A DNA stretch of 58,253 nt from Bacteroidia bacterium (lineage in GTDB: Bacteria > Bacteroidota > Bacteroidia > B-17B0 > Aurantibacillaceae): assembly GCA_025362575.1 (NCBI GenBank), contig JANYIQ010000112.1:1-58253 (forward strand). Reading direction: 5' to 3'. Below are positions 1-58,253 of this stretch, piece by piece. How positions within the stretch are numbered: position 1 is the first letter of the stretch; each line of letters starts with the position of its first letter. The translations under genes and the position numbers were made by a program. The notes under the pieces are model-generated. The model was not told the origin of the DNA. It saw nothing but the letters and a program-made list of their open reading frames with translations, and made no database searches.

Positions 1-1
1 C

Positions 2-484
2 GATGTAAAAGAAAGCTGGGATGCTTCCATTCATCCTTTAACTTCTTCTGACGAGATCGTTAAAAAGGTGATGGCGGCCAATTCGAAGGCTGTTGTAATT
101 ACGGGGGGAGAACCGTTGATCTATAACTTAGATTATTTAACATCAGAATTCAAGAAAAAAAACATCGAAACTTTCATCGAAACTTCAGGAGCTTATCCTT
201 TAAGCGGGCAATGGAACTGGATCTGTTTATCGCCAAAAAAAACCATGCCGGCAAGAACGGAAGTGTGTGAAAAAGCAAACGAATTAAAGATCATTGTGCA
301 TAACAAACACGATCTTATTTTTGCTGAAGAGCAGGCAGAAAAAGTTTCAAATAGCTGTTATTTATTCTTGCAGCCGGAATGGAGCAAGCGCGAGGAAATG
401 ATGCCGGAAATAATCGGGTACGTAAAAACACATCAAAAATGGATGATCTCCATTCAAACCCACAAATACATGAACATTCCTTAG
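2..484 (+). CDS. queE: 7-carboxy-7-deazaguanine synthase, C-terminal part (5' truncated by window edge)
   Basis: The reading frame is open from base 2 and begins DVKESWDA, the stretch that follows the radical-SAM cysteine motif in QueE; the CxxxCxxC part itself lies outside the window. VITGGEPL at about residues 33-40 is the radical-SAM GGE motif that binds the SAM amino group. The protein ends with IQTHKYMNIP, the usual QueE C-terminus, so the 3' end is intact. QueE makes 7-carboxy-7-deazaguanine from CPH4 in the preQ0/queuosine pathway. GTG and ATG codons at 68 and 71 are internal, not starts. The next gene starts 126 bases downstream and looks unrelated in function. Confidence 0.88.
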   Translation, partial: DVKESWDASIHPLTSSDEIVKKVMAANSKAVVITGGEPLIYNLDYLTSEFKKKNIETFIETSGAYPLSGQWNWICLSPKKTMPARTEVCEKANELKIIVHNKHDLIFAEEQAEKVSNSCYLFLQPEWSKREEMMPEIIGYVKTHQKWMISIQTHKYMNIP

Positions 485-610
485 GGGAATTTTCATCTGA
501 CAAAGCCTTTAACGCGTTGGATTGATACCCTAAGGGTTGAATTTACCATTCATCAAGTATTTTAGCCCCTGAGGTGTTAAATTCGTATTTTTAGTTCACA
601 AATTAACGAT

Positions 611-1651
611 TTGAATAAGAGACAAAAAATATACTGGTGGTGTCAGATCTGCGGATGGTTATTCTTCATAATCATTAACCTCGTTTTTTTTCAGTTAAGC
701 ACTAAAACACCCCTTAATTACATCCTTTTCTATTTGTTACAATTGCCCATCGGTATTTCGTTAACGCATGTGTATCGGTTTTTTATTTTGAAGTGGAGCA
801 TCCTCACCTATAAGATCATCTATCAAATTTTAGTGATCGTTCTTTCAAGCATTGTGTTGTCTGTTCTTTTCTTTTTCACGAATATAACTACCGGTTTGTT
901 GTTTTCAATTCCGCTAAATAAAATAGTATCGCTGGCATCGGTTGAAGTGATAATTAACAATACCATTCCATTTATTTTCTGGTCACTGATCTATTTCGGA
1001 TTTCATTATTTGCAGAATTATAAACGTACCGAAATTCAAAATTTGCGCTGGGAAGCTTCGAGTAAAGATATTGAGTTGAATAAATTAAAGTCGCAGTTAA
1101 ATCCGCACTTTATGTTCAACAGCATGAACAGCATAAGGGCTTTGATCGATGAAGATCCTGGAAAGGCAAAGGAAGCGGTTACCAAATTATCAAACATCCT
1201 TCGCAATACCTTATTAATGAATAAGAATAAAGAAATTTTGCTGGAGGAAGAATTAAGCATTGTAAAAGATTATCTTGATCTTGAACACATTCGTTACGAA
1301 GAACGTTTGCAATACAATTTTGAAGTGGAGCCGGAGAGTCTTAAAATAAAGGTCCCACCATTAATTGTGCAAACCCAGGTTGAGAATGCTATTAAGCACG
1401 GAATATCAAAATTATCAAAAGGAGGAAAGGTTTCCGTAACATCGCACATTAAGAATAACAATTTAAGTATTGAAATAAAAAATACCGGAACGATCGGTCT
1501 TGAAAAACCGGAAACGGGGTTCGGACTCGTGAACAGTAAGCAGCGCCTTGATCTGCTTTATGGTGCAAAGGCAAGCATTGAAATTACAAATACGGATCAA
1601 GAAGAAGTTTTAGTGAGAATAAACATTCCTTTAAGCAATAAAAATCAATAA
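611..1651 (+). CDS. LytS-family sensor histidine kinase
   Basis: The 346-residue protein has an N-terminal membrane region of about four hydrophobic segments (residues 10-130) and no obvious periplasmic sensor domain. It then carries a His_kinase domain (PF06580 type) with QLNPHFMFNSMN, phospho-acceptor His166. The HATPase part shows an N box VENAIKHG (257-264) and a G box TGFGLVNSKQRL (302-313). The start codon is TTG; no better upstream start is visible. The response regulator begins five bases after the stop, so the two form one transcription unit. The signal sensed cannot be read from the sequence. Confidence 0.93.
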   Translation: MNKRQKIYWWCQICGWLFFIIINLVFFQLSTKTPLNYILFYLLQLPIGISLTHVYRFFILKWSILTYKIIYQILVIVLSSIVLSVLFFFTNITTGLLFSIPLNKIVSLASVEVIINNTIPFIFWSLIYFGFHYLQNYKRTEIQNLRWEASSKDIELNKLKSQLNPHFMFNSMNSIRALIDEDPGKAKEAVTKLSNILRNTLLMNKNKEILLEEELSIVKDYLDLEHIRYEERLQYNFEVEPESLKIKVPPLIVQTQVENAIKHGISKLSKGGKVSVTSHIKNNNLSIEIKNTGTIGLEKPETGFGLVNSKQRLDLLYGAKASIEITNTDQEEVLVRINIPLSNKNQ

Positions 1652-1656
1652 AATAT

Positions 1657-2370
1657 ATGAAAGCAATAATCATAGACGATGAACGTTTGGCGCGTCAGGA
1701 ATTAAAAAACCTGCTTGCCGTTCATAAAGAAATAGAAGTTGTAGCCGAGTGCAGTAATGCGGAAGAGGCCAAAGAAAAAATTGCAGAAATTTCTCCCGAT
1801 GTGATATTTCTTGATATACAAATGCCCGGTAAAACCGGACTTGAACTATTGGAAGAAATATCGGCTTTGCCTGAAGTGGTGTTTGTTACTGCTTACGACG
1901 AGTATGCTATTCGGGCTTTTGAAGTAAATGCTTTAGATTATCTTTTAAAGCCCGTGCAGCCTCAGCGACTTGCCGAAACCATTAGAAAACTGGCAAATAA
2001 AGAATCGGCAGACAAAGGCGAAAACAATACCCCTTTAAAAGAAGGCGATCAGGTTTTTGTTAAGGATGGCGAAAAGTGCTGGTTTGTATCTCTAGAAAAT
2101 ATTCGTTTGTTTGAATCGGAAGGAAATTATGTTCGTGTTTATTTTGAAAATTTCAGACCAATGATCTTACGCAGTTTGAATAGCCTTGAAACCCGCTTAC
2201 CCGAAAAATCATTTTTCAGGGCAAGCCGAAAACACATCATTAATTTGAAATGGGTAGATAATATTGAAACCTGGTTCAATGGCGGTTTAATGGTAAAATT
2301 AAAAGGAGGACAGGAAGTGGAGATCTCGCGCCGTCAGGCTGTAAAATTGAAGGATCTAATGAGCCTGTAA
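1657..2370 (+). CDS. LytTR-family response regulator
   Basis: This 237-residue protein has an N-terminal receiver domain with the acidic pair D7/D8, phospho-acceptor D53 in FLDIQMPG, a conserved Thr in VFVTAYDEY and Lys98 in LLKPVQ. The second half (about 130-237) is a LytTR DNA-binding domain, recognisable from the segment around FESEGNYVRVYF and FRASRKHIINL. It is the partner of the kinase just upstream. It may control the secreted metalloprotease that follows 111 bases later, but that is an inference from position only. Confidence 0.94.
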   Translation: MKAIIIDDERLARQELKNLLAVHKEIEVVAECSNAEEAKEKIAEISPDVIFLDIQMPGKTGLELLEEISALPEVVFVTAYDEYAIRAFEVNALDYLLKPVQPQRLAETIRKLANKESADKGENNTPLKEGDQVFVKDGEKCWFVSLENIRLFESEGNYVRVYFENFRPMILRSLNSLETRLPEKSFFRASRKHIINLKWVDNIETWFNGGLMVKLKGGQEVEISRRQAVKLKDLMSL

Positions 2371-2423
2371 ACTAGGAGTTTAAGAATAATGTAAAAATTG
2401 TTGAATCTAAAAAAGCTTTAGAT

Positions 2424-2454
2424 TTTGAAATTTCAAACAAATGGATTAACTTTA
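2424..2454 (+). promoter_or_regulatory. Candidate Bacteroidota-type promoter of the M43 protease gene
   Basis: TTTG at 2424-2427 and TAACTTTA at 2447-2454 are 19 bases apart, close to the Bacteroidota sigma pattern TTTG / TAnnTTTG (the last base is A instead of G). The predicted transcript would begin about 20 bases before the ATG at 2482. Confidence 0.42.
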
Positions 2455-2481
2455 TAATAACTAAAAACAAACACTATAAAC

Positions 2482-4845
2482 ATGAAAAAAAATCTACAAA
2501 CAACTGCCTTAGCGATTGCGTTAGCGATTGGTTCGGTTAGTGCCCAAACGGGTAAAGTAGCGTCAAAAAACCAACCCGTTCTGACGAACAACGTAAGTTC
2601 TTCTCCGGCAGTTAATCAAGCATTAACTAGAGGTTGTGGTACGCAAATTCCAAGTGCAGAATGGGATGCTTGGTTTAACAAAGAAGTTGAAAAATTCATA
2701 GCTGCAAATCCGGGCGGAAAAAGTCAGATGGCGGCTTATACAATTCCTATTGTATTCCACATTATCCATACTGGTCAAGCTTCAGGTACCTACCCGAACT
2801 TAAATATTGCACAGATCAACTCACAGTTAACTGTGTTGAATCAAGATTATGCAAGTAATGGTTTAAATGTTGGAAATCTTCCAGCTGTTTTTGCTTCTGC
2901 AAAAGCGAATACAAACGTTACTTTTTGCATGGCGCAAAAAAATCCAACAGGTTCAACTTTGGTTGAGCCGGGCGTAGATCGTATCGCTTGTTCATCAAAA
3001 GGTTGGGCTAACCCAACTTCATTTACAAGCATGAGTACTTTCCAGAACTTTATTGATGGTACTGTAAAGCCAAACTCTATTTGGGATCCAACTCGTTATT
3101 TTAACGTATGGGTAACTGATTGTGCTAGTGCTGTAGGTTTATTAGGTTATGCTACTTTCCCTATCGGAACTGGTTTAGTTGGTATTACTGGTAACGGTAC
3201 AGCTACAACTGACGGCGTGTGGTGTTATTCAGCAGCTATTGGGTCTAACTCAATTTTTGCCGGTGGAACTTATGCAGCTCCTTATAACAAAGGAAGAACT
3301 TTAGTTCACGAAGCTGGTCACTGGATGGGTTTACGCCACATTTGGGGAGATGGTACTTGCTTAACTGACTATTGTAATGATACTCCTCCTGCTCAAACTT
3401 CTAACTTCAGCTGCTCAAGCGGTTGTACAGGAGGTTGTTTCACTGCTCCATACAAATCTGGTGTTTGTGCCGGTAATACAACTGGTGAAATGACTCAGAA
3501 CTTCATGGATTATACTGATGATGCTTGTATGTACATTTTCACAAATGATCAAACAACTCGTATCCAAACTGCAATGGCTAATGGAACTTACCGTTCTCAG
3601 TTAACTGCAAGTTCAGCAACTTTATGTTCTTTATCAGCTGCAACTCCAACTGCTAACATCTTAGTTCCTGCTACTGCTTGTTCTGGTGCTGCGGTTACTA
3701 CAACTAACAACTCATTAGGAACTCCTGCCCCAACTTATGTTTGGTCTACCACTCCTGCTGCAGGTGTTACTTATAATCCAAATAACACTGCAAGTAACCC
3801 GCAAATTACTTTTGCAACTGCAGGTGCTTATACAGTTAGCTGCGTTGCAACAAACTCTTTAGGATCTAACTCAAACAGTAAAAACATTTCAATTACAGCA
3901 TGTGCTACTATTTGTAATGATACTATCATGAACATCACAAATACTCAAACCTTAACTTTAGCTACAGCCGGTTCTGATACTACAACTCCTGGTTGCAGCC
4001 CTAAAGCTGGTTATATCTTTGGTTCTAACTGTTACCAGGATCAAGAGAAAGCGGAATTCTTCCCTTTAAGCTTATACAGCTCTATCTCTACTCCTAAGAT
4101 CGTTTCAGTTATTGCTATCTTCTATAAAGACGGTACAAAAGGAACTGGTGGAACAGGTTCAGTTAACGTTCCAATGAAGATCTATAACGGTACAATGGCT
4201 GGTGGTCCAACCGGAACTACAACTCCGCTTGCTACAGTTAACGCTAACATGTCAACAATCTTAGCTGCTGCCTCAACTAACTCAGTTAACTACTGTGGTC
4301 AGGCTGGTATCGTTTATACTAACCCGATCTTAAAACCATATCGTTATTTATTAGCAACTCCGGTAGCTGCGCCAGCAACTAATGGATTCTTCGCTTCTAT
4401 CAAAATCCCTACCACTGCAGGTGATACAGCAGTAGTAATGCACGCTGCAGCAGGAACTGGTACAAACTGGGAATATTGGAGTCCAAGTAACTGGTACAAC
4501 GTTTCAACTGCATGGACTGGATTTAATGCTAGCATGGCTATATTACCTGAGATCACTTGTAATCCAACTGCAATTAACATGAACAGTATGTTAGACAAAA
4601 ACATTGCTATCATGCCAAACCCTTCAACAGGTATTGTTAACGTTATGACTTTCTTGCCAAATGCACAGGATATCAATATCACTGTAACAAACATGTTAGG
4701 TCAGATGATCTCTAGTACAGATTTCACTAACGTTACAAGTAACTCATTTACTGTTGATCTTACTTCTAAAGACAATGGTGTTTACTTTATCTCTATCCGT
4801 AATGGAGAAGAGCGTATAGTAAAACGTGTTGTTATTGCTAAGTAA
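2482..4845 (+). CDS. Secreted M43 (pappalysin-like) metalloprotease with PKD and T9SS sorting domain
   Basis: A signal peptide covers residues 1-21, ending at SVSAQ. The catalytic domain carries the metzincin motif HEAGHWMGLRH (His276, Glu277, His280, His286 plus WGD) and a downstream Met-turn NFMDYTDD (Met342), as in the M43 family. A PKD-like domain follows at about 390-475 (ending VSCVATNSLGSNS). The last 75 residues, from IAIMPNPSTGIVNV to RIVKRVVIAK, are a type A T9SS C-terminal sorting domain. The protein is therefore exported by T9SS and probably released or anchored at the cell surface. It is followed by a strong terminator and preceded by a two-component system. Confidence 0.93.
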   Translation: MKKNLQTTALAIALAIGSVSAQTGKVASKNQPVLTNNVSSSPAVNQALTRGCGTQIPSAEWDAWFNKEVEKFIAANPGGKSQMAAYTIPIVFHIIHTGQASGTYPNLNIAQINSQLTVLNQDYASNGLNVGNLPAVFASAKANTNVTFCMAQKNPTGSTLVEPGVDRIACSSKGWANPTSFTSMSTFQNFIDGTVKPNSIWDPTRYFNVWVTDCASAVGLLGYATFPIGTGLVGITGNGTATTDGVWCYSAAIGSNSIFAGGTYAAPYNKGRTLVHEAGHWMGLRHIWGDGTCLTDYCNDTPPAQTSNFSCSSGCTGGCFTAPYKSGVCAGNTTGEMTQNFMDYTDDACMYIFTNDQTTRIQTAMANGTYRSQLTASSATLCSLSAATPTANILVPATACSGAAVTTTNNSLGTPAPTYVWSTTPAAGVTYNPNNTASNPQITFATAGAYTVSCVATNSLGSNSNSKNISITACATICNDTIMNITNTQTLTLATAGSDTTTPGCSPKAGYIFGSNCYQDQEKAEFFPLSLYSSISTPKIVSVIAIFYKDGTKGTGGTGSVNVPMKIYNGTMAGGPTGTTTPLATVNANMSTILAAASTNSVNYCGQAGIVYTNPILKPYRYLLATPVAAPATNGFFASIKIPTTAGDTAVVMHAAAGTGTNWEYWSPSNWYNVSTAWTGFNASMAILPEITCNPTAINMNSMLDKNIAIMPNPSTGIVNVMTFLPNAQDINITVTNMLGQMISSTDFTNVTSNSFTVDLTSKDNGVYFISIRNGEERIVKRVVIAK

Positions 4846-4865
4846 TAATCTCTAATATAAATTGT

Positions 4866-4898
4866 AAAGGCGGTCCGGTTGGACCGCCTTTCTTTTTT
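4866..4898 (+). terminator. Rho-independent terminator of the M43 protease gene
   Basis: An 11-bp perfect stem AAAGGCGGTCC / GGACCGCCTTT (4866-4876 with 4881-4891) with a GGTT loop is followed by CTTTTTT. It lies 20 bases after the protease stop codon. Confidence 0.93.
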
Positions 4899-5237
4899 AT
4901 AAAATGTTTCGTGCGAAACTAATTATTATATAAGATCAAGGTGTTCCTAAGTAAAGTCAGAGTCATATTAACCTGAACTGACAGGAAATATTTGGATCTC
5001 CTGCTGTTCGGGATATTCGTCGTAGGTGTTAGAAACGTGAGGAATTGTATATCTACCAATGGCACTTCTGCTCTTTTTAATTTATTCTATTAATTTTTGG
5101 CTCCTTTGGAGCCGACAGACTAACAACTTAACTCAGGAGTGGTTTATATTAATAAAAAACAATTAGTGTTTCATGATAAACCTCGGAGGGGCGACGTTTC
5201 CAAGGTTTCGAACCGTTGACATTCGATACAAACTAAA
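4899..5237. repeat. Non-coding interval with several short palindromes, possible relic of a dispersed repeat
   Basis: No credible gene lies here. The interval holds three perfect small palindromes: GTTTCG-TG-CGAAAC at 4906-4919, GGCTCC-TTT-GGAGCC at 5099-5113 and CCTC-G-GAGG at 5181-5189, the last followed by GGCGAC. Phrases such as GGAGCCGACA and GGAGGGGCGAC resemble short dispersed intergenic repeats I know from Bacteroidota genomes. Copy number cannot be judged from this window. The region separates two genes whose 3' ends face each other. Confidence 0.4.
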
Positions 5238-6533
5238 TCACTTATTAAAATACTTCAGCGTTGCTTCTAAGTATGATTTTGCAACGTAATGAATGCGCTC
5301 CGGTACTTTGTAACCATAGGTAACGTAGTTGCAGGAGTTAAGCCAGGCACTTTCGTAAATATTATCCTGATATAAACTCTCACCATAAACTAAGGGAGAA
5401 TTAATATAACGGGTTAAAATGAGGTTGCGGCAAAACACACCGTCCTGAGAACACTTAATGCCTTTTTCGCATAAATAATCGGCATCGTTTGGTTTGGCAA
5501 TTGTTATGTTGAGGTTTTTGGATAATGATCTAACCGTGTGCTGGCTTAGGTTTTCAGACTTATTAATTTGTTTGGTGAGAAGCAATCGCAAAAAATGTAA
5601 TTTGTTGTTTGTTTTTTTTAGATCTGATCTTACAAAGGCGCCTCCAATAAAACACATGGTGAAATTTTTAGTACTTGCTTTAGCCCAGGGCGCATTTTTT
5701 TCGTCAACGTTGAAGTGAAGAATAATGGTTAGATCGGGATCTAATGTATTGATCTTTGTAGCTCTTGCCACCAACTCGTAATCACGAAAAAAACGCCAGA
5801 AGAACATTTCTTTATTCAAACTCATGTAGTTATTGTATTGTTCGTTTGTTATCTCGTTAATTTGCTTTAGACTGTCTAAGGTGGGCTTGCGGCGCTTGTT
5901 GTACCAGTAGTAATAAGGCACATTGAACGCAGTTGTGTTCTGTGCATTGCGGCTTAAAAACACTTTAGCACCTTGTTCTTCGAGCATTGCTTTTAAAATT
6001 TGTGCCGTTAAAAAAGTGAGCTGTCCTTCAACTAATTTAATGGTATCTTTTTCGTTACCGTAACTCACAAAGTTGATGAATTTGCCTTCTACTTTTGAAT
6101 CGATGATGTTTGATGAGAAATGCCCCGGATCTAATGCAATACGATATCCGGTTAAGGGTTTGTTGCTTTTTGCAAGGCGTTGTTTTGTGATCTCGTCTTT
6201 GCGTTTTGTTAAGGTATCTAATTGATATTTTAAACTGTCTAATTGTTGTCTGCTGAATTTTTTGGTGCCTTTTAAGTTGTACAAATTGATCTGATCCTTA
6301 ACCGAAAAATTTTCAAGATAAGCGGATACAACCGGAATTTCGTTCTCGTATACAGAAAACTCTTTTTTACCATTTGAATTTACAATGTAAATAACGTTTT
6401 TTTCAAACAGTACGGAGCTGTTCAACGAATTTTTGAGGTTAAGGTATTTATCAAAACGTTCCTTGCATTCGGCTATTGATTGAGAGAACAAATGGCCGGT
6501 GGCAATGAACAGAAGAAATACTATTAGCCGCAT
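5238..6533 (-). CDS. Secreted N-acetylmuramoyl-L-alanine amidase (Amidase_3-like)
   Basis: A signal peptide covers about residues 1-18 (ends LFSQS). A charged helical stretch at about 80-125 precedes the catalytic domain. The domain opens with RIALDPGH (zinc ligand His138), continues with VEGQLTFLTAQIL (Glu169) and LEEQGAKVFLSR, and has ILHFN with His273, matching the His/Glu/His zinc set of Amidase_3 enzymes, which cleave the bond between MurNAc and the stem peptide. Insertions between these motifs make it longer (431 residues) and more divergent than AmiC. The enzyme should act in the periplasm or outside. It is a single-gene unit. Confidence 0.78.
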   Translation of the reverse strand: MRLIVFLLFIATGHLFSQSIAECKERFDKYLNLKNSLNSSVLFEKNVIYIVNSNGKKEFSVYENEIPVVSAYLENFSVKDQINLYNLKGTKKFSRQQLDSLKYQLDTLTKRKDEITKQRLAKSNKPLTGYRIALDPGHFSSNIIDSKVEGKFINFVSYGNEKDTIKLVEGQLTFLTAQILKAMLEEQGAKVFLSRNAQNTTAFNVPYYYWYNKRRKPTLDSLKQINEITNEQYNNYMSLNKEMFFWRFFRDYELVARATKINTLDPDLTIILHFNVDEKNAPWAKASTKNFTMCFIGGAFVRSDLKKTNNKLHFLRLLLTKQINKSENLSQHTVRSLSKNLNITIAKPNDADYLCEKGIKCSQDGVFCRNLILTRYINSPLVYGESLYQDNIYESAWLNSCNYVTYGYKVPERIHYVAKSYLEATLKYFNK

Positions 6534-6606
6534 AGCCGCAAATTTAATCAGAATTTAGTATATTCAAAGTGTTTTCCACTTGGTGGTGGATTTACCAAAA
6601 GCAACA

Positions 6607-7017
6607 ATGTTATCGCAACCGCAAATAGAAGATCTGAAAAAGGAAGTTTCCTTTAAAACTTCCCGTTCCGGCGGTAAAGGCGGACAAAACGTAAATAAGG
6701 TAGAGACTAAAGTTGAGCTTTTATTTAGTGTTGAGGGTTCTGCTACCCTAAGCGATGAACAAAAACAGGATGTAAAGCAAAAACTAAAAAATCGCATCAA
6801 TGAAGACGGCATCTTTAAGTTAACAGAGGAAAAATCACGATCGCAATTTGTAAACAAAGAAGCGGCTTTCGAAAAATTCGTTGGTCTGCTGAATAAGGCC
6901 TTTGTGAAACAGAAAAAAAGAAAACCTACAAAAATAAGTAAGGCGAAAAAAGCAAAACGACTCGATTCTAAAAAGAGCAGGGGAGAACTAAAAAGTTTAA
7001 GAAGAAAATTATTTTAA
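6607..7017 (+). CDS. arfB: Alternative ribosome-rescue factor, ArfB-type peptidyl-tRNA hydrolase
   Basis: The protein of 136 residues has the release-factor motif SGGKGGQNVNKVETKVEL with GGQ at 25-27, and a basic C-terminal tail rich in Lys/Arg (KQKKRKPTKISKAKKAKR) that in ArfB enters the empty mRNA channel of stalled ribosomes. This catalytic domain plus tail, without stop-codon recognition domains, is the ArfB (YaeJ) layout. I chose ATG at 6607 rather than the in-frame TTG at 6580 because the family normally begins a few residues before the first helix. The MBOAT gene starts on the next base after the stop, so they are co-transcribed. Confidence 0.9.
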   Translation: MLSQPQIEDLKKEVSFKTSRSGGKGGQNVNKVETKVELLFSVEGSATLSDEQKQDVKQKLKNRINEDGIFKLTEEKSRSQFVNKEAAFEKFVGLLNKAFVKQKKRKPTKISKAKKAKRLDSKKSRGELKSLRRKLF

Positions 7018-8424
7018 TTGCTGTTCAACTCACTCATATTTACCGTTTTTTTACCGATAGTGTTTGTGGTCTATTGGCTCCTGCCGCAGCGTTTCAGGAA
7101 TTATCATTTATTGATCAGTTCATATTTATTTTATTTCTCTTACAATCCCTGGTTCTTAATTTTACTGTTCGGTACTTCTGCATTTGACTACTGGTGCGCC
7201 TTAAAAGTTCAAAGTTCTAGAGTTCAAAGTTTAAAGAAACTCTATTTAAGTTTGAGTGTCATCAGTAACATTGGTGTTTTGGTTGCCTTCAAATATGTCG
7301 TTTTCTTTTATAATACCTCAATAACATTGTTTGGAGGCGAGCATACTTTATTGAATAGTTTAATTATTCCCGCCGGCTTATCGTTTTACACGTTTCAGTC
7401 TTTAAGCTACACCATTGATGTATACAGAGGTAAATACAAAGCCGACGATACCTTTTTCAATTTTCTGCTTTATGTTTCTTTCTTCCCTCATATGGTAGCC
7501 GGACCAGTTGTGCGTTACAACAGTTTAATGCCGCAGTTTAAGGTAGCACATTATTTTAAGAATGTAGATTGGGAGGGTTTTGCCAAGCTTTGCATTTGGG
7601 GTTATTTTAAAAAAATGGTGATAGCCGACAATCTCTCGGAATTAGTGGATCCGGTTTTTGCAAAGCTCAATGATTTTAATTCTCTCGAAATACTTTTGGG
7701 GGGATTTTTATTTGTCATTCAGGTGTATTGCGATTTTAGCGGCTATTCTGATATTGCAACCGGTGTTTCTAAATTATTCGGCATAAATTTATCATTGAAC
7801 TGGCGTCGTCCTTTGCTGTCAAGGTCTTTGCGTGAATTCTGGACCCGCAATCACATCAGCATCACTACTTGGTTTCGCGATTACGTTTATATATCATTAG
7901 GCGGAAACCGGGTGAATTATTCGCGATGGCTTTTTAATATTTTTGCTGTTTTCCTGATCAGCGCGTTATGGCATGGCGCTAATTTTACATTTGTGATCTG
8001 GGGAGCAATGCATGGTACATTTTATATTTTTGAGATCCTTCTGAAGAAAAAATTCCCTGAATTTAAGGCGCCAAAATTCTCGGGCTGGCTGTATTTAATA
8101 GCCTTCCACACCCTTTCTCTAATGGCCTTTAGAGCCAGTAGTATAGCCGATCTCAGTTATATTTACCGGCATCTATTCATCGATGTAAATTATTCTGAAG
8201 GGATACAGTCTGTTATTTCTATAAAAGACCGTTTGTTTTTTTATATCTGTGTTTTTCTGATAGGAGTTCTGTTTCTTAAAGAAATACTGGAGGAATATAC
8301 TTTTTCGGATAATTTAGAAAAATTTAAGAATAGATTCAAGCCTTATGCTTACATTATTTTAGTGGCCAGCATTTTTATACTGGGAAATTTTAATGCCAAC
8401 GAATTTATTTATTTTCAATTTTGA
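7018..8424 (+). CDS. MBOAT-family O-acyltransferase (AlgI-like)
   Basis: This 468-residue multi-pass membrane protein begins MLFNSLIFTVFLP and has FWTRNHISITTWFRDYVY (274-291) and the active-site segment ISALWHGANF with catalytic His319, all hallmarks of the AlgI/DltB-type MBOAT enzymes that move acyl groups across the membrane to an extracytoplasmic acceptor. The start codon is TTG, directly after the arfB stop. The stop overlaps the start of the SGNH gene, the usual partner that completes acyl transfer. The acceptor is not identified. Bases 7206-7231 contain an 11-bp direct repeat that encodes VQSSRVQSL, in a cytoplasmic or loop position. Confidence 0.92.
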   Translation: MLFNSLIFTVFLPIVFVVYWLLPQRFRNYHLLISSYLFYFSYNPWFLILLFGTSAFDYWCALKVQSSRVQSLKKLYLSLSVISNIGVLVAFKYVVFFYNTSITLFGGEHTLLNSLIIPAGLSFYTFQSLSYTIDVYRGKYKADDTFFNFLLYVSFFPHMVAGPVVRYNSLMPQFKVAHYFKNVDWEGFAKLCIWGYFKKMVIADNLSELVDPVFAKLNDFNSLEILLGGFLFVIQVYCDFSGYSDIATGVSKLFGINLSLNWRRPLLSRSLREFWTRNHISITTWFRDYVYISLGGNRVNYSRWLFNIFAVFLISALWHGANFTFVIWGAMHGTFYIFEILLKKKFPEFKAPKFSGWLYLIAFHTLSLMAFRASSIADLSYIYRHLFIDVNYSEGIQSVISIKDRLFFYICVFLIGVLFLKEILEEYTFSDNLEKFKNRFKPYAYIILVASIFILGNFNANEFIYFQF

Positions 8425-9362
8425 TAAAGAGAGTTTCAATATATATTGCATTTGTTGTTTTGTCACTTTATAGTTTCAGAGATTTCATGAACATTGGTAT
8501 TCGAAGAAACAAAGCGGGTGTTTTTGAAAAATATAATACCATGTTCCTGAAAAAGAACAATTACAATGTTTTGTTTTTGGGTTCATCGCGAACAGAAATG
8601 CATTTTGATCCAAAACTCTTCGATTCTATTACAGGATCAAATTCTTATAATATCGGTGTAACAGGCGCAACGCCAAGGATCGCCTTTAAAATACTAAAGG
8701 CTTATTGCAGCAAAAGTAGTTTACCGGATTATTTGATCTTTGATGTGGACATTCATTTTCTGAAATATGGTTTTGATATCATTAATCATTTTCCAAGGTA
8801 TTTTCCATATCTAAAAAATGAAGTTCTTCTGGAAGAATTTAATCAGATCGATGATCGCTTTAAGCAGTTTAAGTATAATCCCTTTTATTCATTACCTTAT
8901 TCAAATATTAATTTGCTAAGTGTTTCTTTACATGGTTGGCTAAATATACCGGGTAAATACGATACCTGTTACTATAAAGGATTTGCAGGAACTGTTAGAG
9001 GAGAACTGGAAACTTTGCCCGTTAAAAGATTCTATACTTTTTTTAATGTTAAAGAACGCCAGTATCTGGATTCTATCATTAATTTTTCAAAGAAAAATAA
9101 TGTAAAACTGCTTCTTATCACCTCACCAATGTTTGGAGGAGGTAAACTTGAAATGATCAATAAACCGCAAATTACCGCTCAGATCAAAAACATAGCCATA
9201 AGCAATGGAATTAACTACCTTGATTTTTCTGAATTTGCGCCCTCAAATAAGCGTCAATACTATATAGATTACTATCATATGACATCAAGCGGGGCAAATG
9301 CCTTTACCAGAGAATTCAGCCTTCATTTCTCACAATATTTTGATAAAAAAACCGTTAAGTAG
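8421..9362 (+). CDS. SGNH-like acyltransferase partner of the MBOAT protein
   Basis: The protein has one N-terminal membrane anchor (about residues 4-18) and then an SGNH-type fold: VLFLGSSRTEMHFDP (GSSR at 54-57, nucleophile Ser) near the start and DYYHMTSSGANAF with Asp283 and His286 near the end, the DxxH pair. Such proteins work outside the membrane with an MBOAT partner in acylating polysaccharides, as AlgJ/AlgX or DltD do. The start codon TTG at 8421 overlaps the MBOAT stop (TTGA), which suggests translational coupling. The C-terminal length (313 residues) is normal for the class. Confidence 0.85.
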   Translation: MIKRVSIYIAFVVLSLYSFRDFMNIGIRRNKAGVFEKYNTMFLKKNNYNVLFLGSSRTEMHFDPKLFDSITGSNSYNIGVTGATPRIAFKILKAYCSKSSLPDYLIFDVDIHFLKYGFDIINHFPRYFPYLKNEVLLEEFNQIDDRFKQFKYNPFYSLPYSNINLLSVSLHGWLNIPGKYDTCYYKGFAGTVRGELETLPVKRFYTFFNVKERQYLDSIINFSKKNNVKLLLITSPMFGGGKLEMINKPQITAQIKNIAISNGINYLDFSEFAPSNKRQYYIDYYHMTSSGANAFTREFSLHFSQYFDKKTVK

Positions 9363-9396
9363 ATAGCTTTTTAACAAAAATTTAAGTAAATTTAAG

Positions 9397-10482
9397 ATGT
9401 CTATGCGGAAGTTAGCCCTATTAGCCTGTGTATTGACCATTAACTTTGGTCAGGCTCAGGTTGCAAAATACAGTAACGAATTTTTGAACGTAGGTGTTAG
9501 TGCGCGATCTTTGGCAATGGCCAATGCCAACGTGGCTTCCGTGAACGATGTAACAGCAGGTTATTGGAATCCGGCTGGATTATTGAATCAAAGTTGCAAC
9601 ATTCAGTTGGGTTTAATGCATGCCGAGTACTTTGCGGGAATTGCCAAATACGATTACATGGCAGCTTCTAAGCGCATTGATAGCAATAGCGTGGCAGGCA
9701 TTTCCTTTATCCGTTTTGGGGTAGATAACATTCCAAATACATTGGATCTTGTGGATGCAAACGGAAATGTAGATTATTCAAGAATAAAATCCTTTAATGC
9801 TGTGGATGCTGCAGTATTACTGTCGTATGCAAGAAATATTCAAAAAATAAAAGGGCTTAATTTGGGCGGAAGTTTTAAAATAGTCCGCCGTAAACTTGGA
9901 GATTTCGGTGGTTCTTGGGGCTTTGGTATGGATCTGGGCGCCACTTACAATTATAAAAAATGGCGTTTCGCGGCCATGGGTAGAGATATTACAGGAACCT
10001 TCAATGCGTGGACCTATAATCTTTCCGATGATGCAAAAAATACTTTTGCAACTACAGGTAACGAAATACCAAGTAATTCAGTTGAAGTTACTGTTCCTAA
10101 ATTAATATTAGGGGCAGCAAGAACATGGATGGTATGGAAAGACAGAATTTCGATCCTTGCGGAAGCAAATTTTGTAAATACATTCGACGGGAAGCGTAAT
10201 ACTGTTATCAAGACAAATGTTTGGAGCATGGAGCCTGTTGTAGGTACTGAGATCGGATATAAAGGTGTTGTATTCTTAAGAGGAGGTATTGGTAACATTC
10301 AAAAAGCATTAACAGCAAAAGGCGATTCTTATACCACCACCTTTCAGCCGAATATTGGAGCAGGTATCAAGTATAAAATATTTGCATTGGATTATGCTTA
10401 CACTGATATCGGAGATCGCTCCATCGCCTTGTATTCCCATATCATCTCACTAAAGATCGACATCAATAAAAAACCCAAGTGA
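9397..10482 (+). CDS. PorV/PorQ-family outer-membrane protein of the type IX secretion system
   Basis: After a signal peptide (about 1-20, ending GQAQ) the mature protein starts KYSNEFLNVGVSARSLAMANANVASVNDVTAGYWNPAGL, split here only by family comparison: the YSNEFLxxGVxARxLxM and NDVTAGYWNPAGL blocks are the PorV/PorQ signature of a FadL-like beta barrel. PorV shuttles T9SS cargo from the translocon to the sortase PorU. The stop overlaps the GTG start of the PorU2-like gene, so the two are translationally coupled and probably form a shuttle/sortase complex. Whether this is the canonical PorV or a paralogue paired with PorU2 cannot be decided from this window. Confidence 0.85.
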   Translation: MSMRKLALLACVLTINFGQAQVAKYSNEFLNVGVSARSLAMANANVASVNDVTAGYWNPAGLLNQSCNIQLGLMHAEYFAGIAKYDYMAASKRIDSNSVAGISFIRFGVDNIPNTLDLVDANGNVDYSRIKSFNAVDAAVLLSYARNIQKIKGLNLGGSFKIVRRKLGDFGGSWGFGMDLGATYNYKKWRFAAMGRDITGTFNAWTYNLSDDAKNTFATTGNEIPSNSVEVTVPKLILGAARTWMVWKDRISILAEANFVNTFDGKRNTVIKTNVWSMEPVVGTEIGYKGVVFLRGGIGNIQKALTAKGDSYTTTFQPNIGAGIKYKIFALDYAYTDIGDRSIALYSHIISLKIDINKKPK

Positions 10483-13400
10483 AGAAAGTAGTCTATAGTT
10501 TATTATTACTTGCTTTAAGTTTTTCAGTTAAAGCACAGGTTTATAGTAACGAATGGATCAATTATTCGAACAAGTACTTTAAATTTCAGATCGCAAAAAC
10601 CGGTTTTTACCGCATTGATGCCTTTACACTTGCAAGCAGCGGTATACCTTTAGCTTCTATCAACCCAAAGAATTTTCAGTTATTCATAAAAGGAAAAGAA
10701 CAATCCATTTACATTAAAGGTGAAGCAGATAATGTTTTTGATCCCGGTGATTACATCGAATTCTTTGCAGAAAAAAATGACGGTTCATTTGATTCAACAA
10801 TGTATTATAACATTTCGTATTTGCCGAATCGTTATGTTTCATTATTCAATGATACCATTTCCGGTTTCATTACATGGAATAATTCAACTACAAATAAAAG
10901 GTTGATACTGGAAACAGATACAGCATCAGCTTTGTATACTCCTAAACCTTATTTTTATACGGATAACATTAACACCAGCAGAGGTGCCTATAATTATGTT
11001 GAAGATCAATATTCCAATGCAAGTGATTCACGGTATACACAGGCAGAAGGTTTAGGAATTGGATTGAATAAAGGAAGCTTGTCAAATACAGGTATTACTA
11101 CTCTAAATATGTATACAGCCGCAGCACTACCTGTTTACATAAAAATAAATTTGTCGGGAGCAAGTATTGATAATACCGTTGCAAAAGATCACGAATTAAA
11201 AGGAGTTATCTATAATGGAGCTTCTGCACCTGTAACTTTGTTCGATACTATTTTTTCGGGCTACGTTCCGCTAAAATATAGTTTTTCTGTTCTATCCAAT
11301 ACTTTAGGAAATGCTTCCAACATAGAAGTGTCATCTATCAGCAATTCAATTTTCACAGGAGTTTCCAATTTTTCGGTGCTTCATTACATTTATTATAAAT
11401 ATCCTCAGTTGCCAACCTGTGCCGGACTTTCTTCCTACAAATTGTTTATTGACGATGATATTTCGTTTCCTAAATCGTATTTAAAATTAACAAGTGTAAA
11501 TACAGGAACCACCAACACGGTTTTATTTTACGACATCACTAATAAGAAAAGAATTGCTACCGTCATCAATTCAGGGAACACAAAAATACTTGTTCCGAAT
11601 TCAGGTGGTCAGAAATTATGTTATTTAAGTGCTGAGTCGGATGTGATCAATATTCCTAAATTGTATCCTGTGAATTCAAGCGGATTCTTTGTGAATTATA
11701 AGTCGCCTCTTGCTGATTCAGCTTTTGTGATCATTACACATACTAAATTGTTAACAGAAGCTAATCAGTACAAGTCCTACCGACAGTCTTTGGCCGGAGG
11801 GTCTCATTATGTGATTCTTGCCAATATAGATGATCTGTACGATCAGTTTGGATACGGAATTTCTAAGCATCCTTTGTGTATCAAAAACTTCTGCCATTAT
11901 TTAATTGATAGTTTGCCTTCGCCGCCTAAGAATTTATTTGTGATAGGAAAGGCCGTACAGCATCGCGAGCTTTTAACAGAGCCCGGCGCCTGGGGCAGAT
12001 GCTTGATCCCTGCAATGGGTGTAGCCCCTTCCGATAATTTATTGACCTCTGCAATTAAAACGAATAACTGGATAACTCCTGAAATCCCAATTGGCCGATT
12101 GGCTGCCCAGATACCCTCGGATGTTACGGCTTATTTGAACAAGGTAATTGTTCATGAACAACCTGCTTCGAGCTCCGCTTCAGGTTCGGAGTGGAGAAAA
12201 CATGTTTTGCATTTTGCAGGCGGAACGGACATCAATCAGCAGCTTTTGTTTCAGGCCTATTTAGGAAATTACAAAGCAGTGATAGAAGATACCTTGTATG
12301 GTGGTAAAGTTTATGATTTCAAAAAAACGACAACTGCGCCAATTCAAATTACGATCAGTGATTCGGTAAAGAATCATTTTAATAATGGAGTAGGGCTGGT
12401 TTGTTTTTTCGGACATGGTTCCTACAGCGGATTTGATCAGGCTATTGATGATCCTAATGTTTATAATAATGCGAACAAGTATCCCTTCATGATCGCTAAC
12501 TCTTGTTTTTCAGGAAACATACATACTTTCAATGTTGCCAGTAGTTCAGAACGCTTTGTTCTCATAAATCAAAAAGGAACAATTGGATTTTTGGCGGCAG
12601 CCTCACTTGGATTTGTATCGAATCTTAATAAATATACTCAGGATGTTTATGACGATATTTCAAAATATAAATACAATAAGAGTATTGGAGAAATTGTAAA
12701 AGATGTATGCTACAAATCTTCATTGACCTCTGATAATATTCAGTATTTAACGGCACTTGACATGACTTTGCACGGCGATCCTGCCGTTAAAATTTCCGTG
12801 GGAAGGTTACCGGATTATTATATTGATAACAGCAGTGTAAGCTTCGATACTAAAAAATATGTGGATTCCGTTGGGATCTCAGTGGATATCACTAATCTTG
12901 GAGAAGCCATTAAGGATTCTATCATTGTAAGAATAGAGCGTTATTTCCCGAATAATGATTCTATGACCTTCTTTAAAAAGATAAAAGCACCTTTATACAA
13001 ATCGCTTCTGAAATTCTACACGTTGATCGATTATACCAGGGGAATTGGGTTAAATAAATTCAAAGTTTATGTAGATGCTTACAACGGGGTTACTGAATTG
13101 TACGAAACCAATAACAGTACTACAGGCACCGTTGATATATTTATTCAAGGTGGCGATATTGTGCCTGTGTACCCTTATAAATACGACATTATACCTAAAA
13201 CGCCCACAGTTACGCTAAAAGCATCAACTTCAGATCCGTTTGCTTCTGCAAGAAATTATAAACTGCAATTGGATACCTGTGATGCATTTACCAGTCCAAT
13301 TCAAACTACTTTAATTCAGAGTACAGGTGGGGTAGTGGAGTGGACCGTTAACTTGCCTTTTGCGGATAGTACAGTGTATTACTGGAGAGTGAGTAAAGAT

Positions 13401-15497
13401 TCAACCGGTCCGGGCAATACTTATGTTTGGCGCGAAAGCTCGTTTCAGGTGATCGGTAATAAACACGGTTGGGGACAAGCACATTTTTTTCAATTCAAGA
13501 ATGATGGTTATCAGTTTGTGAAATTTAAGAGACCTTCGAGAAGATTTGAATTTGAAAATGATGTTACTTCTTTAGATGTTCGCACGGGATTTTTGTCGGC
13601 AATTGCTTTTGATCAAATAACGTATTCATTGAATGGCTCGGTAAAACATACCTGGAATTGCGGCTGGAATGGCTGGACGATAGCGGTATTTGATTCTATT
13701 ACAGGTAAGCCATGGATTGCCAATGCCGGTCAAACTGTTGCCGGACCGGGTGTTTGGGGTAATTGTAATTGCGTGCCTTCGGCGCAAGCTCTTTCGGCTT
13801 ATGATTTTGGAGGTGCAAATTATTGCAGTATCCCAACCTGGCAACCTGAGCTCTTAACGTTTTTGAATGCCATACCTCCAAATAATCATGTGCTGGCCTA
13901 CTCGGCCCAAAATCATAATTCTTCAAGCTTTTCAGCTCCTTTGCAAAATGCATTCAAGAGTTTTGGCAGTGCCCAGATCATGAATGTAAAAGACACCGTT
14001 CCTATTATAATTTTTGGATGGAAGGGATTGGCGAGCGGACTGGCGCATGAAGTTGTTGGCGCGAATAATTCTAGCATTATAAATTTAACGGACAGCATTA
14101 AAACCAGATGGAACAATGGATACATTGCTTCTGAAATAATTGGACCTTCTTATAAATGGAATAGTTTACACTGGAAATTAGGAACATTGGATGTATCTGG
14201 AGGAGATACTACTGTTTTAAAAGTGGTAGGTATTAAAGTGAATGGTCAGCGCGACACACTGGTTACGTTTACAAAAGACAGTTTGAATGTTCTGGATCTG
14301 TATAATTATGTAAGTTCTTCTACGTATCCCTATTTACAGTTAGTAGCTTTAATGAAGGATAATGTTAACCGTACATCGCCTCAGTTAAAGCGCTGGCAGG
14401 TATTGTACGATGAGGCTCCTGAATGCGCTATTAATCCTAAAAAAGGATTTAAGGTATTGAACGATACCTTGCAGGAAGGTGACAACGTTATCTTTTATTT
14501 GCCTGTAGAGAATGTTGGAACTGTTCCATTTACTGATAGCCTTGTGTTCACCTATTATATTGAAGATGCAAATCGGGTGATGCATCCTTTACCTCAGAAA
14601 TTAAAGGCAAAGCCGTTTAATCCTGCCGCGGTTATTATAGACACCTTAAAAATTAATTCGTATCAATACCCAGGTAATAATGCATTGTGGATCGATATCA
14701 ATCCGCCGCAAAACAGCAGATACCAATTTGAGCAGTATCATTTTAATAATGTGGCGCGTTATGCTTTTGAAGTGAGTCGTGATATTACGAATCCTTTATT
14801 GAATGTAACTTTCGATGGTGTTCGTATCATGAATGGGGATGTGGTTTCAGCTAAACCGAATATATTAGTGAGTTTAAAGGATGAAAATAAATTCTTAGTA
14901 TTAAATGATACAGGAGCTTTTACAGTGTATCTGAAAAAACCGACAGATACTCAGGAACAACGGATTTATTTTGGTAACGGTTTACAGTTTACACCTGCGC
15001 AATTACCAAGTAACTCTGCTAAAATTGCCTACAATCCTGCTTTAGCGATCGATGGTAAGTATTTGCTTATTGTGCAGGCAAAAGACCGCAGTAATAACGT
15101 TTCGGGAGCTGTTGATTACAGGATCACCTTTGAGGTAGTAAACAAACCAAGCATTACACAGATCATAAATTATCCAAATCCGTTCAGTACAAGCACACGC
15201 TTTGTATTTAATTTAACGGGAAGCGAAGTGCCTGAAATGTTCAATATACAGATCATGACCATTACAGGAAAAATTGTAAAAACGATCATGCGTGACGAGT
15301 TAGGTATGTTGCACATTGGCCGTAACATTACGGAATATGCATGGGATGGTAAAGATGATTTTGGTGATAAATTAGCAAATGGCGTTTATTTGTATAAAGT
15401 TCAAACTAAATTGAACGGACAAAGTATAGAGCATCAATCAAGCGAAGCGGACCAGTATTTTACTAAGGAGATAGGTAAAATGGTAATTATGCGCTAG
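10479..15497 (+). CDS. PorU2-like T9SS sortase, gingipain-type C25 peptidase
   Basis: The 1672-residue protein has a signal peptide (1-19, ending SVKAQ), a beta-rich N-terminal region, and a C25 catalytic domain with FFGHGSY (catalytic His646) and ANSCFSG (catalytic Cys676), as in gingipains and PorU. Ig-like and beta-rich modules follow, and the C-terminus (YPNPFSTSTRF, AWDGKDDFGDKLANGVYLYKV) resembles a FlgD/T9SS-type C-terminal domain. Canonical PorU is shorter, about 1100-1300 residues; the length fits the class called PorU2. PorU removes sorting domains and attaches cargo to A-LPS at the cell surface. The start GTG overlaps the porV-like stop. The TAG stop sits exactly at the left edge of a cassette-like insertion. 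Confidence 0.82.
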   Translation: MKKVVYSLLLLALSFSVKAQVYSNEWINYSNKYFKFQIAKTGFYRIDAFTLASSGIPLASINPKNFQLFIKGKEQSIYIKGEADNVFDPGDYIEFFAEKNDGSFDSTMYYNISYLPNRYVSLFNDTISGFITWNNSTTNKRLILETDTASALYTPKPYFYTDNINTSRGAYNYVEDQYSNASDSRYTQAEGLGIGLNKGSLSNTGITTLNMYTAAALPVYIKINLSGASIDNTVAKDHELKGVIYNGASAPVTLFDTIFSGYVPLKYSFSVLSNTLGNASNIEVSSISNSIFTGVSNFSVLHYIYYKYPQLPTCAGLSSYKLFIDDDISFPKSYLKLTSVNTGTTNTVLFYDITNKKRIATVINSGNTKILVPNSGGQKLCYLSAESDVINIPKLYPVNSSGFFVNYKSPLADSAFVIITHTKLLTEANQYKSYRQSLAGGSHYVILANIDDLYDQFGYGISKHPLCIKNFCHYLIDSLPSPPKNLFVIGKAVQHRELLTEPGAWGRCLIPAMGVAPSDNLLTSAIKTNNWITPEIPIGRLAAQIPSDVTAYLNKVIVHEQPASSSASGSEWRKHVLHFAGGTDINQQLLFQAYLGNYKAVIEDTLYGGKVYDFKKTTTAPIQITISDSVKNHFNNGVGLVCFFGHGSYSGFDQAIDDPNVYNNANKYPFMIANSCFSGNIHTFNVASSSERFVLINQKGTIGFLAAASLGFVSNLNKYTQDVYDDISKYKYNKSIGEIVKDVCYKSSLTSDNIQYLTALDMTLHGDPAVKISVGRLPDYYIDNSSVSFDTKKYVDSVGISVDITNLGEAIKDSIIVRIERYFPNNDSMTFFKKIKAPLYKSLLKFYTLIDYTRGIGLNKFKVYVDAYNGVTELYETNNSTTGTVDIFIQGGDIVPVYPYKYDIIPKTPTVTLKASTSDPFASARNYKLQLDTCDAFTSPIQTTLIQSTGGVVEWTVNLPFADSTVYYWRVSKDSTGPGNTYVWRESSFQVIGNKHGWGQAHFFQFKNDGYQFVKFKRPSRRFEFENDVTSLDVRTGFLSAIAFDQITYSLNGSVKHTWNCGWNGWTIAVFDSITGKPWIANAGQTVAGPGVWGNCNCVPSAQALSAYDFGGANYCSIPTWQPELLTFLNAIPPNNHVLAYSAQNHNSSSFSAPLQNAFKSFGSAQIMNVKDTVPIIIFGWKGLASGLAHEVVGANNSSIINLTDSIKTRWNNGYIASEIIGPSYKWNSLHWKLGTLDVSGGDTTVLKVVGIKVNGQRDTLVTFTKDSLNVLDLYNYVSSSTYPYLQLVALMKDNVNRTSPQLKRWQVLYDEAPECAINPKKGFKVLNDTLQEGDNVIFYLPVENVGTVPFTDSLVFTYYIEDANRVMHPLPQKLKAKPFNPAAVIIDTLKINSYQYPGNNALWIDINPPQNSRYQFEQYHFNNVARYAFEVSRDITNPLLNVTFDGVRIMNGDVVSAKPNILVSLKDENKFLVLNDTGAFTVYLKKPTDTQEQRIYFGNGLQFTPAQLPSNSAKIAYNPALAIDGKYLLIVQAKDRSNNVSGAVDYRITFEVVNKPSITQIINYPNPFSTSTRFVFNLTGSEVPEMFNIQIMTITGKIVKTIMRDELGMLHIGRNITEYAWDGKDDFGDKLANGVYLYKVQTKLNGQSIEHQSSEADQYFTKEIGKMVIMR

Positions 15498-17021
15498 TTA
15501 TGCGGCATGCTAGGACAACAACCAAACAGACACTATGAGTAGACTATTAACCTTGTTTTTATTACCAACTTTTCTTTACGGACAAATAGACACTGCTAAT
15601 GTACTAGACCAACGAGTAGAGAAAATAATTTCCGATTGGCAAGTTCCCGGTTGTGCAGTTGGTATAATTAAAAATGGGAAATTAATTTACGCTAAAGGAT
15701 TTGGCTATCGAGACCTTGAAAACAAACTGCCAGTAACGCCAAATACATTATTTCCAATAGCATCAAACTCAAAACTATTTACGTCTACAGCTATTGGTAT
15801 GGTTGTTAATGACAATAAACTAGAATATGATAAGCCAATAAAATCAATTGTTCCAGAGATCGAGTTTAAAAATCAAAACTTAAATAGCAACATTACATTA
15901 CGTGATTTGTTATGCCACAGAACTGGAATTTCAGGCAATGATGCTATATGGTATGGTTCAAACTTTTCAAGACCAGAAGTATTTGCGCGTATTAAGTATT
16001 TAGAGCCTGTTGCAGAACTTAGAGATGGCTTTGTATACTCTAATTTTATGTATATAGCTGTTGGAGAGATTATAAAAATAAAAACAGGAAAAACTTGGGA
16101 GGAATATTTAACGGAAAACATATTTAAACCATTGTCAATGTCTAGTACTGTTTTTTCAATCGAAGAAATTGAAAAAACTTCTGATTTCGCTAAACCATAT
16201 AAAACTGATTTTATACAAAAAAACAAAAAGGCAATTGGATATTATAGACAAACTCAAGCGTCAAGGCCTGCAAATGGTATAAATTCAAACGTAATTGATT
16301 TATCTCATTGGGTTATTTGTCAATTATCAAAAGGCAAATACAATAATTTTGAAGTAATTCCAAGTTCTGTAATTCAAGAGACAATGAAACCTTTTAATAT
16401 TAGTTCAAATTCAATCAGAGATAAAGAATTATCCTATGTATTATATGGCATGGGAAGAACTATGACTACTTATAAAAACCATTTTATGACCGAACACGGT
16501 GGCGCAATAAATGGTTTCAGGTCACAAATTACTTTATTTCCTGACGATAGTTTAGGTATTATTATTCTTACCAACTCAGCTGACCATAAAATAACAAGCT
16601 ATTTACAACTTGAAATTGCAGATGTGCTATTAGGACTAAATAAAACTCAATGGCATGAACGTGTTTTTGAAAGAACAAAAAAACAATTTGAAAATCAAAT
16701 AGAATCAAATTTAAATAACCCCACAAAAGAAAATATTAAACTGTCAAAAACTTTAATTAATTATACTGGTACATTTGAGCATCCAGCATATGGTATAATT
16801 GAAATAAAACTAATAAACAAAAAATTGAATTTTTCTTATAAAATATTCAACGAGCCTATAACACAAATTAGTCTTGACAAATTTGAAACATCTTTTAATG
16901 ACCAATTAGGCAGTTATACAATTACATTTAATACAAATACTCAAAGTATTATTGACAACTTGACGTTAGAGTTTGAAGGCGTTGTAGAAACATTTGTGAA
17001 AAAATAGCACGACCGCATAAC
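15497..17021 (+). mobile_element. Cassette-like insertion bracketed by a 9-bp inverted repeat
   Basis: GTTATGCGG at 15497-15505 and CCGCATAAC at 17013-17021 are perfect inverted repeats around one gene. The left copy starts on the last base of the porU2 stop codon, and the right copy lies six bases after the hydrolase stop. The enclosed gene is visibly more AT-rich than its neighbours. Single-gene units between GTTATGC/GCATAAC-type boundaries recall mobile gene cassettes. No recombinase is present, and the repeats match the integron core consensus only loosely. Confidence 0.5.
15535..17007 (+). CDS. Secreted serine hydrolase of the class C beta-lactamase fold
   Basis: The 490-residue protein has a short signal peptide (about 1-16). 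The catalytic motifs are SxxK as S77-N-S-K80, the YxN motif as Y168-S-N170, and HGG at 321-323, which replaces the KTG triad, as in class C/esterase-type enzymes (PF00144). A C-terminal domain (about 390-490, starting YTGTFEHPAYG) is of the DUF3471 type often found behind such enzymes. Substrate may be a D-amino-acid peptide or an ester; lactamase activity cannot be claimed. It sits alone inside an inverted-repeat bracket, with AT-rich codon use unlike adjacent genes, which suggests recent acquisition. Confidence 0.87.
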   Translation: MSRLLTLFLLPTFLYGQIDTANVLDQRVEKIISDWQVPGCAVGIIKNGKLIYAKGFGYRDLENKLPVTPNTLFPIASNSKLFTSTAIGMVVNDNKLEYDKPIKSIVPEIEFKNQNLNSNITLRDLLCHRTGISGNDAIWYGSNFSRPEVFARIKYLEPVAELRDGFVYSNFMYIAVGEIIKIKTGKTWEEYLTENIFKPLSMSSTVFSIEEIEKTSDFAKPYKTDFIQKNKKAIGYYRQTQASRPANGINSNVIDLSHWVICQLSKGKYNNFEVIPSSVIQETMKPFNISSNSIRDKELSYVLYGMGRTMTTYKNHFMTEHGGAINGFRSQITLFPDDSLGIIILTNSADHKITSYLQLEIADVLLGLNKTQWHERVFERTKKQFENQIESNLNNPTKENIKLSKTLINYTGTFEHPAYGIIEIKLINKKLNFSYKIFNEPITQISLDKFETSFNDQLGSYTITFNTNTQSIIDNLTLEFEGVVETFVKK

Positions 17022-17245
17022 GGGGCAGTTGCGTCAGCGGGCGGAAGTGAAAGTTTTTTGTTTACATTTTGCCCCCTTCGGGGAAATGATTATTTTTATG
17101 TAAACAAAAAAAGAGGCAGCGGTGAGCAATTAATTTTGTTTGGTCGGTTAAGGACACAGGAGTGTTCCAACCCCGCCGAACGCAAGCCCCGAAACCGATA
17201 TAATTACTTGGAAGTATCTTGAAAACTGAAGCTAATTTTATTTTA
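17022..17245. repeat. Palindromic tail of the cassette-like insertion
   Basis: No gene is seen here. A perfect 14-bp inverted repeat TTTTTTGTTTACAT (17054-17067) / ATGTAAACAAAAAA (17098-17111) encloses a smaller hairpin CCCC-TTC-GGGG (17073-17083). The base composition and G-rich motifs around 17021-17050 (GGGGCAGTTGCG, GCGGGCGGAAGTG) and CGCAAGCCCCGAAACCG around 17181 are unlike the flanking genes. The stretch probably belongs to the inserted unit, and its palindromes may serve recombination or transcription termination. Confidence 0.5.
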
Positions 17246-17434
17246 TCAGCCGATGTTACCAAATATCTCAAGTATTTCTTCCCTGTATTGGTTTCCGAAG
17301 GTAGTTAAACACCAAACTTTTAAAAGCGTTTTTTCATCAGGCTTAACCCAATTAACCGCCTTGATCAATTCTTTGCGAAAAAGTGCTTTATCAAAACTCA
17401 CCTTTTCTAAGATCTTTTTACTCAAATCAAGCAT
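17246..17434 (-). CDS. Small conserved Bacteroidota protein of unknown function
   Basis: The protein is 62 residues long and mostly helical, with the pattern LSKKILEKVSFDKALFRKEL and LLKVWCLTTFG. I recognise this as a small conserved hypothetical family of Bacteroidota, but no function is known to me. It has no signal peptide or membrane segment, so it is probably cytoplasmic. Its 3' end abuts the tail of the cassette-like insertion, so the last residues (GNIG) could have been changed by that event. Confidence 0.62.
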   Translation of the reverse strand: MLDLSKKILEKVSFDKALFRKELIKAVNWVKPDEKTLLKVWCLTTFGNQYREEILEIFGNIG

Positions 17435-17526
17435 AGCAATTGATTTTAATAAGTTTATAACGCAAATTTAGACCTAATATTGCGATCATTTTTAGCCTTT
17501 AAGAATTTTTAACCTAGTGTTAATTT

Positions 17527-17937
17527 TTAAAACAAGAAGAAAAAATAAACAGCGGCCCATTTTACCGGTATGTCTTTGGCTTTTCCAATAACCTCATTTT
17601 TTTCGTTTTGCACGGTTCCGTCCATCATTATGTAGCCAATGGTTTTTTTATTTTCGTCTTGTACTAAACCGGTAACGTCAACATACCCAACAGTTTTATT
17701 ACTTTCATCTGCTATCTCGCCACCACTGCGTATCCAGCCAATTATAACAGAGTTCTTTCCGGTAACCATGCCGTCTTTCTTGAATTTCCCGGCAGGTTTT
17801 GAAGCCTCGTCTAAAACGGTGCCATCGGGTTTAATGTATCCTACAATGGTTGTGCCATCGGGGCCTTGCATGGCTTGAGAAAAAAAGTTATTTGATAAAA
17901 ATAGAAAACCGGCAAGTATGAAGATCTTTTTAAACAT
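17527..17937 (-). CDS. Secreted small repeat protein, 5-fold beta-flower type
   Basis: A signal peptide spans about residues 1-21. The mature part consists of five repeats of roughly 17-18 residues with the pattern (V/I)G-(Y/W/K)-aromatic or charged-x-x-(D/G)G-x-(V/I)-x-(D/G)E-x-x-K: GYIKPDGTVLDE, GKFKKDGMV, GWIRSGGEIADE, GYVDVTGLVQDE and GYIMMDGTVQNE. A hydrophobic C-terminal end (WAAVYFFFLF) follows. This matches the small Bacteroidota proteins named 5-fold beta-flower proteins from their structure. Their role is unknown. It stands as a single gene downstream of a conserved small protein and close to mqo. Confidence 0.72.
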   Translation of the reverse strand: MFKKIFILAGFLFLSNNFFSQAMQGPDGTTIVGYIKPDGTVLDEASKPAGKFKKDGMVTGKNSVIIGWIRSGGEIADESNKTVGYVDVTGLVQDENKKTIGYIMMDGTVQNEKNEVIGKAKDIPVKWAAVYFFFLF

Positions 17938-17978
17938 ATATACAATTTAGATCAAAAAATTCACAAAACCCATTATTG

Positions 17979-19526
17979 TTATTCCAATATTTCAACAACA
18001 GTGTCTAATTGAAGAAGATCCGAAGTTTTTTTCCGGACGCTTTCACAAAACTGAGCATCATCATTAAGTTTTTTACCGTAAGATGGGATCATCTCTTTAA
18101 GCTTGGCTTGCCACAAAGGAGAATCAACGCGATCTTTGAAACATTTTCTCAAAACATCGAGCATTACAGAAGCAGAAACCGAAGCTCCCGGAGAAGCCCC
18201 TAATAATGCCGCAATCGAGCCATCGGCTGCACTTACGATCTCTGTTCCAAACTCCAACACACCGCCGCCAACATGATCATGATCTTTTTTAATGACCTGA
18301 ACGCGCTGACCTGCTTCTTCCAATTTCCAATCTTCCATTTTTGCTGATGGAACAAATTTCTGTAATGCTTCTAAACGTTCTTCCGGTGTTTGACGTACCT
18401 GATCGATCAAATATTTTGTCAACGGAATATTATGCAAACCCACCGACATCATTGGGAGTAAATTGCTTACCTGTAAAGAGCCCGGAAGATCCATCAATGA
18501 ACCATGTTTCAAAAATTTAGTTGAGAATCCGGCGAAAGGTCCGAATAGCAACGCGCGTTTTCCATTAATGATACGTGTATCTAAATGCGGCACCGACATA
18601 GGCGGAGCGCCAACTTCGGCAAGGCCATAAACTTTTGTGGAGTGTTGTTTAATGACTTCATCATTTTGACATACGAGCCATTGTCCACTCACCGGAAAGC
18701 CACCAAAACCATTGCCTTCAGGAATGTTTGCGTCTTCTAATAAGGGTAGAGAGCCACCGCCTGCACCAATAAAAATAAATTTAGCTTCAACGGTTCGGGT
18801 CTCATGTTTCACAAGATCTTTTGCTTCCATTTCCCAATGCCCATCTGATTTTCTTTTTTCCAAAAAATTAACCTGATGTTGCATGTGCATTTTAACGCCG
18901 GGTAATGAAGCCAGGTGGGCAAATAGTTTTCGGGTCAGTTCACCAAAATTCACATCCGTACCAAGATCCACTCTTGTAAGCGCTACTTTATCCTGAGAAG
19001 TGCGGCCTTCCATCATTAAAGGGATCCAGGCTTTCAGTAAGTTTTTATCTTCAGTATAGGTCATATCCTTGAATAAAGGATGTTGGCTTAATAACTCAAA
19101 ACGTTTCTTTAAATAATTAACGTTATGTTCTCCCCACACAAAACTCATATGCGGAACAGAATTAATAAAATGCTGAGGATCTTTTATATAATTTTTTTCT
19201 AATAAGTATGACCACAATTGTTTTGATACTTCAAATTGCTCAGCAATTTTAAATGCTTTGGATGTATCAATATTTCCACCTTCTTTTTCAGGAGTATAAT
19301 TTAATTCACAGAAAGCCGAATGTCCGGTACCTGCATTGTTCCATGCGTCTGAACTTTCGCCTGCAACAATATCAAGGCGTTCGTATATTTCAATTTTAAG
19401 ATGCGGCTCTAATTCTTTTAATAGAATGCCAAGGGTGGCACTCATAATTCCGGCTCCAATTAAAATAACATCAGGATGAGAAGTAGGCTCATGATGAATG
19501 TGGAATAAATGCGACATGGTAGACAT
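17979..19526 (-). CDS. mqo: Malate:quinone oxidoreductase
   Basis: This 515-residue FAD enzyme oxidises malate to oxaloacetate and passes electrons to the quinone pool at the inner face of the cytoplasmic membrane. The N-terminal dinucleotide motif VILIGAGIMSATLG lies at residues 20-33, followed by the Mqo-specific block AGESSDAWNNAGTGHSA (55-71). The segment GASPGASVSA near the C-terminus is also typical. Length is normal for the family. It is preceded by its own intergenic region (19527-19588), so it appears to be a single-gene unit. It would replace or support a soluble malate dehydrogenase in the TCA cycle. Confidence 0.97.
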   Translation of the reverse strand: MSTMSHLFHIHHEPTSHPDVILIGAGIMSATLGILLKELEPHLKIEIYERLDIVAGESSDAWNNAGTGHSAFCELNYTPEKEGGNIDTSKAFKIAEQFEVSKQLWSYLLEKNYIKDPQHFINSVPHMSFVWGEHNVNYLKKRFELLSQHPLFKDMTYTEDKNLLKAWIPLMMEGRTSQDKVALTRVDLGTDVNFGELTRKLFAHLASLPGVKMHMQHQVNFLEKRKSDGHWEMEAKDLVKHETRTVEAKFIFIGAGGGSLPLLEDANIPEGNGFGGFPVSGQWLVCQNDEVIKQHSTKVYGLAEVGAPPMSVPHLDTRIINGKRALLFGPFAGFSTKFLKHGSLMDLPGSLQVSNLLPMMSVGLHNIPLTKYLIDQVRQTPEERLEALQKFVPSAKMEDWKLEEAGQRVQVIKKDHDHVGGGVLEFGTEIVSAADGSIAALLGASPGASVSASVMLDVLRKCFKDRVDSPLWQAKLKEMIPSYGKKLNDDAQFCESVRKKTSDLLQLDTVVEILE

Positions 19527-19588
19527 AAGAAATGCTTTTAAAATTCAATACTAATTTACGAAATTCTTAGAAATGGGGCAAACGACCT

Positions 19589-19975
19589 TTAATTCGTATT
19601 CATGTATAGTTCAGTGGGAAGGTCTTTTTTGTAATAACCTGTAGCAGTTGAATAGATACTGCCCGGAACTGAAAGGTAGATCACATCCCACTTTGCTCTT
19701 TGTTTTGCTGTTTTATGTATCGAGAAATGACCGTCTGCATCGGTTGTTCCTTCAGCTATTTTTGTGAAAGCACCTGTGCAGATCAAACCGTTTTCGGGAG
19801 TTTTATCGCAAGTATATAATGTAATTGTAATGCCCGAAACAGGATCTTTTTGTTTGGCGTGTAACGAATCATAAACTATACCATCATAAGATATTTCAAC
19901 CTCTTTCTTACAGCTCAAATTTGAAAGTGACGCAATAAGAAACAGAACAACGAATATTTTGAAGAGTATTTTCAT
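19589..19975 (-). CDS. Putative lipoprotein with a carboxypeptidase-regulatory-like domain
   Basis: The 128-residue protein has a lipoprotein signal with lipobox SNLSC (Cys22), followed by KKEVE. The mature part reads as one small beta-sandwich: GIVYDSLHAKQKDPVSGITITLY, then TTDADGHFSIHK, the usual start and turn of a carboxypeptidase-regulatory-like fold. No catalytic residues are evident. It is probably an outer-membrane or periplasmic lipoprotein of unknown role. The nearest neighbour downstream is mqo, and upstream is the IS200-like element. Confidence 0.7.
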   Translation of the reverse strand: MKILFKIFVVLFLIASLSNLSCKKEVEISYDGIVYDSLHAKQKDPVSGITITLYTCDKTPENGLICTGAFTKIAEGTTDADGHFSIHKTAKQRAKWDVIYLSVPGSIYSTATGYYKKDLPTELYMNTN

Positions 19976-20006
19976 GTATTATTATGTATGCTTTAAACAG
20001 TTTATA

Positions 20007-20564
20007 ACTCCGCACTTTAGTGCGGAGTGTTATGTGAAAAAGAAAGGGCTTTAGCCCTGACCTGTTGCCTTGTATTCTTTAAGAAAACTTTCGTACTCTT
20101 CCATAAAGGTAGTTTTTTTATGATGTTCTTCCTGATTATTTATATAAGCCTTGGCGTAATCAATTTGAGATTCACTTACACTCGAAGCATAATATTCATC
20201 AGCCCATTCAAATTTTTCAGTTGTTATTTTGTTCTTATTAATCCAAAAAGCAGATTCTCCTTTTATTAACTGAAGAACTTTAGAAATACTCATTTCTGTA
20301 TTTAAACCAAACAAACAATGAAGATGATCTTGATATCCATTAATTGAAAGAATAAAAATTTCTTTTTGTTTTGCGTTTTCTTTTATATGATCAATTATTT
20401 TGTTTTTTATTTCTTTGGTTAAATAAGGATATCTGTTTTTTGTTCCCCAAACTGCATGAATCCAAACTTTTACAAACGCCATTTTAATATCTCTTTAGTT
20501 ATACTTATCAGGGCTAAAGCCCTTGTTGTTTCTATCTGTTATACTCCGCCCTAAAGGGCGGAGT
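20007..20564 (-). mobile_element. IS200/RAYT-like element with nested hairpin ends
   Basis: One single-domain transposase gene is enclosed by two pairs of hairpins. On the low-coordinate side these are ACTCCGCAC-TTTA-GTGCGGAGT (20007-20028) and AGGGCT-TT-AGCCCT (20045-20058). On the high-coordinate side these are AGGGCT-AA-AGCCCT (20510-20523) and ACTCCGCCCT-AA-AGGGCGGAGT (20543-20564). Thus both sides carry the same two hairpin types in mirror order. IS200/IS605 elements and REP-associated transposases recognise such hairpins as single-stranded DNA. Confidence 0.75.
20051..20482 (-). CDS. Y1-type (HUH) transposase of the IS200/RAYT group
   Basis: The 143-residue protein starts MAFVKVWIHAVWGTKNRYP, as TnpA-like Y1 transposases do. 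The HUH metal motif is HLH at 53-55 (GYQDHLHCLFGL). The nucleophile tyrosine is most likely Tyr113 in AYINNQEEHH, with Gln117. The domain should nick and join single-stranded DNA at hairpin ends. The stop codon lies inside one end hairpin, as if the gene and ends evolved together. The protein appears complete, so the element may still be mobile. Length and motif fit both IS200 TnpA and short RAYT proteins. Confidence 0.9.
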   Translation of the reverse strand: MAFVKVWIHAVWGTKNRYPYLTKEIKNKIIDHIKENAKQKEIFILSINGYQDHLHCLFGLNTEMSISKVLQLIKGESAFWINKNKITTEKFEWADEYYASSVSESQIDYAKAYINNQEEHHKKTTFMEEYESFLKEYKATGQG

Positions 20565-20652
20565 TATTACTTCTCTTCTGTAGTCTCTGCTCTAATCTTC
20601 GAAGTTGTTATTTCTATTTTGTAGTCGCACACCTTAAAAGGAGGAGTTATTA
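20560..20652. repeat. Direct repeat next to the IS200/RAYT element, possible decayed hairpin copy
   Basis: GGAGTTATTA occurs at 20560-20569, at the outer edge of the element hairpin, and again at 20643-20652. The second copy follows CACACCTTAAAAGGA, a degenerate form of the GCCCTAAAGGGCGGA hairpin. This looks like a third, mutated REP-type unit beside the element. The second copy overlaps the stop region of the next minus-strand gene. Confidence 0.45.
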
Positions 20653-21006
20653 TTTCACCTCTACAACAAACCTGCTAAATTTTGAGCTTTTGTTATAGGT
20701 ATTCAAAGCAAAACTCAGTGTATCCATACCAGGCTTAAGTGCAGTAAAATTAAAGTAAATTCCTTTTTCGTTACCGTGCCAAATGGCATTTCCTGTTTCT
20801 AAGATATTAGCATTATGATGATCTTCATCAAACTTCCATGCCTCGCCATCAGAATGATTTTCGGGGAGATTAACAATGAATTTTTCTCCCATCTTAAATG
20901 TATTAACCTGAGGAAAACTTTTGTCGACTTTTTTTTGAGAGCAGGAAGAAAGGAGTAAGAAGATAGTTGGCAGTAGCAGTTGGCAGTATATAAACAGATT
21001 TCGCAT
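20650..21006 (-). CDS. Lipoprotein with possible chagasin-like (I42 protease inhibitor) domain
   Basis: The 118-residue protein has a lipoprotein signal with lipobox LLSSC (Cys22). The mature sequence follows the order of chagasin-type inhibitors: GEKFIVNLPEN, a short loop with W (GEAWKF in place of TTGYxW), then GIYFNFTALKPGMDTLSFAL and a final strand FSRFVVEV. The loop motif NPTTGY is not kept, so the call is tentative. ATG at 21006 is preferred to the in-frame TTG at 21012. Part of the signal-peptide code is an 11-bp direct repeat (20965-20988). The 3' end overlaps a decayed hairpin repeat. Confidence 0.6.
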   Translation of the reverse strand: MRNLFIYCQLLLPTIFLLLSSCSQKKVDKSFPQVNTFKMGEKFIVNLPENHSDGEAWKFDEDHHNANILETGNAIWHGNEKGIYFNFTALKPGMDTLSFALNTYNKSSKFSRFVVEVK

Positions 21007-21010
21007 TAGC

Positions 21011-21039
21011 AATCCTTTTAAATCCTTATAATCCTTTTA
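21011..21039. repeat. Short tandem repeat of AATCCTTTTA
   Basis: Three units, AATCCTTTTA, AATCCTTAT and AATCCTTTTA, lie head to tail between rny and the lipoprotein gene, just upstream of the lipoprotein start. They look like the short oligonucleotide repeats scattered in many Bacteroidota genomes. Confidence 0.6.
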
Positions 21040-21068
21040 AATCTGTGTTCTATTGCCTCTAAAAAAAC

Positions 21069-22619
21069 CTACTTAGCATAAGCCGTAGCTCTTGTTTCGC
21101 GAATAACAGTCACCTTTACTTGTCCGGGATAGGTCATTTCGGTTTGTATCTTCTGCGAAATATTAAATGCTAACTCTTCAGCTTTTGCATCCGAAACTTT
21201 TTCGCTGGTTACAATAACACGTAATTCTCTTCCTGCCTGAATGGCGTATGTTTTTTCTACACCTTCATACGATAAAGCTACAGTTTCAAGATCCCGTAAA
21301 CGTTTCATATATTGCTCTGCAACTTCACGGCGAGCGCCCGGTCTTGCACCGCTTATCGCATCACACACCTGAATGATGGGTGAATATAAGTTGGTCATTT
21401 CGATCTCGTCGTGGTGAGCACCAATGGCGTTACAAACTTCAGGTTTCTCTTTATATTTTTCGGCCAGCTTCATTCCTAATAAAGCATGTGGCAATTCAGG
21501 TTCTTCATCAGGTACTTTACCAATATCATGAAGTAATCCTGCGCGTTTTGCAACTTTAGGATTTAGTCCCATCTCACTCGCCATGATAGCACAAAGGTTT
21601 GCTACCTCGCGACTGTGTTGTAATAAATTTTGTCCGTAAGAAGAGCGGTATTTCATTCTTCCCACCATACGAATTAATTCAGGATGTAAACCGTGAATAC
21701 CAAGATCTATGCAAGTACGTTTTCCGGTCTCCACAATTTCTTCATCGATCATCTTCTTCGTTTTCTCAACTACTTCTTCAATACGTGCAGGGTGAATACG
21801 ACCATCGCTTACCAATTGATGTAAAGCTAAACGCGCGATCTCGCGACGAATAGAATCGAAACAAGATAAGGTAATGGCATCAGGAGTATCATCAACAATG
21901 ATCTCAACTCCTGTGGCAGCTTCTATGGCACGGATGTTACGACCTTCACGACCAATAATTCTCCCTTTCATTTCATCACCTTCAATGTGGAACACAGTAA
22001 CTGAGTTCTCAATGGCGGTTTCAGTAGCTACACGTTGTATGGATTGAATGATGATCTTTTTAGCTTCTTTATTGGCGGTTAGTTTCGCCTCATCCATTAT
22101 GTCTTTAATATATGACATGGCCTGAGTTTTTGCTTCCGCTTTAACGCTTTCTACTAATTGCGCTTTGGCATCATCTGCTTTCAAGCCCGATACTTTTTCA
22201 AGCATGTCAACCTGTTTGCGGTGCAATTGTTCAATGGCTTCGTTACGCTGTTTGTAAAGTTCCATTTGCTGGTTCGCCTGACTGCGGTGACCATCAATTT
22301 CTTTCTCTTTACGGGTAACTTCTTCGATCTTTTTGCTAAGCTCAGTATCCTTTTGCTTTAAGCGGTTCTCGGTCTGACTAACCACCTGGTTTCTTTCGTT
22401 AACGGCTTTTTCGTGTTCCAACTTAAGCTGTAAGAATTTTTCCTTGGCTTGAAGGATCTTTTCCTGTTTTATGGCTTCGGCCTTAACTTCAGCTTCTTTA
22501 ATATTATTCTCTTTTTCTTTTTTTGCAGCGCCGTTAATTCGGGAATTAGCAATAATGAACCCTATAACTATGCCAAGAATGATCCCGGCGGCAATAAATA
22601 CAATCTCTAACACATTCAT
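21069..22619 (-). CDS. rny: Ribonuclease Y
   Basis: The 516-residue membrane-anchored endoribonuclease starts RNA decay. It has one N-terminal membrane segment (about 4-24), a long charged coiled coil (30-200), a KH RNA-binding domain with [15 protein letters not shown] (219-233), and an HD hydrolase domain with His335, LLHDIGK (His364, Asp365) and AHHDE. The order and length are those of RNase Y. I chose the ATG at 22619 because the upstream 11 codons (from 22652) are not conserved and would disturb the membrane anchor. It lies downstream of zapA, separated by a hairpin terminator with nine U residues. Confidence 0.97.
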
Positions 22620-22636
22620 AATTTCAAATTTTAAGT

Positions 22637-22688
22637 AAAAAAAAACGCACAAAAATCATCCGGTTCAATACGGGATAAACTTTGTGCG
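22637..22688 (-). terminator. Intrinsic terminator between zapA and rny (minus strand)
   Basis: On the minus strand CGCACAAA (22681-22688 in plus coordinates, complement) pairs with TTTGTGCG (22646-22653), with further partial pairing in the loop (ATCCCG with CCGGAT), followed by nine U residues (22637-22645). The hairpin ends 18 bases before the rny start, so it can stop or attenuate zapA transcripts entering rny. Confidence 0.82.
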
Positions 22689-22712
22689 CGAAATCTTGTT
22701 CTTGAAGAATGT

Positions 22713-23021
22713 TTACTCTTCTATATTTTTGATGTTGGTCATATGTTGTACTAACATGGCTTCCACATCATTAAATAAGTGTTTCAAATGACTTAATTCT
22801 TTCTCAGAATCTTCGGCTTTTTTATAGAACTCCGCAACTAAATGCAGCATTACCATAGCCATCACATCCTTTTTATCTTTAACCGCGTAAGTTTTTTCGA
22901 ACTCTGCGATTTTAGTATTTATCAAGCTAACAACCCTAACTACGTTTTCCTCGTCTTCGGTTTTAACTTTAAGTGGATATAATCCACCAGCTATTTCTAC
23001 TTTTATACTAACCTCGCTCAT
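22713..23021 (-). CDS. zapA: Cell division protein ZapA
   Basis: The 102-residue protein begins MSEVSIKVEIAGGLYPLKV, the beta-strand start of ZapA, followed by EENVVRVVSLINTKIAEFE and a C-terminal coiled coil. ZapA binds FtsZ and bundles its filaments at midcell. ATG at 23021 is preferred to a TTG one codon upstream. It lies 23 bases after the long coiled-coil gene and before rny, the usual Bacteroidota neighbourhood (coiled-coil protein, zapA, rny). Confidence 0.93.
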   Translation of the reverse strand: MSEVSIKVEIAGGLYPLKVKTEDEENVVRVVSLINTKIAEFEKTYAVKDKKDVMAMVMLHLVAEFYKKAEDSEKELSHLKHLFNDVEAMLVQHMTNIKNIEE

Positions 23022-23044
23022 CAAAACCTACAAAGGTGTTAAAA

Positions 23045-25318
23045 TTAAGCACTTAACAAAGCAATACATTTATCAATTTCACGCACCAATTCGTTGATCT
23101 GCTTCTTCATGCCGGCTTTTTCATTTCCACTGCCATCAGAAGACTTAGCTAATATAACATTCTTTCTGTGATTATTCAAATCATTAACATTAATGCTTTG
23201 TGAATCAATCTCTTGCGAAAGACTTCCGATGCAATCGTTCATCTTTAACAGCTGATTGGTCATTTCTTCCTTCTCATTTAACAGGCCTAATTTTTCATCA
23301 TTTAAAGCGTCTATTTGTTTAAATAAGCGGTCGATGTACTCATCCTGTTCTGCATTGTTTTTAGTTGATGACTTTAAAGTTGTCATCTCATTTTCATACC
23401 AGGTAATTTTTGAATTCAGGGTTTCAATATCTGTTTTGAAATTATCGGTAATGCTTTGAAGTTCGTTTAACTGAAGTGACAAACTTTCTTTTTCGGAATT
23501 AACGCTGTTGAATTTGTTTTCCCACTCCGTTAATTGTTCTGAAATTGAAGAAGAAGATGCTAATTGAGCAGCTAATTCAGAAACTTCTGATTTCAACTGA
23601 GTGTTCTCATTCAGTAAACCGGCATTATTTGCAGTTAAGGCGGTGATCTCAAAATTCTTGGTATCTAAAGCATCTTTAAGATCAACCAATCTTCCTTTTT
23701 TAGTATTGCTTACTTCTTCAAGTTCTGCTTTTAGTAATGCCAATTCTGCTTCCTGAGCTTCAACTTTATCTTGAGCTAAATCAATTTCATTGATCAAGCT
23801 TGTGTTTTCTGTAAGTAATTTCTGGAATTCTACTTGTTGAGCAGATAATTGCTGTTGTGTAGAAATTTCTAATTCAGATTTAAAGCTTTCAAATGTTCCG
23901 GCTGTTTCGCTGTTAGCTAAATTTAATTTTTCTATCTCACCATTCAATCTTTCGATCTCTGATTTAGTGTAACCTAATTCTGCTGATTTAGAAGAAACCG
24001 ATGATGTTAACTCTGCAATTGAATTGTTCTTTAATTCCAGTTCAGCTTTTAATTCAGAAACAGTTTCGCTTAATTTGCTCAATTCGTTATTCAACGACTG
24101 TACTTGCTCACTTTGCGATTGCTGCTGAATGCTTTTGTAAGTTTCGAATTCAGAAGTTAAGGTATCATGTTTTTCATTTTGAGAAGCGATCTCGCTGTTC
24201 TTAATGTCAATGTCACGGGAAAGGTCTTCGATCTTTGTGTTCTGCTCATCAATATGGAACACCAGTTCGCGGATCTTTTCTTTGAAGTGTTCGTTCTCTA
24301 AAACAAATTTGCTAAGATCTTCAGTTAATTTGCTGTTCTGACTGTTGGCATGTATCAATGTATTTGATAAACGCTCTTCATATTCAGCTTTGATGCTTTC
24401 GTTCTCGGTAGCCGCTAAAGAGATCAACATGTTGATCTGTGTTTCCTGCTCATCAATTAAACTTACTTCTTTATTAGTATAAGCTAAAGTTAATTCTTCA
24501 ACCGTTGAATTTAATCTTGATTCGAAATCCGATGACTGAGAATCTAATTCATTTCTTAAAGAAGCTAACTGAGATTCAAAATTTGCGTTACTTTCGGCCT
24601 CCTGCTTATTAAAGGTATCAACCAAACGTGCTAATTTACCTTCGTACTCATTCTTTAAAGATTCGATCTCGGTTGAATTTAAACTCCAGATCTCAGCTAA
24701 TTTAGTTTCGTAACTGCTGGTTAAGGTATCAAGTTCCTCAGTATATTCTGCTTTTAATAAAGTAATTTCAGATTCGTGAGTGGCCGACAGGTCTGCTTCT
24801 TTTTCAGCCATCATTTGGGTGAACGAATTGATCTTTTGATCGTACTCTTCACGTACACCCATTTCGCGGTAGTGTGCACCTGAACGTAATTCTTCAATTT
24901 GTTTTCCTAATTCTGTTCTTACTGCCTGAATTTCTTCGGCAGAAGTATTTTTTAACGAAGCAATTTTTTCTTCGTACTCACCGGCTATCTCATTTAAACG
25001 GGTGTTTAAATTTTCAATCTCAGTTAAGTAAGAAGCAATTTCTTCCTGCTTAGCATGTAGTTGATCTTTTATCGTGTTACGTAGATCTTTGAACGAAGTT
25101 AATTCGTTCTTGTAATTTAAGTTATCACGTTCCATTACGGTCATCTTAGTATTTAAAACATCAATGGTAACCTGCAAACGCTTGCAGTCTTCATCGCGTT
25201 CTATTAACTGATTACGGTAATCACTTAACGATCGTTTTAGTTCGTTAAACTCTTTGCGTAATAGCACATCAGTGTCTAAAACTTGCTGTAATTCTGATTT
25301 TAAATTGTCTACGTTCAT
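23045..25318 (-). CDS. Very long coiled-coil protein upstream of zapA
   Basis: The 757-residue protein is almost entirely predicted coiled coil: Glu, Lys, Leu, Ser and Asn rich with heptad leucines, no signal peptide, no membrane segment and few Pro or Cys. The last 20 or so residues, KKQINELVREIDKCIALLSA, resemble the end of the short (about 100-residue) coiled-coil protein that I recall sitting directly upstream of zapA in other Bacteroidota. This gene occupies that place but is several times longer. It is probably a ZapA-linked division scaffold, by position only. SMC-like ATPase motifs are absent. Confidence 0.75.
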   Translation of the reverse strand: MNVDNLKSELQQVLDTDVLLRKEFNELKRSLSDYRNQLIERDEDCKRLQVTIDVLNTKMTVMERDNLNYKNELTSFKDLRNTIKDQLHAKQEEIASYLTEIENLNTRLNEIAGEYEEKIASLKNTSAEEIQAVRTELGKQIEELRSGAHYREMGVREEYDQKINSFTQMMAEKEADLSATHESEITLLKAEYTEELDTLTSSYETKLAEIWSLNSTEIESLKNEYEGKLARLVDTFNKQEAESNANFESQLASLRNELDSQSSDFESRLNSTVEELTLAYTNKEVSLIDEQETQINMLISLAATENESIKAEYEERLSNTLIHANSQNSKLTEDLSKFVLENEHFKEKIRELVFHIDEQNTKIEDLSRDIDIKNSEIASQNEKHDTLTSEFETYKSIQQQSQSEQVQSLNNELSKLSETVSELKAELELKNNSIAELTSSVSSKSAELGYTKSEIERLNGEIEKLNLANSETAGTFESFKSELEISTQQQLSAQQVEFQKLLTENTSLINEIDLAQDKVEAQEAELALLKAELEEVSNTKKGRLVDLKDALDTKNFEITALTANNAGLLNENTQLKSEVSELAAQLASSSSISEQLTEWENKFNSVNSEKESLSLQLNELQSITDNFKTDIETLNSKITWYENEMTTLKSSTKNNAEQDEYIDRLFKQIDALNDEKLGLLNEKEEMTNQLLKMNDCIGSLSQEIDSQSINVNDLNNHRKNVILAKSSDGSGNEKAGMKKQINELVREIDKCIALLSA

Positions 25319-25558
25319 GCCTGTTAATTTATTTTTGCGAAATGGTTAAATTACTTTGGTTAAAAATAGACATACTATAACCTCGAAATCTCCGACATAG
25401 GCATTATGTCTCAACACGTTAATGTTAATTAAGTGAAGGGCTATTAAAAATGCATTGTTAATAACAATGGACCTACAAATCTTCAAAAATGCTTGTGTTT
25501 TGAGCTATTTCAAAGCAATTATTTCGTTTCTTTGTGTCGTAAACAAAGCATTGTAGCC

Positions 25559-26767
25559 ATGATTCCTTTTTCACCGCCCCGAATCGACGATAAGATCTGT
25601 AACGAAGTTGTTGCGGCTTTAAAGTCGGGTTGGATAACAACCGGACCAAGAACCAAAGATTTCGAAAAACGCATTACGGCTTATTGCGGTAATAAGAATA
25701 CGCTTTGTTTGAACTCTGCAACTGCAGGTTTAGAGATCATGCTGCGCTGGTTTGGTGTTGAAGCGGGCGATGAGGTTATTTTGCCGGCTTATACTTACAG
25801 TGCTACAGCCAATGTTATTGTGCACTGCGGAGCCACTCCGGTTTTTGTGGATGTTAACGCCAACGATTTCAATATTAGTGTAGCCGCCATCGAAAAGGCG
25901 ATCACTCCAAAAACAAAAGTCATCATGCCGGTTGATTTTGCCGGTTTCCCTTGTGATTTTAATGAGATCAATGCTCTCGCTGTAAGACATAATACAAAAT
26001 TCTCTCCTAAAAACGATATTCAAAAACAATTGGGCCGCATTCTCATTTTAGCCGATGCTGCTCATTCTTTCGGTGCTTCATACAACGGCAAAAAAAGCGG
26101 GAGCCTTTGCGATGTTTCTGTATTTTCATTTCATGCCGTTAAAAATTTAAGTACCGCTGAGGGTGGGGCCATTGCACTTAATTTACCTGAACCTTTTAAT
26201 AACGAAGAGGTATATAAGTATCTGTGCATTAAAACACTCCATGGGCAGAATAAAGATGCTTTGGCAAAAACCCAAAAAGGAAACTGGAAGTACGATATCG
26301 TTGAAGCTGGTTATAAATGTAACATGACGGATCTATGCGCTGCCATTGGTTTAGTGGAGCTTGAGCGTTACGATAATGACACGTTGATAAAACGTCGCCA
26401 TATCTTTGATCTGTATACTGAAACATTTTCTAAGGATGCACGTTTTATCATACCTGAATATCAAACGGCACAAAAAACAGGATGTTACCATTTATACCCT
26501 TTACGCATTAAAGGAATCAGCGAAGTTCAGCGCGATGCCATTATTAAAGAGATCTTTGATCAGGACGTTTCGGTGAACGTGCATTTTATTCCTGTGCCGG
26601 CCATGAGTTTTTACAAAGGCATGGGTTACGACATTAAAAATTATCCAACCACTTACGATAATTATAGCCGCGAAATTACCTTACCGGTGTTTTACGATCT
26701 TAACGATGAGTTGGTAAGTACCGTAATTAAAGCGGTAATTAATGCTGTTAATAAAGTATTGTGCTAA
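25559..26767 (+). CDS. DegT/DnrJ/EryC1/StrS-family PLP-dependent sugar aminotransferase
   Basis: The 402-residue protein has GWITTGPRTKDFE at the start, the glycine-rich CLNSATAGLEIML segment, ILADAAHSFGA with PLP-binding Asp166, and the Schiff-base lysine Lys195 in SFHAVKNLSTAEGG. These are the marks of nucleotide-sugar aminotransferases that convert a keto-sugar to an amino-sugar. I chose ATG at 25559 because MIPFSPP is the usual family start; a longer frame from 25493 adds 22 unconserved residues. Its 3' end overlaps the phosphoglycosyl transferase gene by seven bases, so it likely makes the sugar that enzyme transfers. Confidence 0.93.
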   Translation: MIPFSPPRIDDKICNEVVAALKSGWITTGPRTKDFEKRITAYCGNKNTLCLNSATAGLEIMLRWFGVEAGDEVILPAYTYSATANVIVHCGATPVFVDVNANDFNISVAAIEKAITPKTKVIMPVDFAGFPCDFNEINALAVRHNTKFSPKNDIQKQLGRILILADAAHSFGASYNGKKSGSLCDVSVFSFHAVKNLSTAEGGAIALNLPEPFNNEEVYKYLCIKTLHGQNKDALAKTQKGNWKYDIVEAGYKCNMTDLCAAIGLVELERYDNDTLIKRRHIFDLYTETFSKDARFIIPEYQTAQKTGCYHLYPLRIKGISEVQRDAIIKEIFDQDVSVNVHFIPVPAMSFYKGMGYDIKNYPTTYDNYSREITLPVFYDLNDELVSTVIKAVINAVNKVLC

Positions 26768-27354
26768 AACGATTATTCGATATCGTTTGTTCTCTTATTG
26801 GCATTCTTATTTTATCTCCTTTTCTGATCATTATTATTTTGCTTGTTGCAATCACTTCAGGTTTTCCGGTGTTTTATTTGCAGACCAGGGTAGGGAAGAA
26901 TAACATCGATTTTAAACTATTCAAATTCCGTACCATGAAACTGAATGCTGATAAGGCCGGGTTACTTACAGTTGGTGGCCGCGACTCGCGCATAACTTCA
27001 ATAGGATACTATTTACGCAAATTCAAGTTAGATGAATTGCCTCAGTTATTTAATGTGCTGTTCGGAAGCATGAGCCTGGTTGGCCCAAGGCCCGAAGTGC
27101 GCAAGTATGTAGATATGTACAATGCAGAGCAGAAAAAAGTACTGAGCGTAAAACCGGGTATTACCGATTACGCCTCTATTGATTATATAAACGAAAACGA
27201 ATTGCTGGCCAAATCTCAAAACCCCGAAGAGACTTACATTAAAGAAATAATGCCTGCGAAATTGAGCCTCAACTTAAAATACATTTCAGAAGCCGGATTA
27301 GGAACCGATCTTAAAATTATTTTCAGGACTTTGGGTAAGATAGTGGGGAACTGA
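26761..27354 (+). CDS. PglC-like phosphoglycosyl transferase (bacterial sugar transferase)
   Basis: The 197-residue protein has one N-terminal membrane hairpin (about 5-32), then FKLFKFRTMKLNA, KLDELPQLFNVL with the catalytic Asp91-Glu92 pair, and LVGPRPEV (PRPE at 109-112). It is the short, monotopic class (PglC/WcaJ catalytic core) that moves a phospho-sugar from UDP-sugar to undecaprenyl phosphate, the first step of a glycan. The GTG start overlaps the aminotransferase stop. By analogy with PglC/PglE pairs it may start a protein-glycosylation or surface-glycan pathway; the sugar itself is unknown. Confidence 0.92.
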   Translation: MLKRLFDIVCSLIGILILSPFLIIIILLVAITSGFPVFYLQTRVGKNNIDFKLFKFRTMKLNADKAGLLTVGGRDSRITSIGYYLRKFKLDELPQLFNVLFGSMSLVGPRPEVRKYVDMYNAEQKKVLSVKPGITDYASIDYINENELLAKSQNPEETYIKEIMPAKLSLNLKYISEAGLGTDLKIIFRTLGKIVGN

Positions 27355-27363
27355 TTGTTTAAC

Positions 27364-27413
27364 CGCAAAGGTTAGAAAGGGTTTTACTTTGCGAACTTAG
27401 CGCCTTCTTTGCG
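27364..27413. repeat. CTTTGCG-type interspersed repeat between convergent genes
   Basis: CGCAAAG at 27364-27370 is the inverse of CTTTGCG at 27387-27393, and two more similar units follow: CTTAGCG (27396-27402) and CTTTGCG (27407-27413). The inverted pair can fold into a hairpin with a 16-base loop. Such CTTTGCG strings are common intergenic repeats in Bacteroidota. Confidence 0.55.
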
Positions 27414-27437
27414 TTTAAGTCCTTTGTACATGAATTG

Positions 27438-28328
27438 CTAACTAAACTTCTCTAACTTCTTCAGCTCCTCAACTTTTTCGGGGTATCCAAGTTTTTCGTA
27501 AGAGTAAACTAAGTTACTAAGAACACGCTTCACAATTTCGAGGTTGCTGCAAGGCAGGTAGTACTTGTTCTCCGGCTCAATGTTGAGCTGCTTTAGAAAA
27601 GAATCAATGTCATCCTGATTAAAAATTAATCCTTTACTAAAAGGGTTAACGTAAAACAAAATGTTATCGGATAAGGTTTTATGAGTGGTATCGTATAAGT
27701 TGGCGTAATCGTTCACGTAAGCCAGTACAAAGTGCTGCGGCAGATTTACACCGTAAATAGGAATGTCGAGCTCTTTACAAACCAAGGCATAAACAATGCT
27801 TAGCATTACCGGATTTCCTTTTTTAGTTTCAAGCACCACATTTAAAAAGGAGTTCTGAGGCGCATGGTAATTGGTAATGTTACCACTGAACTGATGAACC
27901 TCAAATAAAATATGATTAATGATCTTTACTTTTTCCAGTCCTGTAAGGTCGTCGTGTATCTCCAACCAAACATCGTGCTTTATTAACTGTATCTGTTTTT
28001 TGATCTTAGCTTCGTCTAAGTCAGGATACTGATAACGGGCCACCAAACAAATGCCTTTAAAAAGATCATCCTGTTCGTGTTCGGCCCAGTGTTTAAGGGC
28101 TTTTTGAAGGGCCTCGAAATTAATGTCGTGAATAATGCCTTCAATGCGTTTTTGCATCACCACATCAAAGCTGTTCTCCCATGCAGTTTCCAAATGAGGA
28201 ATTGCTGCGGCGCCAAGCATAATGAATCTGCTTTTTACCTGTGTGTAGATGGTCTCATCGGGGTCGTCGAGCAGAGTAATAAGTGCGATTACCTCTTTTA
28301 AGTTCATTTGATTTTTGCCGACTTTCAT
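27438..28328 (-). CDS. SirB1/transglutaminase-like core protein
   Basis: The 296-residue protein matches the SirB1-type family (Transglut_core2): NHILFEVHQFSGN, KGNPVMLSIVYALVCKELDIPIYGVNLPQHFVLAY are the core blocks, split here across the fold, with His in PQHF and Asp in ANLYDTTH. The N-terminal 120 residues are helical. No transglutaminase cysteine is apparent, so it may be inactive or have another activity. Function is not established. ATG at 28328 is chosen over the TTG nine bases upstream; an internal ATG at 28307 is also possible. It lies upstream of no clear operon partner. Confidence 0.78.
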   Translation of the reverse strand: MKVGKNQMNLKEVIALITLLDDPDETIYTQVKSRFIMLGAAAIPHLETAWENSFDVVMQKRIEGIIHDINFEALQKALKHWAEHEQDDLFKGICLVARYQYPDLDEAKIKKQIQLIKHDVWLEIHDDLTGLEKVKIINHILFEVHQFSGNITNYHAPQNSFLNVVLETKKGNPVMLSIVYALVCKELDIPIYGVNLPQHFVLAYVNDYANLYDTTHKTLSDNILFYVNPFSKGLIFNQDDIDSFLKQLNIEPENKYYLPCSNLEIVKRVLSNLVYSYEKLGYPEKVEELKKLEKFS

Positions 28329-28390
28329 GCCTAACAAAAATAGAGTATGATTAGAACTGAATTTTAGTGGGTTGTTATACTTTTAAACAA

Positions 28391-29263
28391 TTAGCCTGTT
28401 AATCGTTCTAAACTATTTTTTATTAATAAGTCTACACTTTTGCTGTAATCACTCGTAAATTCTTTTCTTACCCGGTTGGCAATTATAACACAGGCGGTAA
28501 GGCAGTTGTGCCCCAAAAGCCCGCCCAGTCCGTAAAGCGCCGAGGTTTCCATTTCAAAATTGGCAATGCGTAAACCTTTATGATCAAAGGCTGTTAGTAA
28601 TTCGTTGAGGTTTGGACTGGCCGCTTTCAGTCTTATCTGGCGGCCTTGCGGACCGTAAAACCCCGGGGCCGTGGCGGTAATGCCAATATGAGTGCCCGAC
28701 TTAAATTTTTCGAGTAATTGTTGAGAACCTTTAACGCAGTATGGATATGGAAGATTGGGAAGCCAGTTGGTTTGTTTAATGAATGCTTTGCTGATCTCAT
28801 CCTCATTAATGCTTTTAAAATTATCGTAAAAGTTCAAGAGTCCATCCAGGCCAATGCCATGCGAGCTGACAACAATTCCGTTAACCGGGATATCCTGCTG
28901 CAAAGCGCCGCTGGTGCCGAGACGAATGATGTTTAAACTACGAAGCTTTGTATTTAGTTCTCTTTTTGCAGGATCAATGTTCACAGCAGCATCCAGCTCA
29001 TTCATTACAATATCAATATTGTCTGTACCAATGCCGGTAGATAAGACCGTTAGTCGCTTACCGTTGAATGTACCTGTATGTGTAATGAATTCGCGATGTT
29101 CGGTTTTAAAATCGATCTTACTAAAGTAAGCACTGATCTGTGCTACGCGGTTCTGATCGCCAACTACAATAACATCATCAGCAATGTCTTCGGCCTTTAA
29201 GTTTAGGTGATAAACGCGGCCATCGGGGGTGAGAATTAACTCTGTTTCAGGAAACTTACTCAT
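28391..29263 (-). CDS. Nucleoside phosphorylase (uridine phosphorylase-like)
   Basis: The 290-residue cytoplasmic enzyme of the PNP_UDP_1 family has VIVVGDQNRV near residue 35 (phosphate site), LSTGIGTDN (75-82), IIRLGTSGA (112-120), and FEMETSALYGL (236-246), the sugar-binding Glu-Met-Glu motif of uridine/purine nucleoside phosphorylases. It should split a nucleoside with phosphate to ribose-1-phosphate and a base. The upp gene in the same window uses uracil, which would suit pyrimidine salvage, but the exact nucleoside cannot be fixed. It is 20 bases from the end of the deacetylase on the same strand. Confidence 0.88.
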   Translation of the reverse strand: MSKFPETELILTPDGRVYHLNLKAEDIADDVIVVGDQNRVAQISAYFSKIDFKTEHREFITHTGTFNGKRLTVLSTGIGTDNIDIVMNELDAAVNIDPAKRELNTKLRSLNIIRLGTSGALQQDIPVNGIVVSSHGIGLDGLLNFYDNFKSINEDEISKAFIKQTNWLPNLPYPYCVKGSQQLLEKFKSGTHIGITATAPGFYGPQGRQIRLKAASPNLNELLTAFDHKGLRIANFEMETSALYGLGGLLGHNCLTACVIIANRVRKEFTSDYSKSVDLLIKNSLERLTG

Positions 29264-29282
29264 ATCTGAAAAGGTGCAGAGA

Positions 29283-30230
29283 TTATTTAATGATCACTAG
29301 TTTTTTGGTCAGGCTTTTACTTCCGGCAACAATATTGTAGAAATAAGTACCTGAAGGCAAGTCGGCAGCATCCAGGTTGTATTTAAATATACCGGCCTCT
29401 AAATGTTCAGTGCAGATCGTTTTTACGGTTTCACCCATAATATTGTACATGGTAATATTTAACCGAGTAGCTTCCTTGAACCAGATCTCTAAAGTAGAAT
29501 TGGTGCTGAAGGGGTTTGGAAACACATTAGCCACTAAACCTTTGTTCTCGGGTTTTTCGTAGTACTGAATCCCTAAAAGCGGGTAAGAGCCAAAATGTAA
29601 AATAGTACCATTGCTATCCCAGTTTGATTTTATCACAGTAATTGGATTTCCAAGATCATCCTGCGCTTTAATATAGGCAAGGCTCTGACCGTTATCTACC
29701 ACAAAACTTATCTTTTTATTGAGAGGTAATGATGTACTCGGAACAATTACAGTAAGCGTATCATTGGAAGCATTTAAAGTGGTGGTAAAATTAACGCTGT
29801 CGCGGTTCTTCCAATAATCGGCATATGTTTCGAAATCGCAGGTCATCATTCCCGAAGGTAAGGCATTGATCAGATCCTGCTCGGCAAAAAGTTTATACAA
29901 ACGGGTAGGGTGAACCAATAAAACCGTTGGCGCGTAATTATCTCGGTTCTGCTTTACTACATCTAACCAAATGGCTTGTTTTTGTGAGTAATTTGAAGGT
30001 GTTATTGGGTTGGCCATAAATACATCGGAAATGGTCATTGGTACTTCCCAAACTTTAGTTAGAGTAGTGCTTGTTGAACGATCGCGGTGATTTAAATAAG
30101 GAAAATTGGTCAATACATCACCCGCCGAAAAAGTAGTGTTGTAAATGTATCCCACCGAATCCAGAGCATTAGCGAGTTTATCGTTATAGCATAAATAACC
30201 GGCACGGAAAGTTCTTATCTTTAACACCAA
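29283..30230 (-). pseudogene. Polysaccharide deacetylase with T9SS sorting domain, C-terminal part (frameshifted)
   Basis: This frame continues the deacetylase started at 31404 but in another phase. It opens with IRTFRAGYLCYNDKLANAL, the third NodB motif (FRAGY in place of RxPY), and ends with the T9SS domain VFPNPFSTNSTLEIW to KSLTKKLVIIK. No plausible start precedes it in frame, so it is the second half of a broken gene, not a gene on its own. The two parts overlap at 30184-30230. Loss of one base from TTT at 30220-30222 would join them as LGVKIRTFRAGY. Confidence 0.85.
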
Positions 30231-31404
30231 GATTGGCTTCCAGTAAATTTTTGGATACTTCTGTTTCTCCTAATACAGTAGAACCTATTGTGGTAAAACC
30301 AACACCGCCATTATAAGGTAAATAATTACCAGCTGTATTTCCTAAAACACCAAGTGGGGCAACTAATTCATCATCGAAATCGGTAAAGTGTCCAACGGAA
30401 TGGCTTGCAATTTTATGCCCCTTGCTCATTAAATACTGAACCTTTGGGATGTTAGTGGTGTTGTAAAAATTATTAAGGGCTCCATCATTTATATAATGCG
30501 TTGTAATAAGGTAAGTAGTCGATAAGCCAATTGAGCTTTCGTAATTGGCATAGTAACTCATGGTATCATAGGAAGTAGTAGCATCAATGTCATGCGTGAT
30601 CATTAAAGTAGACTTGCTATCGTATGGACTAGTATGCAACCAGGTTGAATAAGGGACATGATCAATGCAAATGCCTTTTAAAAATAAAATAACCGCATCG
30701 CTTGTTGGCTCAAACCCATTTGAATAGATACGATTGGCATCATAATCATGATTCATTTGATTGGTGAGGATTAAATTTTTGAAAGAAAAACCTAATGCGT
30801 ACGTTACTCCATTACCATAAATGTATTTTGTAATAGCCGTACTTCCGTCGCCAAATTCTGCCAATGTTAACGCACCGGACACATTATATTTTCGTGAATT
30901 TATAACAGCTGTGTAGGTAGTCTTTCCTAAGCTTATCGTTTGTTCCATGGTATCATTTAACCAACGGAAAGAAGGATCGCCAAGGAACATGTTGAATTTT
31001 ATTTTATAATTAGTTGAGGTCAAAGTGGTAGAAGAGATTCCAAATACCGGAAATAAGTATGGATCTTTGATGTTAGGTGCAATAAGTATTCCACCGCGAT
31101 TCACAAAACTTTTGAGTGAATCTTTTTCGGCAGTAGTAAAAGTAAAGGTCTCGAATTTTGAAGAAGCTACAATCACTTTATATTGGATAGCTATGTTAAC
31201 TGCTGAGGTTACCACAAATGGCAAACCGGCAACCTTCAGACAATGTTTCGCAGAATACAATTCACCATCGTTAGTTTCAGCATTTGGAATGGTAAGATCT
31301 AAAAGTGCAATAGTTCGTTTATTAACGGCTATTGTTTTGTTGAGACTAAAGCTTTTTGAGAAGCTAAAGCCAATTATCAGCAATAAGATTATTAACCTTT
31401 TCAT
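30184..31404 (-). pseudogene. Polysaccharide deacetylase, N-terminal part (frameshifted)
   Basis: This part has a signal peptide (MKRLIILLLIIGFSFSKSFS) and a GATase/ThuA-like region at about 40-120. The NodB metal motifs are MITHDID (His271, Asp272, Asp274) and HSVGH (335-339). The reading frame then shifts by one base after NLGVK, runs out of family similarity and stops at 30184. ATG at 31404 is chosen because the 13 codons upstream would spoil the signal peptide. The full protein of about 705 residues would be exported by T9SS and deacetylate an amino-sugar polymer. The dgkA gene ends 11 bases upstream. Confidence 0.85.
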
Positions 31405-31415
31405 TTTCTGAATTA

Positions 31416-31769
31416 CTATAGTAAAGATAGCAAATGTTTCCAAAAGATGATAAGTCCTATAATGGCCGAAAAAATGGAAGCAACAAGTACGGCGCCTGCG
31501 GCCAGATCCTTTATCTTGCCTGCTTTTTCATTGTAGTCGGGGCTTACCAGATCAACCAGATGTTCAAGGGCGGTATTGGTTATTTCTAGCGATAGAACCA
31601 TGCCAATGCATAACAAAATTATGCACCACTCGCCAGGCCGTATAGTAAATATAAAGCCAAGAACAATTGCTATTACAGCAATAACTATCTGAATTTTTAT
31701 GTTGCGCTGCGATAAACTTTGTTTAATGCCGTTTATTGCGTAGCCAAAGGATTTGAAAAAGTCAGACAT
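31416..31769 (-). CDS. dgkA: Diacylglycerol/undecaprenol kinase
   Basis: The 117-residue membrane protein has three predicted membrane helices and the family block LEITNTALEHLVDLVSP (catalytic Glu62 and Glu69, Asn65) with KIKDLAAGAVL at 85-95. It phosphorylates diacylglycerol or, as in Gram-positive and many other bacteria, undecaprenol to recycle the glycan carrier lipid. The position beside envelope genes suits the undecaprenol role, but the substrate is not proven. It shares the minus strand with the deacetylase downstream, with an 11-base gap. Confidence 0.95.
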   Translation of the reverse strand: MSDFFKSFGYAINGIKQSLSQRNIKIQIVIAVIAIVLGFIFTIRPGEWCIILLCIGMVLSLEITNTALEHLVDLVSPDYNEKAGKIKDLAAGAVLVASIFSAIIGLIIFWKHLLSLL

Positions 31770-31973
31770 TTTATTGCTTTTGTTAGGTATTAAAATTAAT
31801 CAATTTACGAATAGAAACTATTTAAATATGGAAAATATGCGCGTAATGGCAATGCTGACATTATGGCTAAGGGAATATCTCAAATTTTGATGAAATCCGA
31901 CTTAAATTATGCCTTTTATCATTGATACAATCGAATGTAAAACTGTATATTTAATGAAAAATTGACAGCAGCA

Positions 31974-33542
31974 ATGAAGAGAAGCATTTTTATACTATTT
32001 ATAATTTTAAGCAGTTTAAGCCACGCTCAAAACAAGGTTAATTTAAAATTCATTATGACGGATGCTGAAAAGAAGTTTCAGGCCGGCGACTATGAAGATG
32101 CTCTTGAAGAATACCTTCAGTTATTGAGCACTCAACCAAAGAATGAATTGTATAATTATAATGCAGGAGTTTGTTACCTTAATACAAACATCAACAAAGC
32201 AAAAGCAGTTCCTTATTTGGAAATTGTAACACGTAACGAAAAACACAATCCTAATGCTGATTTTTTATTGGGAAGAGCATATCAATATGCAAACCGTTTT
32301 GATGAGGCAATTTTGAGTTTCGAAAAATTCAAGGCTTCTAAAAAAGGTACCGACGATAATCTTCGTGCCTGTTACCGTGAGATACAACATTGCCTTAACG
32401 CAAAGGAGATCATAAAATTTCCGGTCAATGTTACTTTTCAATCGCTGGGTAAAAAAGTAATCAACTCGCCTTTCGCCGATTATTATCCTTTTGTTCCGGA
32501 AAACGAAGCTTACGTGGTTTTTAATTCCAAACGTCCGGTTGGAAAGGATGCTTTAAAACAAGAGAACGGGCAGTATGCGAATTCGATATACATCTCTAAA
32601 GTTGTAAATGGAGAGTTTATGGAAGCTTCGGTTATTGGCGATCCAATTTGCAATGGAAATACAGGTGAAGAGATCATCGGCATGAATGCGAAAGGCGATA
32701 TTTTGTTGATCTATAGATCAGATTTCAAAGGAGCCGGAAAAATTTACGTCACGCAGTCGGATGCTACCGGACAATTTTCTAAACCTGAATTGCTGCCTGC
32801 TCCCATAAATGGAACCGGTGATGAGATTGCCGCCTGTATCAGTAATGATGGTAACACTATTTATTTTGCAAGTGATCGCAAAGGCGGAATGGGCGGTACA
32901 GATATTTATATGTGCACTAAAATGCCAACCTTAAAGTGGAGCGAACCAAAAAACCTTGGGCCAAGCATCAACTCTGTACTTGACGAAGATTTTCCTAATA
33001 TTTCTCCCGATGGAAAAACATTTTATTTCAGTTCTAAAGGTCATGCCAGTATGGGTGGTTACGATATTTTCAAGGCTCAACTCGATGAGTCAAGCGGCCA
33101 GTTCATCAATCCAAAGAACATTGGTTATCCTGTTAACACATCATACGATGACATGAATTTCAGGATCTCGAAATCGGGCCGCTACGGTTACCTGGCCTCG
33201 GTAAGAGGTGGTGGTGTTGGTGATTACGATATTTACCGGATAACCTTTAATGATATTGAAGTAGATTACACGGTTGTAGTCGGTGAGATAAAAGCAAAAG
33301 ATAATGCTGAAATAAATTATCGCGATGTTTTTATTACTGTAAATGATAATATTACCGGAGAACTTGTAGGAAATTATTTTACAAATCCGGCTAATGGAAG
33401 AAGTGTGATGATCTTGCCTCCGGGAAAGTATGTCATTAACATTGAAGCGCCGGGATTTAAAAATTACGTGATGCCAATCGAAATTTATGATAAGGTGTCT
33501 TATCAGTCGGAAAAAACCTTTGTTGTAGAACTCAAAAAATAA
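31974..33542 (+). CDS. TPR and PD40 (WD40-like) repeat protein, PorE-like without OmpA domain
   Basis: The 522-residue protein has a signal peptide (about 1-18, ending LSHAQ), TPR repeats (about 25-120: FQAGDYEDALEEYLQLL, YNYNAGVCYL), then several PD40 blades with DGKTFYFSSKGHASMGGYDIF and GNTIYFASDRKGGMGGTDIY patterns. A small C-terminal carboxypeptidase-regulatory-like domain (MILPPGKYVINIEAPGF) follows. PorE of T9SS has the same order plus a peptidoglycan-binding OmpA domain, which is absent here. ATG at 31974 is chosen over TTG at 31962. It starts a plus-strand run with upp and bshC but is unlikely to share function with them. Confidence 0.86.
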   Translation: MKRSIFILFIILSSLSHAQNKVNLKFIMTDAEKKFQAGDYEDALEEYLQLLSTQPKNELYNYNAGVCYLNTNINKAKAVPYLEIVTRNEKHNPNADFLLGRAYQYANRFDEAILSFEKFKASKKGTDDNLRACYREIQHCLNAKEIIKFPVNVTFQSLGKKVINSPFADYYPFVPENEAYVVFNSKRPVGKDALKQENGQYANSIYISKVVNGEFMEASVIGDPICNGNTGEEIIGMNAKGDILLIYRSDFKGAGKIYVTQSDATGQFSKPELLPAPINGTGDEIAACISNDGNTIYFASDRKGGMGGTDIYMCTKMPTLKWSEPKNLGPSINSVLDEDFPNISPDGKTFYFSSKGHASMGGYDIFKAQLDESSGQFINPKNIGYPVNTSYDDMNFRISKSGRYGYLASVRGGGVGDYDIYRITFNDIEVDYTVVVGEIKAKDNAEINYRDVFITVNDNITGELVGNYFTNPANGRSVMILPPGKYVINIEAPGFKNYVMPIEIYDKVSYQSEKTFVVELKK

Positions 33543-33546
33543 AATC

Positions 33547-34197
33547 ATGGTGAACAATTTATCTCAGAACAATTCCATCTTTAACGAATTCATTTCGGAA
33601 ATACGTGACGTAAATGTGCAGAACGACAGCATGCGATTCAGAAGAAATCTTGAGCGCATTGGAGAGATCTTCGCATACGAAATAAGCAAGCACCTCGATT
33701 ATAAAGCAGTTGAAACCACAACTCCATTGGGTGTGGCAGATTGCAAGAAACTGCTTTCCGAACCTGTTATAGCAACCATATTAAGAGCCGGTTTACCCTT
33801 GCATAACGGAATTTTGAATTATTTTGATAAAGCGCAAAATGCTTTTATTGGAGCACACCGAAAAACACACAAAGACAAAAGTTTTGAGGTGGCTTTAGAA
33901 TACATGGCTTGTCCTGACCTGAACGATAAAATTTTGATCTTGTGCGACCCGATGCTTGCAACAGGTCATTCGATGGTTTTAACCTTAAAAACATTATTGG
34001 CAAATGGTAAACCAAAGCATATTCATATTGTCTCTATAGTTGCCAGCAGAGATGGAGTAGAATACTTTAAAGCGCATTCGCCGGTTCAGAATTATACTTT
34101 GTGGTGCGGTGTAATTGATGAAGAACTTACTGCCAAATCATACATTGTGCCGGGGCTTGGTGATGCAGGCGATCTGGGATACGGAACCAAATTGTAA
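33547..34197 (+). CDS. upp: Uracil phosphoribosyltransferase
   Basis: The 216-residue enzyme makes UMP from uracil and PRPP. Visible motifs are ILRAGLP (78-84), the PRPP loop CDPMLATGHSM (133-143) and the C-terminal uracil-binding motif YIVPGLGDAGDLGYG. Length is normal. It begins four bases after the PD40-protein stop and ends six bases before bshC, so the three may share a transcript. Together with the nucleoside phosphorylase it would serve pyrimidine salvage. Confidence 0.97.
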   Translation: MVNNLSQNNSIFNEFISEIRDVNVQNDSMRFRRNLERIGEIFAYEISKHLDYKAVETTTPLGVADCKKLLSEPVIATILRAGLPLHNGILNYFDKAQNAFIGAHRKTHKDKSFEVALEYMACPDLNDKILILCDPMLATGHSMVLTLKTLLANGKPKHIHIVSIVASRDGVEYFKAHSPVQNYTLWCGVIDEELTAKSYIVPGLGDAGDLGYGTKL

Positions 34198-34203
34198 ATA
34201 AAA

Positions 34204-35802
34204 ATGCTCGTAAAACAGGAACTTCCTTTCAATAAAAAGCAGCTAAATAGTTTGGTATACGATTACCTCTCTAAAAAAAATACTGTTTCTGATTTTTATA
34301 AATATTTTCCGGATAAAGAAGGTTTTAGGAATGCAATTGCTTCCAATTCTTTTAATGGGATCGATCGGAATTTATTAAAGAATGAATTGTTGCAACAATC
34401 GAAGCTGGTTTCAAATACAACAAAACAAAGTTTAAGCAACATTGAACTTTTGGCAAATGGGAATTCATTTACGGTTACCACAGGACATCAATTGTGTTTG
34501 TTTACAGGTCCGCTTTACTTTGTGTACAAAATTTTCTCTGTCATAAATTTATGTGAAACGCTGAAGAAAGAATTTCCAGGCCATGATTTTGTGCCTGTAT
34601 ATTGGATGGCAAGTGAAGACCATGATTTTGAGGAAGTGAACCACCTTAATGTATTTGGTAAGAAGATCGTATGGCAAACGACTCAGGCAGGCACTGTGGG
34701 AGCTATGGATACAAAAGAGTTAGAAGCAGTTTGTGTTCAGTTCTCTGAAATATTAGGCTCTACTGAGAATGCAAAAGAAATGGTACAATTGTTCAAAGAT
34801 TCATATCTCAATCATAATAATTTGTCGGATGCAACGCGTTATCTGGTCAATCATTTATTTGGAGAATACGGTTTGGTGACTGTTGATGGGAATTCTAAAG
34901 CACTTAAAGAAACATTTATGGCTTATTTTAAAAAGGATATTTTTGAAAATATTCCTTTTAAACATGCCGGCGAATCTATCGATAAATTAAATAAGCTGAG
35001 TTACAATGTGCAAGTTAATCCCCGCGAAATAAATTGTTTTTATATTGAGAATGGAATAAGAGCAAGATTTGAAAAGGAAGGCGATAAATACAGAGTAATA
35101 GGCACTGAAAAATTATTGAGTAAACAAGAACTGGAAGCACTTATAGAAGCGAAGCCTGAAAGCATTAGTCCAAACGTTGTGCTGCGACCTTGTTATCAGC
35201 AATTTCTTTTACCTAATATTGCCTATGTTGGCGGTCCTGGCGAATTGGCATATTGGTTAGAATATAAAACCATGTTTGATGCGTTGCAATTGCCTTTTCC
35301 GGTATTGGTACCGCGTAAAATGATAGCACTGATCGATATGGCCACCAAGCAAAAGATGGATAAGTTTGGTTTTGACTTTGAAACTGTTTATGAGGAAGAG
35401 CAAAGTCTGATCAAATCTTTTTTGGAGAAAAGTAATGGTACATTTGAGATCGAAGCACATAAAAAGGTATTGGAACAATTGTTTTCCAAAATTAACGAGG
35501 CTGCCTCCATCATTGACAAAACGTTAGGAGGGGCAGTAGATGCAGAGAAGCAAAAAAGCATTAATTCATTAAGTGCCATTGAGCAAAAAGTAAATAAGGC
35601 TTTAAAACAGAGATCGGAGACAGAGATCAATCAAATAAAGAATATTAAATCCAAATTATTTCCAAATGCTTTGCCACAAGAGCGAGTAGATAATTTCAGT
35701 ATGTATTATGTAAAGTGGGGAGCTGATTTTTTTAGATCACTGAAAGATGATCTTAATTATGATCTTAAGGAATTGGGTCAGATCTTTTTTATTGAGCAAT
35801 AA
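34204..35802 (+). CDS. bshC: Bacillithiol biosynthesis cysteine-adding enzyme BshC
   Basis: The 532-residue cytoplasmic protein carries TVTTGHQLCLFTGPLYFVYK and VYWMASEDHDFEEVNHLNVFG, hallmarks of BshC, and VVLRPCYQQFLLPNIAYVGGPGELAYW later in the chain. A coiled-coil segment lies at about 395-480. BshC joins cysteine to GlcN-malate, the last step of bacillithiol production, so the organism probably uses bacillithiol as its low-molecular-weight thiol. bshA and bshB are not in this window. The stop codon touches the stop of the opposite-strand flippase gene with no base between. Confidence 0.95.
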   Translation: MLVKQELPFNKKQLNSLVYDYLSKKNTVSDFYKYFPDKEGFRNAIASNSFNGIDRNLLKNELLQQSKLVSNTTKQSLSNIELLANGNSFTVTTGHQLCLFTGPLYFVYKIFSVINLCETLKKEFPGHDFVPVYWMASEDHDFEEVNHLNVFGKKIVWQTTQAGTVGAMDTKELEAVCVQFSEILGSTENAKEMVQLFKDSYLNHNNLSDATRYLVNHLFGEYGLVTVDGNSKALKETFMAYFKKDIFENIPFKHAGESIDKLNKLSYNVQVNPREINCFYIENGIRARFEKEGDKYRVIGTEKLLSKQELEALIEAKPESISPNVVLRPCYQQFLLPNIAYVGGPGELAYWLEYKTMFDALQLPFPVLVPRKMIALIDMATKQKMDKFGFDFETVYEEEQSLIKSFLEKSNGTFEIEAHKKVLEQLFSKINEAASIIDKTLGGAVDAEKQKSINSLSAIEQKVNKALKQRSETEINQIKNIKSKLFPNALPQERVDNFSMYYVKWGADFFRSLKDDLNYDLKELGQIFFIEQ

Positions 35803-37257
35803 TTAAATTTCTCTTTTATTAGAGAATTGCTTGTAAACTGCCTTTATCTCTGAATTGAATATGAGATAGAGAACTACAAAGAACAGAAGGAACTGAATTA
35901 TGTAGATCCAAACGGAATAGTTTGGTAACGCAAAATAGATGAGTACGTTCGCAATCATGTAAATAAAAGGGAGACCAAAAATTTTAATCGCGTTAAATTT
36001 GTAACTGAATTCCTTCGATCTTAATGCCACCATGAGTAATACCTGAATTATTTTGGTGATTATCCCTCCGAATAAAGCACCGTTCAATCCAAATTCTTTT
36101 ACCATGAAATAGGTAATTATAACCTGAAAAATGGCTCCGATCGCAAATGTTTTGGCGAGTAGCCAGATGTTTTTTGAATACAACAGGCTTGCAATGTAAA
36201 AATTCAGGATACTTCTGGTAGCGTACCCTGCAGCTATCAAGCCGAGGTAATCGAAGCTTTGATAATATTCTGTCTTATGAATGAAGAGATAATATACAAA
36301 TGGAGCTGCAATGCAAAAACCGATCAGAATAATAATATTAACTACAGTAAATACATTGAAATACCTGTTGGATTCCTGGGTGGTTTCTTGTTTCCCCGAA
36401 TCATTCCATATTTTAAAAATTTTAGGAAAGATCGCTGCCATCAAACCATTCTGAAGGAATTCAACTCCAAGAAAACACTTTAAAATGAGATCGTATGCCG
36501 CCAGCGACTCTTCAGGAATATATGATTGCAAGAACATCCTGTCGATGTAATTAAAGATCCAGGTTGAAGTAACATAGATAACAAAGGGAATGCAGAATTT
36601 ATGGATCTCTTTTAAAAATTGTTTCTCAAACTCAAAACCTGAATTCCTGTAAAAGAACCAAAGCGACATGAAAAAGATCAGCACACCGGAAAATAGCCGG
36701 CCGTACATTGGACCAATTATGGTTTGAGGAAACATGTAAAGTCCGGCAAGAGAAAAAATGATAGTTAAAAAAAAGTTACTGAGATTAAATCCTAAAAATA
36801 ACTCAGGTTTGTTAAAGTATATGAAGGTATGTGTGCAGGTCTTGAAATAGGAGTTAAAAAACGCAGTTAGTACCGACAAAAAACCAAAAGGCCAGAACGA
36901 TACCTGTATGTTCTCGCTGAAGATAGCAGAGAAAAGGTATGGGCCCGTTAATGTAATGATCAGAAGTAATATTGGACCAATAATTAAAAGTATGTTTGCA
37001 ACAGTTCCAACAAATTTTCTTTGTAAATCCGGATCATTGCTTAGCTGTGTGTATTTAACTCCAAAAAAAGATTCGATGGAGTAGGAGAAAAGGATCTGAA
37101 AGAACATGGCAATACTTATGTAATAACCAAGCGCCACGTACTGACCAAAAGATAAAAGATCGGCGTAAAAAGGAAGAAGGATTATGCCCGACAACATTGG
37201 CAAAGCTCCCGCAACGGAATAAATGAAAGAAGATTTTAAAAATGATTTACTGATCAT
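35803..37257 (-). CDS. Polysaccharide flippase (Wzx/oligosaccharide flippase family)
   Basis: The 484-residue protein is strongly hydrophobic, with about 12-14 membrane helices, and begins KSSFIYSVAGALPMLSGIILLPFY, the first helix of MATE/Wzx-like lipopolysaccharide flippases. Members move lipid-linked oligosaccharides across the inner membrane. It ends exactly against the bshC stop from the other strand. The methyltransferase gene lies 12 bases upstream on the same strand, and a glycosyltransferase is on the opposite strand just beyond, so the three probably belong to a surface-glycan function. Confidence 0.87.
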   Translation of the reverse strand: MISKSFLKSSFIYSVAGALPMLSGIILLPFYADLLSFGQYVALGYYISIAMFFQILFSYSIESFFGVKYTQLSNDPDLQRKFVGTVANILLIIGPILLLIITLTGPYLFSAIFSENIQVSFWPFGFLSVLTAFFNSYFKTCTHTFIYFNKPELFLGFNLSNFFLTIIFSLAGLYMFPQTIIGPMYGRLFSGVLIFFMSLWFFYRNSGFEFEKQFLKEIHKFCIPFVIYVTSTWIFNYIDRMFLQSYIPEESLAAYDLILKCFLGVEFLQNGLMAAIFPKIFKIWNDSGKQETTQESNRYFNVFTVVNIIILIGFCIAAPFVYYLFIHKTEYYQSFDYLGLIAAGYATRSILNFYIASLLYSKNIWLLAKTFAIGAIFQVIITYFMVKEFGLNGALFGGIITKIIQVLLMVALRSKEFSYKFNAIKIFGLPFIYMIANVLIYFALPNYSVWIYIIQFLLFFVVLYLIFNSEIKAVYKQFSNKREI

Positions 37258-37269
37258 TTGTATTTTTAA

Positions 37270-37956
37270 TTAGACTCTTTCGTAAATGAAAAAGTCTGAA
37301 AGTGATCCTTTCTCTTTGAATTCCTTAACAGGATATTTGTTTTTTATTACTTCTTTCAATTTCCAACCGCTGATATTATTTTTCACAAAATCACTGAAAT
37401 TCCTTCTGTTCTCATGTTGATGAACCGGCTCTTCGTTTTGGTTATAATCAGAAGCGTAAATAATAACGTACTTATCTGCAGCGGCAAATAAATGACGTAA
37501 ATAGTTTTCGAAGATCTCTTTTTCTACTAAATGATAAAGAACATCTAAGGACATAGTAAGGTCTGCTTTGAATAACCTTGCATTATCAAAAAACGCCGTT
37601 GTATCATAAACGTAAAAACTTTTGCTTTGGTCTGTTTTAAATTGTTTATAACACATTTTAACAGCTGTTGGTGAAATATCGAGTCCAATGTAAATTGGAT
37701 ATTTAGCTATTTTCAATTGATTTCCATCGCCGCAACCAAATTCCATGATGGTTGTAAGCTTATTCTTAGCGACAAAATCATTGATCACATCGGCTTTATG
37801 TTCAGCCAAATGATCGTATGAGCCGGTTCCTGAGTTATCTCCTTCTTTATATCTTTCATCCCAATATTTAGCTGAACCCTTAAATATTTTTTTCTGTTGG
37901 TTCCTCTTCCAGTTCTTTACAAAACCTATCTCTAAAATTTTTGCTTTTAATCCCAT
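37270..37956 (-). CDS. Class I SAM-dependent methyltransferase
   Basis: The 228-residue cytoplasmic protein has a Rossmann SAM-binding motif I MEFGCGDGNQ (71-80), an acidic residue at the end of the second strand (IGLDIS, Asp93) and LTMSLDVLYHLVEKEIFE as motif IV. It resembles methyltransferases found in glycan or lipid clusters, but the substrate is unknown. It shares an operon with the flippase 12 bases downstream. A glycosyltransferase is divergently transcribed from the 91-bp intergenic region upstream. Confidence 0.86.
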   Translation of the reverse strand: MGLKAKILEIGFVKNWKRNQQKKIFKGSAKYWDERYKEGDNSGTGSYDHLAEHKADVINDFVAKNKLTTIMEFGCGDGNQLKIAKYPIYIGLDISPTAVKMCYKQFKTDQSKSFYVYDTTAFFDNARLFKADLTMSLDVLYHLVEKEIFENYLRHLFAAADKYVIIYASDYNQNEEPVHQHENRRNFSDFVKNNISGWKLKEVIKNKYPVKEFKEKGSLSDFFIYERV

Positions 37957-38047
37957 ATTTTTACCTTTATTGAGTACATTTGAAATAACGATCTTAAACG
38001 ACTCTGATCCTTTGCTATAAAGGTACTAAATAAAATTATTTTGCGTA

Positions 38048-39178
38048 ATGAAGGTGCTTTTTATTTCTTCCTGGTATCCTAATAGCACTAATCCTTTAAA
38101 AGGACTGTTTGTAAAGAAACATGCTCAGGCCATATGTAAAGCGGGGACTGAGATACAGGTGCTTGCCCTGAGCGTTAACCCTTCCGAAAAGCTTTTTCAA
38201 AAGAAAACATACATCAGCACTGATGAAGCTGGCATAATTACCCATAATATTGAACTGAACTCAAAATTTTACAAGGTTTTGCATCTCGACCTGTTTTTAC
38301 AGTATGCCATTATTAAAAGTTATTATTTTAAGAATATTAAACCCAAGTTCAAACCTGAGGTAGTTCATTCCAATGTGCTTTATCCGGCGGCCATATTAGG
38401 GCATTTACTTTCAAAGAAAGAGAAACTGCCTCATGTTATTACTGAGCATTGGAGTAAAGTAGATCAATTCATGACAAGGAGTTTGTACGCTAATATTGGG
38501 AAGAAAGCTTATCACAGAGCAAAAACAATAACTGTTGTTTCCGCTTTTCTTAAAAAGAGCATTAGCAAACATCTCAATAATCCTAAAAAGATCGAAGTTG
38601 TTCCGAATGTGATCAGTTCGGCACATTTCAATTACAAAGCTAAAACAGTGAATCCCGAAACCATCGTATTTGGCTGTGTAGCTCAATGGAGAAAGCCAAA
38701 ACGTCCCGATCTGATCTTCAACGCACTTAATTATGTTTCGAAGCAACTAAGTAAAAAAATAATTTTGAATGTAGTAGGAGAAGGGCATTTGATCAATGAA
38801 CTGAAAGCAAAGAAGTGGAATTTCGAAATAAATTATATCGGTAATTTGCGTTCTGAAGAACTGTCAGATGTGTTGCATCAGGCTGATTATTTTTTGCATG
38901 CCAGTGATATGGAAACTTTCTCGATCGTTATTGCGGAGGCACTTGCAACAGGAACGCCTGTGTTTGCTTCACAGGCCGGTGCCATTTCTGAACTGATCAA
39001 TTCAGGCAATGGCTTTACCGTTGATAATTCGGCAGAAAGCTGGGCGAACGGAATCTTTAAACTTATTGAAAAAACAGATTTTGATCATCAGCAAATTGCC
39101 GCTGATGCTCAGCGATTCAATGATGATGAAATTGGAAAACAGTTCCTTGAAATTTATAAGAAAAGTATTATCGCTTGA
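38048..39178 (+). CDS. Glycosyltransferase family 4 (GT-B) protein
   Basis: The 376-residue protein starts MKVLFISSWYPNSTNPLKGLFVKKHAQAI, the usual N-terminal donor-side loop of GT4 enzymes. The C-terminal domain holds VEVVPNVI near residue 185, NVVGEGHLINELKAK, YFLHASDMETFSIVIAEALATGTPV and a downstream FNDDEIGKQFLEIYKKS. The E-x7-E motif (ETFSIVIAE) is the donor-binding signature. It should transfer a sugar from a nucleotide or lipid donor. It is divergent from the methyltransferase and flippase and ends 11 bases before the proC stop on the other strand. Confidence 0.92.
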   Translation: MKVLFISSWYPNSTNPLKGLFVKKHAQAICKAGTEIQVLALSVNPSEKLFQKKTYISTDEAGIITHNIELNSKFYKVLHLDLFLQYAIIKSYYFKNIKPKFKPEVVHSNVLYPAAILGHLLSKKEKLPHVITEHWSKVDQFMTRSLYANIGKKAYHRAKTITVVSAFLKKSISKHLNNPKKIEVVPNVISSAHFNYKAKTVNPETIVFGCVAQWRKPKRPDLIFNALNYVSKQLSKKIILNVVGEGHLINELKAKKWNFEINYIGNLRSEELSDVLHQADYFLHASDMETFSIVIAEALATGTPVFASQAGAISELINSGNGFTVDNSAESWANGIFKLIEKTDFDHQQIAADAQRFNDDEIGKQFLEIYKKSIIA

Positions 39179-39189
39179 TTAATAGAATA

Positions 39190-39987
39190 TTAATTCTTTG
39201 CGATCTTCTTGTACGATTCAGTGATTCCCTTGATAAGAGAAGAACTCAGACCATTATGCTCCATTTCGTTAAGCCCTGCAATGGTACAGCCTTTAGGGGT
39301 GGTAACCTTATCAATTTCCTGTTCGGGATGTGTGCCGTTTTGGATCAGCAATTGTGCGGCTCCTTTTACAGTTTGTGCTACAATTAAACTCGCCGTTTTT
39401 GCATCAAAACCAATTTCAATGCCGCCCTGAATGTTGGCGCGAATGTAGCGCATGGCAAATGCAGTTCCGCATGCACCAATGATAGTGGCGGCTTCCATTA
39501 ATTTTTCTTCAATGATAACTGATCGCCCAAGTTTATTGAAAAGATTAACTACAGCATCAACATCTTTTTTAGGTGAATTGTCATGCGCTAAGCAAGTCAT
39601 GCTTTCGCTGATGGCAATTGCTGTATTTGGCATTGCTCTGAAGATCTGAAGGTCGGTTTTAAGAATATTTTTAATTTCAGAAATACTTGTACTGCTTACA
39701 ACCGAGATCAAAATTTGGTGTTTGTTAAGGCTTTTAGATATCTCAGTAAGCACTTCCTTTACCTGAAAAGGTTTTATGCAAAGTAAAATAATATCTGCTT
39801 TTTTTACAGCGGCTTTATTATCTGAACTAACGCTTACGCCTTTAGCTTTCAGATCTTTCAATAATTCAGTATTGCGGCGCGTAATTGAAATTTGACTTGC
39901 TTTTGCGTACTTAGAAATCATCAGGCCTTCTGCAATGGCTGTTCCTAAATTACCGCCCCCAATGATGGCTATGTTTTTTAAGCTCAT
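39190..39987 (-). CDS. proC: Pyrroline-5-carboxylate reductase
   Basis: The 265-residue enzyme reduces pyrroline-5-carboxylate to proline with NAD(P)H. It opens with NIAIIGGGNLGTAIAEGLM (Rossmann motif), has FRAMPNTAIAI at about 137-147, a family hallmark, and ends with the conserved region TTPKGCTIAGLNEMEHNGL that forms the active site at the dimer interface. The start overlaps the alaS stop by four bases (ATGA), so it is translationally coupled to alaS. This pairing is unusual biochemically and probably reflects only co-expression. Confidence 0.95.
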   Translation of the reverse strand: MSLKNIAIIGGGNLGTAIAEGLMISKYAKASQISITRRNTELLKDLKAKGVSVSSDNKAAVKKADIILLCIKPFQVKEVLTEISKSLNKHQILISVVSSTSISEIKNILKTDLQIFRAMPNTAIAISESMTCLAHDNSPKKDVDAVVNLFNKLGRSVIIEEKLMEAATIIGACGTAFAMRYIRANIQGGIEIGFDAKTASLIVAQTVKGAAQLLIQNGTHPEQEIDKVTTPKGCTIAGLNEMEHNGLSSSLIKGITESYKKIAKN

Positions 39988-42650
39988 ATAATTGTTTGTG
40001 CTTTTTCAATGGCGCTGCTTAAGCCTTCGAGCTTGGTTCCGCCAGCCTGAGCATAAAAAGGCTGCCCACCGCCGCCGCCATTAATTTCCTTGGCTAGTTC
40101 TTTAATGATGTTGCCTGCATTCAGGTTTTTTTCCTTCACTAAATTATCGCTAATGATAACTGAAATGCTTGGCTTGCCTTTTACTTCGGCTGCAATAATG
40201 CAAACACAATTCTCAACCTGATTGCGCACTTCGAATAATATATTTTTAATTTCTTCAGCGCTGTCGAATACGATCTTTTCAGTAATTAAATTGATGCCAT
40301 TCTTAACATGAACTTTAGTTAAAAGATCGTTTTTGATCACCTGGGCTTTTTCTTTCAGTAGGGTTTGTAATTGTTTTTGCAGATTAGTGTTCTCTTCCAC
40401 TAAACCTGTTAAACTCTTTACCACATCTTTACTATTCTTTAAAATGCCTTTTATTTCATTCAGGGTATTTGTTTGTTCATTAAAATATTCTTCTGCTTTG
40501 ATGGCAGTAACTGCTTCTATTCTTCTGATTCCCGCTGCCACAGCACCTTCCGATAGTATTTTAAAGTAGCCGATCTGCCCGGTAGCTTTTACGTGCGTTC
40601 CGCCGCATAGTTCTATCGAATAGGTTTTATCGAACTCAACAACACGAACAACGTCGCCGTATTTTTCGCCGAACAAAGCCATAGCGCCTGTTTTTTTCGC
40701 CTGCTCAATTCCCATTTCCTGAATGTTTGCGGTAATGTTCTCGCGGATCTTCTCATTCACTATCTTTTCGATCTGATGCAATTCTTCATCTGTAATTTTA
40801 GAAAAGTGAGAAAAGTCAAAACGTAAATATTCATCATTTACCAAACTTCCTTTTTGTTCTACGTGAGTTCCTAAAACCTTGCGTAAAGCGGCGTGCATCA
40901 AATGCGTTGCACTATGGTTGTTTGTAATTAGTTTTCTTCTCTCTACATTTATTTTCGCTGTAAAATCAGCGTTGAAGATGGCATCGCCTTCGGGTAATTT
41001 ATCTAAGATCAAAATAACTCTTCCGTCTTCTTTAACTGTATTGGTTACATCTAAAGTAAGATCTTTTGAGATCAATTGTCCTGTATCGCCAACCTGTCCG
41101 CCACTCTCTGCATAAAACGGCATTTTACTAATTACAGCCTGATATTGCTCTTTACCTTTCGTTTTTATTTTTCGGTAGGTCAATAGTTTTGCACTTACAC
41201 CATTTTCGTCAACGGTATAGGGATCGTATTCTGTTTTAACATCTTCTTTAGTATCTGCACTAACCCAGTCGTCGGTATCAATAGATGTTGCAGCACGTGA
41301 ACGATCTTTCTGCTCATTCAAACAACGGTTAAATTCTTCCTCATCAATGCTAAGATCATAACCTCGGGCAATAAGTGATGTTAAGTCTACCGGAAAACCA
41401 AATGTATCGTACAATTCAAACACCACTTTGCCATCGATCACTTTAGTTTTTCCCGAACCGGTTATTTCAATACAAACCTGATCGATCCGCTTCAAACCAT
41501 TTTCCAATGTTTTGTAGAACGATAATTCTTCTTCCTTAATTACTTTTTCAATTAATATTTTCTGTGTTTTTAATTCTGAAAAAGCTTCGCCCATTTGATG
41601 CGACAAGGTTGGTACCAATCTGAACATGAAAGGTTCTTTTAAATTCAGAGTTTGGTAACCATAACGAATGGCACGGCGTAAAATTCTTCTTATCACGTAA
41701 CCGGCACCGGTATTGCTTGGCAGCTGACCATCCGCAATTGAAAAAGAGATCGCACGAATGTGATCTGCAATTACGCGCATGGCAATATTTATGTCGTGTT
41801 GTTTTTTATGATTCGCTTCGTCTTCCGGTTTATATCTTAAGCCACTTAACTCTTCAATTTTACTTATGATGGGAGTAAAAACATCGGTATCGTAATTACT
41901 TTGTTTGCCTTGCAATACCACGCACAAACGTTCAAAGCCCATGCCTGTATCTACATGTTGTTTCGGAAGTTTAACAAGATCGCCACTGGCTTTACGTTCA
42001 AATTCCATGAACACATTATTCCATATTTCAATTACCTGTGGGTGACCCATGTTAACAAGGGTTTTGCCTTGAACTGCCAAACGCTCCTCATTCTTTCTGA
42101 TATCGCAATGGATCTCTGAACATGGTCCGCAAGGCCCGGTTTCACCCATTTCCCAGAAATTATCTTTTTTATTTCCTTTTAATATTCTGTCTTTCGGAAT
42201 TAATTTTGCCCAGGTATCATAAGCTTCCTGATCAAAAGGAATGCCTTCTTTTTCATCACCTTCAAAAACGGTAACGTACAAACGATACGGATCGATTTTA
42301 TAAACAACGGTCAGTAATTCCCAGGCCCAGTTGATCGCATCTTTTTTAAAGTAGTCACCAAAGCTCCAGTTACCAAGCATTTCAAACATGGTGTGATGGT
42401 AAGTATCCACACCAACTTCTTCTAAGTCGTTATGTTTTCCGCTTACACGCAAACATTTTTGCGTATCGGCAATGCGTGGAAATTTAATTGGTGAATTTCC
42501 TAAAAAAAGATCTTTAAAAGGGGCCATGCCGCTATTATTGAACATTAGGGTAGGGTCGCCTTTAACAACCATTGGAGCGGATGGCACAATTTCGTGCCCT
42601 TTACTCTTAAAAAAGTCTAAAAATGTCTGTCTTACTTTGCCTGATTCCAT
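39984..42650 (-). CDS. alaS: Alanine--tRNA ligase
   Basis: The 888-residue enzyme starts RQTFLDFFKSKGHEIVPSAPMV and has class II motifs (FNNSGMAPFKDLF, MFEMLGNWSFGDYFK). The editing domain has the zinc ligands NNHSATHLMH (His, His) and CGGTHVKATG (Cys, His). The C-Ala domain ends with GGGGGQPFYAQAGGTKLEGL. Length is standard. It charges tRNA-Ala and clears mis-charged Ser or Gly. The divergent upstream gene is the M23 peptidase, a pair seen in other Bacteroidota, and the proC start overlaps its stop. Confidence 0.98.
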   Translation of the reverse strand: MESGKVRQTFLDFFKSKGHEIVPSAPMVVKGDPTLMFNNSGMAPFKDLFLGNSPIKFPRIADTQKCLRVSGKHNDLEEVGVDTYHHTMFEMLGNWSFGDYFKKDAINWAWELLTVVYKIDPYRLYVTVFEGDEKEGIPFDQEAYDTWAKLIPKDRILKGNKKDNFWEMGETGPCGPCSEIHCDIRKNEERLAVQGKTLVNMGHPQVIEIWNNVFMEFERKASGDLVKLPKQHVDTGMGFERLCVVLQGKQSNYDTDVFTPIISKIEELSGLRYKPEDEANHKKQHDINIAMRVIADHIRAISFSIADGQLPSNTGAGYVIRRILRRAIRYGYQTLNLKEPFMFRLVPTLSHQMGEAFSELKTQKILIEKVIKEEELSFYKTLENGLKRIDQVCIEITGSGKTKVIDGKVVFELYDTFGFPVDLTSLIARGYDLSIDEEEFNRCLNEQKDRSRAATSIDTDDWVSADTKEDVKTEYDPYTVDENGVSAKLLTYRKIKTKGKEQYQAVISKMPFYAESGGQVGDTGQLISKDLTLDVTNTVKEDGRVILILDKLPEGDAIFNADFTAKINVERRKLITNNHSATHLMHAALRKVLGTHVEQKGSLVNDEYLRFDFSHFSKITDEELHQIEKIVNEKIRENITANIQEMGIEQAKKTGAMALFGEKYGDVVRVVEFDKTYSIELCGGTHVKATGQIGYFKILSEGAVAAGIRRIEAVTAIKAEEYFNEQTNTLNEIKGILKNSKDVVKSLTGLVEENTNLQKQLQTLLKEKAQVIKNDLLTKVHVKNGINLITEKIVFDSAEEIKNILFEVRNQVENCVCIIAAEVKGKPSISVIISDNLVKEKNLNAGNIIKELAKEINGGGGGQPFYAQAGGTKLEGLSSAIEKAQTII

Positions 42651-42665
42651 AAATACCTTTACGAG

Positions 42666-42696
42666 GTTGTAAATTTAGCCCAATTTTCTATCTTTG
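42666..42696 (+). promoter_or_regulatory. Promoter of the M23 peptidase gene
   Basis: TTG at 42666-42668 and TATCTTTG at 42689-42696, an exact TAnnTTTG box, are 20 bases apart, as expected for the Bacteroidota main sigma factor. Predicted transcription starts near 42701, about 27 bases before the ATG at 42728. This supports 42728 as the native start of the peptidase gene, even though an in-frame stop follows. Confidence 0.6.
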
Positions 42697-42727
42697 CTAT
42701 GCTTTTTTAAAGGCCAATTTTAACAAA

Positions 42728-42772
42728 ATGTCAAAAGTTAAATATAGATTTAATCCTAAGTCCCTGAACTAA
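42728..42772 (+). other. Native N-terminus of the M23 peptidase, interrupted by an in-frame TAA
   Basis: The ATG at 42728 opens a 14-codon reading frame MSKVKYRFNPKSLN that ends at TAA 42770-42772. The sequence resumes in the same frame directly after with EKVRVTFKDRFWKITSY. M23 proteins of this type in other Bacteroidota begin with a similar M(A/S)KVKY stretch followed by a Tyr in the place of this stop. The lesion could be a one-base change of a Tyr codon (TAT or TAC to TAA). Confidence 0.7.
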
Positions 42773-42838
42773 GAAAAGGTACGCGTTACCTTTAAGGATC
42801 GTTTTTGGAAGATTACCTCGTATCTGGCAATTGGCCTG

Positions 42839-43702
42839 GTGTTTACTACTGTTACGGTACTATTGGCCTACCGTTTCATTGATTCTCCTAAGGAAAAAAT
42901 GCTGAGAAGGGAGATAGAGACCCTTCAATTGCAGTATAACTTACTGGATAAAAAAATGGATCAGGCTCAATTGGTTTTAAATGATCTTCAGGACCGAGAT
43001 GACAATATTTACCGGGTTATTTTTGAAGCTGAACCCATTCCGAATACTATTAGGCAGGCGGGTTTTGGGGGTAGCGATCGCTATTCGGTGTTTGATAATT
43101 TTGATAATGCCGAATTGTTGAAATCGGCCACTGAGCGTTTGGACAGAATCACAAAACAGTTATATGTTCAGTCGAAATCCTTTGATGAAGTGGTGAAGCT
43201 GGCAAAGAACAAGGAAAAATTACTGGCCTCCATTCCTGCCATCATGCCTATCAATCAAAAGGATCTTCTGCACCAGGTTACCAGCGGTTTTGGCTGGAGA
43301 ACACATCCTATTTATAAAACGCCGGAGTTTCATCCGGGAATGGATTTTACAGCTGAACAAGGAACGCCGATCTATGCAACCGGCGATGGAGTTATTGAAG
43401 TGGCTGATAATTTAGCCCAGGGTTACGGAAATCATGTAGTGATAAAACATGAGTTTGAATATCAAACCTTATATGGACATATGAGTAAAATAGCTTGTCG
43501 CGTAGGGCAAAAAGTAAAGCGCGGACAACTTATCGGATATGTAGGAAGCACCGGTTTGAGTACTGCGCCACACGTGCATTATGAAGTATTGAAAAAAGGA
43601 GAAAGAGTAAATCCAATTAACTTTTATTATAATGATCTGTCGCCTGAACAATATCAGGTTATGCTTGATCTTTCTACCAAATCTTCTCAATCGTTCGATT
43701 AA
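42839..43702 (+). CDS. M23-family metallopeptidase (LytM-like), open part
   Basis: From the GTG at 42839 the frame reads half of the membrane anchor (VTVLLAYRFIDSP), then a coiled coil (about 30-60) and an M23 domain: FGWRTHPIYKTPEFHPGMDF with zinc ligands His and Asp, and STAPHVHYEV with the second His-x-His. Such enzymes cut peptidoglycan cross-links. The native start is probably 42728 with an in-frame stop at 42770, and the stated start is only the first usable codon after the stop, inside the anchor helix. If it is used, membrane insertion would be impaired. It overlaps the permease start by one base and is divergent from alaS. Confidence 0.72.
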   Translation: MFTTVTVLLAYRFIDSPKEKMLRREIETLQLQYNLLDKKMDQAQLVLNDLQDRDDNIYRVIFEAEPIPNTIRQAGFGGSDRYSVFDNFDNAELLKSATERLDRITKQLYVQSKSFDEVVKLAKNKEKLLASIPAIMPINQKDLLHQVTSGFGWRTHPIYKTPEFHPGMDFTAEQGTPIYATGDGVIEVADNLAQGYGNHVVIKHEFEYQTLYGHMSKIACRVGQKVKRGQLIGYVGSTGLSTAPHVHYEVLKKGERVNPINFYYNDLSPEQYQVMLDLSTKSSQSFD

Positions 43703-45003
43703 TGTCTCAGCCAAAGATCGGATTTAACACCGCCATTGCCATAGTTATTGCCAACATGATAGGAACGGGTGTGTTCACCAGTTTGGGTTTTCAGGTGATG
43801 GACATACAATCGGGTTTCGCCATTTTAATGCTGTGGGTAGTGGGCGGAATTTTGTCATTATGCGGAGCATTGACTTACGGCGAAATTGGTTCAGCTTTTC
43901 CGCAGAGTGGAGGAGAGTATAATTATTTATCGAGATTATATCATCCTTCGGTTGGATTTTTATCGGGATGGGTTTCGGTAACAGTCGGCTTTGCGGCACC
44001 AATTGCAGCAGCGGCAACAGCATTGGGTTTGTATACTTGCAAGATCTATCCGAATTTGGATCCAAAGGTCATTGGTATTTCTGTAGTGCTTGCATTAACC
44101 GTTGTACATTCCATCAATTTGAAATTAGGAAGCGCCATTCAACGGGCATTTACTTTGGTGAAAGTGGTGATCATTTTAATGTTCATAGGTTTCGGATTAT
44201 TTTATGTGCCGCCATTTTACACTTCGTTTGCACCAAGCACTCAAAGTTTTAATGAAATTATTTCGGCAGGATTTGCGGTGTCGCTTATTTTTGTGACCTA
44301 TGCTTATTCAGGATGGAACGCGGCTGCATACATTGCAGGTGAAATGAAAGATCCGCAAAAGAATTTGCCGAAAGCTTTATTTTTTGGAACTCTTTTGGTG
44401 ATGGCCATTTACACAGCGCTGAATTTTATTTTCATGTATTCTGTGCCGGTTGATGAATTGAAAGGTCAGGTGGAGGTAGGATATTTGAGTGCGAATAAGA
44501 TCTTTGGCATGCAATTAGGACAATTCATGGGATTGGTAATTGCTCTTTTATTGGTTTCAACGATCAGCGCCATGATACTTGCCGGACCTCGTGTAATGCA
44601 GGCTATGGGTAAAGACATGAAGCCTTTACAGTTTCTTTCTACGACTAATAAGAACAGTGTGCCTTATGTGGCCATCATTTTTCAATCGGTAATTTCAATT
44701 GCACTTGTTTTAACATCTTCATTTCAGTCATTGATCACTTATGTTGGATTTACCTTGAATCTGTTTACCTTCTTAACCGTGTTCGGGGTTTTCATTCTGA
44801 GAGCTAAGAACAAGTCGATCGACATCCCTTATAAAACACCTTTGTATCCTGTTACTCCTATTTTGTTTTTAAGCATTAATGCTTGGATATTATTTTTTAT
44901 CTTTAAAAATAAAACCGAAGAGTCTTTATACGGGTTGGGAACAGTTTTACTTGGATTCATAATTTTTCAGATAAGTGCTAAGATCAATAAACAAAAAAAT
45001 TAA
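43702..45003 (+). CDS. Amino acid permease of the APC superfamily
   Basis: The 433-residue protein has about 12 membrane helices. It opens with FNTAIAIVIANMIGTGVFTSLG, the unwound first helix with the GxG substrate motif of APC transporters, followed by GALTYGEIGSAFPQSGGEYNYLSR in helix 2-3. It should take up or exchange amino acids; the substrate cannot be named. The start ATG shares a base with the M23 stop (TAATG), and the following hydrolase gene starts before its end, so all three are probably co-transcribed. Confidence 0.93.
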   Translation: MSQPKIGFNTAIAIVIANMIGTGVFTSLGFQVMDIQSGFAILMLWVVGGILSLCGALTYGEIGSAFPQSGGEYNYLSRLYHPSVGFLSGWVSVTVGFAAPIAAAATALGLYTCKIYPNLDPKVIGISVVLALTVVHSINLKLGSAIQRAFTLVKVVIILMFIGFGLFYVPPFYTSFAPSTQSFNEIISAGFAVSLIFVTYAYSGWNAAAYIAGEMKDPQKNLPKALFFGTLLVMAIYTALNFIFMYSVPVDELKGQVEVGYLSANKIFGMQLGQFMGLVIALLLVSTISAMILAGPRVMQAMGKDMKPLQFLSTTNKNSVPYVAIIFQSVISIALVLTSSFQSLITYVGFTLNLFTFLTVFGVFILRAKNKSIDIPYKTPLYPVTPILFLSINAWILFFIFKNKTEESLYGLGTVLLGFIIFQISAKINKQKN

Positions 45004-46246
45004 ATACGGCTTTTTAAAGCTTGTGTTTTTTTGTCCCATCGTTTTGCAAGCACAATCTTCTCCTTTTTTAGACAGCCTTTTAAAAGCCTCGATGCCCACG
45101 TACAGCAACGTTTTAACGCAACCTAATAAATATAAGGCCACGGTTTATTATACGATGATCAATCGTGATGAAAATAACAAACCAACTTTCAAGAACTATA
45201 AATTTCACAGCAATAAAAATTATTTTTATCCGGCAAGTACAGTAAAATTACCTATCGGTATTACCGCCATGGTAAAACTGGAAGAGCTAAATAAACCGGG
45301 ACTCAATAAGGAAACCGCAATGATAACCGACAGCGGCTATTTTTGTCAACGGAAAATTAATTGGGATACAACTTCTGCATCCGACCGGCCAAACATTGGC
45401 AACTACATCAAGAAAATGTATCTGATCAGTGATAATGCTTCCTGTGCACGAGTTTACGAATTTGTGGGTTGCGATTATCTGCATAATAAATTAGAAAGTT
45501 TTGGTTATAAGAATGTACGCATCACCAATCGCCTGGATGGCGCTTGTCCCGGCGATACCGCTAAAGTAACGCCTCCCATTTATTTCCTGAATAGCAAGAA
45601 CGATACGATCTACAAACAACCTTTAACACCTTTTACTTATGTGAAACCGCATCCCATTCCAAAATCGGAAGCAGGAAAGGGGCATATGGAAGGCGGAAAA
45701 AAAGTATGGAAACCAAAAGATTTCTCGAAACATAATTATATTCCGTTGAACGATCTTCATGACATGATGAAGCGTTTGGTATTCAATAATTACCTTCAAA
45801 AAAAGGATAAATTGCCATTGAGCGATAGCAGCCGGATGTTTTTGATCAAGGAATTAGGAATGTATCCCCGCGAAAGCGATTACCCGAAATATGATCCTAA
45901 AACATTTTATGATAGTTATAAAAAGTACTGTTTATATGCCTGCGCTGTTGCATCAATTGGTGCCGATAGCATTCGGGTATTTAACATTGTGGGACGAGCA
46001 TACGGTTTTTTGATCGATTGCGCCTACATAGTCGATTTTAAGAATAAGACCGAGTTTCTGGTGACCGTTTCAATTTACACTAACGAGAAGAATGTGGTGG
46101 GTTCAGGACGCTACGAGTATGATCTGATAGGCCTTCCCTTCATTCAGGAGGTATCGAAATGCCTTAATAATTATGAGTTAAAACGTAAAAAGGAGCATCT
46201 GCCCAATTTGGATGAATTTAACCTTTTCGGATATCCATTTAAATAG
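44975..46246 (+). CDS. Serine hydrolase of the class A beta-lactamase fold
   Basis: The 423-residue protein has an N-terminal signal peptide (about 8-27, ending VLQAQ). Motifs are FYPASTVKLPIGI with SxxK as S88-T-V-K91, LISDNAS with S152-D-N154, and a divergent region where KTG would be expected. It matches the Beta-lactamase2-type domain (PF13354), which also covers D,D-peptidase-like proteins, so resistance cannot be assumed. The start is a GTG at 44975 that overlaps the permease by 29 bases; ATG codons are lacking before the signal peptide. Length exceeds typical class A enzymes by over 100 residues. Confidence 0.82.
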   Translation: MLRSINKKIKYGFLKLVFFCPIVLQAQSSPFLDSLLKASMPTYSNVLTQPNKYKATVYYTMINRDENNKPTFKNYKFHSNKNYFYPASTVKLPIGITAMVKLEELNKPGLNKETAMITDSGYFCQRKINWDTTSASDRPNIGNYIKKMYLISDNASCARVYEFVGCDYLHNKLESFGYKNVRITNRLDGACPGDTAKVTPPIYFLNSKNDTIYKQPLTPFTYVKPHPIPKSEAGKGHMEGGKKVWKPKDFSKHNYIPLNDLHDMMKRLVFNNYLQKKDKLPLSDSSRMFLIKELGMYPRESDYPKYDPKTFYDSYKKYCLYACAVASIGADSIRVFNIVGRAYGFLIDCAYIVDFKNKTEFLVTVSIYTNEKNVVGSGRYEYDLIGLPFIQEVSKCLNNYELKRKKEHLPNLDEFNLFGYPFK

Positions 46247-46267
46247 TACATTTACCCACAATTTTTT

Positions 46268-47515
46268 ATGAGAAGTTTGATCTATATTTCGATTCTGTTT
46301 TTTAGTTTATTAGCTTGTAATAATGCCGACCTGCCTGCCGGCAAGGCAGGCAAACCTGAAACAAAAACTGTAGCTAAAAAAGATACAGTAATTGCCGAAC
46401 CTATTGTAAAAGATACCGGATCTTACGAAACAGTTGAGATCCCTGTTACAGAACTTCCAACCGAAAATTTTGATCCTAATAATTATTACAATAACATCAC
46501 CGCCGTATTAAGCGGCTTAAAAGGAAAAGCACATTCATTCAATTATTTGTTTGATACATCGGCATGGGCTTCTCAGGCTAAATTTGTTGACAGTTGTTGG
46601 GTAAGATTAGAAAATCGTCGATTGAAGGCCATGCGCAAATGGGCTAATGTGGAATTCGCTGATCCAAACTCAAAAGCAAAAACAGTTTTCTATCCTTTTT
46701 CAGGACCTGATTTCTTAACGGCTACTACATTTTTTCCAAATGCAGATAAGTATATTATGCTAGGTTTAGAACCGGTAGGGAAGTTGCCTGATCTAAAAAA
46801 ATTCAAACCCGGACAGCATTCAGAATATGCTTATGATTTTAAGAAGTCGTTAGGAGATATTTTTGATAAGAGTTATTTTATTACCCGTAAAATGCTGCAG
46901 GATTTTCAATCGCAAAAAGTAAATGGTTTGTTACCGGTGCTTACTTTCTTTATCCGTAAAACAGGGCATGAAATTGCAGATATAAAATATTTGGTGCGTT
47001 ATCATCAGGATTCGATCGTTGAAGCTCCTTATAATTTCAAGGATCCGGAGCGTAAACCTTTTGGTGTGCGTGTTGATTTTATGCAAGACGGTAAACGCAA
47101 ATCGGTTTATTATTTTAAATACGATGTGAGCGATAAGAACTTTAACGACTCTTGTATTTTTTATAAGTACTTAGGTAAAAACACTAATTACATCACTTAC
47201 ATAAAAAGTGCCTCTTACTTATTGCATAATAATTTCATGAGCAACATGCGTAAAATGATCCTGCAAAATTCAATGGCAGTAATTCAAGATGATACCGGAT
47301 TGCCTTATAAATACTTTCAGGAAGGCAATGGCTGGAACATGAAATTGTACGGAACATATACACGTCCTGTATCAGATTTCCCTTATTTAAGCATGCAAAA
47401 ACCACTTGAGGAAGCCTTTCACAAAGATAGCCTGAATGTTGGTAAGCTGCCTTTCCACTTAGGCTACCACTGGGGTACTAAAAAGGATGTGATCATTTTC
47501 GCTTCCAAGAAGTAA
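46268..47515 (+). CDS. Lipoprotein of an uncharacterised family
   Basis: The 415-residue protein has a lipoprotein signal with lipobox LLAC (Cys17) and then a low-complexity linker that includes the palindrome-encoded stretch LPAGKAGK (residues 22-29). The folded part carries FYPFSGPDFLTATTFFPNADKYIMLGLEPVG, split here by family pattern: YPFSGPDFL followed by FFPxAxxYxxLGLEPxG. I recall this pattern from uncharacterised proteins of several phyla but know no function. The C-terminal half has conserved-looking aromatic segments (YHWGTKKDVIIFASKK at the end). It follows the beta-lactamase-fold gene by 21 bases and is likely in the same operon. Confidence 0.7.
   Translation: MRSLIYISILFFSLLACNNADLPAGKAGKPETKTVAKKDTVIAEPIVKDTGSYETVEIPVTELPTENFDPNNYYNNITAVLSGLKGKAHSFNYLFDTSAWASQAKFVDSCWVRLENRRLKAMRKWANVEFADPNSKAKTVFYPFSGPDFLTATTFFPNADKYIMLGLEPVGKLPDLKKFKPGQHSEYAYDFKKSLGDIFDKSYFITRKMLQDFQSQKVNGLLPVLTFFIRKTGHEIADIKYLVRYHQDSIVEAPYNFKDPERKPFGVRVDFMQDGKRKSVYYFKYDVSDKNFNDSCIFYKYLGKNTNYITYIKSASYLLHNNFMSNMRKMILQNSMAVIQDDTGLPYKYFQEGNGWNMKLYGTYTRPVSDFPYLSMQKPLEEAFHKDSLNVGKLPFHLGYHWGTKKDVIIFASKK
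46330..46350. repeat. CCTGCCT-type palindrome inside a coding sequence
   Basis: CCTGCCT (46330-46336) and AGGCAGG (46344-46350) form a 7-bp stem around GCCGGCA, which itself contains the palindrome GCCGGC. The sequence encodes LPAGKAG and sits in the flexible linker after the lipoprotein cysteine. The same peptide string recurs in unrelated Bacteroidota proteins, as a small dispersed palindrome that inserts without breaking frames. Confidence 0.75.
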
Positions 47516-47529
47516 CCCTTGGGTATTTT

Positions 47530-47551
47530 GGTTTCGATAGGCTCAACCACC
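47530..47551. repeat. GGTTTCGA...CTCAACC dispersed-repeat-like stretch
   Basis: The intergenic segment GGTTTCGATAGGCTCAACCACC lies here (shown as its outer parts GGTTTCGA and CTCAACCACC). It carries short inverted ends GGTT and AACC. A nearly identical wording is a common intergenic repeat in Bacteroidota and other phyla, from memory. It lies between the lipoprotein gene and merR-like gene. Confidence 0.45.
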
Positions 47552-47628
47552 ATCTATTCTTCAAAGTCACATCTCAAATTGTTAATAAATCGTTAATTAA
47601 ACTTTCTTTAAAGATTTTATATTTGATT

Positions 47629-47970
47629 ATGTCTTTAACTGAAAAAGAAACTACCGATAAATTATACTATTCAATTAGTGAGATCGCTGACCTGTTTGAA
47701 GTGAACGCATCTACTATTCGTTTCTGGGAAAAGGAATTCGACATTCTTAAGCCTACCAAGAACAAAAAAGGAAATCGTTTATTTACCCAAAAGGACATCG
47801 AAAATTTACGTTTGATCGTTCATTACGTTAAAGAAAAAGGCTATACTTTGCAGGGCGCCAAAGACAAGCTTAAAAAGGGAACTCCTGAGTTTGATAATGT
47901 TAAGATGGAAGTAATTGCCCGCTTAAAAGCCATTAAAGATCAACTGAACGAAATTAAGGCAAAGCTTTAA
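47629..47970 (+). CDS. MerR-family transcriptional regulator
   Basis: The 113-residue protein is the short class of MerR: YYSISEIADLFEVNASTIRFWEKEF is the helix-turn-helix and wing, then GNRLFTQKDIENLRLI and a C-terminal coiled coil for dimerisation. There is no effector-binding domain. Small MerR proteins of this type follow the M23 peptidase gene in other Bacteroidota. Here four genes lie between them. ATG at 47629 is chosen over a TTG at 47623. Its target promoter is not evident. Confidence 0.9.
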   Translation: MSLTEKETTDKLYYSISEIADLFEVNASTIRFWEKEFDILKPTKNKKGNRLFTQKDIENLRLIVHYVKEKGYTLQGAKDKLKKGTPEFDNVKMEVIARLKAIKDQLNEIKAKL

Positions 47971-47998
47971 CTAATCTTCAATCTTTCATCTTAATACT

Positions 47999-48571
47999 TT
48001 AATTTTTTTTCTTCAAATACTCATCCGTAAAATGCTTCATTTCTTTTGGTTGAGAAAACTTCTCTGAATTGTAGGTTTGCGATTGGTTTTTAGGAATGGA
48101 TAAGCTTTTCCAGTTCTCATCTACAACCATTTTCGAAATAAAAACGATCTGACCAACATGATAGGGGTAGTGTGCCAGCTGGCGGTTTATGGCATCTACA
48201 ACCGTGCAACCCTGATTGCGTATGTAAATGGTTTTGGTAAGATCTTCGGTACTTAAACTGTTCAGGGTGTTGAATAAACATTCCCAGCCTTGATTCCAGA
48301 TCTTTAAAAGTTCTTCGCGGGTTTTAATGTCGTTTTCAAATTCGCTATCGCGCTTGCGTGTTTCTTTCTCACCGTCGGTAGTTAAAAAATCGGTCCAGCG
48401 CGAAAGCATGTTACCTGTTAAATGTTTTACAACGGTGGCAATGCTATTGCTTTCGTTATTGTATTGCCAGAATAATTTTTCGTCAGGAGTTTGTTCCATG
48501 GCTTTTTCACCAAGGCTCTTGTAATACAAAAATTGTTTCTTAATGCTTTCTAAATAATTTTCTGCATCCAT
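47999..48571 (-). CDS. DinB-family (DUF1572-like) protein
   Basis: The 190-residue cytoplasmic protein is a four-helix bundle with the metal-binding histidines ATVVKHLTGNM and HYPYHVGQIVF, typical of the DinB/YfiT superfamily. Members often bind a divalent metal and act in thiol or other small-molecule transfer, some as bacillithiol S-transferases; this one cannot be assigned more narrowly. One base separates its ATG from the stop of the M28 peptidase remnant upstream, so they are likely co-transcribed. Confidence 0.88.
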   Translation of the reverse strand: MDAENYLESIKKQFLYYKSLGEKAMEQTPDEKLFWQYNNESNSIATVVKHLTGNMLSRWTDFLTTDGEKETRKRDSEFENDIKTREELLKIWNQGWECLFNTLNSLSTEDLTKTIYIRNQGCTVVDAINRQLAHYPYHVGQIVFISKMVVDENWKSLSIPKNQSQTYNSEKFSQPKEMKHFTDEYLKKKN

Positions 48572-48572
48572 G

Positions 48573-48818
48573 TTATCTGTATTTATCGATCAAATAAATT
48601 AAACTTCCAATGGCAGCCGCACCTAATTCCAATTCACGTTTATTCACTTTATCAAAAGTATCATCAGGTGTGTGGTGTATGTCGAAATACCTTTGTCCAT
48701 CGGGCTCGTAGCCAATGCAAGGCACGCCGAATTTTTCGAGTGGACCAATATCAGCACCACCACCGCCTTCATTAATATTTTCAATAAAGTAAGGTTTAAA
48801 TAAAGGTTTCCAAGTCAA
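48573..48818 (-). pseudogene. M28 peptidase, C-terminal part (frameshifted)
   Basis: This frame carries LTWKPLFKPYFIENINEGGGGADIGPLEKFGVP, split here by sense, and YFDIHHTPDDTFDKV, where the first His is the last zinc ligand of M28 aminopeptidases. It is in another frame from the N-terminal part and its apparent start codon lies within the fold, so it is not an independent gene. The family sequence KKWKHIAAIETDAGGYTPRALN continues upstream of this ATG to the frameshift, supporting one broken gene. The lesion lies in a run of seven T at 48912-48918. Confidence 0.88.
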
Positions 48819-48853
48819 GGCTAATTTGTAAAGTCCTGCAGTGCTGTCAATGT

Positions 48854-49945
48854 TTAAAGCTCTTGGAGTATAGCCACCTGCATCTGTTTCAATGGCGGCA
48901 ATGTGTTTCCATTTTTTTCTTCAGTTTCTTTTGCATAAGCTTTTGCGCCGCCTAAACCATTTTCTTCATTCATAAATGCAATGGCGCGTATACTGTGTTT
49001 CGGTTTAATGCCAATCTTTTTATACATTCCCAAAACATCAATGCTTTGTACAACACCGGCTCCGTCGTCCTGTGCACCTTGCGCAAGATCCCAGCTATCC
49101 AAATGCCCGCCGGTAATAATGTATTCGTTAGGTTTTTCTGTTCCTTTTATTTCGCCGATCACATTGAAAGAGGGAGCATCGGGAAGTGTTTTACAATTGG
49201 CTTTCAACGTAAGTGTAAGTTCCGGATCTTCTTTTAAAGTTTCTGCTAAAATATCTGCTGCAGTATAACTTAATGCAAAAGCCGGAATCTTTGACCTACT
49301 CAAACTTGTATCGTAATTCATGGAGCCTGTGTGCGGCGAATCATTTTGTGCCGAGCTCATGCTTCTTACCACGGTTGCCACGGCACCGTATTTGGCGGCT
49401 TTTGATGGCCCGGCGTGACGGTATTTTACAGTTTCGCCATATGAGGTTCCGGTTTTTAAATTCTTCGGATTAAAGAACACATTATAGAAAACAATTTTTC
49501 CTTTGATATTCTTCTCTCCTAATTTTTCAAGTTCTTCAAAACTTTTTACTTCTATGATCTTAGCGGTTAGTCCTGAGGCGGACGTTCCATCTGATCCGCC
49601 AAGCGCGCAAATGCTTAAGTTTTTTGGTTGTTTAAGTTTTGTAGATCTAAGAACACAGCTTTCTTTGCCACCACGAACCCAATGCGTAACCATGCAGGGC
49701 TGAAGATAAACCGTATCGGCTCCTGCCTCATACATGGCCTTCTTGCAAAAGTAAACCGACTTCTCAGCTTGTGGCGAACCGCTCAAACGTGCGCCAATAG
49801 TTGTACACATCACTTCCAGATTTTTGTAGCATTTACTTTCGGTCAAGTAATGATCGTAAATTTTGCGAAGCATTATAGAGTCGTTGTTTTGTGCAGATGC
49901 TGATGAAACAATTACTAAGAGAAGGGCTATTTTTATTTTTTTCAT
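48854..49945 (-). pseudogene. M28 peptidase, N-terminal part (frameshifted)
   Basis: From ATG 49945 (chosen because KKIKIALLLVIVSSASAQ is a clear signal peptide) this part has an M28 domain with a PA insert. Zinc ligands are GGHLDSWDLAQGAQDDGAG (His281, Asp293) and NEENG (Glu327/328). After KETEEKNG the frame runs out of similarity and stops at 48854. With eight instead of seven A in the minus-strand run (48912-48918) it would read TEEKKWKHIAAIE and join the C-terminal part. The full enzyme of about 460 residues would be a secreted aminopeptidase or carboxypeptidase. Confidence 0.88.
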
Positions 49946-50016
49946 GATTTTTTTATTTTGATCGAGCATCATTCCAGGAAGTGTCATCCTGCCATGACGT
50001 GTCGTGATGCCGAAGA

Positions 50017-50307
50017 TTATTTAAATGCAATGTCTTTAATTAGTTTATATCCGCAAAATCGGTTGATGTTATCTATGATCTGCTGCTTGTTAAACGATAA
50101 TTCTTGTTTTAATGCGGCAGATTTTAAGGTCAAAAACAAAGTGGTATCATTAAACGAAATGTCGGTAGTGTTATTGGCAATGTGGTCCCCAACAATTTCG
50201 CTCCAGCTGTTCTTTACAGTAAAGCGAGAGATCTTCAGGTCGAGCTTCTCCTGTTTTAAGAATTGATTGATGGCATCGCCAACTTTTATTAAATTACTTT
50301 TTCGCAT
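50017..50307 (-). CDS. DUF721/DciA-like protein
   Basis: The 96-residue protein has the DUF721 pattern: KVGDAINQFLKQEKLDLKI, then SWSEIVGDHIANNT, then LKSAALKQELSFNKQQII. This family includes DciA, a loader of the replicative helicase in bacteria without DnaC. It starts on the last base of the recF stop (TAATG), a common Bacteroidota pairing, and probably works in replication initiation. The short form lacks the extra DciA domain. Confidence 0.86.
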   Translation of the reverse strand: MRKSNLIKVGDAINQFLKQEKLDLKISRFTVKNSWSEIVGDHIANNTTDISFNDTTLFLTLKSAALKQELSFNKQQIIDNINRFCGYKLIKDIAFK

Positions 50308-51413
50308 TAGTTGTATTGATTAACTACTCCATTATCTACCAAAAATATTTTCTTATCAATTAAACTGAATTGAAACAGATCGCGGATACGGTCGGGGTGT
50401 GTGTCGGTAATGAATACCTGCCCGAAATCGTCGCTGCTCACCATTTCTATTAATTTACGAAAACGATTCTCATCCAGTTTATCATAAACATCATCAAGCA
50501 ACAACAAAGGTTTAAAATTCTTTTTAAGTTTTATAAATTCGTATTGAGCTAATTTAAGCGCCAGTAAATACGATTTTTGTTGGCCTTGCGAAGCAAATTT
50601 CTTTAAACTGAAATTGTTGATGGTGAAATCCATATCATCTTTATGCGGACCAACTGTTGTATATTGCACATAGCGGTCGCGCTCGAGAGCCGTGAAAACT
50701 GCAGTCTTGTAATCGCGATCACCAATACTTGATTCGTAGATCAAAGAAACTTCTTCTTTGCTGTCGCTGATATTCTTGTAATGTTTATTGAAGAGCGTAA
50801 TAAATTCTTTCAAGAATTCATTACGGATCTGTAAAATACTTTTTCCGTGCAGGATAAGCTGCTCATCCCATATTTCAAGGGTAACCGAATCAAACGAACG
50901 TGCTTCGTAAAATTGTTTTAATAAAGCATTACGTTGTTTTAAAACCTGATTATAGGCTATTAATTTTTCAAGATATACTTTATCGTACTGAGAAATGATA
51001 CCATCAATGAATTTGCGGCGTGTTTCGCTGGTGCCGTTTATCAATTCGCTGTCAGCCGGCGATATCATTACCAAAGGATAAAGACCAATATGTTCTGATA
51101 AACGTTCATATTCTTTTTTATTCCTCTTGAAAACTTTTTTCTGATTGCGTTTTTGCCCGCAATAGATATCATCGTTCTCGCCGTGTTTCTCGTATACGCC
51201 CTGGATCATAAAAAAACCTTCGTTATGCCGAATATTCTGACTATCGATGGCATTGAAAAAACTTTTGCAAAAAGAGAGATAATGAATGGCATCTAAAATA
51301 TTTGTTTTACCCATGCCGTTGTTACCCACCAGACAATTAATTTTCGGACTAAACTCCATATTAACATCGGAGTAGTTCTTAAAATTAACGAGGCTGAGTT
51401 TCTTCAGATACAT
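50307..51413 (-). CDS. recF: DNA replication and repair protein RecF
   Basis: The 368-residue ABC-type ATPase has Walker A GNNGMGKTN (30-38), a signature region FASQGQQKSYLLALKLAQ, Walker B LLLLDDVYDKLDENR (303-317) and a switch His in THPDRI. It loads RecA at single-strand gaps. I chose ATG at 51413, MYLKKLSLVNFKNY, as the family start rather than the longer frame from 51431. The DUF721 gene follows with a one-base overlap. The metal efflux operon begins 76 bases upstream of it on the same strand, probably with its own terminator region. Confidence 0.97.
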   Translation of the reverse strand: MYLKKLSLVNFKNYSDVNMEFSPKINCLVGNNGMGKTNILDAIHYLSFCKSFFNAIDSQNIRHNEGFFMIQGVYEKHGENDDIYCGQKRNQKKVFKRNKKEYERLSEHIGLYPLVMISPADSELINGTSETRRKFIDGIISQYDKVYLEKLIAYNQVLKQRNALLKQFYEARSFDSVTLEIWDEQLILHGKSILQIRNEFLKEFITLFNKHYKNISDSKEEVSLIYESSIGDRDYKTAVFTALERDRYVQYTTVGPHKDDMDFTINNFSLKKFASQGQQKSYLLALKLAQYEFIKLKKNFKPLLLLDDVYDKLDENRFRKLIEMVSSDDFGQVFITDTHPDRIRDLFQFSLIDKKIFLVDNGVVNQYN

Positions 51414-51507
51414 AGATCTAAAGATAAGCATAGGTTTGATTCATTTATTGCCAATTAATAAACCAAAGCCCTTTTTACTGACAAATATTAAAAAACAGTA
51501 AAAATCA

Positions 51508-54500
51508 CTACGAAAACTTCTTTTTATAGGCTCTGTAAAAGATCAACGGAAATACAAGTAAGGTAAGTATTGTTGCAGTTGTTAAACCACCAATAATAAC
51601 AATAGCTAAAGGTCTACCGGTCTCAGACCCGATTCCTGTGGAAAGGGCGGCTGGCATTAGACCTATTGCCGCCATTAAGGCTGTCATCACTACAGGTCGC
51701 GTTCTGGATCTGACACCTTCCTTTATTGCCGCGTTCATCGGCATTTTGGCGGCAAGATTTTTCTTAAAGACTGAAATCAGAATTACGCCATTTTGAATAC
51801 AAATTCCGAATAGAGCTATGAAACCGATACCAGCTGATATGGAGAAATTCATATGTGTTAAAAGTAAGGCCCATATACCGCCAATGATTGCGAATGGAAC
51901 ATTGATCAATACTAAACCGGCGTCTTTTCCGTTTCCGAATAATGCATAAAGGATCAGAAAGATCAGCACAAGACTTATTGGAACCACTTGCCCTAAACGT
52001 TTAGAGGCTCGTATCTGATTTTCAAAATCTCCGCACCAAACAATCGATTGACCTTTTGGCAGAACTTTAATTTCCTTGTTAACTTTTTTCTGAGCTTCTG
52101 CAATTGCGCTACCCATATCCCGTCCACGAACCGAAAATTTCACTGCGCAAAACCGTTTATTATCATCACGGAAAATCAATAATGGGCCTGTTATTGTATA
52201 GATTTTTGCGATCTCATTTAATGGAACTTTAGAACCGTTTATACTTGGAATCAAAATGTTCGCTATTTCGGATTCGGATTTTCGGTATTCTTTTGAAAAG
52301 CGGATCCGAACGTCAAATTTTTTGTTTCCTTCATAAAATTTAGTGGCTGCTTTCCCACCTATGGCCATTTCAATTACAGCATTACAATCGGCTGTGTTCA
52401 CTCCAAATTGAGCCATTTTTACTTCATCCAACTCAATCCTTAATTCAGGTTGTCCGGTGTTTCTTATTACACCAAGATCTTCAATTCCTTCAACAGTTTT
52501 GAGAATATTATAAATTTTAGCGGCCTTGGATTCAATACTATTTAATTCATCGCCATAAACTTTCACTGCAATAGAACCTTTAACCCCTGAAACAGCTTCT
52601 TCAACATTATCCATGATCGGTTGCGAAAAGTTGAAATTGATTCCTGAGAAAATGTCCAATTTTTTTTGCATTTCAGCGATTAATTCTTCTTTATTGATTT
52701 TTCTCTTCCAATCCTCTTTTGGCACAAGATCCACATGAAACTCGACATTATAGAAACCTGTAGGATCAGTACCATCATTCGGTCTTCCGGTTTGTGACAT
52801 GACTTGTTTTACCTCTTCAAATGACATGAAGATCCGTCTCATTTTATTACTTATTTCAACTGCTTTGTCTAAAGAAACACTTAAAGGTAAATTAGCCCTC
52901 ACATATATTGATCCCTCATTCAATTCAGGTAAAAATTCTGTACCTAAAAAATTGAAGCTCAAAAATCCGCCAAGAACAACGAGTGCAGCAGAAATGGTCA
53001 CAATTCTTTTATGCTTAAATGCTTTTTGGAAAAGATTTGAAATCCCGTTCTCAAAGAAGTTTACTACGAAATTATGTTTTTCCTTAACATTTTTCTTTAG
53101 GAGAAAACTAACCATTACAGGAACAAGCGTAAGGGTAAATATTAAAGCGCCTATTAAGGCGAAGCCAAGTGTGTAAGCTAAAGGAGAGAACATTTTTCCT
53201 TCAACTTTTTCAAACGCAAATATTGGAAGGAGACAGGTAATGATGATCAATTTGGAAAAGAAGATTGCTTTTCCCATTTCTATTCCTGTTTTTTTGATCA
53301 CCCCAAGTTTGGCCATTCTGTTGAACTTGGCCATTCCGTTTTTCTGAGCCATGTGATCGAGTACCACGAAAAGTCCTTCGACCATAACCACTGCACCATC
53401 TATGATTATTCCAAAGTCTATCGCCCCCATCGAAAGTAAATTGGCACTCATACCTTTTAAACGAAGACAAATAAAGGCAAACAAAAGTGCCAGAGGAATT
53501 ATTATGGAAACAATAACCGTTGTTCTCCAATCTGCCATAAAAATCAGCACAATAAGCGTAACGAATATTATCCCTTCAAGGAGGTTGTGCATTACTGTAT
53601 GAATACAGAAGTCGATTAATTTCTCACGATTATAAAAAGTGTTAATTCTGACATCGCCCGTTAAAATTTTATCATTGAGTTCATCAATTTTATTATTTAC
53701 ATTCTCGATAACCTGACTCGGATTCTCACCCTTACGCATGACCACTATGCCTTCAACAACATTGTTTGCTGTATCTCTTCCTACCTGACCCATACGTGGA
53801 AGAGCGCTTTCTTTCACTGTTGCTACACTTTTTACCAATACCGGGATCCCGTTTTCGTAATCAACAATAATATTTTCAATATCAGTTATTGAGGTAAGCA
53901 AACCGATACCTCTGACAACGTAGGCTTGTGAATTTTTTTCTATAACATCCCCGCCGACATTGATGTTGCTTTTTGAAACTGCCTGATAAACCTGAAGTGG
54001 AGTGAGGTCATATTTTGTGAGAAGAGTAGGTCTCACAATGATCTCATAGGTTTTAACCTCACCGCCAAAACTTACCACGTCTGCAACTCCTGCAACAGAC
54101 TTTAGGTTTCGCTCAATAACCCAATCTTGTATCGTTTTAAGTTCTCTTACGCCTAAAGTTTTACTGTTAAGGGTGTATCGGAATATTTCACCTGTTGGTC
54201 CGTAAGGTGGTTGTATGTCAGCATCTACCCCGTCAGGCAGATCTACCCCTCTTAATAAATTATTCACTTGCTGACGAGCGAATGCATCATCTACCTCGTC
54301 ATCGAAGATCACTTTAACAACTGATAAACCAAATAGTGTGGTTGAACGCAGTGAGGTTTTTTTCTGAGCAGGATTCAAAGCGATCTCGATGGGAATCGTT
54401 ACAAATTTTTCAATCTCTTCCGCACTTCTTCCTGGCCATTGGCTTATTATTGTTATCTGGGTATTCGTAACGTCCGGGAATGCTTCTATAGGAGTATTAC

Positions 54501-54603
54501 GATAAGCGAAGACACCTGCGATGACCGCGATGAGAGTAATACCTAAAACTAGGTATCTGTTCTTCAAGGAAAATGAAATAATATTTACAACTAATTTGTT
54601 CAT
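51508..54603 (-). CDS. Heavy-metal efflux RND pump, CzcA-type
   Basis: The 1031-residue inner-membrane proton antiporter starts IISFSLKNRYLVLGITLI and has the FPDVTNTQITI motif at about 42-52. The fourth-helix motif is AIDFGIIIDGAVVMVEG with Asp396, Asp402 and Glu409, the pattern of divalent-cation pumps (Co/Zn/Cd type) and not the Cu/Ag CusA type. It forms a tripartite pump with the adaptor and TolC-like channel encoded directly upstream. Internal duplication with two large periplasmic loops is visible. The gap to the adaptor is 12 bases, so they are one operon. Confidence 0.95.
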   Translation of the reverse strand: MNKLVVNIISFSLKNRYLVLGITLIAVIAGVFAYRNTPIEAFPDVTNTQITIISQWPGRSAEEIEKFVTIPIEIALNPAQKKTSLRSTTLFGLSVVKVIFDDEVDDAFARQQVNNLLRGVDLPDGVDADIQPPYGPTGEIFRYTLNSKTLGVRELKTIQDWVIERNLKSVAGVADVVSFGGEVKTYEIIVRPTLLTKYDLTPLQVYQAVSKSNINVGGDVIEKNSQAYVVRGIGLLTSITDIENIIVDYENGIPVLVKSVATVKESALPRMGQVGRDTANNVVEGIVVMRKGENPSQVIENVNNKIDELNDKILTGDVRINTFYNREKLIDFCIHTVMHNLLEGIIFVTLIVLIFMADWRTTVIVSIIIPLALLFAFICLRLKGMSANLLSMGAIDFGIIIDGAVVMVEGLFVVLDHMAQKNGMAKFNRMAKLGVIKKTGIEMGKAIFFSKLIIITCLLPIFAFEKVEGKMFSPLAYTLGFALIGALIFTLTLVPVMVSFLLKKNVKEKHNFVVNFFENGISNLFQKAFKHKRIVTISAALVVLGGFLSFNFLGTEFLPELNEGSIYVRANLPLSVSLDKAVEISNKMRRIFMSFEEVKQVMSQTGRPNDGTDPTGFYNVEFHVDLVPKEDWKRKINKEELIAEMQKKLDIFSGINFNFSQPIMDNVEEAVSGVKGSIAVKVYGDELNSIESKAAKIYNILKTVEGIEDLGVIRNTGQPELRIELDEVKMAQFGVNTADCNAVIEMAIGGKAATKFYEGNKKFDVRIRFSKEYRKSESEIANILIPSINGSKVPLNEIAKIYTITGPLLIFRDDNKRFCAVKFSVRGRDMGSAIAEAQKKVNKEIKVLPKGQSIVWCGDFENQIRASKRLGQVVPISLVLIFLILYALFGNGKDAGLVLINVPFAIIGGIWALLLTHMNFSISAGIGFIALFGICIQNGVILISVFKKNLAAKMPMNAAIKEGVRSRTRPVVMTALMAAIGLMPAALSTGIGSETGRPLAIVIIGGLTTATILTLLVFPLIFYRAYKKKFS

Positions 54604-54615
54604 GTTGTGTTTAAA

Positions 54616-55704
54616 TTAGTTGTTTGTTAAAGCGTTATATATAAGTAATTGATTCGTTGTAACGATCTTATCTCCTTCTTTTAATCCGCTCTTGATGTAT
54701 GCTCTGCTTCCAATGGTTTTAAACAAGTCAATCTTCTGGACTCTGAATTTTTTTTTGTTGTCGTAAATGAGAACATAATTATTCGAGTTATCGAAAACAA
54801 CCGCACTTGACGCGATAGTGATCATGCTTTCAGGCTCAGCATAATTTACCACGACATTTGCGTACATTTCAGGTTTAAGCAGGTAATCCGGATTATCAAG
54901 TTTGATCCTTATTTTCATAACGCGCGTAAGAGGGTCTAATACATTGTAAACCTTATCAATTGTAGCTTTGTAAACTTTATCAGGGTATACGATTGTTGTT
55001 ACTCCAACTGTATCGTTTTCTTTTACTTTATCAATATCTGTTTCATAAACATTAGCAAGAACCCAAACAGCATTTAGTTGTGACACAGTGAAAATATTTT
55101 CACTGTTATCCGGACGGATCTGCATGTCTTTGTTGATCTTCTTCTCCGTTACAAATCCTGAAATAGGTGCTTTAACAATGTATTCACTTTGGTTGTTAAC
55201 GCTATAAATCTTCTGGAATTCCGTTGCTTTATTTAATTCTCCTTCTGATTTTTTAAACTCTTGTTTAGCGCCGAGGTAATCCCTTTCCGACATTAATTTC
55301 GAGGCAAACATATCTTCAGCAACCTGTATGTTCTTTTTAGCAACTTCATAGTTGGATTTGGCGTCAACGAATTGTTTTTCAAATTCCGCTACTTCACCAC
55401 TTTTAATGATCGCCAGAACATGATCTTTTTCAACGTAATCACCCAATTCAACATTGACCATTTTTACAATACCGCCAACCAAGGGATATATTTCTAACTG
55501 CTTACTTTGATCCGCTACAATTTTCCCCGCGAGTTTTATTTCACCTCTAACGCGAGTTATTCTTGCTGAGCCAACCGTCATGTTCTTTATTAATGAATCG
55601 GATATTTCAACGGGTCCGTTTTCATCTTTTTTTTCTTTTTTTTCTTTACAAGAAAATAAATAAAAAAATGAGCAGAAAATAAGTGCTCCGAATACTGTTT
55701 TCAT
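54616..55704 (-). CDS. RND efflux periplasmic adaptor lipoprotein (CzcB-type)
   Basis: The 362-residue protein has a lipoprotein signal with lipobox LFSC (Cys19) followed by a charged linker KEKKEKK. The adaptor core has GGIVKMVNVELGDYVEKDHVLAII (barrel-sandwich half), an alpha-hairpin at about 105-165, SGFVTEKKINKDMQI as the second lipoyl half and a C-terminal beta barrel. It links the pump to the outer channel. ATG at 55704 is preferred to upstream codons because it gives a proper signal. It starts one base after the stop of the channel gene. Confidence 0.93.
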   Translation of the reverse strand: MKTVFGALIFCSFFYLFSCKEKKEKKDENGPVEISDSLIKNMTVGSARITRVRGEIKLAGKIVADQSKQLEIYPLVGGIVKMVNVELGDYVEKDHVLAIIKSGEVAEFEKQFVDAKSNYEVAKKNIQVAEDMFASKLMSERDYLGAKQEFKKSEGELNKATEFQKIYSVNNQSEYIVKAPISGFVTEKKINKDMQIRPDNSENIFTVSQLNAVWVLANVYETDIDKVKENDTVGVTTIVYPDKVYKATIDKVYNVLDPLTRVMKIRIKLDNPDYLLKPEMYANVVVNYAEPESMITIASSAVVFDNSNNYVLIYDNKKKFRVQKIDLFKTIGSRAYIKSGLKEGDKIVTTNQLLIYNALTNN

Positions 55705-55705
55705 T

Positions 55706-57010
55706 CTATTGTTTAAATACATCTTTTCCAACATTAAATTTTAATTCTTCAAAAGCGTTGTAGCGTTGATTTTTAATAGTGTTTAGTTGAATCATGCTCT
55801 GTTTGTAGCTTTCAAATAAGTCAATGAATTCGAGCAAGGATAAATTCTTTTTTTCAAAATTTGTTTGGGCTCCTAATAATAAAGCATTAAAGTCCGAAGA
55901 AAAATTTTGACTCAGAGAGGCATTTAGTTTTTCGGTTTCCAGTATTTTTTGATATGAAGCGAATACATCATTTTGAACGCTCACCTGTTTTTGTTCTAGC
56001 AATTGTTTAGCGGCTTCGGTTAAGGATTTAGCCGATTGAATATTACCCTGATTGCGATTAAAAACAGCAATGGGTAGCGAAACAGCCAGGCCATTGTAAT
56101 TCGGAATGTAACTACCATTCCTATCTGCAACACCTTGTATGGTAATATCAGGCACACCAATTGCTTTTTGTAAATTTACGGTTGCTTCAGCAGCCGTTAC
56201 CTGAGCTTGTGCAGCTTTTAAATCAGGTCTACTAGCCAGTGCTTGCGAAATAAGATCAGACAGTACAATTTTTGAAAGCGGGTATTTATTTGTTATTTCT
56301 GTTTCATTAATGAATGGCTTATACCACGCCGATTTAGAATTGTTTAAAAGCACAGAAAACTCATTTTGCAACTGTATTAGGTTATTAGCCAGACTTAAAC
56401 GGTCGTTTTGTAATGAAAATAACAAGGCTCTTGTTCTCGTTATATCCCTCAACGAAATATTTCCTTTTTGATATTGAGTTTCAAAATTTTCAACGATAAC
56501 CGATAGGGTTTTTATTTCTTCATTAAACAATCGCAGCGATTTCAATTCATAATTAATTTGATAGAAATCTGATCGCAACGCAAGTAATAATGTCCTGATG
56601 AGGTCGTCAAATTGATATTGAGCAATGTCGGCCTGAATTTTGGCGACTTTTACGGATTTATTGCGTTTTCCCGCAATGGAGAACAACCAATTATACTGAA
56701 TCACATATTCACCTTGGGTAGAAGCATCTCCAGGTACACCTAAAGAGGTAGGGAAATATTTTTTACTATATCTGTTATAAACGTTGTTTTCATAATACAA
56801 GTTAGGATTATTTAATAAACCTGCTTGTCTTATTAGCGCTTTACTTGCATCAACGTTATATCTCTGAGCCAAAAGAGAATAATTGTTTTTTAAAAACAAG
56901 TCTTCTGCATTATCTAAACTGATTTCAATAGTATCCGCAGTCAAAGTTGATTGAGAAAAACTAGTTAACCTTCCGAAAAACACTATTAATAATACAATTA
57001 TTAATCGCAT
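55706..57010 (-). CDS. TolC-family outer-membrane efflux protein (CzcC-type)
   Basis: The 434-residue protein has a signal peptide (about 1-20, ending SFSQ), then two repeats of long helices and beta-strand hairpins typical of outer-membrane efflux channels. RPDLKAAQAQVTAAEATVNL and VPDITIQGVADRNGSY are recognisable family segments of the second half. It should export the metal ions moved by the CzcA-type pump. It is the first of the three pump genes, and a small membrane protein gene lies 56 bases upstream on the same strand. Confidence 0.93.
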   Translation of the reverse strand: MRLIIVLLIVFFGRLTSFSQSTLTADTIEISLDNAEDLFLKNNYSLLAQRYNVDASKALIRQAGLLNNPNLYYENNVYNRYSKKYFPTSLGVPGDASTQGEYVIQYNWLFSIAGKRNKSVKVAKIQADIAQYQFDDLIRTLLLALRSDFYQINYELKSLRLFNEEIKTLSVIVENFETQYQKGNISLRDITRTRALLFSLQNDRLSLANNLIQLQNEFSVLLNNSKSAWYKPFINETEITNKYPLSKIVLSDLISQALASRPDLKAAQAQVTAAEATVNLQKAIGVPDITIQGVADRNGSYIPNYNGLAVSLPIAVFNRNQGNIQSAKSLTEAAKQLLEQKQVSVQNDVFASYQKILETEKLNASLSQNFSSDFNALLLGAQTNFEKKNLSLLEFIDLFESYKQSMIQLNTIKNQRYNAFEELKFNVGKDVFKQ

Positions 57011-57066
57011 AAAATATTTATTTTAAAATGAAAATGATTTTTAAAAAAAGGCAAAAGTGAAGCTTT

Positions 57067-57420
57067 CTATATTCTTAAGCAAGAATATTTAGACCTTCTT
57101 TGAAGTAAGGTTGTTCTATCAGAAGTAGATTTTGAAAAATTTATTTGAGATGAGGGATAAATTGTTTTAGAAAAAAACAAATCAGTAGAAAAACAGGTTT
57201 TTAATTTTTCCTTAATAGATATTTCATCATCATCTTCGGCTTCGTCCTCAATTATTACCATTTGAAAGTCATAGTCAATATTAGTACTTGCACTTTTGTA
57301 TGATATAGGATGTTTAAGATTATTATGACCAGGTGAATTGGATTTCAAGGAAGCAAAAAGAAAAAGAAATGTGATCAAAACCAAAGAGCTAATAAAAAGT
57401 ATGTATAGAGTTTTTCTCAC
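57067..57420 (-). CDS. Small protein with one membrane segment, upstream of the metal efflux genes
   Basis: The 117-residue protein has an N-terminal hydrophobic segment (about 5-26) and then a polar, acidic middle (EDEAEDDDE near 58-66) with several Ser, Thr and Lys. I do not recognise a family. Position suggests it is the first gene of the czcCBA-like operon; small proteins at this place are sometimes metal-sensing or periplasmic metal binders, but no CxxC or His-rich motif is seen (only GHNNLKH). Function unknown. Confidence 0.6.
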   Translation of the reverse strand: MRKTLYILFISSLVLITFLFLFASLKSNSPGHNNLKHPISYKSASTNIDYDFQMVIIEDEAEDDDEISIKEKLKTCFSTDLFFSKTIYPSSQINFSKSTSDRTTLLQRRSKYSCLRI

Positions 57421-57584
57421 AGCGCAAAAGTATGAAAAATATACTCTAAAGTGGGCTGTTTAAAGTTAATTAAAATTAAATTAAATATTGGCCGCAAATT
57501 CAACAAAGCACTAATTATATTAACTATTTGATTAACAGATAATTGCTTTTATTCAAATTAATTTTATTTACGAGAAATATTCAT

Positions 57585-57592
57585 TAATTTTG
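57585..57592 (+). promoter_or_regulatory. Promoter -7 box of the TPR protein gene
   Basis: TAATTTTG at 57585-57592 is an exact TAnnTTTG box, 21 bases before the ATG. No clear TTTG element lies at the expected distance upstream, so the call rests on the -7 box and position. Confidence 0.42.
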
Positions 57593-57613
57593 CCCTCTTA
57601 ATTTACGATTACT

Positions 57614-58253
57614 ATGGCAGAAAAAACTGAAGATAACGTTCAGGAAGAAGTTGTTGAAACAACTGAGAATGTGGAAAGTGCAGACGAAGAGGTTTCGACC
57701 GGATCTAAATTAGATCTTGGAGGACTTGAATTTTTTTACGAAGAACATAAATCACTCATCAATTATGGTGGTGGTGGATTGTTATTAGTAATTGGCTTGT
57801 TTTGTGCTTATACTTTTTACTGGTTACCCGGTAAAGAGAAAGAAGCTACTAACGAGATTTTCTGGGCACAGAATTATTTTGAAAAAGACAGTTTTAAAAT
57901 TGCATTGAATGGCGGTTTGCAGGTGCGTACTGCCGAAGGTGATAAACAGATGATGGGTTTTGAACAGGTAGCCGAAGAGTTTGGTTTAACCAAAACCGGA
58001 ACTGTTGCACATTACTATGCAGGTATTTGTTATTTGCGCATGGGGCAATTTGAAAAAGCAATTGAACAATTGGAGAAATACAATGGTAATGATGAAATGA
58101 TCTCTTCTATTGCTATTGGTGCCATTGGTGATGCTAATATGGAATTGAATAAGGTTGATGAAGGGGTGAAGTATTATTTGAAAGCAGCAGGAAACCGCAA
58201 CAATGCTTTCACTACTCCTTATTATTTGAAGAAGGCAGGTTTTGCTTACGAAT
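57614..58253 (+). CDS. Membrane-anchored tetratricopeptide-repeat protein (3' end beyond the window)
   Basis: From ATG 57614 the frame is open to the last base, giving at least 213 residues. The first 40 residues are acidic (MAEKTEDNVQEEVVETTEN), then comes an approach helix FYEEHKSLINYGGG and one membrane segment (about 53-71, LLLVIGLFCAYTFYW). The outer part has TPR-type helices: AHYYAGICYLRMGQFEKAIEQLEKY and SIAIGAIGDANMELNKVDEGVKYYLKAA. The arrangement resembles YfgM-like proteins. In other Bacteroidota this gene precedes ribH near recF; here a metal efflux operon lies between recF and it. Confidence 0.88.
   Translation, partial: MAEKTEDNVQEEVVETTENVESADEEVSTGSKLDLGGLEFFYEEHKSLINYGGGGLLLVIGLFCAYTFYWLPGKEKEATNEIFWAQNYFEKDSFKIALNGGLQVRTAEGDKQMMGFEQVAEEFGLTKTGTVAHYYAGICYLRMGQFEKAIEQLEKYNGNDEMISSIAIGAIGDANMELNKVDEGVKYYLKAAGNRNNAFTTPYYLKKAGFAYE

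Follow-up and report, generated by a model that had tools for sequence, protein, structure and literature searches.

A probable solitary integron-type gene cassette at the porU2 stop codon, and related cassette arrays behind insert-less tyrosine recombinases in Bacteroidota

How did a single gene, bracketed by a short inverted repeat, come to lie exactly at the stop codon of porU2 in a Bacteroidia genome? The locus is part of a 58,253-nucleotide stretch (the window, contig C69) for which a preliminary description had proposed a one-gene mobile cassette. We interpret the feature as a solitary integron-type gene cassette, joined outside a platform by a Bacteroidota recombinase without the insert specific to IntI, and give this reading a probability of roughly 0.8. 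The parts of the locus are as follows.

10479..15497, + strand: porU2 (peptidase C25); the 3' end is the presumed insertion target, and the stop is retained
15497..15505, + strand: R'-like core GTTATGCGG, the cassette start; its first G also closes the porU2 stop codon TAG
15498..17197, + strand: gene cassette in its linear, integrated form; it begins with TT of the left core and ends with the G at the right junction (these borders assume a crossover at G^TT, as in integrons; the exact cut is putative)
15535..17007, + strand: cargo serine hydrolase, 490 aa, PF00144 Beta-lactamase family plus DUF3471, AT-rich
17013..17021, + strand: R''-like core CCGCATAAC, reverse complement of the start of the same cassette
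17022..17196, + strand: attC-like tail, which belongs to the cassette and pairs with both cores into one hairpin
17022..17033, + strand: L''-like arm, GGGGC..TTGCG
17054..17111, + strand: inner hairpin of the variable terminal part, with 14-bp perfect arms at 17054-17067 and 17098-17111
17181..17190, + strand: L'-like arm CGCAAGCCCC
Flanks: on the left the porU2 3' end, ATTATGCGCTAG (...GCGCTAG); the right flank starts ATATAATTACTTGG

Both copies of the 9-bp repeat are present as first described, with one serine hydrolase gene between them, and the left copy does begin on the G of TAG. The palindromic tail with its 14-bp inverted repeat is also there. However, it lies inside the unit and does not follow it, and the right end falls at 17197 instead of the 17215 originally proposed. 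The hydrolase matches Beta-lactamase (PF00144, 1.3e-53) and DUF3471 (1e-07). The reconstituted site of 217 nt folds at -45.1 kcal/mol (DNA parameters, z -4.8), and none of 200 shuffles is as low. Compared with a sibling on contig C282 of the same genome, the window site is two bases (AC) shorter between R'' and L'', and may therefore be dead. Rfam gave no match in 15000-18000 at E<=0.1.

A 9-bp inverted repeat alone is not unusual within 58 kb. It rises above chance through recurrence and through the complementarity of each cassette to its own end in a set of 69 cassettes. In the same genome the window-type tail occurs at 9 strong places (the window counted) and a shorter sibling tail at 20. 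Both types terminate cassettes of unrelated genes, partly in arrays, and the boundaries recur in arrays of related genomes as well, as the preliminary description had suggested for Bacteroidota. Among the 69 cassettes, drawn from this genome and its relatives, 61 have all of their first 8 bases complementary to their own end, while complementarity to the end of the previous cassette is found in only three; 500 random re-pairings gave a mean of 4.3 and a maximum of 11 matches. Together with the recurrence of the tail, this supports the proposed one-gene mobile cassette. The start, the end and the tail covary as one hairpin with R and L stems in three tail-size classes (65/69 cassettes; the other four fall outside these classes, and one near-identical row was removed from the covariation set). 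Position 11 of the cassette start is a near-constant mismatch (6% match), and the consensus folds show a 1 x 5 loop separating the R and L stems. The longest ORF is in sense orientation in all 61 cassettes that pair with their own end, antisense in none, with a median coverage of 81%. This arrangement of start, end and tail is the anatomy of an attC site.

The tail is a dispersed repeat, and a Y1_Tnp gene (20051-20482) lies 3 kb from the cassette. Both would fit REP-like or terminator-like hairpins spread by a Y1 transposase, with the intervening genes enclosed by chance. However, matching ends come in pairs specific to each gene (61/69), the cassette genes are all in sense orientation (61/61), and the sites are concentrated, with one orientation, behind a single recombinase family. 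We consider this explanation very improbable. The type A tail had no match in plasmid and phage records, which thus pointed to no carrier of the cassettes.

In related genomes, Flavobacterium strains among them, the arrays sit behind a tyrosine recombinase gene. At the best 80 loci among the recombinase matches listed, 76 of the 80 sites are downstream and co-directional and four lie elsewhere. A control in which single bases were shuffled within 200-base blocks gave one site; the flank lengths of these loci are approximate, with the gene end mostly at a fixed position. No site was found at 48 of the 80 loci. Among the 46 loci whose 3' flank reaches about 1.5 kb or more, 19 had none. In a separate comparison, 20 recombinase loci had 46 sites (at 11 loci, with none at the other nine), whereas 20 Xer-type control loci had two, at two loci. 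A further 20 recombinase loci included ten without a site; this set overlaps the set of 80 (L336 and L337 correspond to L217 and L221), and one member, L349, is under the 465-bit line.

The first cassette starts 92 to 103 bp past the recombinase stop, after an attI-like core of the type TATATACAA followed by GTTA, at 21 of 35 distinct loci with a site (L190 and L214 counted once; four of the 21 have a second candidate start). This core is a putative recombination site. Two lineages of the recombinase can be told apart. In the main clade the gene and its cassettes point the same way, and in the other the gene is divergent from the array. Flavobacterium culture-collection strains carrying the recombinase are among the matches listed.

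No recombinase had been noticed by the preliminary description. This is correct for the window, and contig C69 has no integrase match, but relatives carry a recombinase beside such arrays and the genome itself retains a remnant. On contig C282 an attI-like core and a cassette array are accompanied by a C-terminal recombinase fragment, which shares 63% identity with a member of the insert-less family over 70 aa. A full-length recombinase was not found in this genome beyond that fragment, and long matches are also absent from two other tail-bearing genomes (G145 and G431). Three other candidates in the same genome were considered as the cassette enzyme. The protein on contig C148, the one of the three covered by the profile models, is XerD by TIGR02225. 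It was set aside together with contig-edge fragments on C139 and C94; none of the three contigs has a tail match at E<=0.01. The idea that the platform occupies a conserved place in the genome was rejected too: pyrG and rimM, the neighbors on C282, were not found at 40 loci in relatives.

The recombinases lack the IntI-specific insert. In alignments, the spacing between the arginine of box I and that of HxxR is 93 in 23/23 and 92 in 5/5 of them, compared with 134 in 16/16 IntI and 99 in 10/10 Xer proteins. Against the IntI model TIGR02249 (cut-off 265), seven recombinases scored 181-210 bits in two pieces, and one true IntI scored 442 in one piece. The same seven gave 182-229 bits with the XerA-type model NF040815, two of them above its cut-off of 220 (the XerD of this genome scored 216), and were under the cut-offs of TIGR02224 and TIGR02225. 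In a tree from which two Xer rows under 200 aa were left out, a ten-row Bacteroidota Xer clade (100/100) excludes the recombinases. The closest solved folds are of Xer type: archaeal Xer 4a8e (Z 24.4, rmsd 6.8, 256 aligned) and XerA 5hxy_F (Z 20.6, rmsd 13.7, 235 aligned), ahead of IntI 2a3v_A (Z 18.9, rmsd 6.4, 254 aligned). An extra alpha/beta domain is present at the N-terminus (model residues 1-75), for which Pfam gave only echoes of HARP and DUF5710, far under their cut-offs.

The cassettes could also be ordinary integron cassettes moved by a canonical IntI, since lost from this genome or unassembled, the patch-less recombinase being a bystander. True IntI was found in 107 of 392 genomes of the phylum, one member of the taxonomic family has one (1 of 87 over the cut-off), and the same site finder located 8 sites at 5 of 20 true-IntI loci. 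However, only one of the 107 IntI-bearing genomes is labelled as the same class (the share of that class among the 392 is not given), and our genome has no IntI above the cut-off, only sub-threshold matches and the C282 remnant. The arrays start directly behind the patch-less recombinase with its attI-like core, and the remnant at the platform of this genome belongs to the patch-less family. A first family-level IntI search was run at E<=1e-40, a threshold at which it could not list the patch-less family. Movement by IntI is improbable in our view, and the insert-less recombinase is the presumed joining enzyme.

The position behind porU2 itself probably reflects insertion outside a platform. 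The left flank is the 3' end of porU2, which is similar in relatives, and contig C69 is without an integrase match; both speak against the window copy being all that is left of an array or platform formerly located here. Such an origin is unlikely, although the 10 bases directly preceding the cassette weakly resemble the attI core and outscore 98% of window G positions (1.75% score as high), and a second cassette pair in this genome, on contig C287, follows an attI-like core with a better match (0.084% of positions reach its score) and no recombinase match. The notion that solitary insertions generally follow an attI-like core was rejected, since other first cassettes depart from this rule. 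Among 29 relatives no empty site was found. The sequence behind porU2 varies, with the hydrolase in none of them and the downstream genes of the window within ~1.5 kb of porU2 in none. As the 3' flank of porU2 is unconserved in all 29, the missing hydrolase proves little. A hydrolase invariably in this place in relatives, with boundaries found nowhere else, would have spoken against a mobile unit; this was not observed.

According to PMC9668308 and PMC2426708, IntI is defined by an additional domain, or patch III, by which integron surveys recognize it. The attC cores are given in PMC12901181 as RYYYAAC and GTTRRRY, with crossover at G^TT. The cores in the window (GCATAAC and GTTATGC) are one position off this consensus on each side, and other cassettes also depart from GTTRRRY (GTTATAA, GTTATAG). 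The preliminary description was therefore right that the letters fit an integron site poorly, but the architecture is integron-type and the tail is the recombination site of the cassette. As in integrons, the cassettes carry one gene each and face one way, the R'' and R' cores come from a single cassette, the attC-like site can fold, an attI-like core directly adjoins the integrase gene, and long arrays occur as well as integrase-less, CALIN-like clusters. In contrast, the recombinase here has no IntI additional domain and carries the N-terminal domain, its main clade is co-directional with the cassettes, the cores are GTTA plus five free paired bases, and the R/L loop is 1 x 5. Solitary insertion of cassettes at attG sites was reportedly described by Loot et al. 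in 2024. As here, the chromosomal site is neither attI nor attC, but that case involved IntI1, whereas a patch-less recombinase is suggested here from one genome without an empty site.

We propose that the cassette circle consists of one gene and an attC-like site. As single-stranded DNA, the probable recombination substrate, this site would form a 9-bp R stem, in which GTTAxxxxx pairs with its own complement, then a 1 x 5 asymmetric loop, and beyond it the L stem with a tip that varies. The insert-less tyrosine recombinase would join circles to an attI just downstream of its own gene, cutting, by analogy with integrons, presumably at G^TT. Repeated joining would build arrays, and occasionally a circle would join a chromosomal G. 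In the window this would be TA^G of the porU2 stop, which leaves porU2 whole. The hydrolase would end up 37 bp behind porU2 in the same direction, where read-through could express it.

We lean towards a second kind of integron in Bacteroidota, in which two insert-less recombinase lineages on the IntI side of Xer capture cassettes via folded single-stranded sites and the insert is not required. If this is correct, another surface, perhaps the N-terminal domain, does the work of the insert, or the system predates the insert. Whether IntI needs its insert for acting on folded attC sites would then be in question. Models for attC searches are built on IntI sites. IntegronFinder 2.0 lists nothing but In0 elements and one complete integron for Bacteroidetes; if our reading is right, a cassette-capture system would be widespread there, culture-collection strains of Flavobacterium included, and a pool of mobile genes would have been overlooked.

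The hydrolase gene is AT-rich as originally stated, with a GC of 0.298 and a GC3 of 0.20, the lowest among ten genes compared. Its codon usage is the most deviant of the ten (z 7.8 against the other nine). However, this test is weak, as porU2 (z 6.8), 27438-28337 (z 5.6) and 23045-25318 (z 4.5) deviate too. In a sample of 385 genomes the hydrolase had no match at E<=1e-70 in those of the same genus or family; at that threshold it was matched in 26 of the 385, its own genome included, with a best non-self identity of 39%.

The cassette directly behind porU2 is real and of the integron type. Two cores bracket its gene, and the first G of the upstream one doubles as the final base of the porU2 stop:

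15497-15505, core GTTATGCGG
15535-17007, hydrolase gene (490 aa; Pfam), the sole gene between the two cores
17013-17021, core CCGCATAAC

The product carries the Pfam domains Beta-lactamase (1.3e-53) and DUF3471, and the GC content (0.298) and GC3 (0.20) of the gene are the lowest among ten genes compared. The preliminary description, in which a 9-bp repeat brackets one AT-rich hydrolase gene from the porU2 stop onward, is thus borne out. The codon-usage comparison it suggested gave a divided answer: the hydrolase deviates most (z 7.8), but porU2 (6.8) and two other genes (5.6 and 4.5) deviate too, so that codon usage alone is weak evidence. Hydrolase matches at E<=1e-70 occur in 26 of 385 sampled class genomes, its own counted in. 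Apart from its own, none of these genomes shares the genus or family, and the closest non-self match is 39% identical. This distribution is consistent with acquisition from outside.

The tail following the gene is a repeat. By BLAST, the region 17008-17225 is found at nine places in its own genome at E<=2.1e-11, the window counted, and also gives paired short matches on contigs C243 and C197. A second tail type of ~82 nt, seen on contig C282, occurs at 20 places in this genome at E<=0.01. Together the two types lie on 16 of its contigs, or 18 including C243 and C197. The tails are flanked by TAAC and, usually, GTTA, and the bases beyond differ gene by gene. The earlier suggestion that the boundary wording recurs around unrelated genes is supported; within this genome, repeat tails with TAAC/GTTA end cassettes of unrelated genes. 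Contig C282 is organized as follows:

C282, one end: core genes pyrG and rimM, and tRNA-Ser
C282: recombinase remnant, attI-like stretch and consecutive cassettes

The cassette genes on C282 are unrelated (DUF4468; Por secretion tail; BamE-like). The core there reads ...AAGCATATAAGCTA|GTTAGG, and its score against the attI core (attI being the platform site) exceeds that of every G position in the window. This genome has only sub-threshold matches to the integron integrase model TIGR02249, and the C-terminal remnant on C282 scores highest among them.

Sites were sought with a finder that requires TAAC[AG], a GTTA preceded by an A-rich spacer, and inner-arm pairing, and that is blind to core bases outside TAAC/GTTA. 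We compared the two ends of 69 cassettes, each lying between consecutive sites. In 61 of the 69, all of the first eight bases can pair with the cassette's own end, and in 3 they can pair with the end of the cassette before it; when starts and ends were re-paired at random 500 times, the mean was 4.3 and the maximum 11. Start and end pair in 91-100% of cases at positions 1-9, 6% at position 11 and 67-80% at positions 12-15. At least one failure comes from an intermediate site overlooked under a stricter threshold (locus L140, 1411-1491). This is the rule to expect if every cassette had once existed in circular form with its two cores brought together, as in integrons. The longest ORF is in the sense orientation in 61/61 own-end cassettes, with a median coverage of 81% and a median start 48 nt past the core.

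The circular form was rebuilt by joining own end, tail and own start, with RNA parameters used for the consensus. Three tail-size classes of 11, 30 and 23 non-redundant rows, drawn from 65 of the 69 cassettes, all share one consensus. It consists of a 4-5-bp outer stem, a small internal loop and a 9-bp R stem that closes with TAAC/GTTA, followed by a 1 x 5 loop (A opposite AAAAC or AAACC) and the L stem. Paired cells make up 89-94% of the three alignments, and 12, 18 and 16 pairs, respectively, show at least three standard pair types. The own start folds better than a random start in 63/69 cassettes. The window's rebuilt site reaches -45.1 kcal/mol with DNA parameters; its shuffles give -28.4 (sd 3.5; z -4.8), with 0/200 as low.

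We surveyed 32 genomes, namely 30 others with tail matches (many short), the window's own, and G036, the source of the query. In 29 of them a recombinase distinct from XerC/XerD matches the G036 enzyme (E<=2e-54); no such match was found in the window's own genome, G145 or G431. Twenty fetched recombinase loci had a site at 12 (loose threshold) or 11 (strict). In the strict-threshold comparison, 20 recombinase loci yielded 46 sites at 11 loci, and 20 Xer-type control loci from the 32 genomes yielded 2 sites at 2 loci. A further 20 recombinase loci, overlapping in part with those of the public-genome scan below, had sites at 10, with 19 of 22 sites downstream-forward. True-IntI loci were picked up as well, with 8 sites at 5 of 20, so the finder does not single out one system.

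A scan of public genomes returned at least 80 named recombinase loci, of which the best 80 were kept. These include Flavobacterium limicola, F. palustre, F. saccharophilum, F. denitrificans and F. psychrophilum, as well as Algoriphagus, Pedobacter and Cyclobacterium. Around these best 80 loci, 76 sites are downstream and co-directional, and 4 fall in the remaining three quadrants. The same search gave one site in block-shuffled sequence and none at porU loci or in the window. Sites occur at 32 of the best 80 listed; among the 46 whose 3' flank reaches about 1.5 kb or more, 27 have one. At 29 of the 80 the contig stops no more than about 1.1 kb from the recombinase (gene ends approximate). If arrays disrupt assembly, such early ends would be expected, and the site counts would then be too low. 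Contig-end loci include L211, L213, L215, L216, L230, L241, L246, L254 and L260-L262, among others.

A first site was available at 36 loci, or 35 after one duplicate was dropped. In 21 of the 35, a matching cassette start follows the recombinase stop at +92 to +103; four of these also carry a second candidate start. The preceding core reads, for example, TATATACAA, TATAAACAA or TATAAGCTA, then GTTA. Inverted and direct repeats, identified by eye, are often found upstream of this attI-like core.

Across 58 aligned recombinases, the spacing between the box I and HxxR arginines is 134 in IntI (16/16), 99 in Xer (10/10), 93 in the main clade (23/23), 92 in the second clade (5/5) and 92-93 in four other rows. 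Seven recombinases score 181-210 bits against TIGR02249, in two pieces (cut-off 265), and 182-229 bits against the XerA-type model NF040815 (cut-off 220), which places them between NCBIfam models. Tree supports are 100/100 for IntI, Xer and the second clade and 96/90 for the main clade (with L201). A 100/100 branch splits Xer from the rest of the tree (IntI, the two clades and the remaining rows), within which the branching order was not recovered. In the AlphaFold2 model of recombinase L214 (pLDDT 87.6, pTM 0.55), residues 1-75 form an alpha/beta domain at the N-terminus, and the core-binding and catalytic domains follow. Among solved structures, 4a8e, an archaeal Xer, matches best (Z 24.4, rmsd 6.8, 256 aligned), and IntI 2a3v ranks third (Z 18.9, rmsd 6.4, 254 aligned); matches span residues from about 98 onward. 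Weak HARP/DUF5710 echoes were seen in residues 1-75. A few recombinases are longer (L109, L284 and L287; 459-467 aa) through an N-terminal extension, and by eye the alpha/beta domain of L109 appears doubled. In the second clade (L193, L194, L203, L208 and L209) the arrays run divergent from the recombinase, as in textbook integrons.

With five candidates scored per genome, the family profile matches 110/392 phylum genomes at E<=1e-80. Against a line drawn by eye at 465 bits, 34/392 reach at least that score, half of them (17) from the same class and half (17) from other classes; one of these recombinases is interrupted by stops. True IntI occurs in 107/392, of which one alone is labelled same class. 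With two candidates scored per genome, the type A tail, that of the window cassette, is found in 31/395 class genomes including its own, many via short matches. Among 87 genomes of the family, a single true IntI exceeds the cut-off: L108 (G029:C26:4401-5408), possibly foreign to its genome (6% contamination listed). One recombinase-family member, L234, lies on a 4.9-kb contig of a MAG titled Azoarcus sp. (betaproteobacterium) and is likely mis-binned.

The system departs from integrons as now defined in two respects: it has neither the IntI feature nor the strict core consensus. In passages of PMC9668308 and PMC2426708 the additional domain serves as a criterion, and a passage of PMC8138268 describes the insert as incompletely conserved in an integron-like subgroup, yet essential for function. 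Core consensus and crossover appear in part of PMC12901181, and attG and CALIN in part of PMC12444791. For Bacteroidetes, a passage of the IntegronFinder 2.0 paper (PMC9024848) reports a single complete integron, that of Salinibacter ruber, besides In0 reported earlier, and one in PMC8618304 names Bacteroidota as one of the phyla that carry integrons. The main text of PMC7370490 contains neither Bacteroid nor Flavobacter as a term. No report of a patch-less integron in Bacteroidia was found by title or abstract in the literature other than preprints, with few subscription papers covered.

With a G^TT cut, the window target would be ...ATTATGCGCTAG^ATATAATTACTTGG. Insertion there would leave the porU2 stop intact and put the hydrolase 37 bp downstream of it. 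The last ten bases of this target score above 98.2% of window G positions against the attI core, a weak likeness. The C287 cassette pair resembles the attI core more strongly than the window target does. The pattern does not hold for other first cassettes. No second site was found in the window by the finder, which skips the window's own site because its end reads GATA, not GTTA. No integrase match was found on the contig, in agreement with the earlier statement that no recombinase is present. From these observations we infer that the window copy is an attG-like insertion at a chromosomal site. Between R'' and L'' the site is missing the AC that its sibling on C282 has, and its activity is therefore uncertain. 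On contig C287 of the same genome (L023, 3436-4388), cassettes lie behind a peroxiredoxin gene with an attI-like core and no recombinase match. A Y1 (IS200-like) transposase gene lies at 20051-20482 (-) in the window, 3 kb from the cassette.
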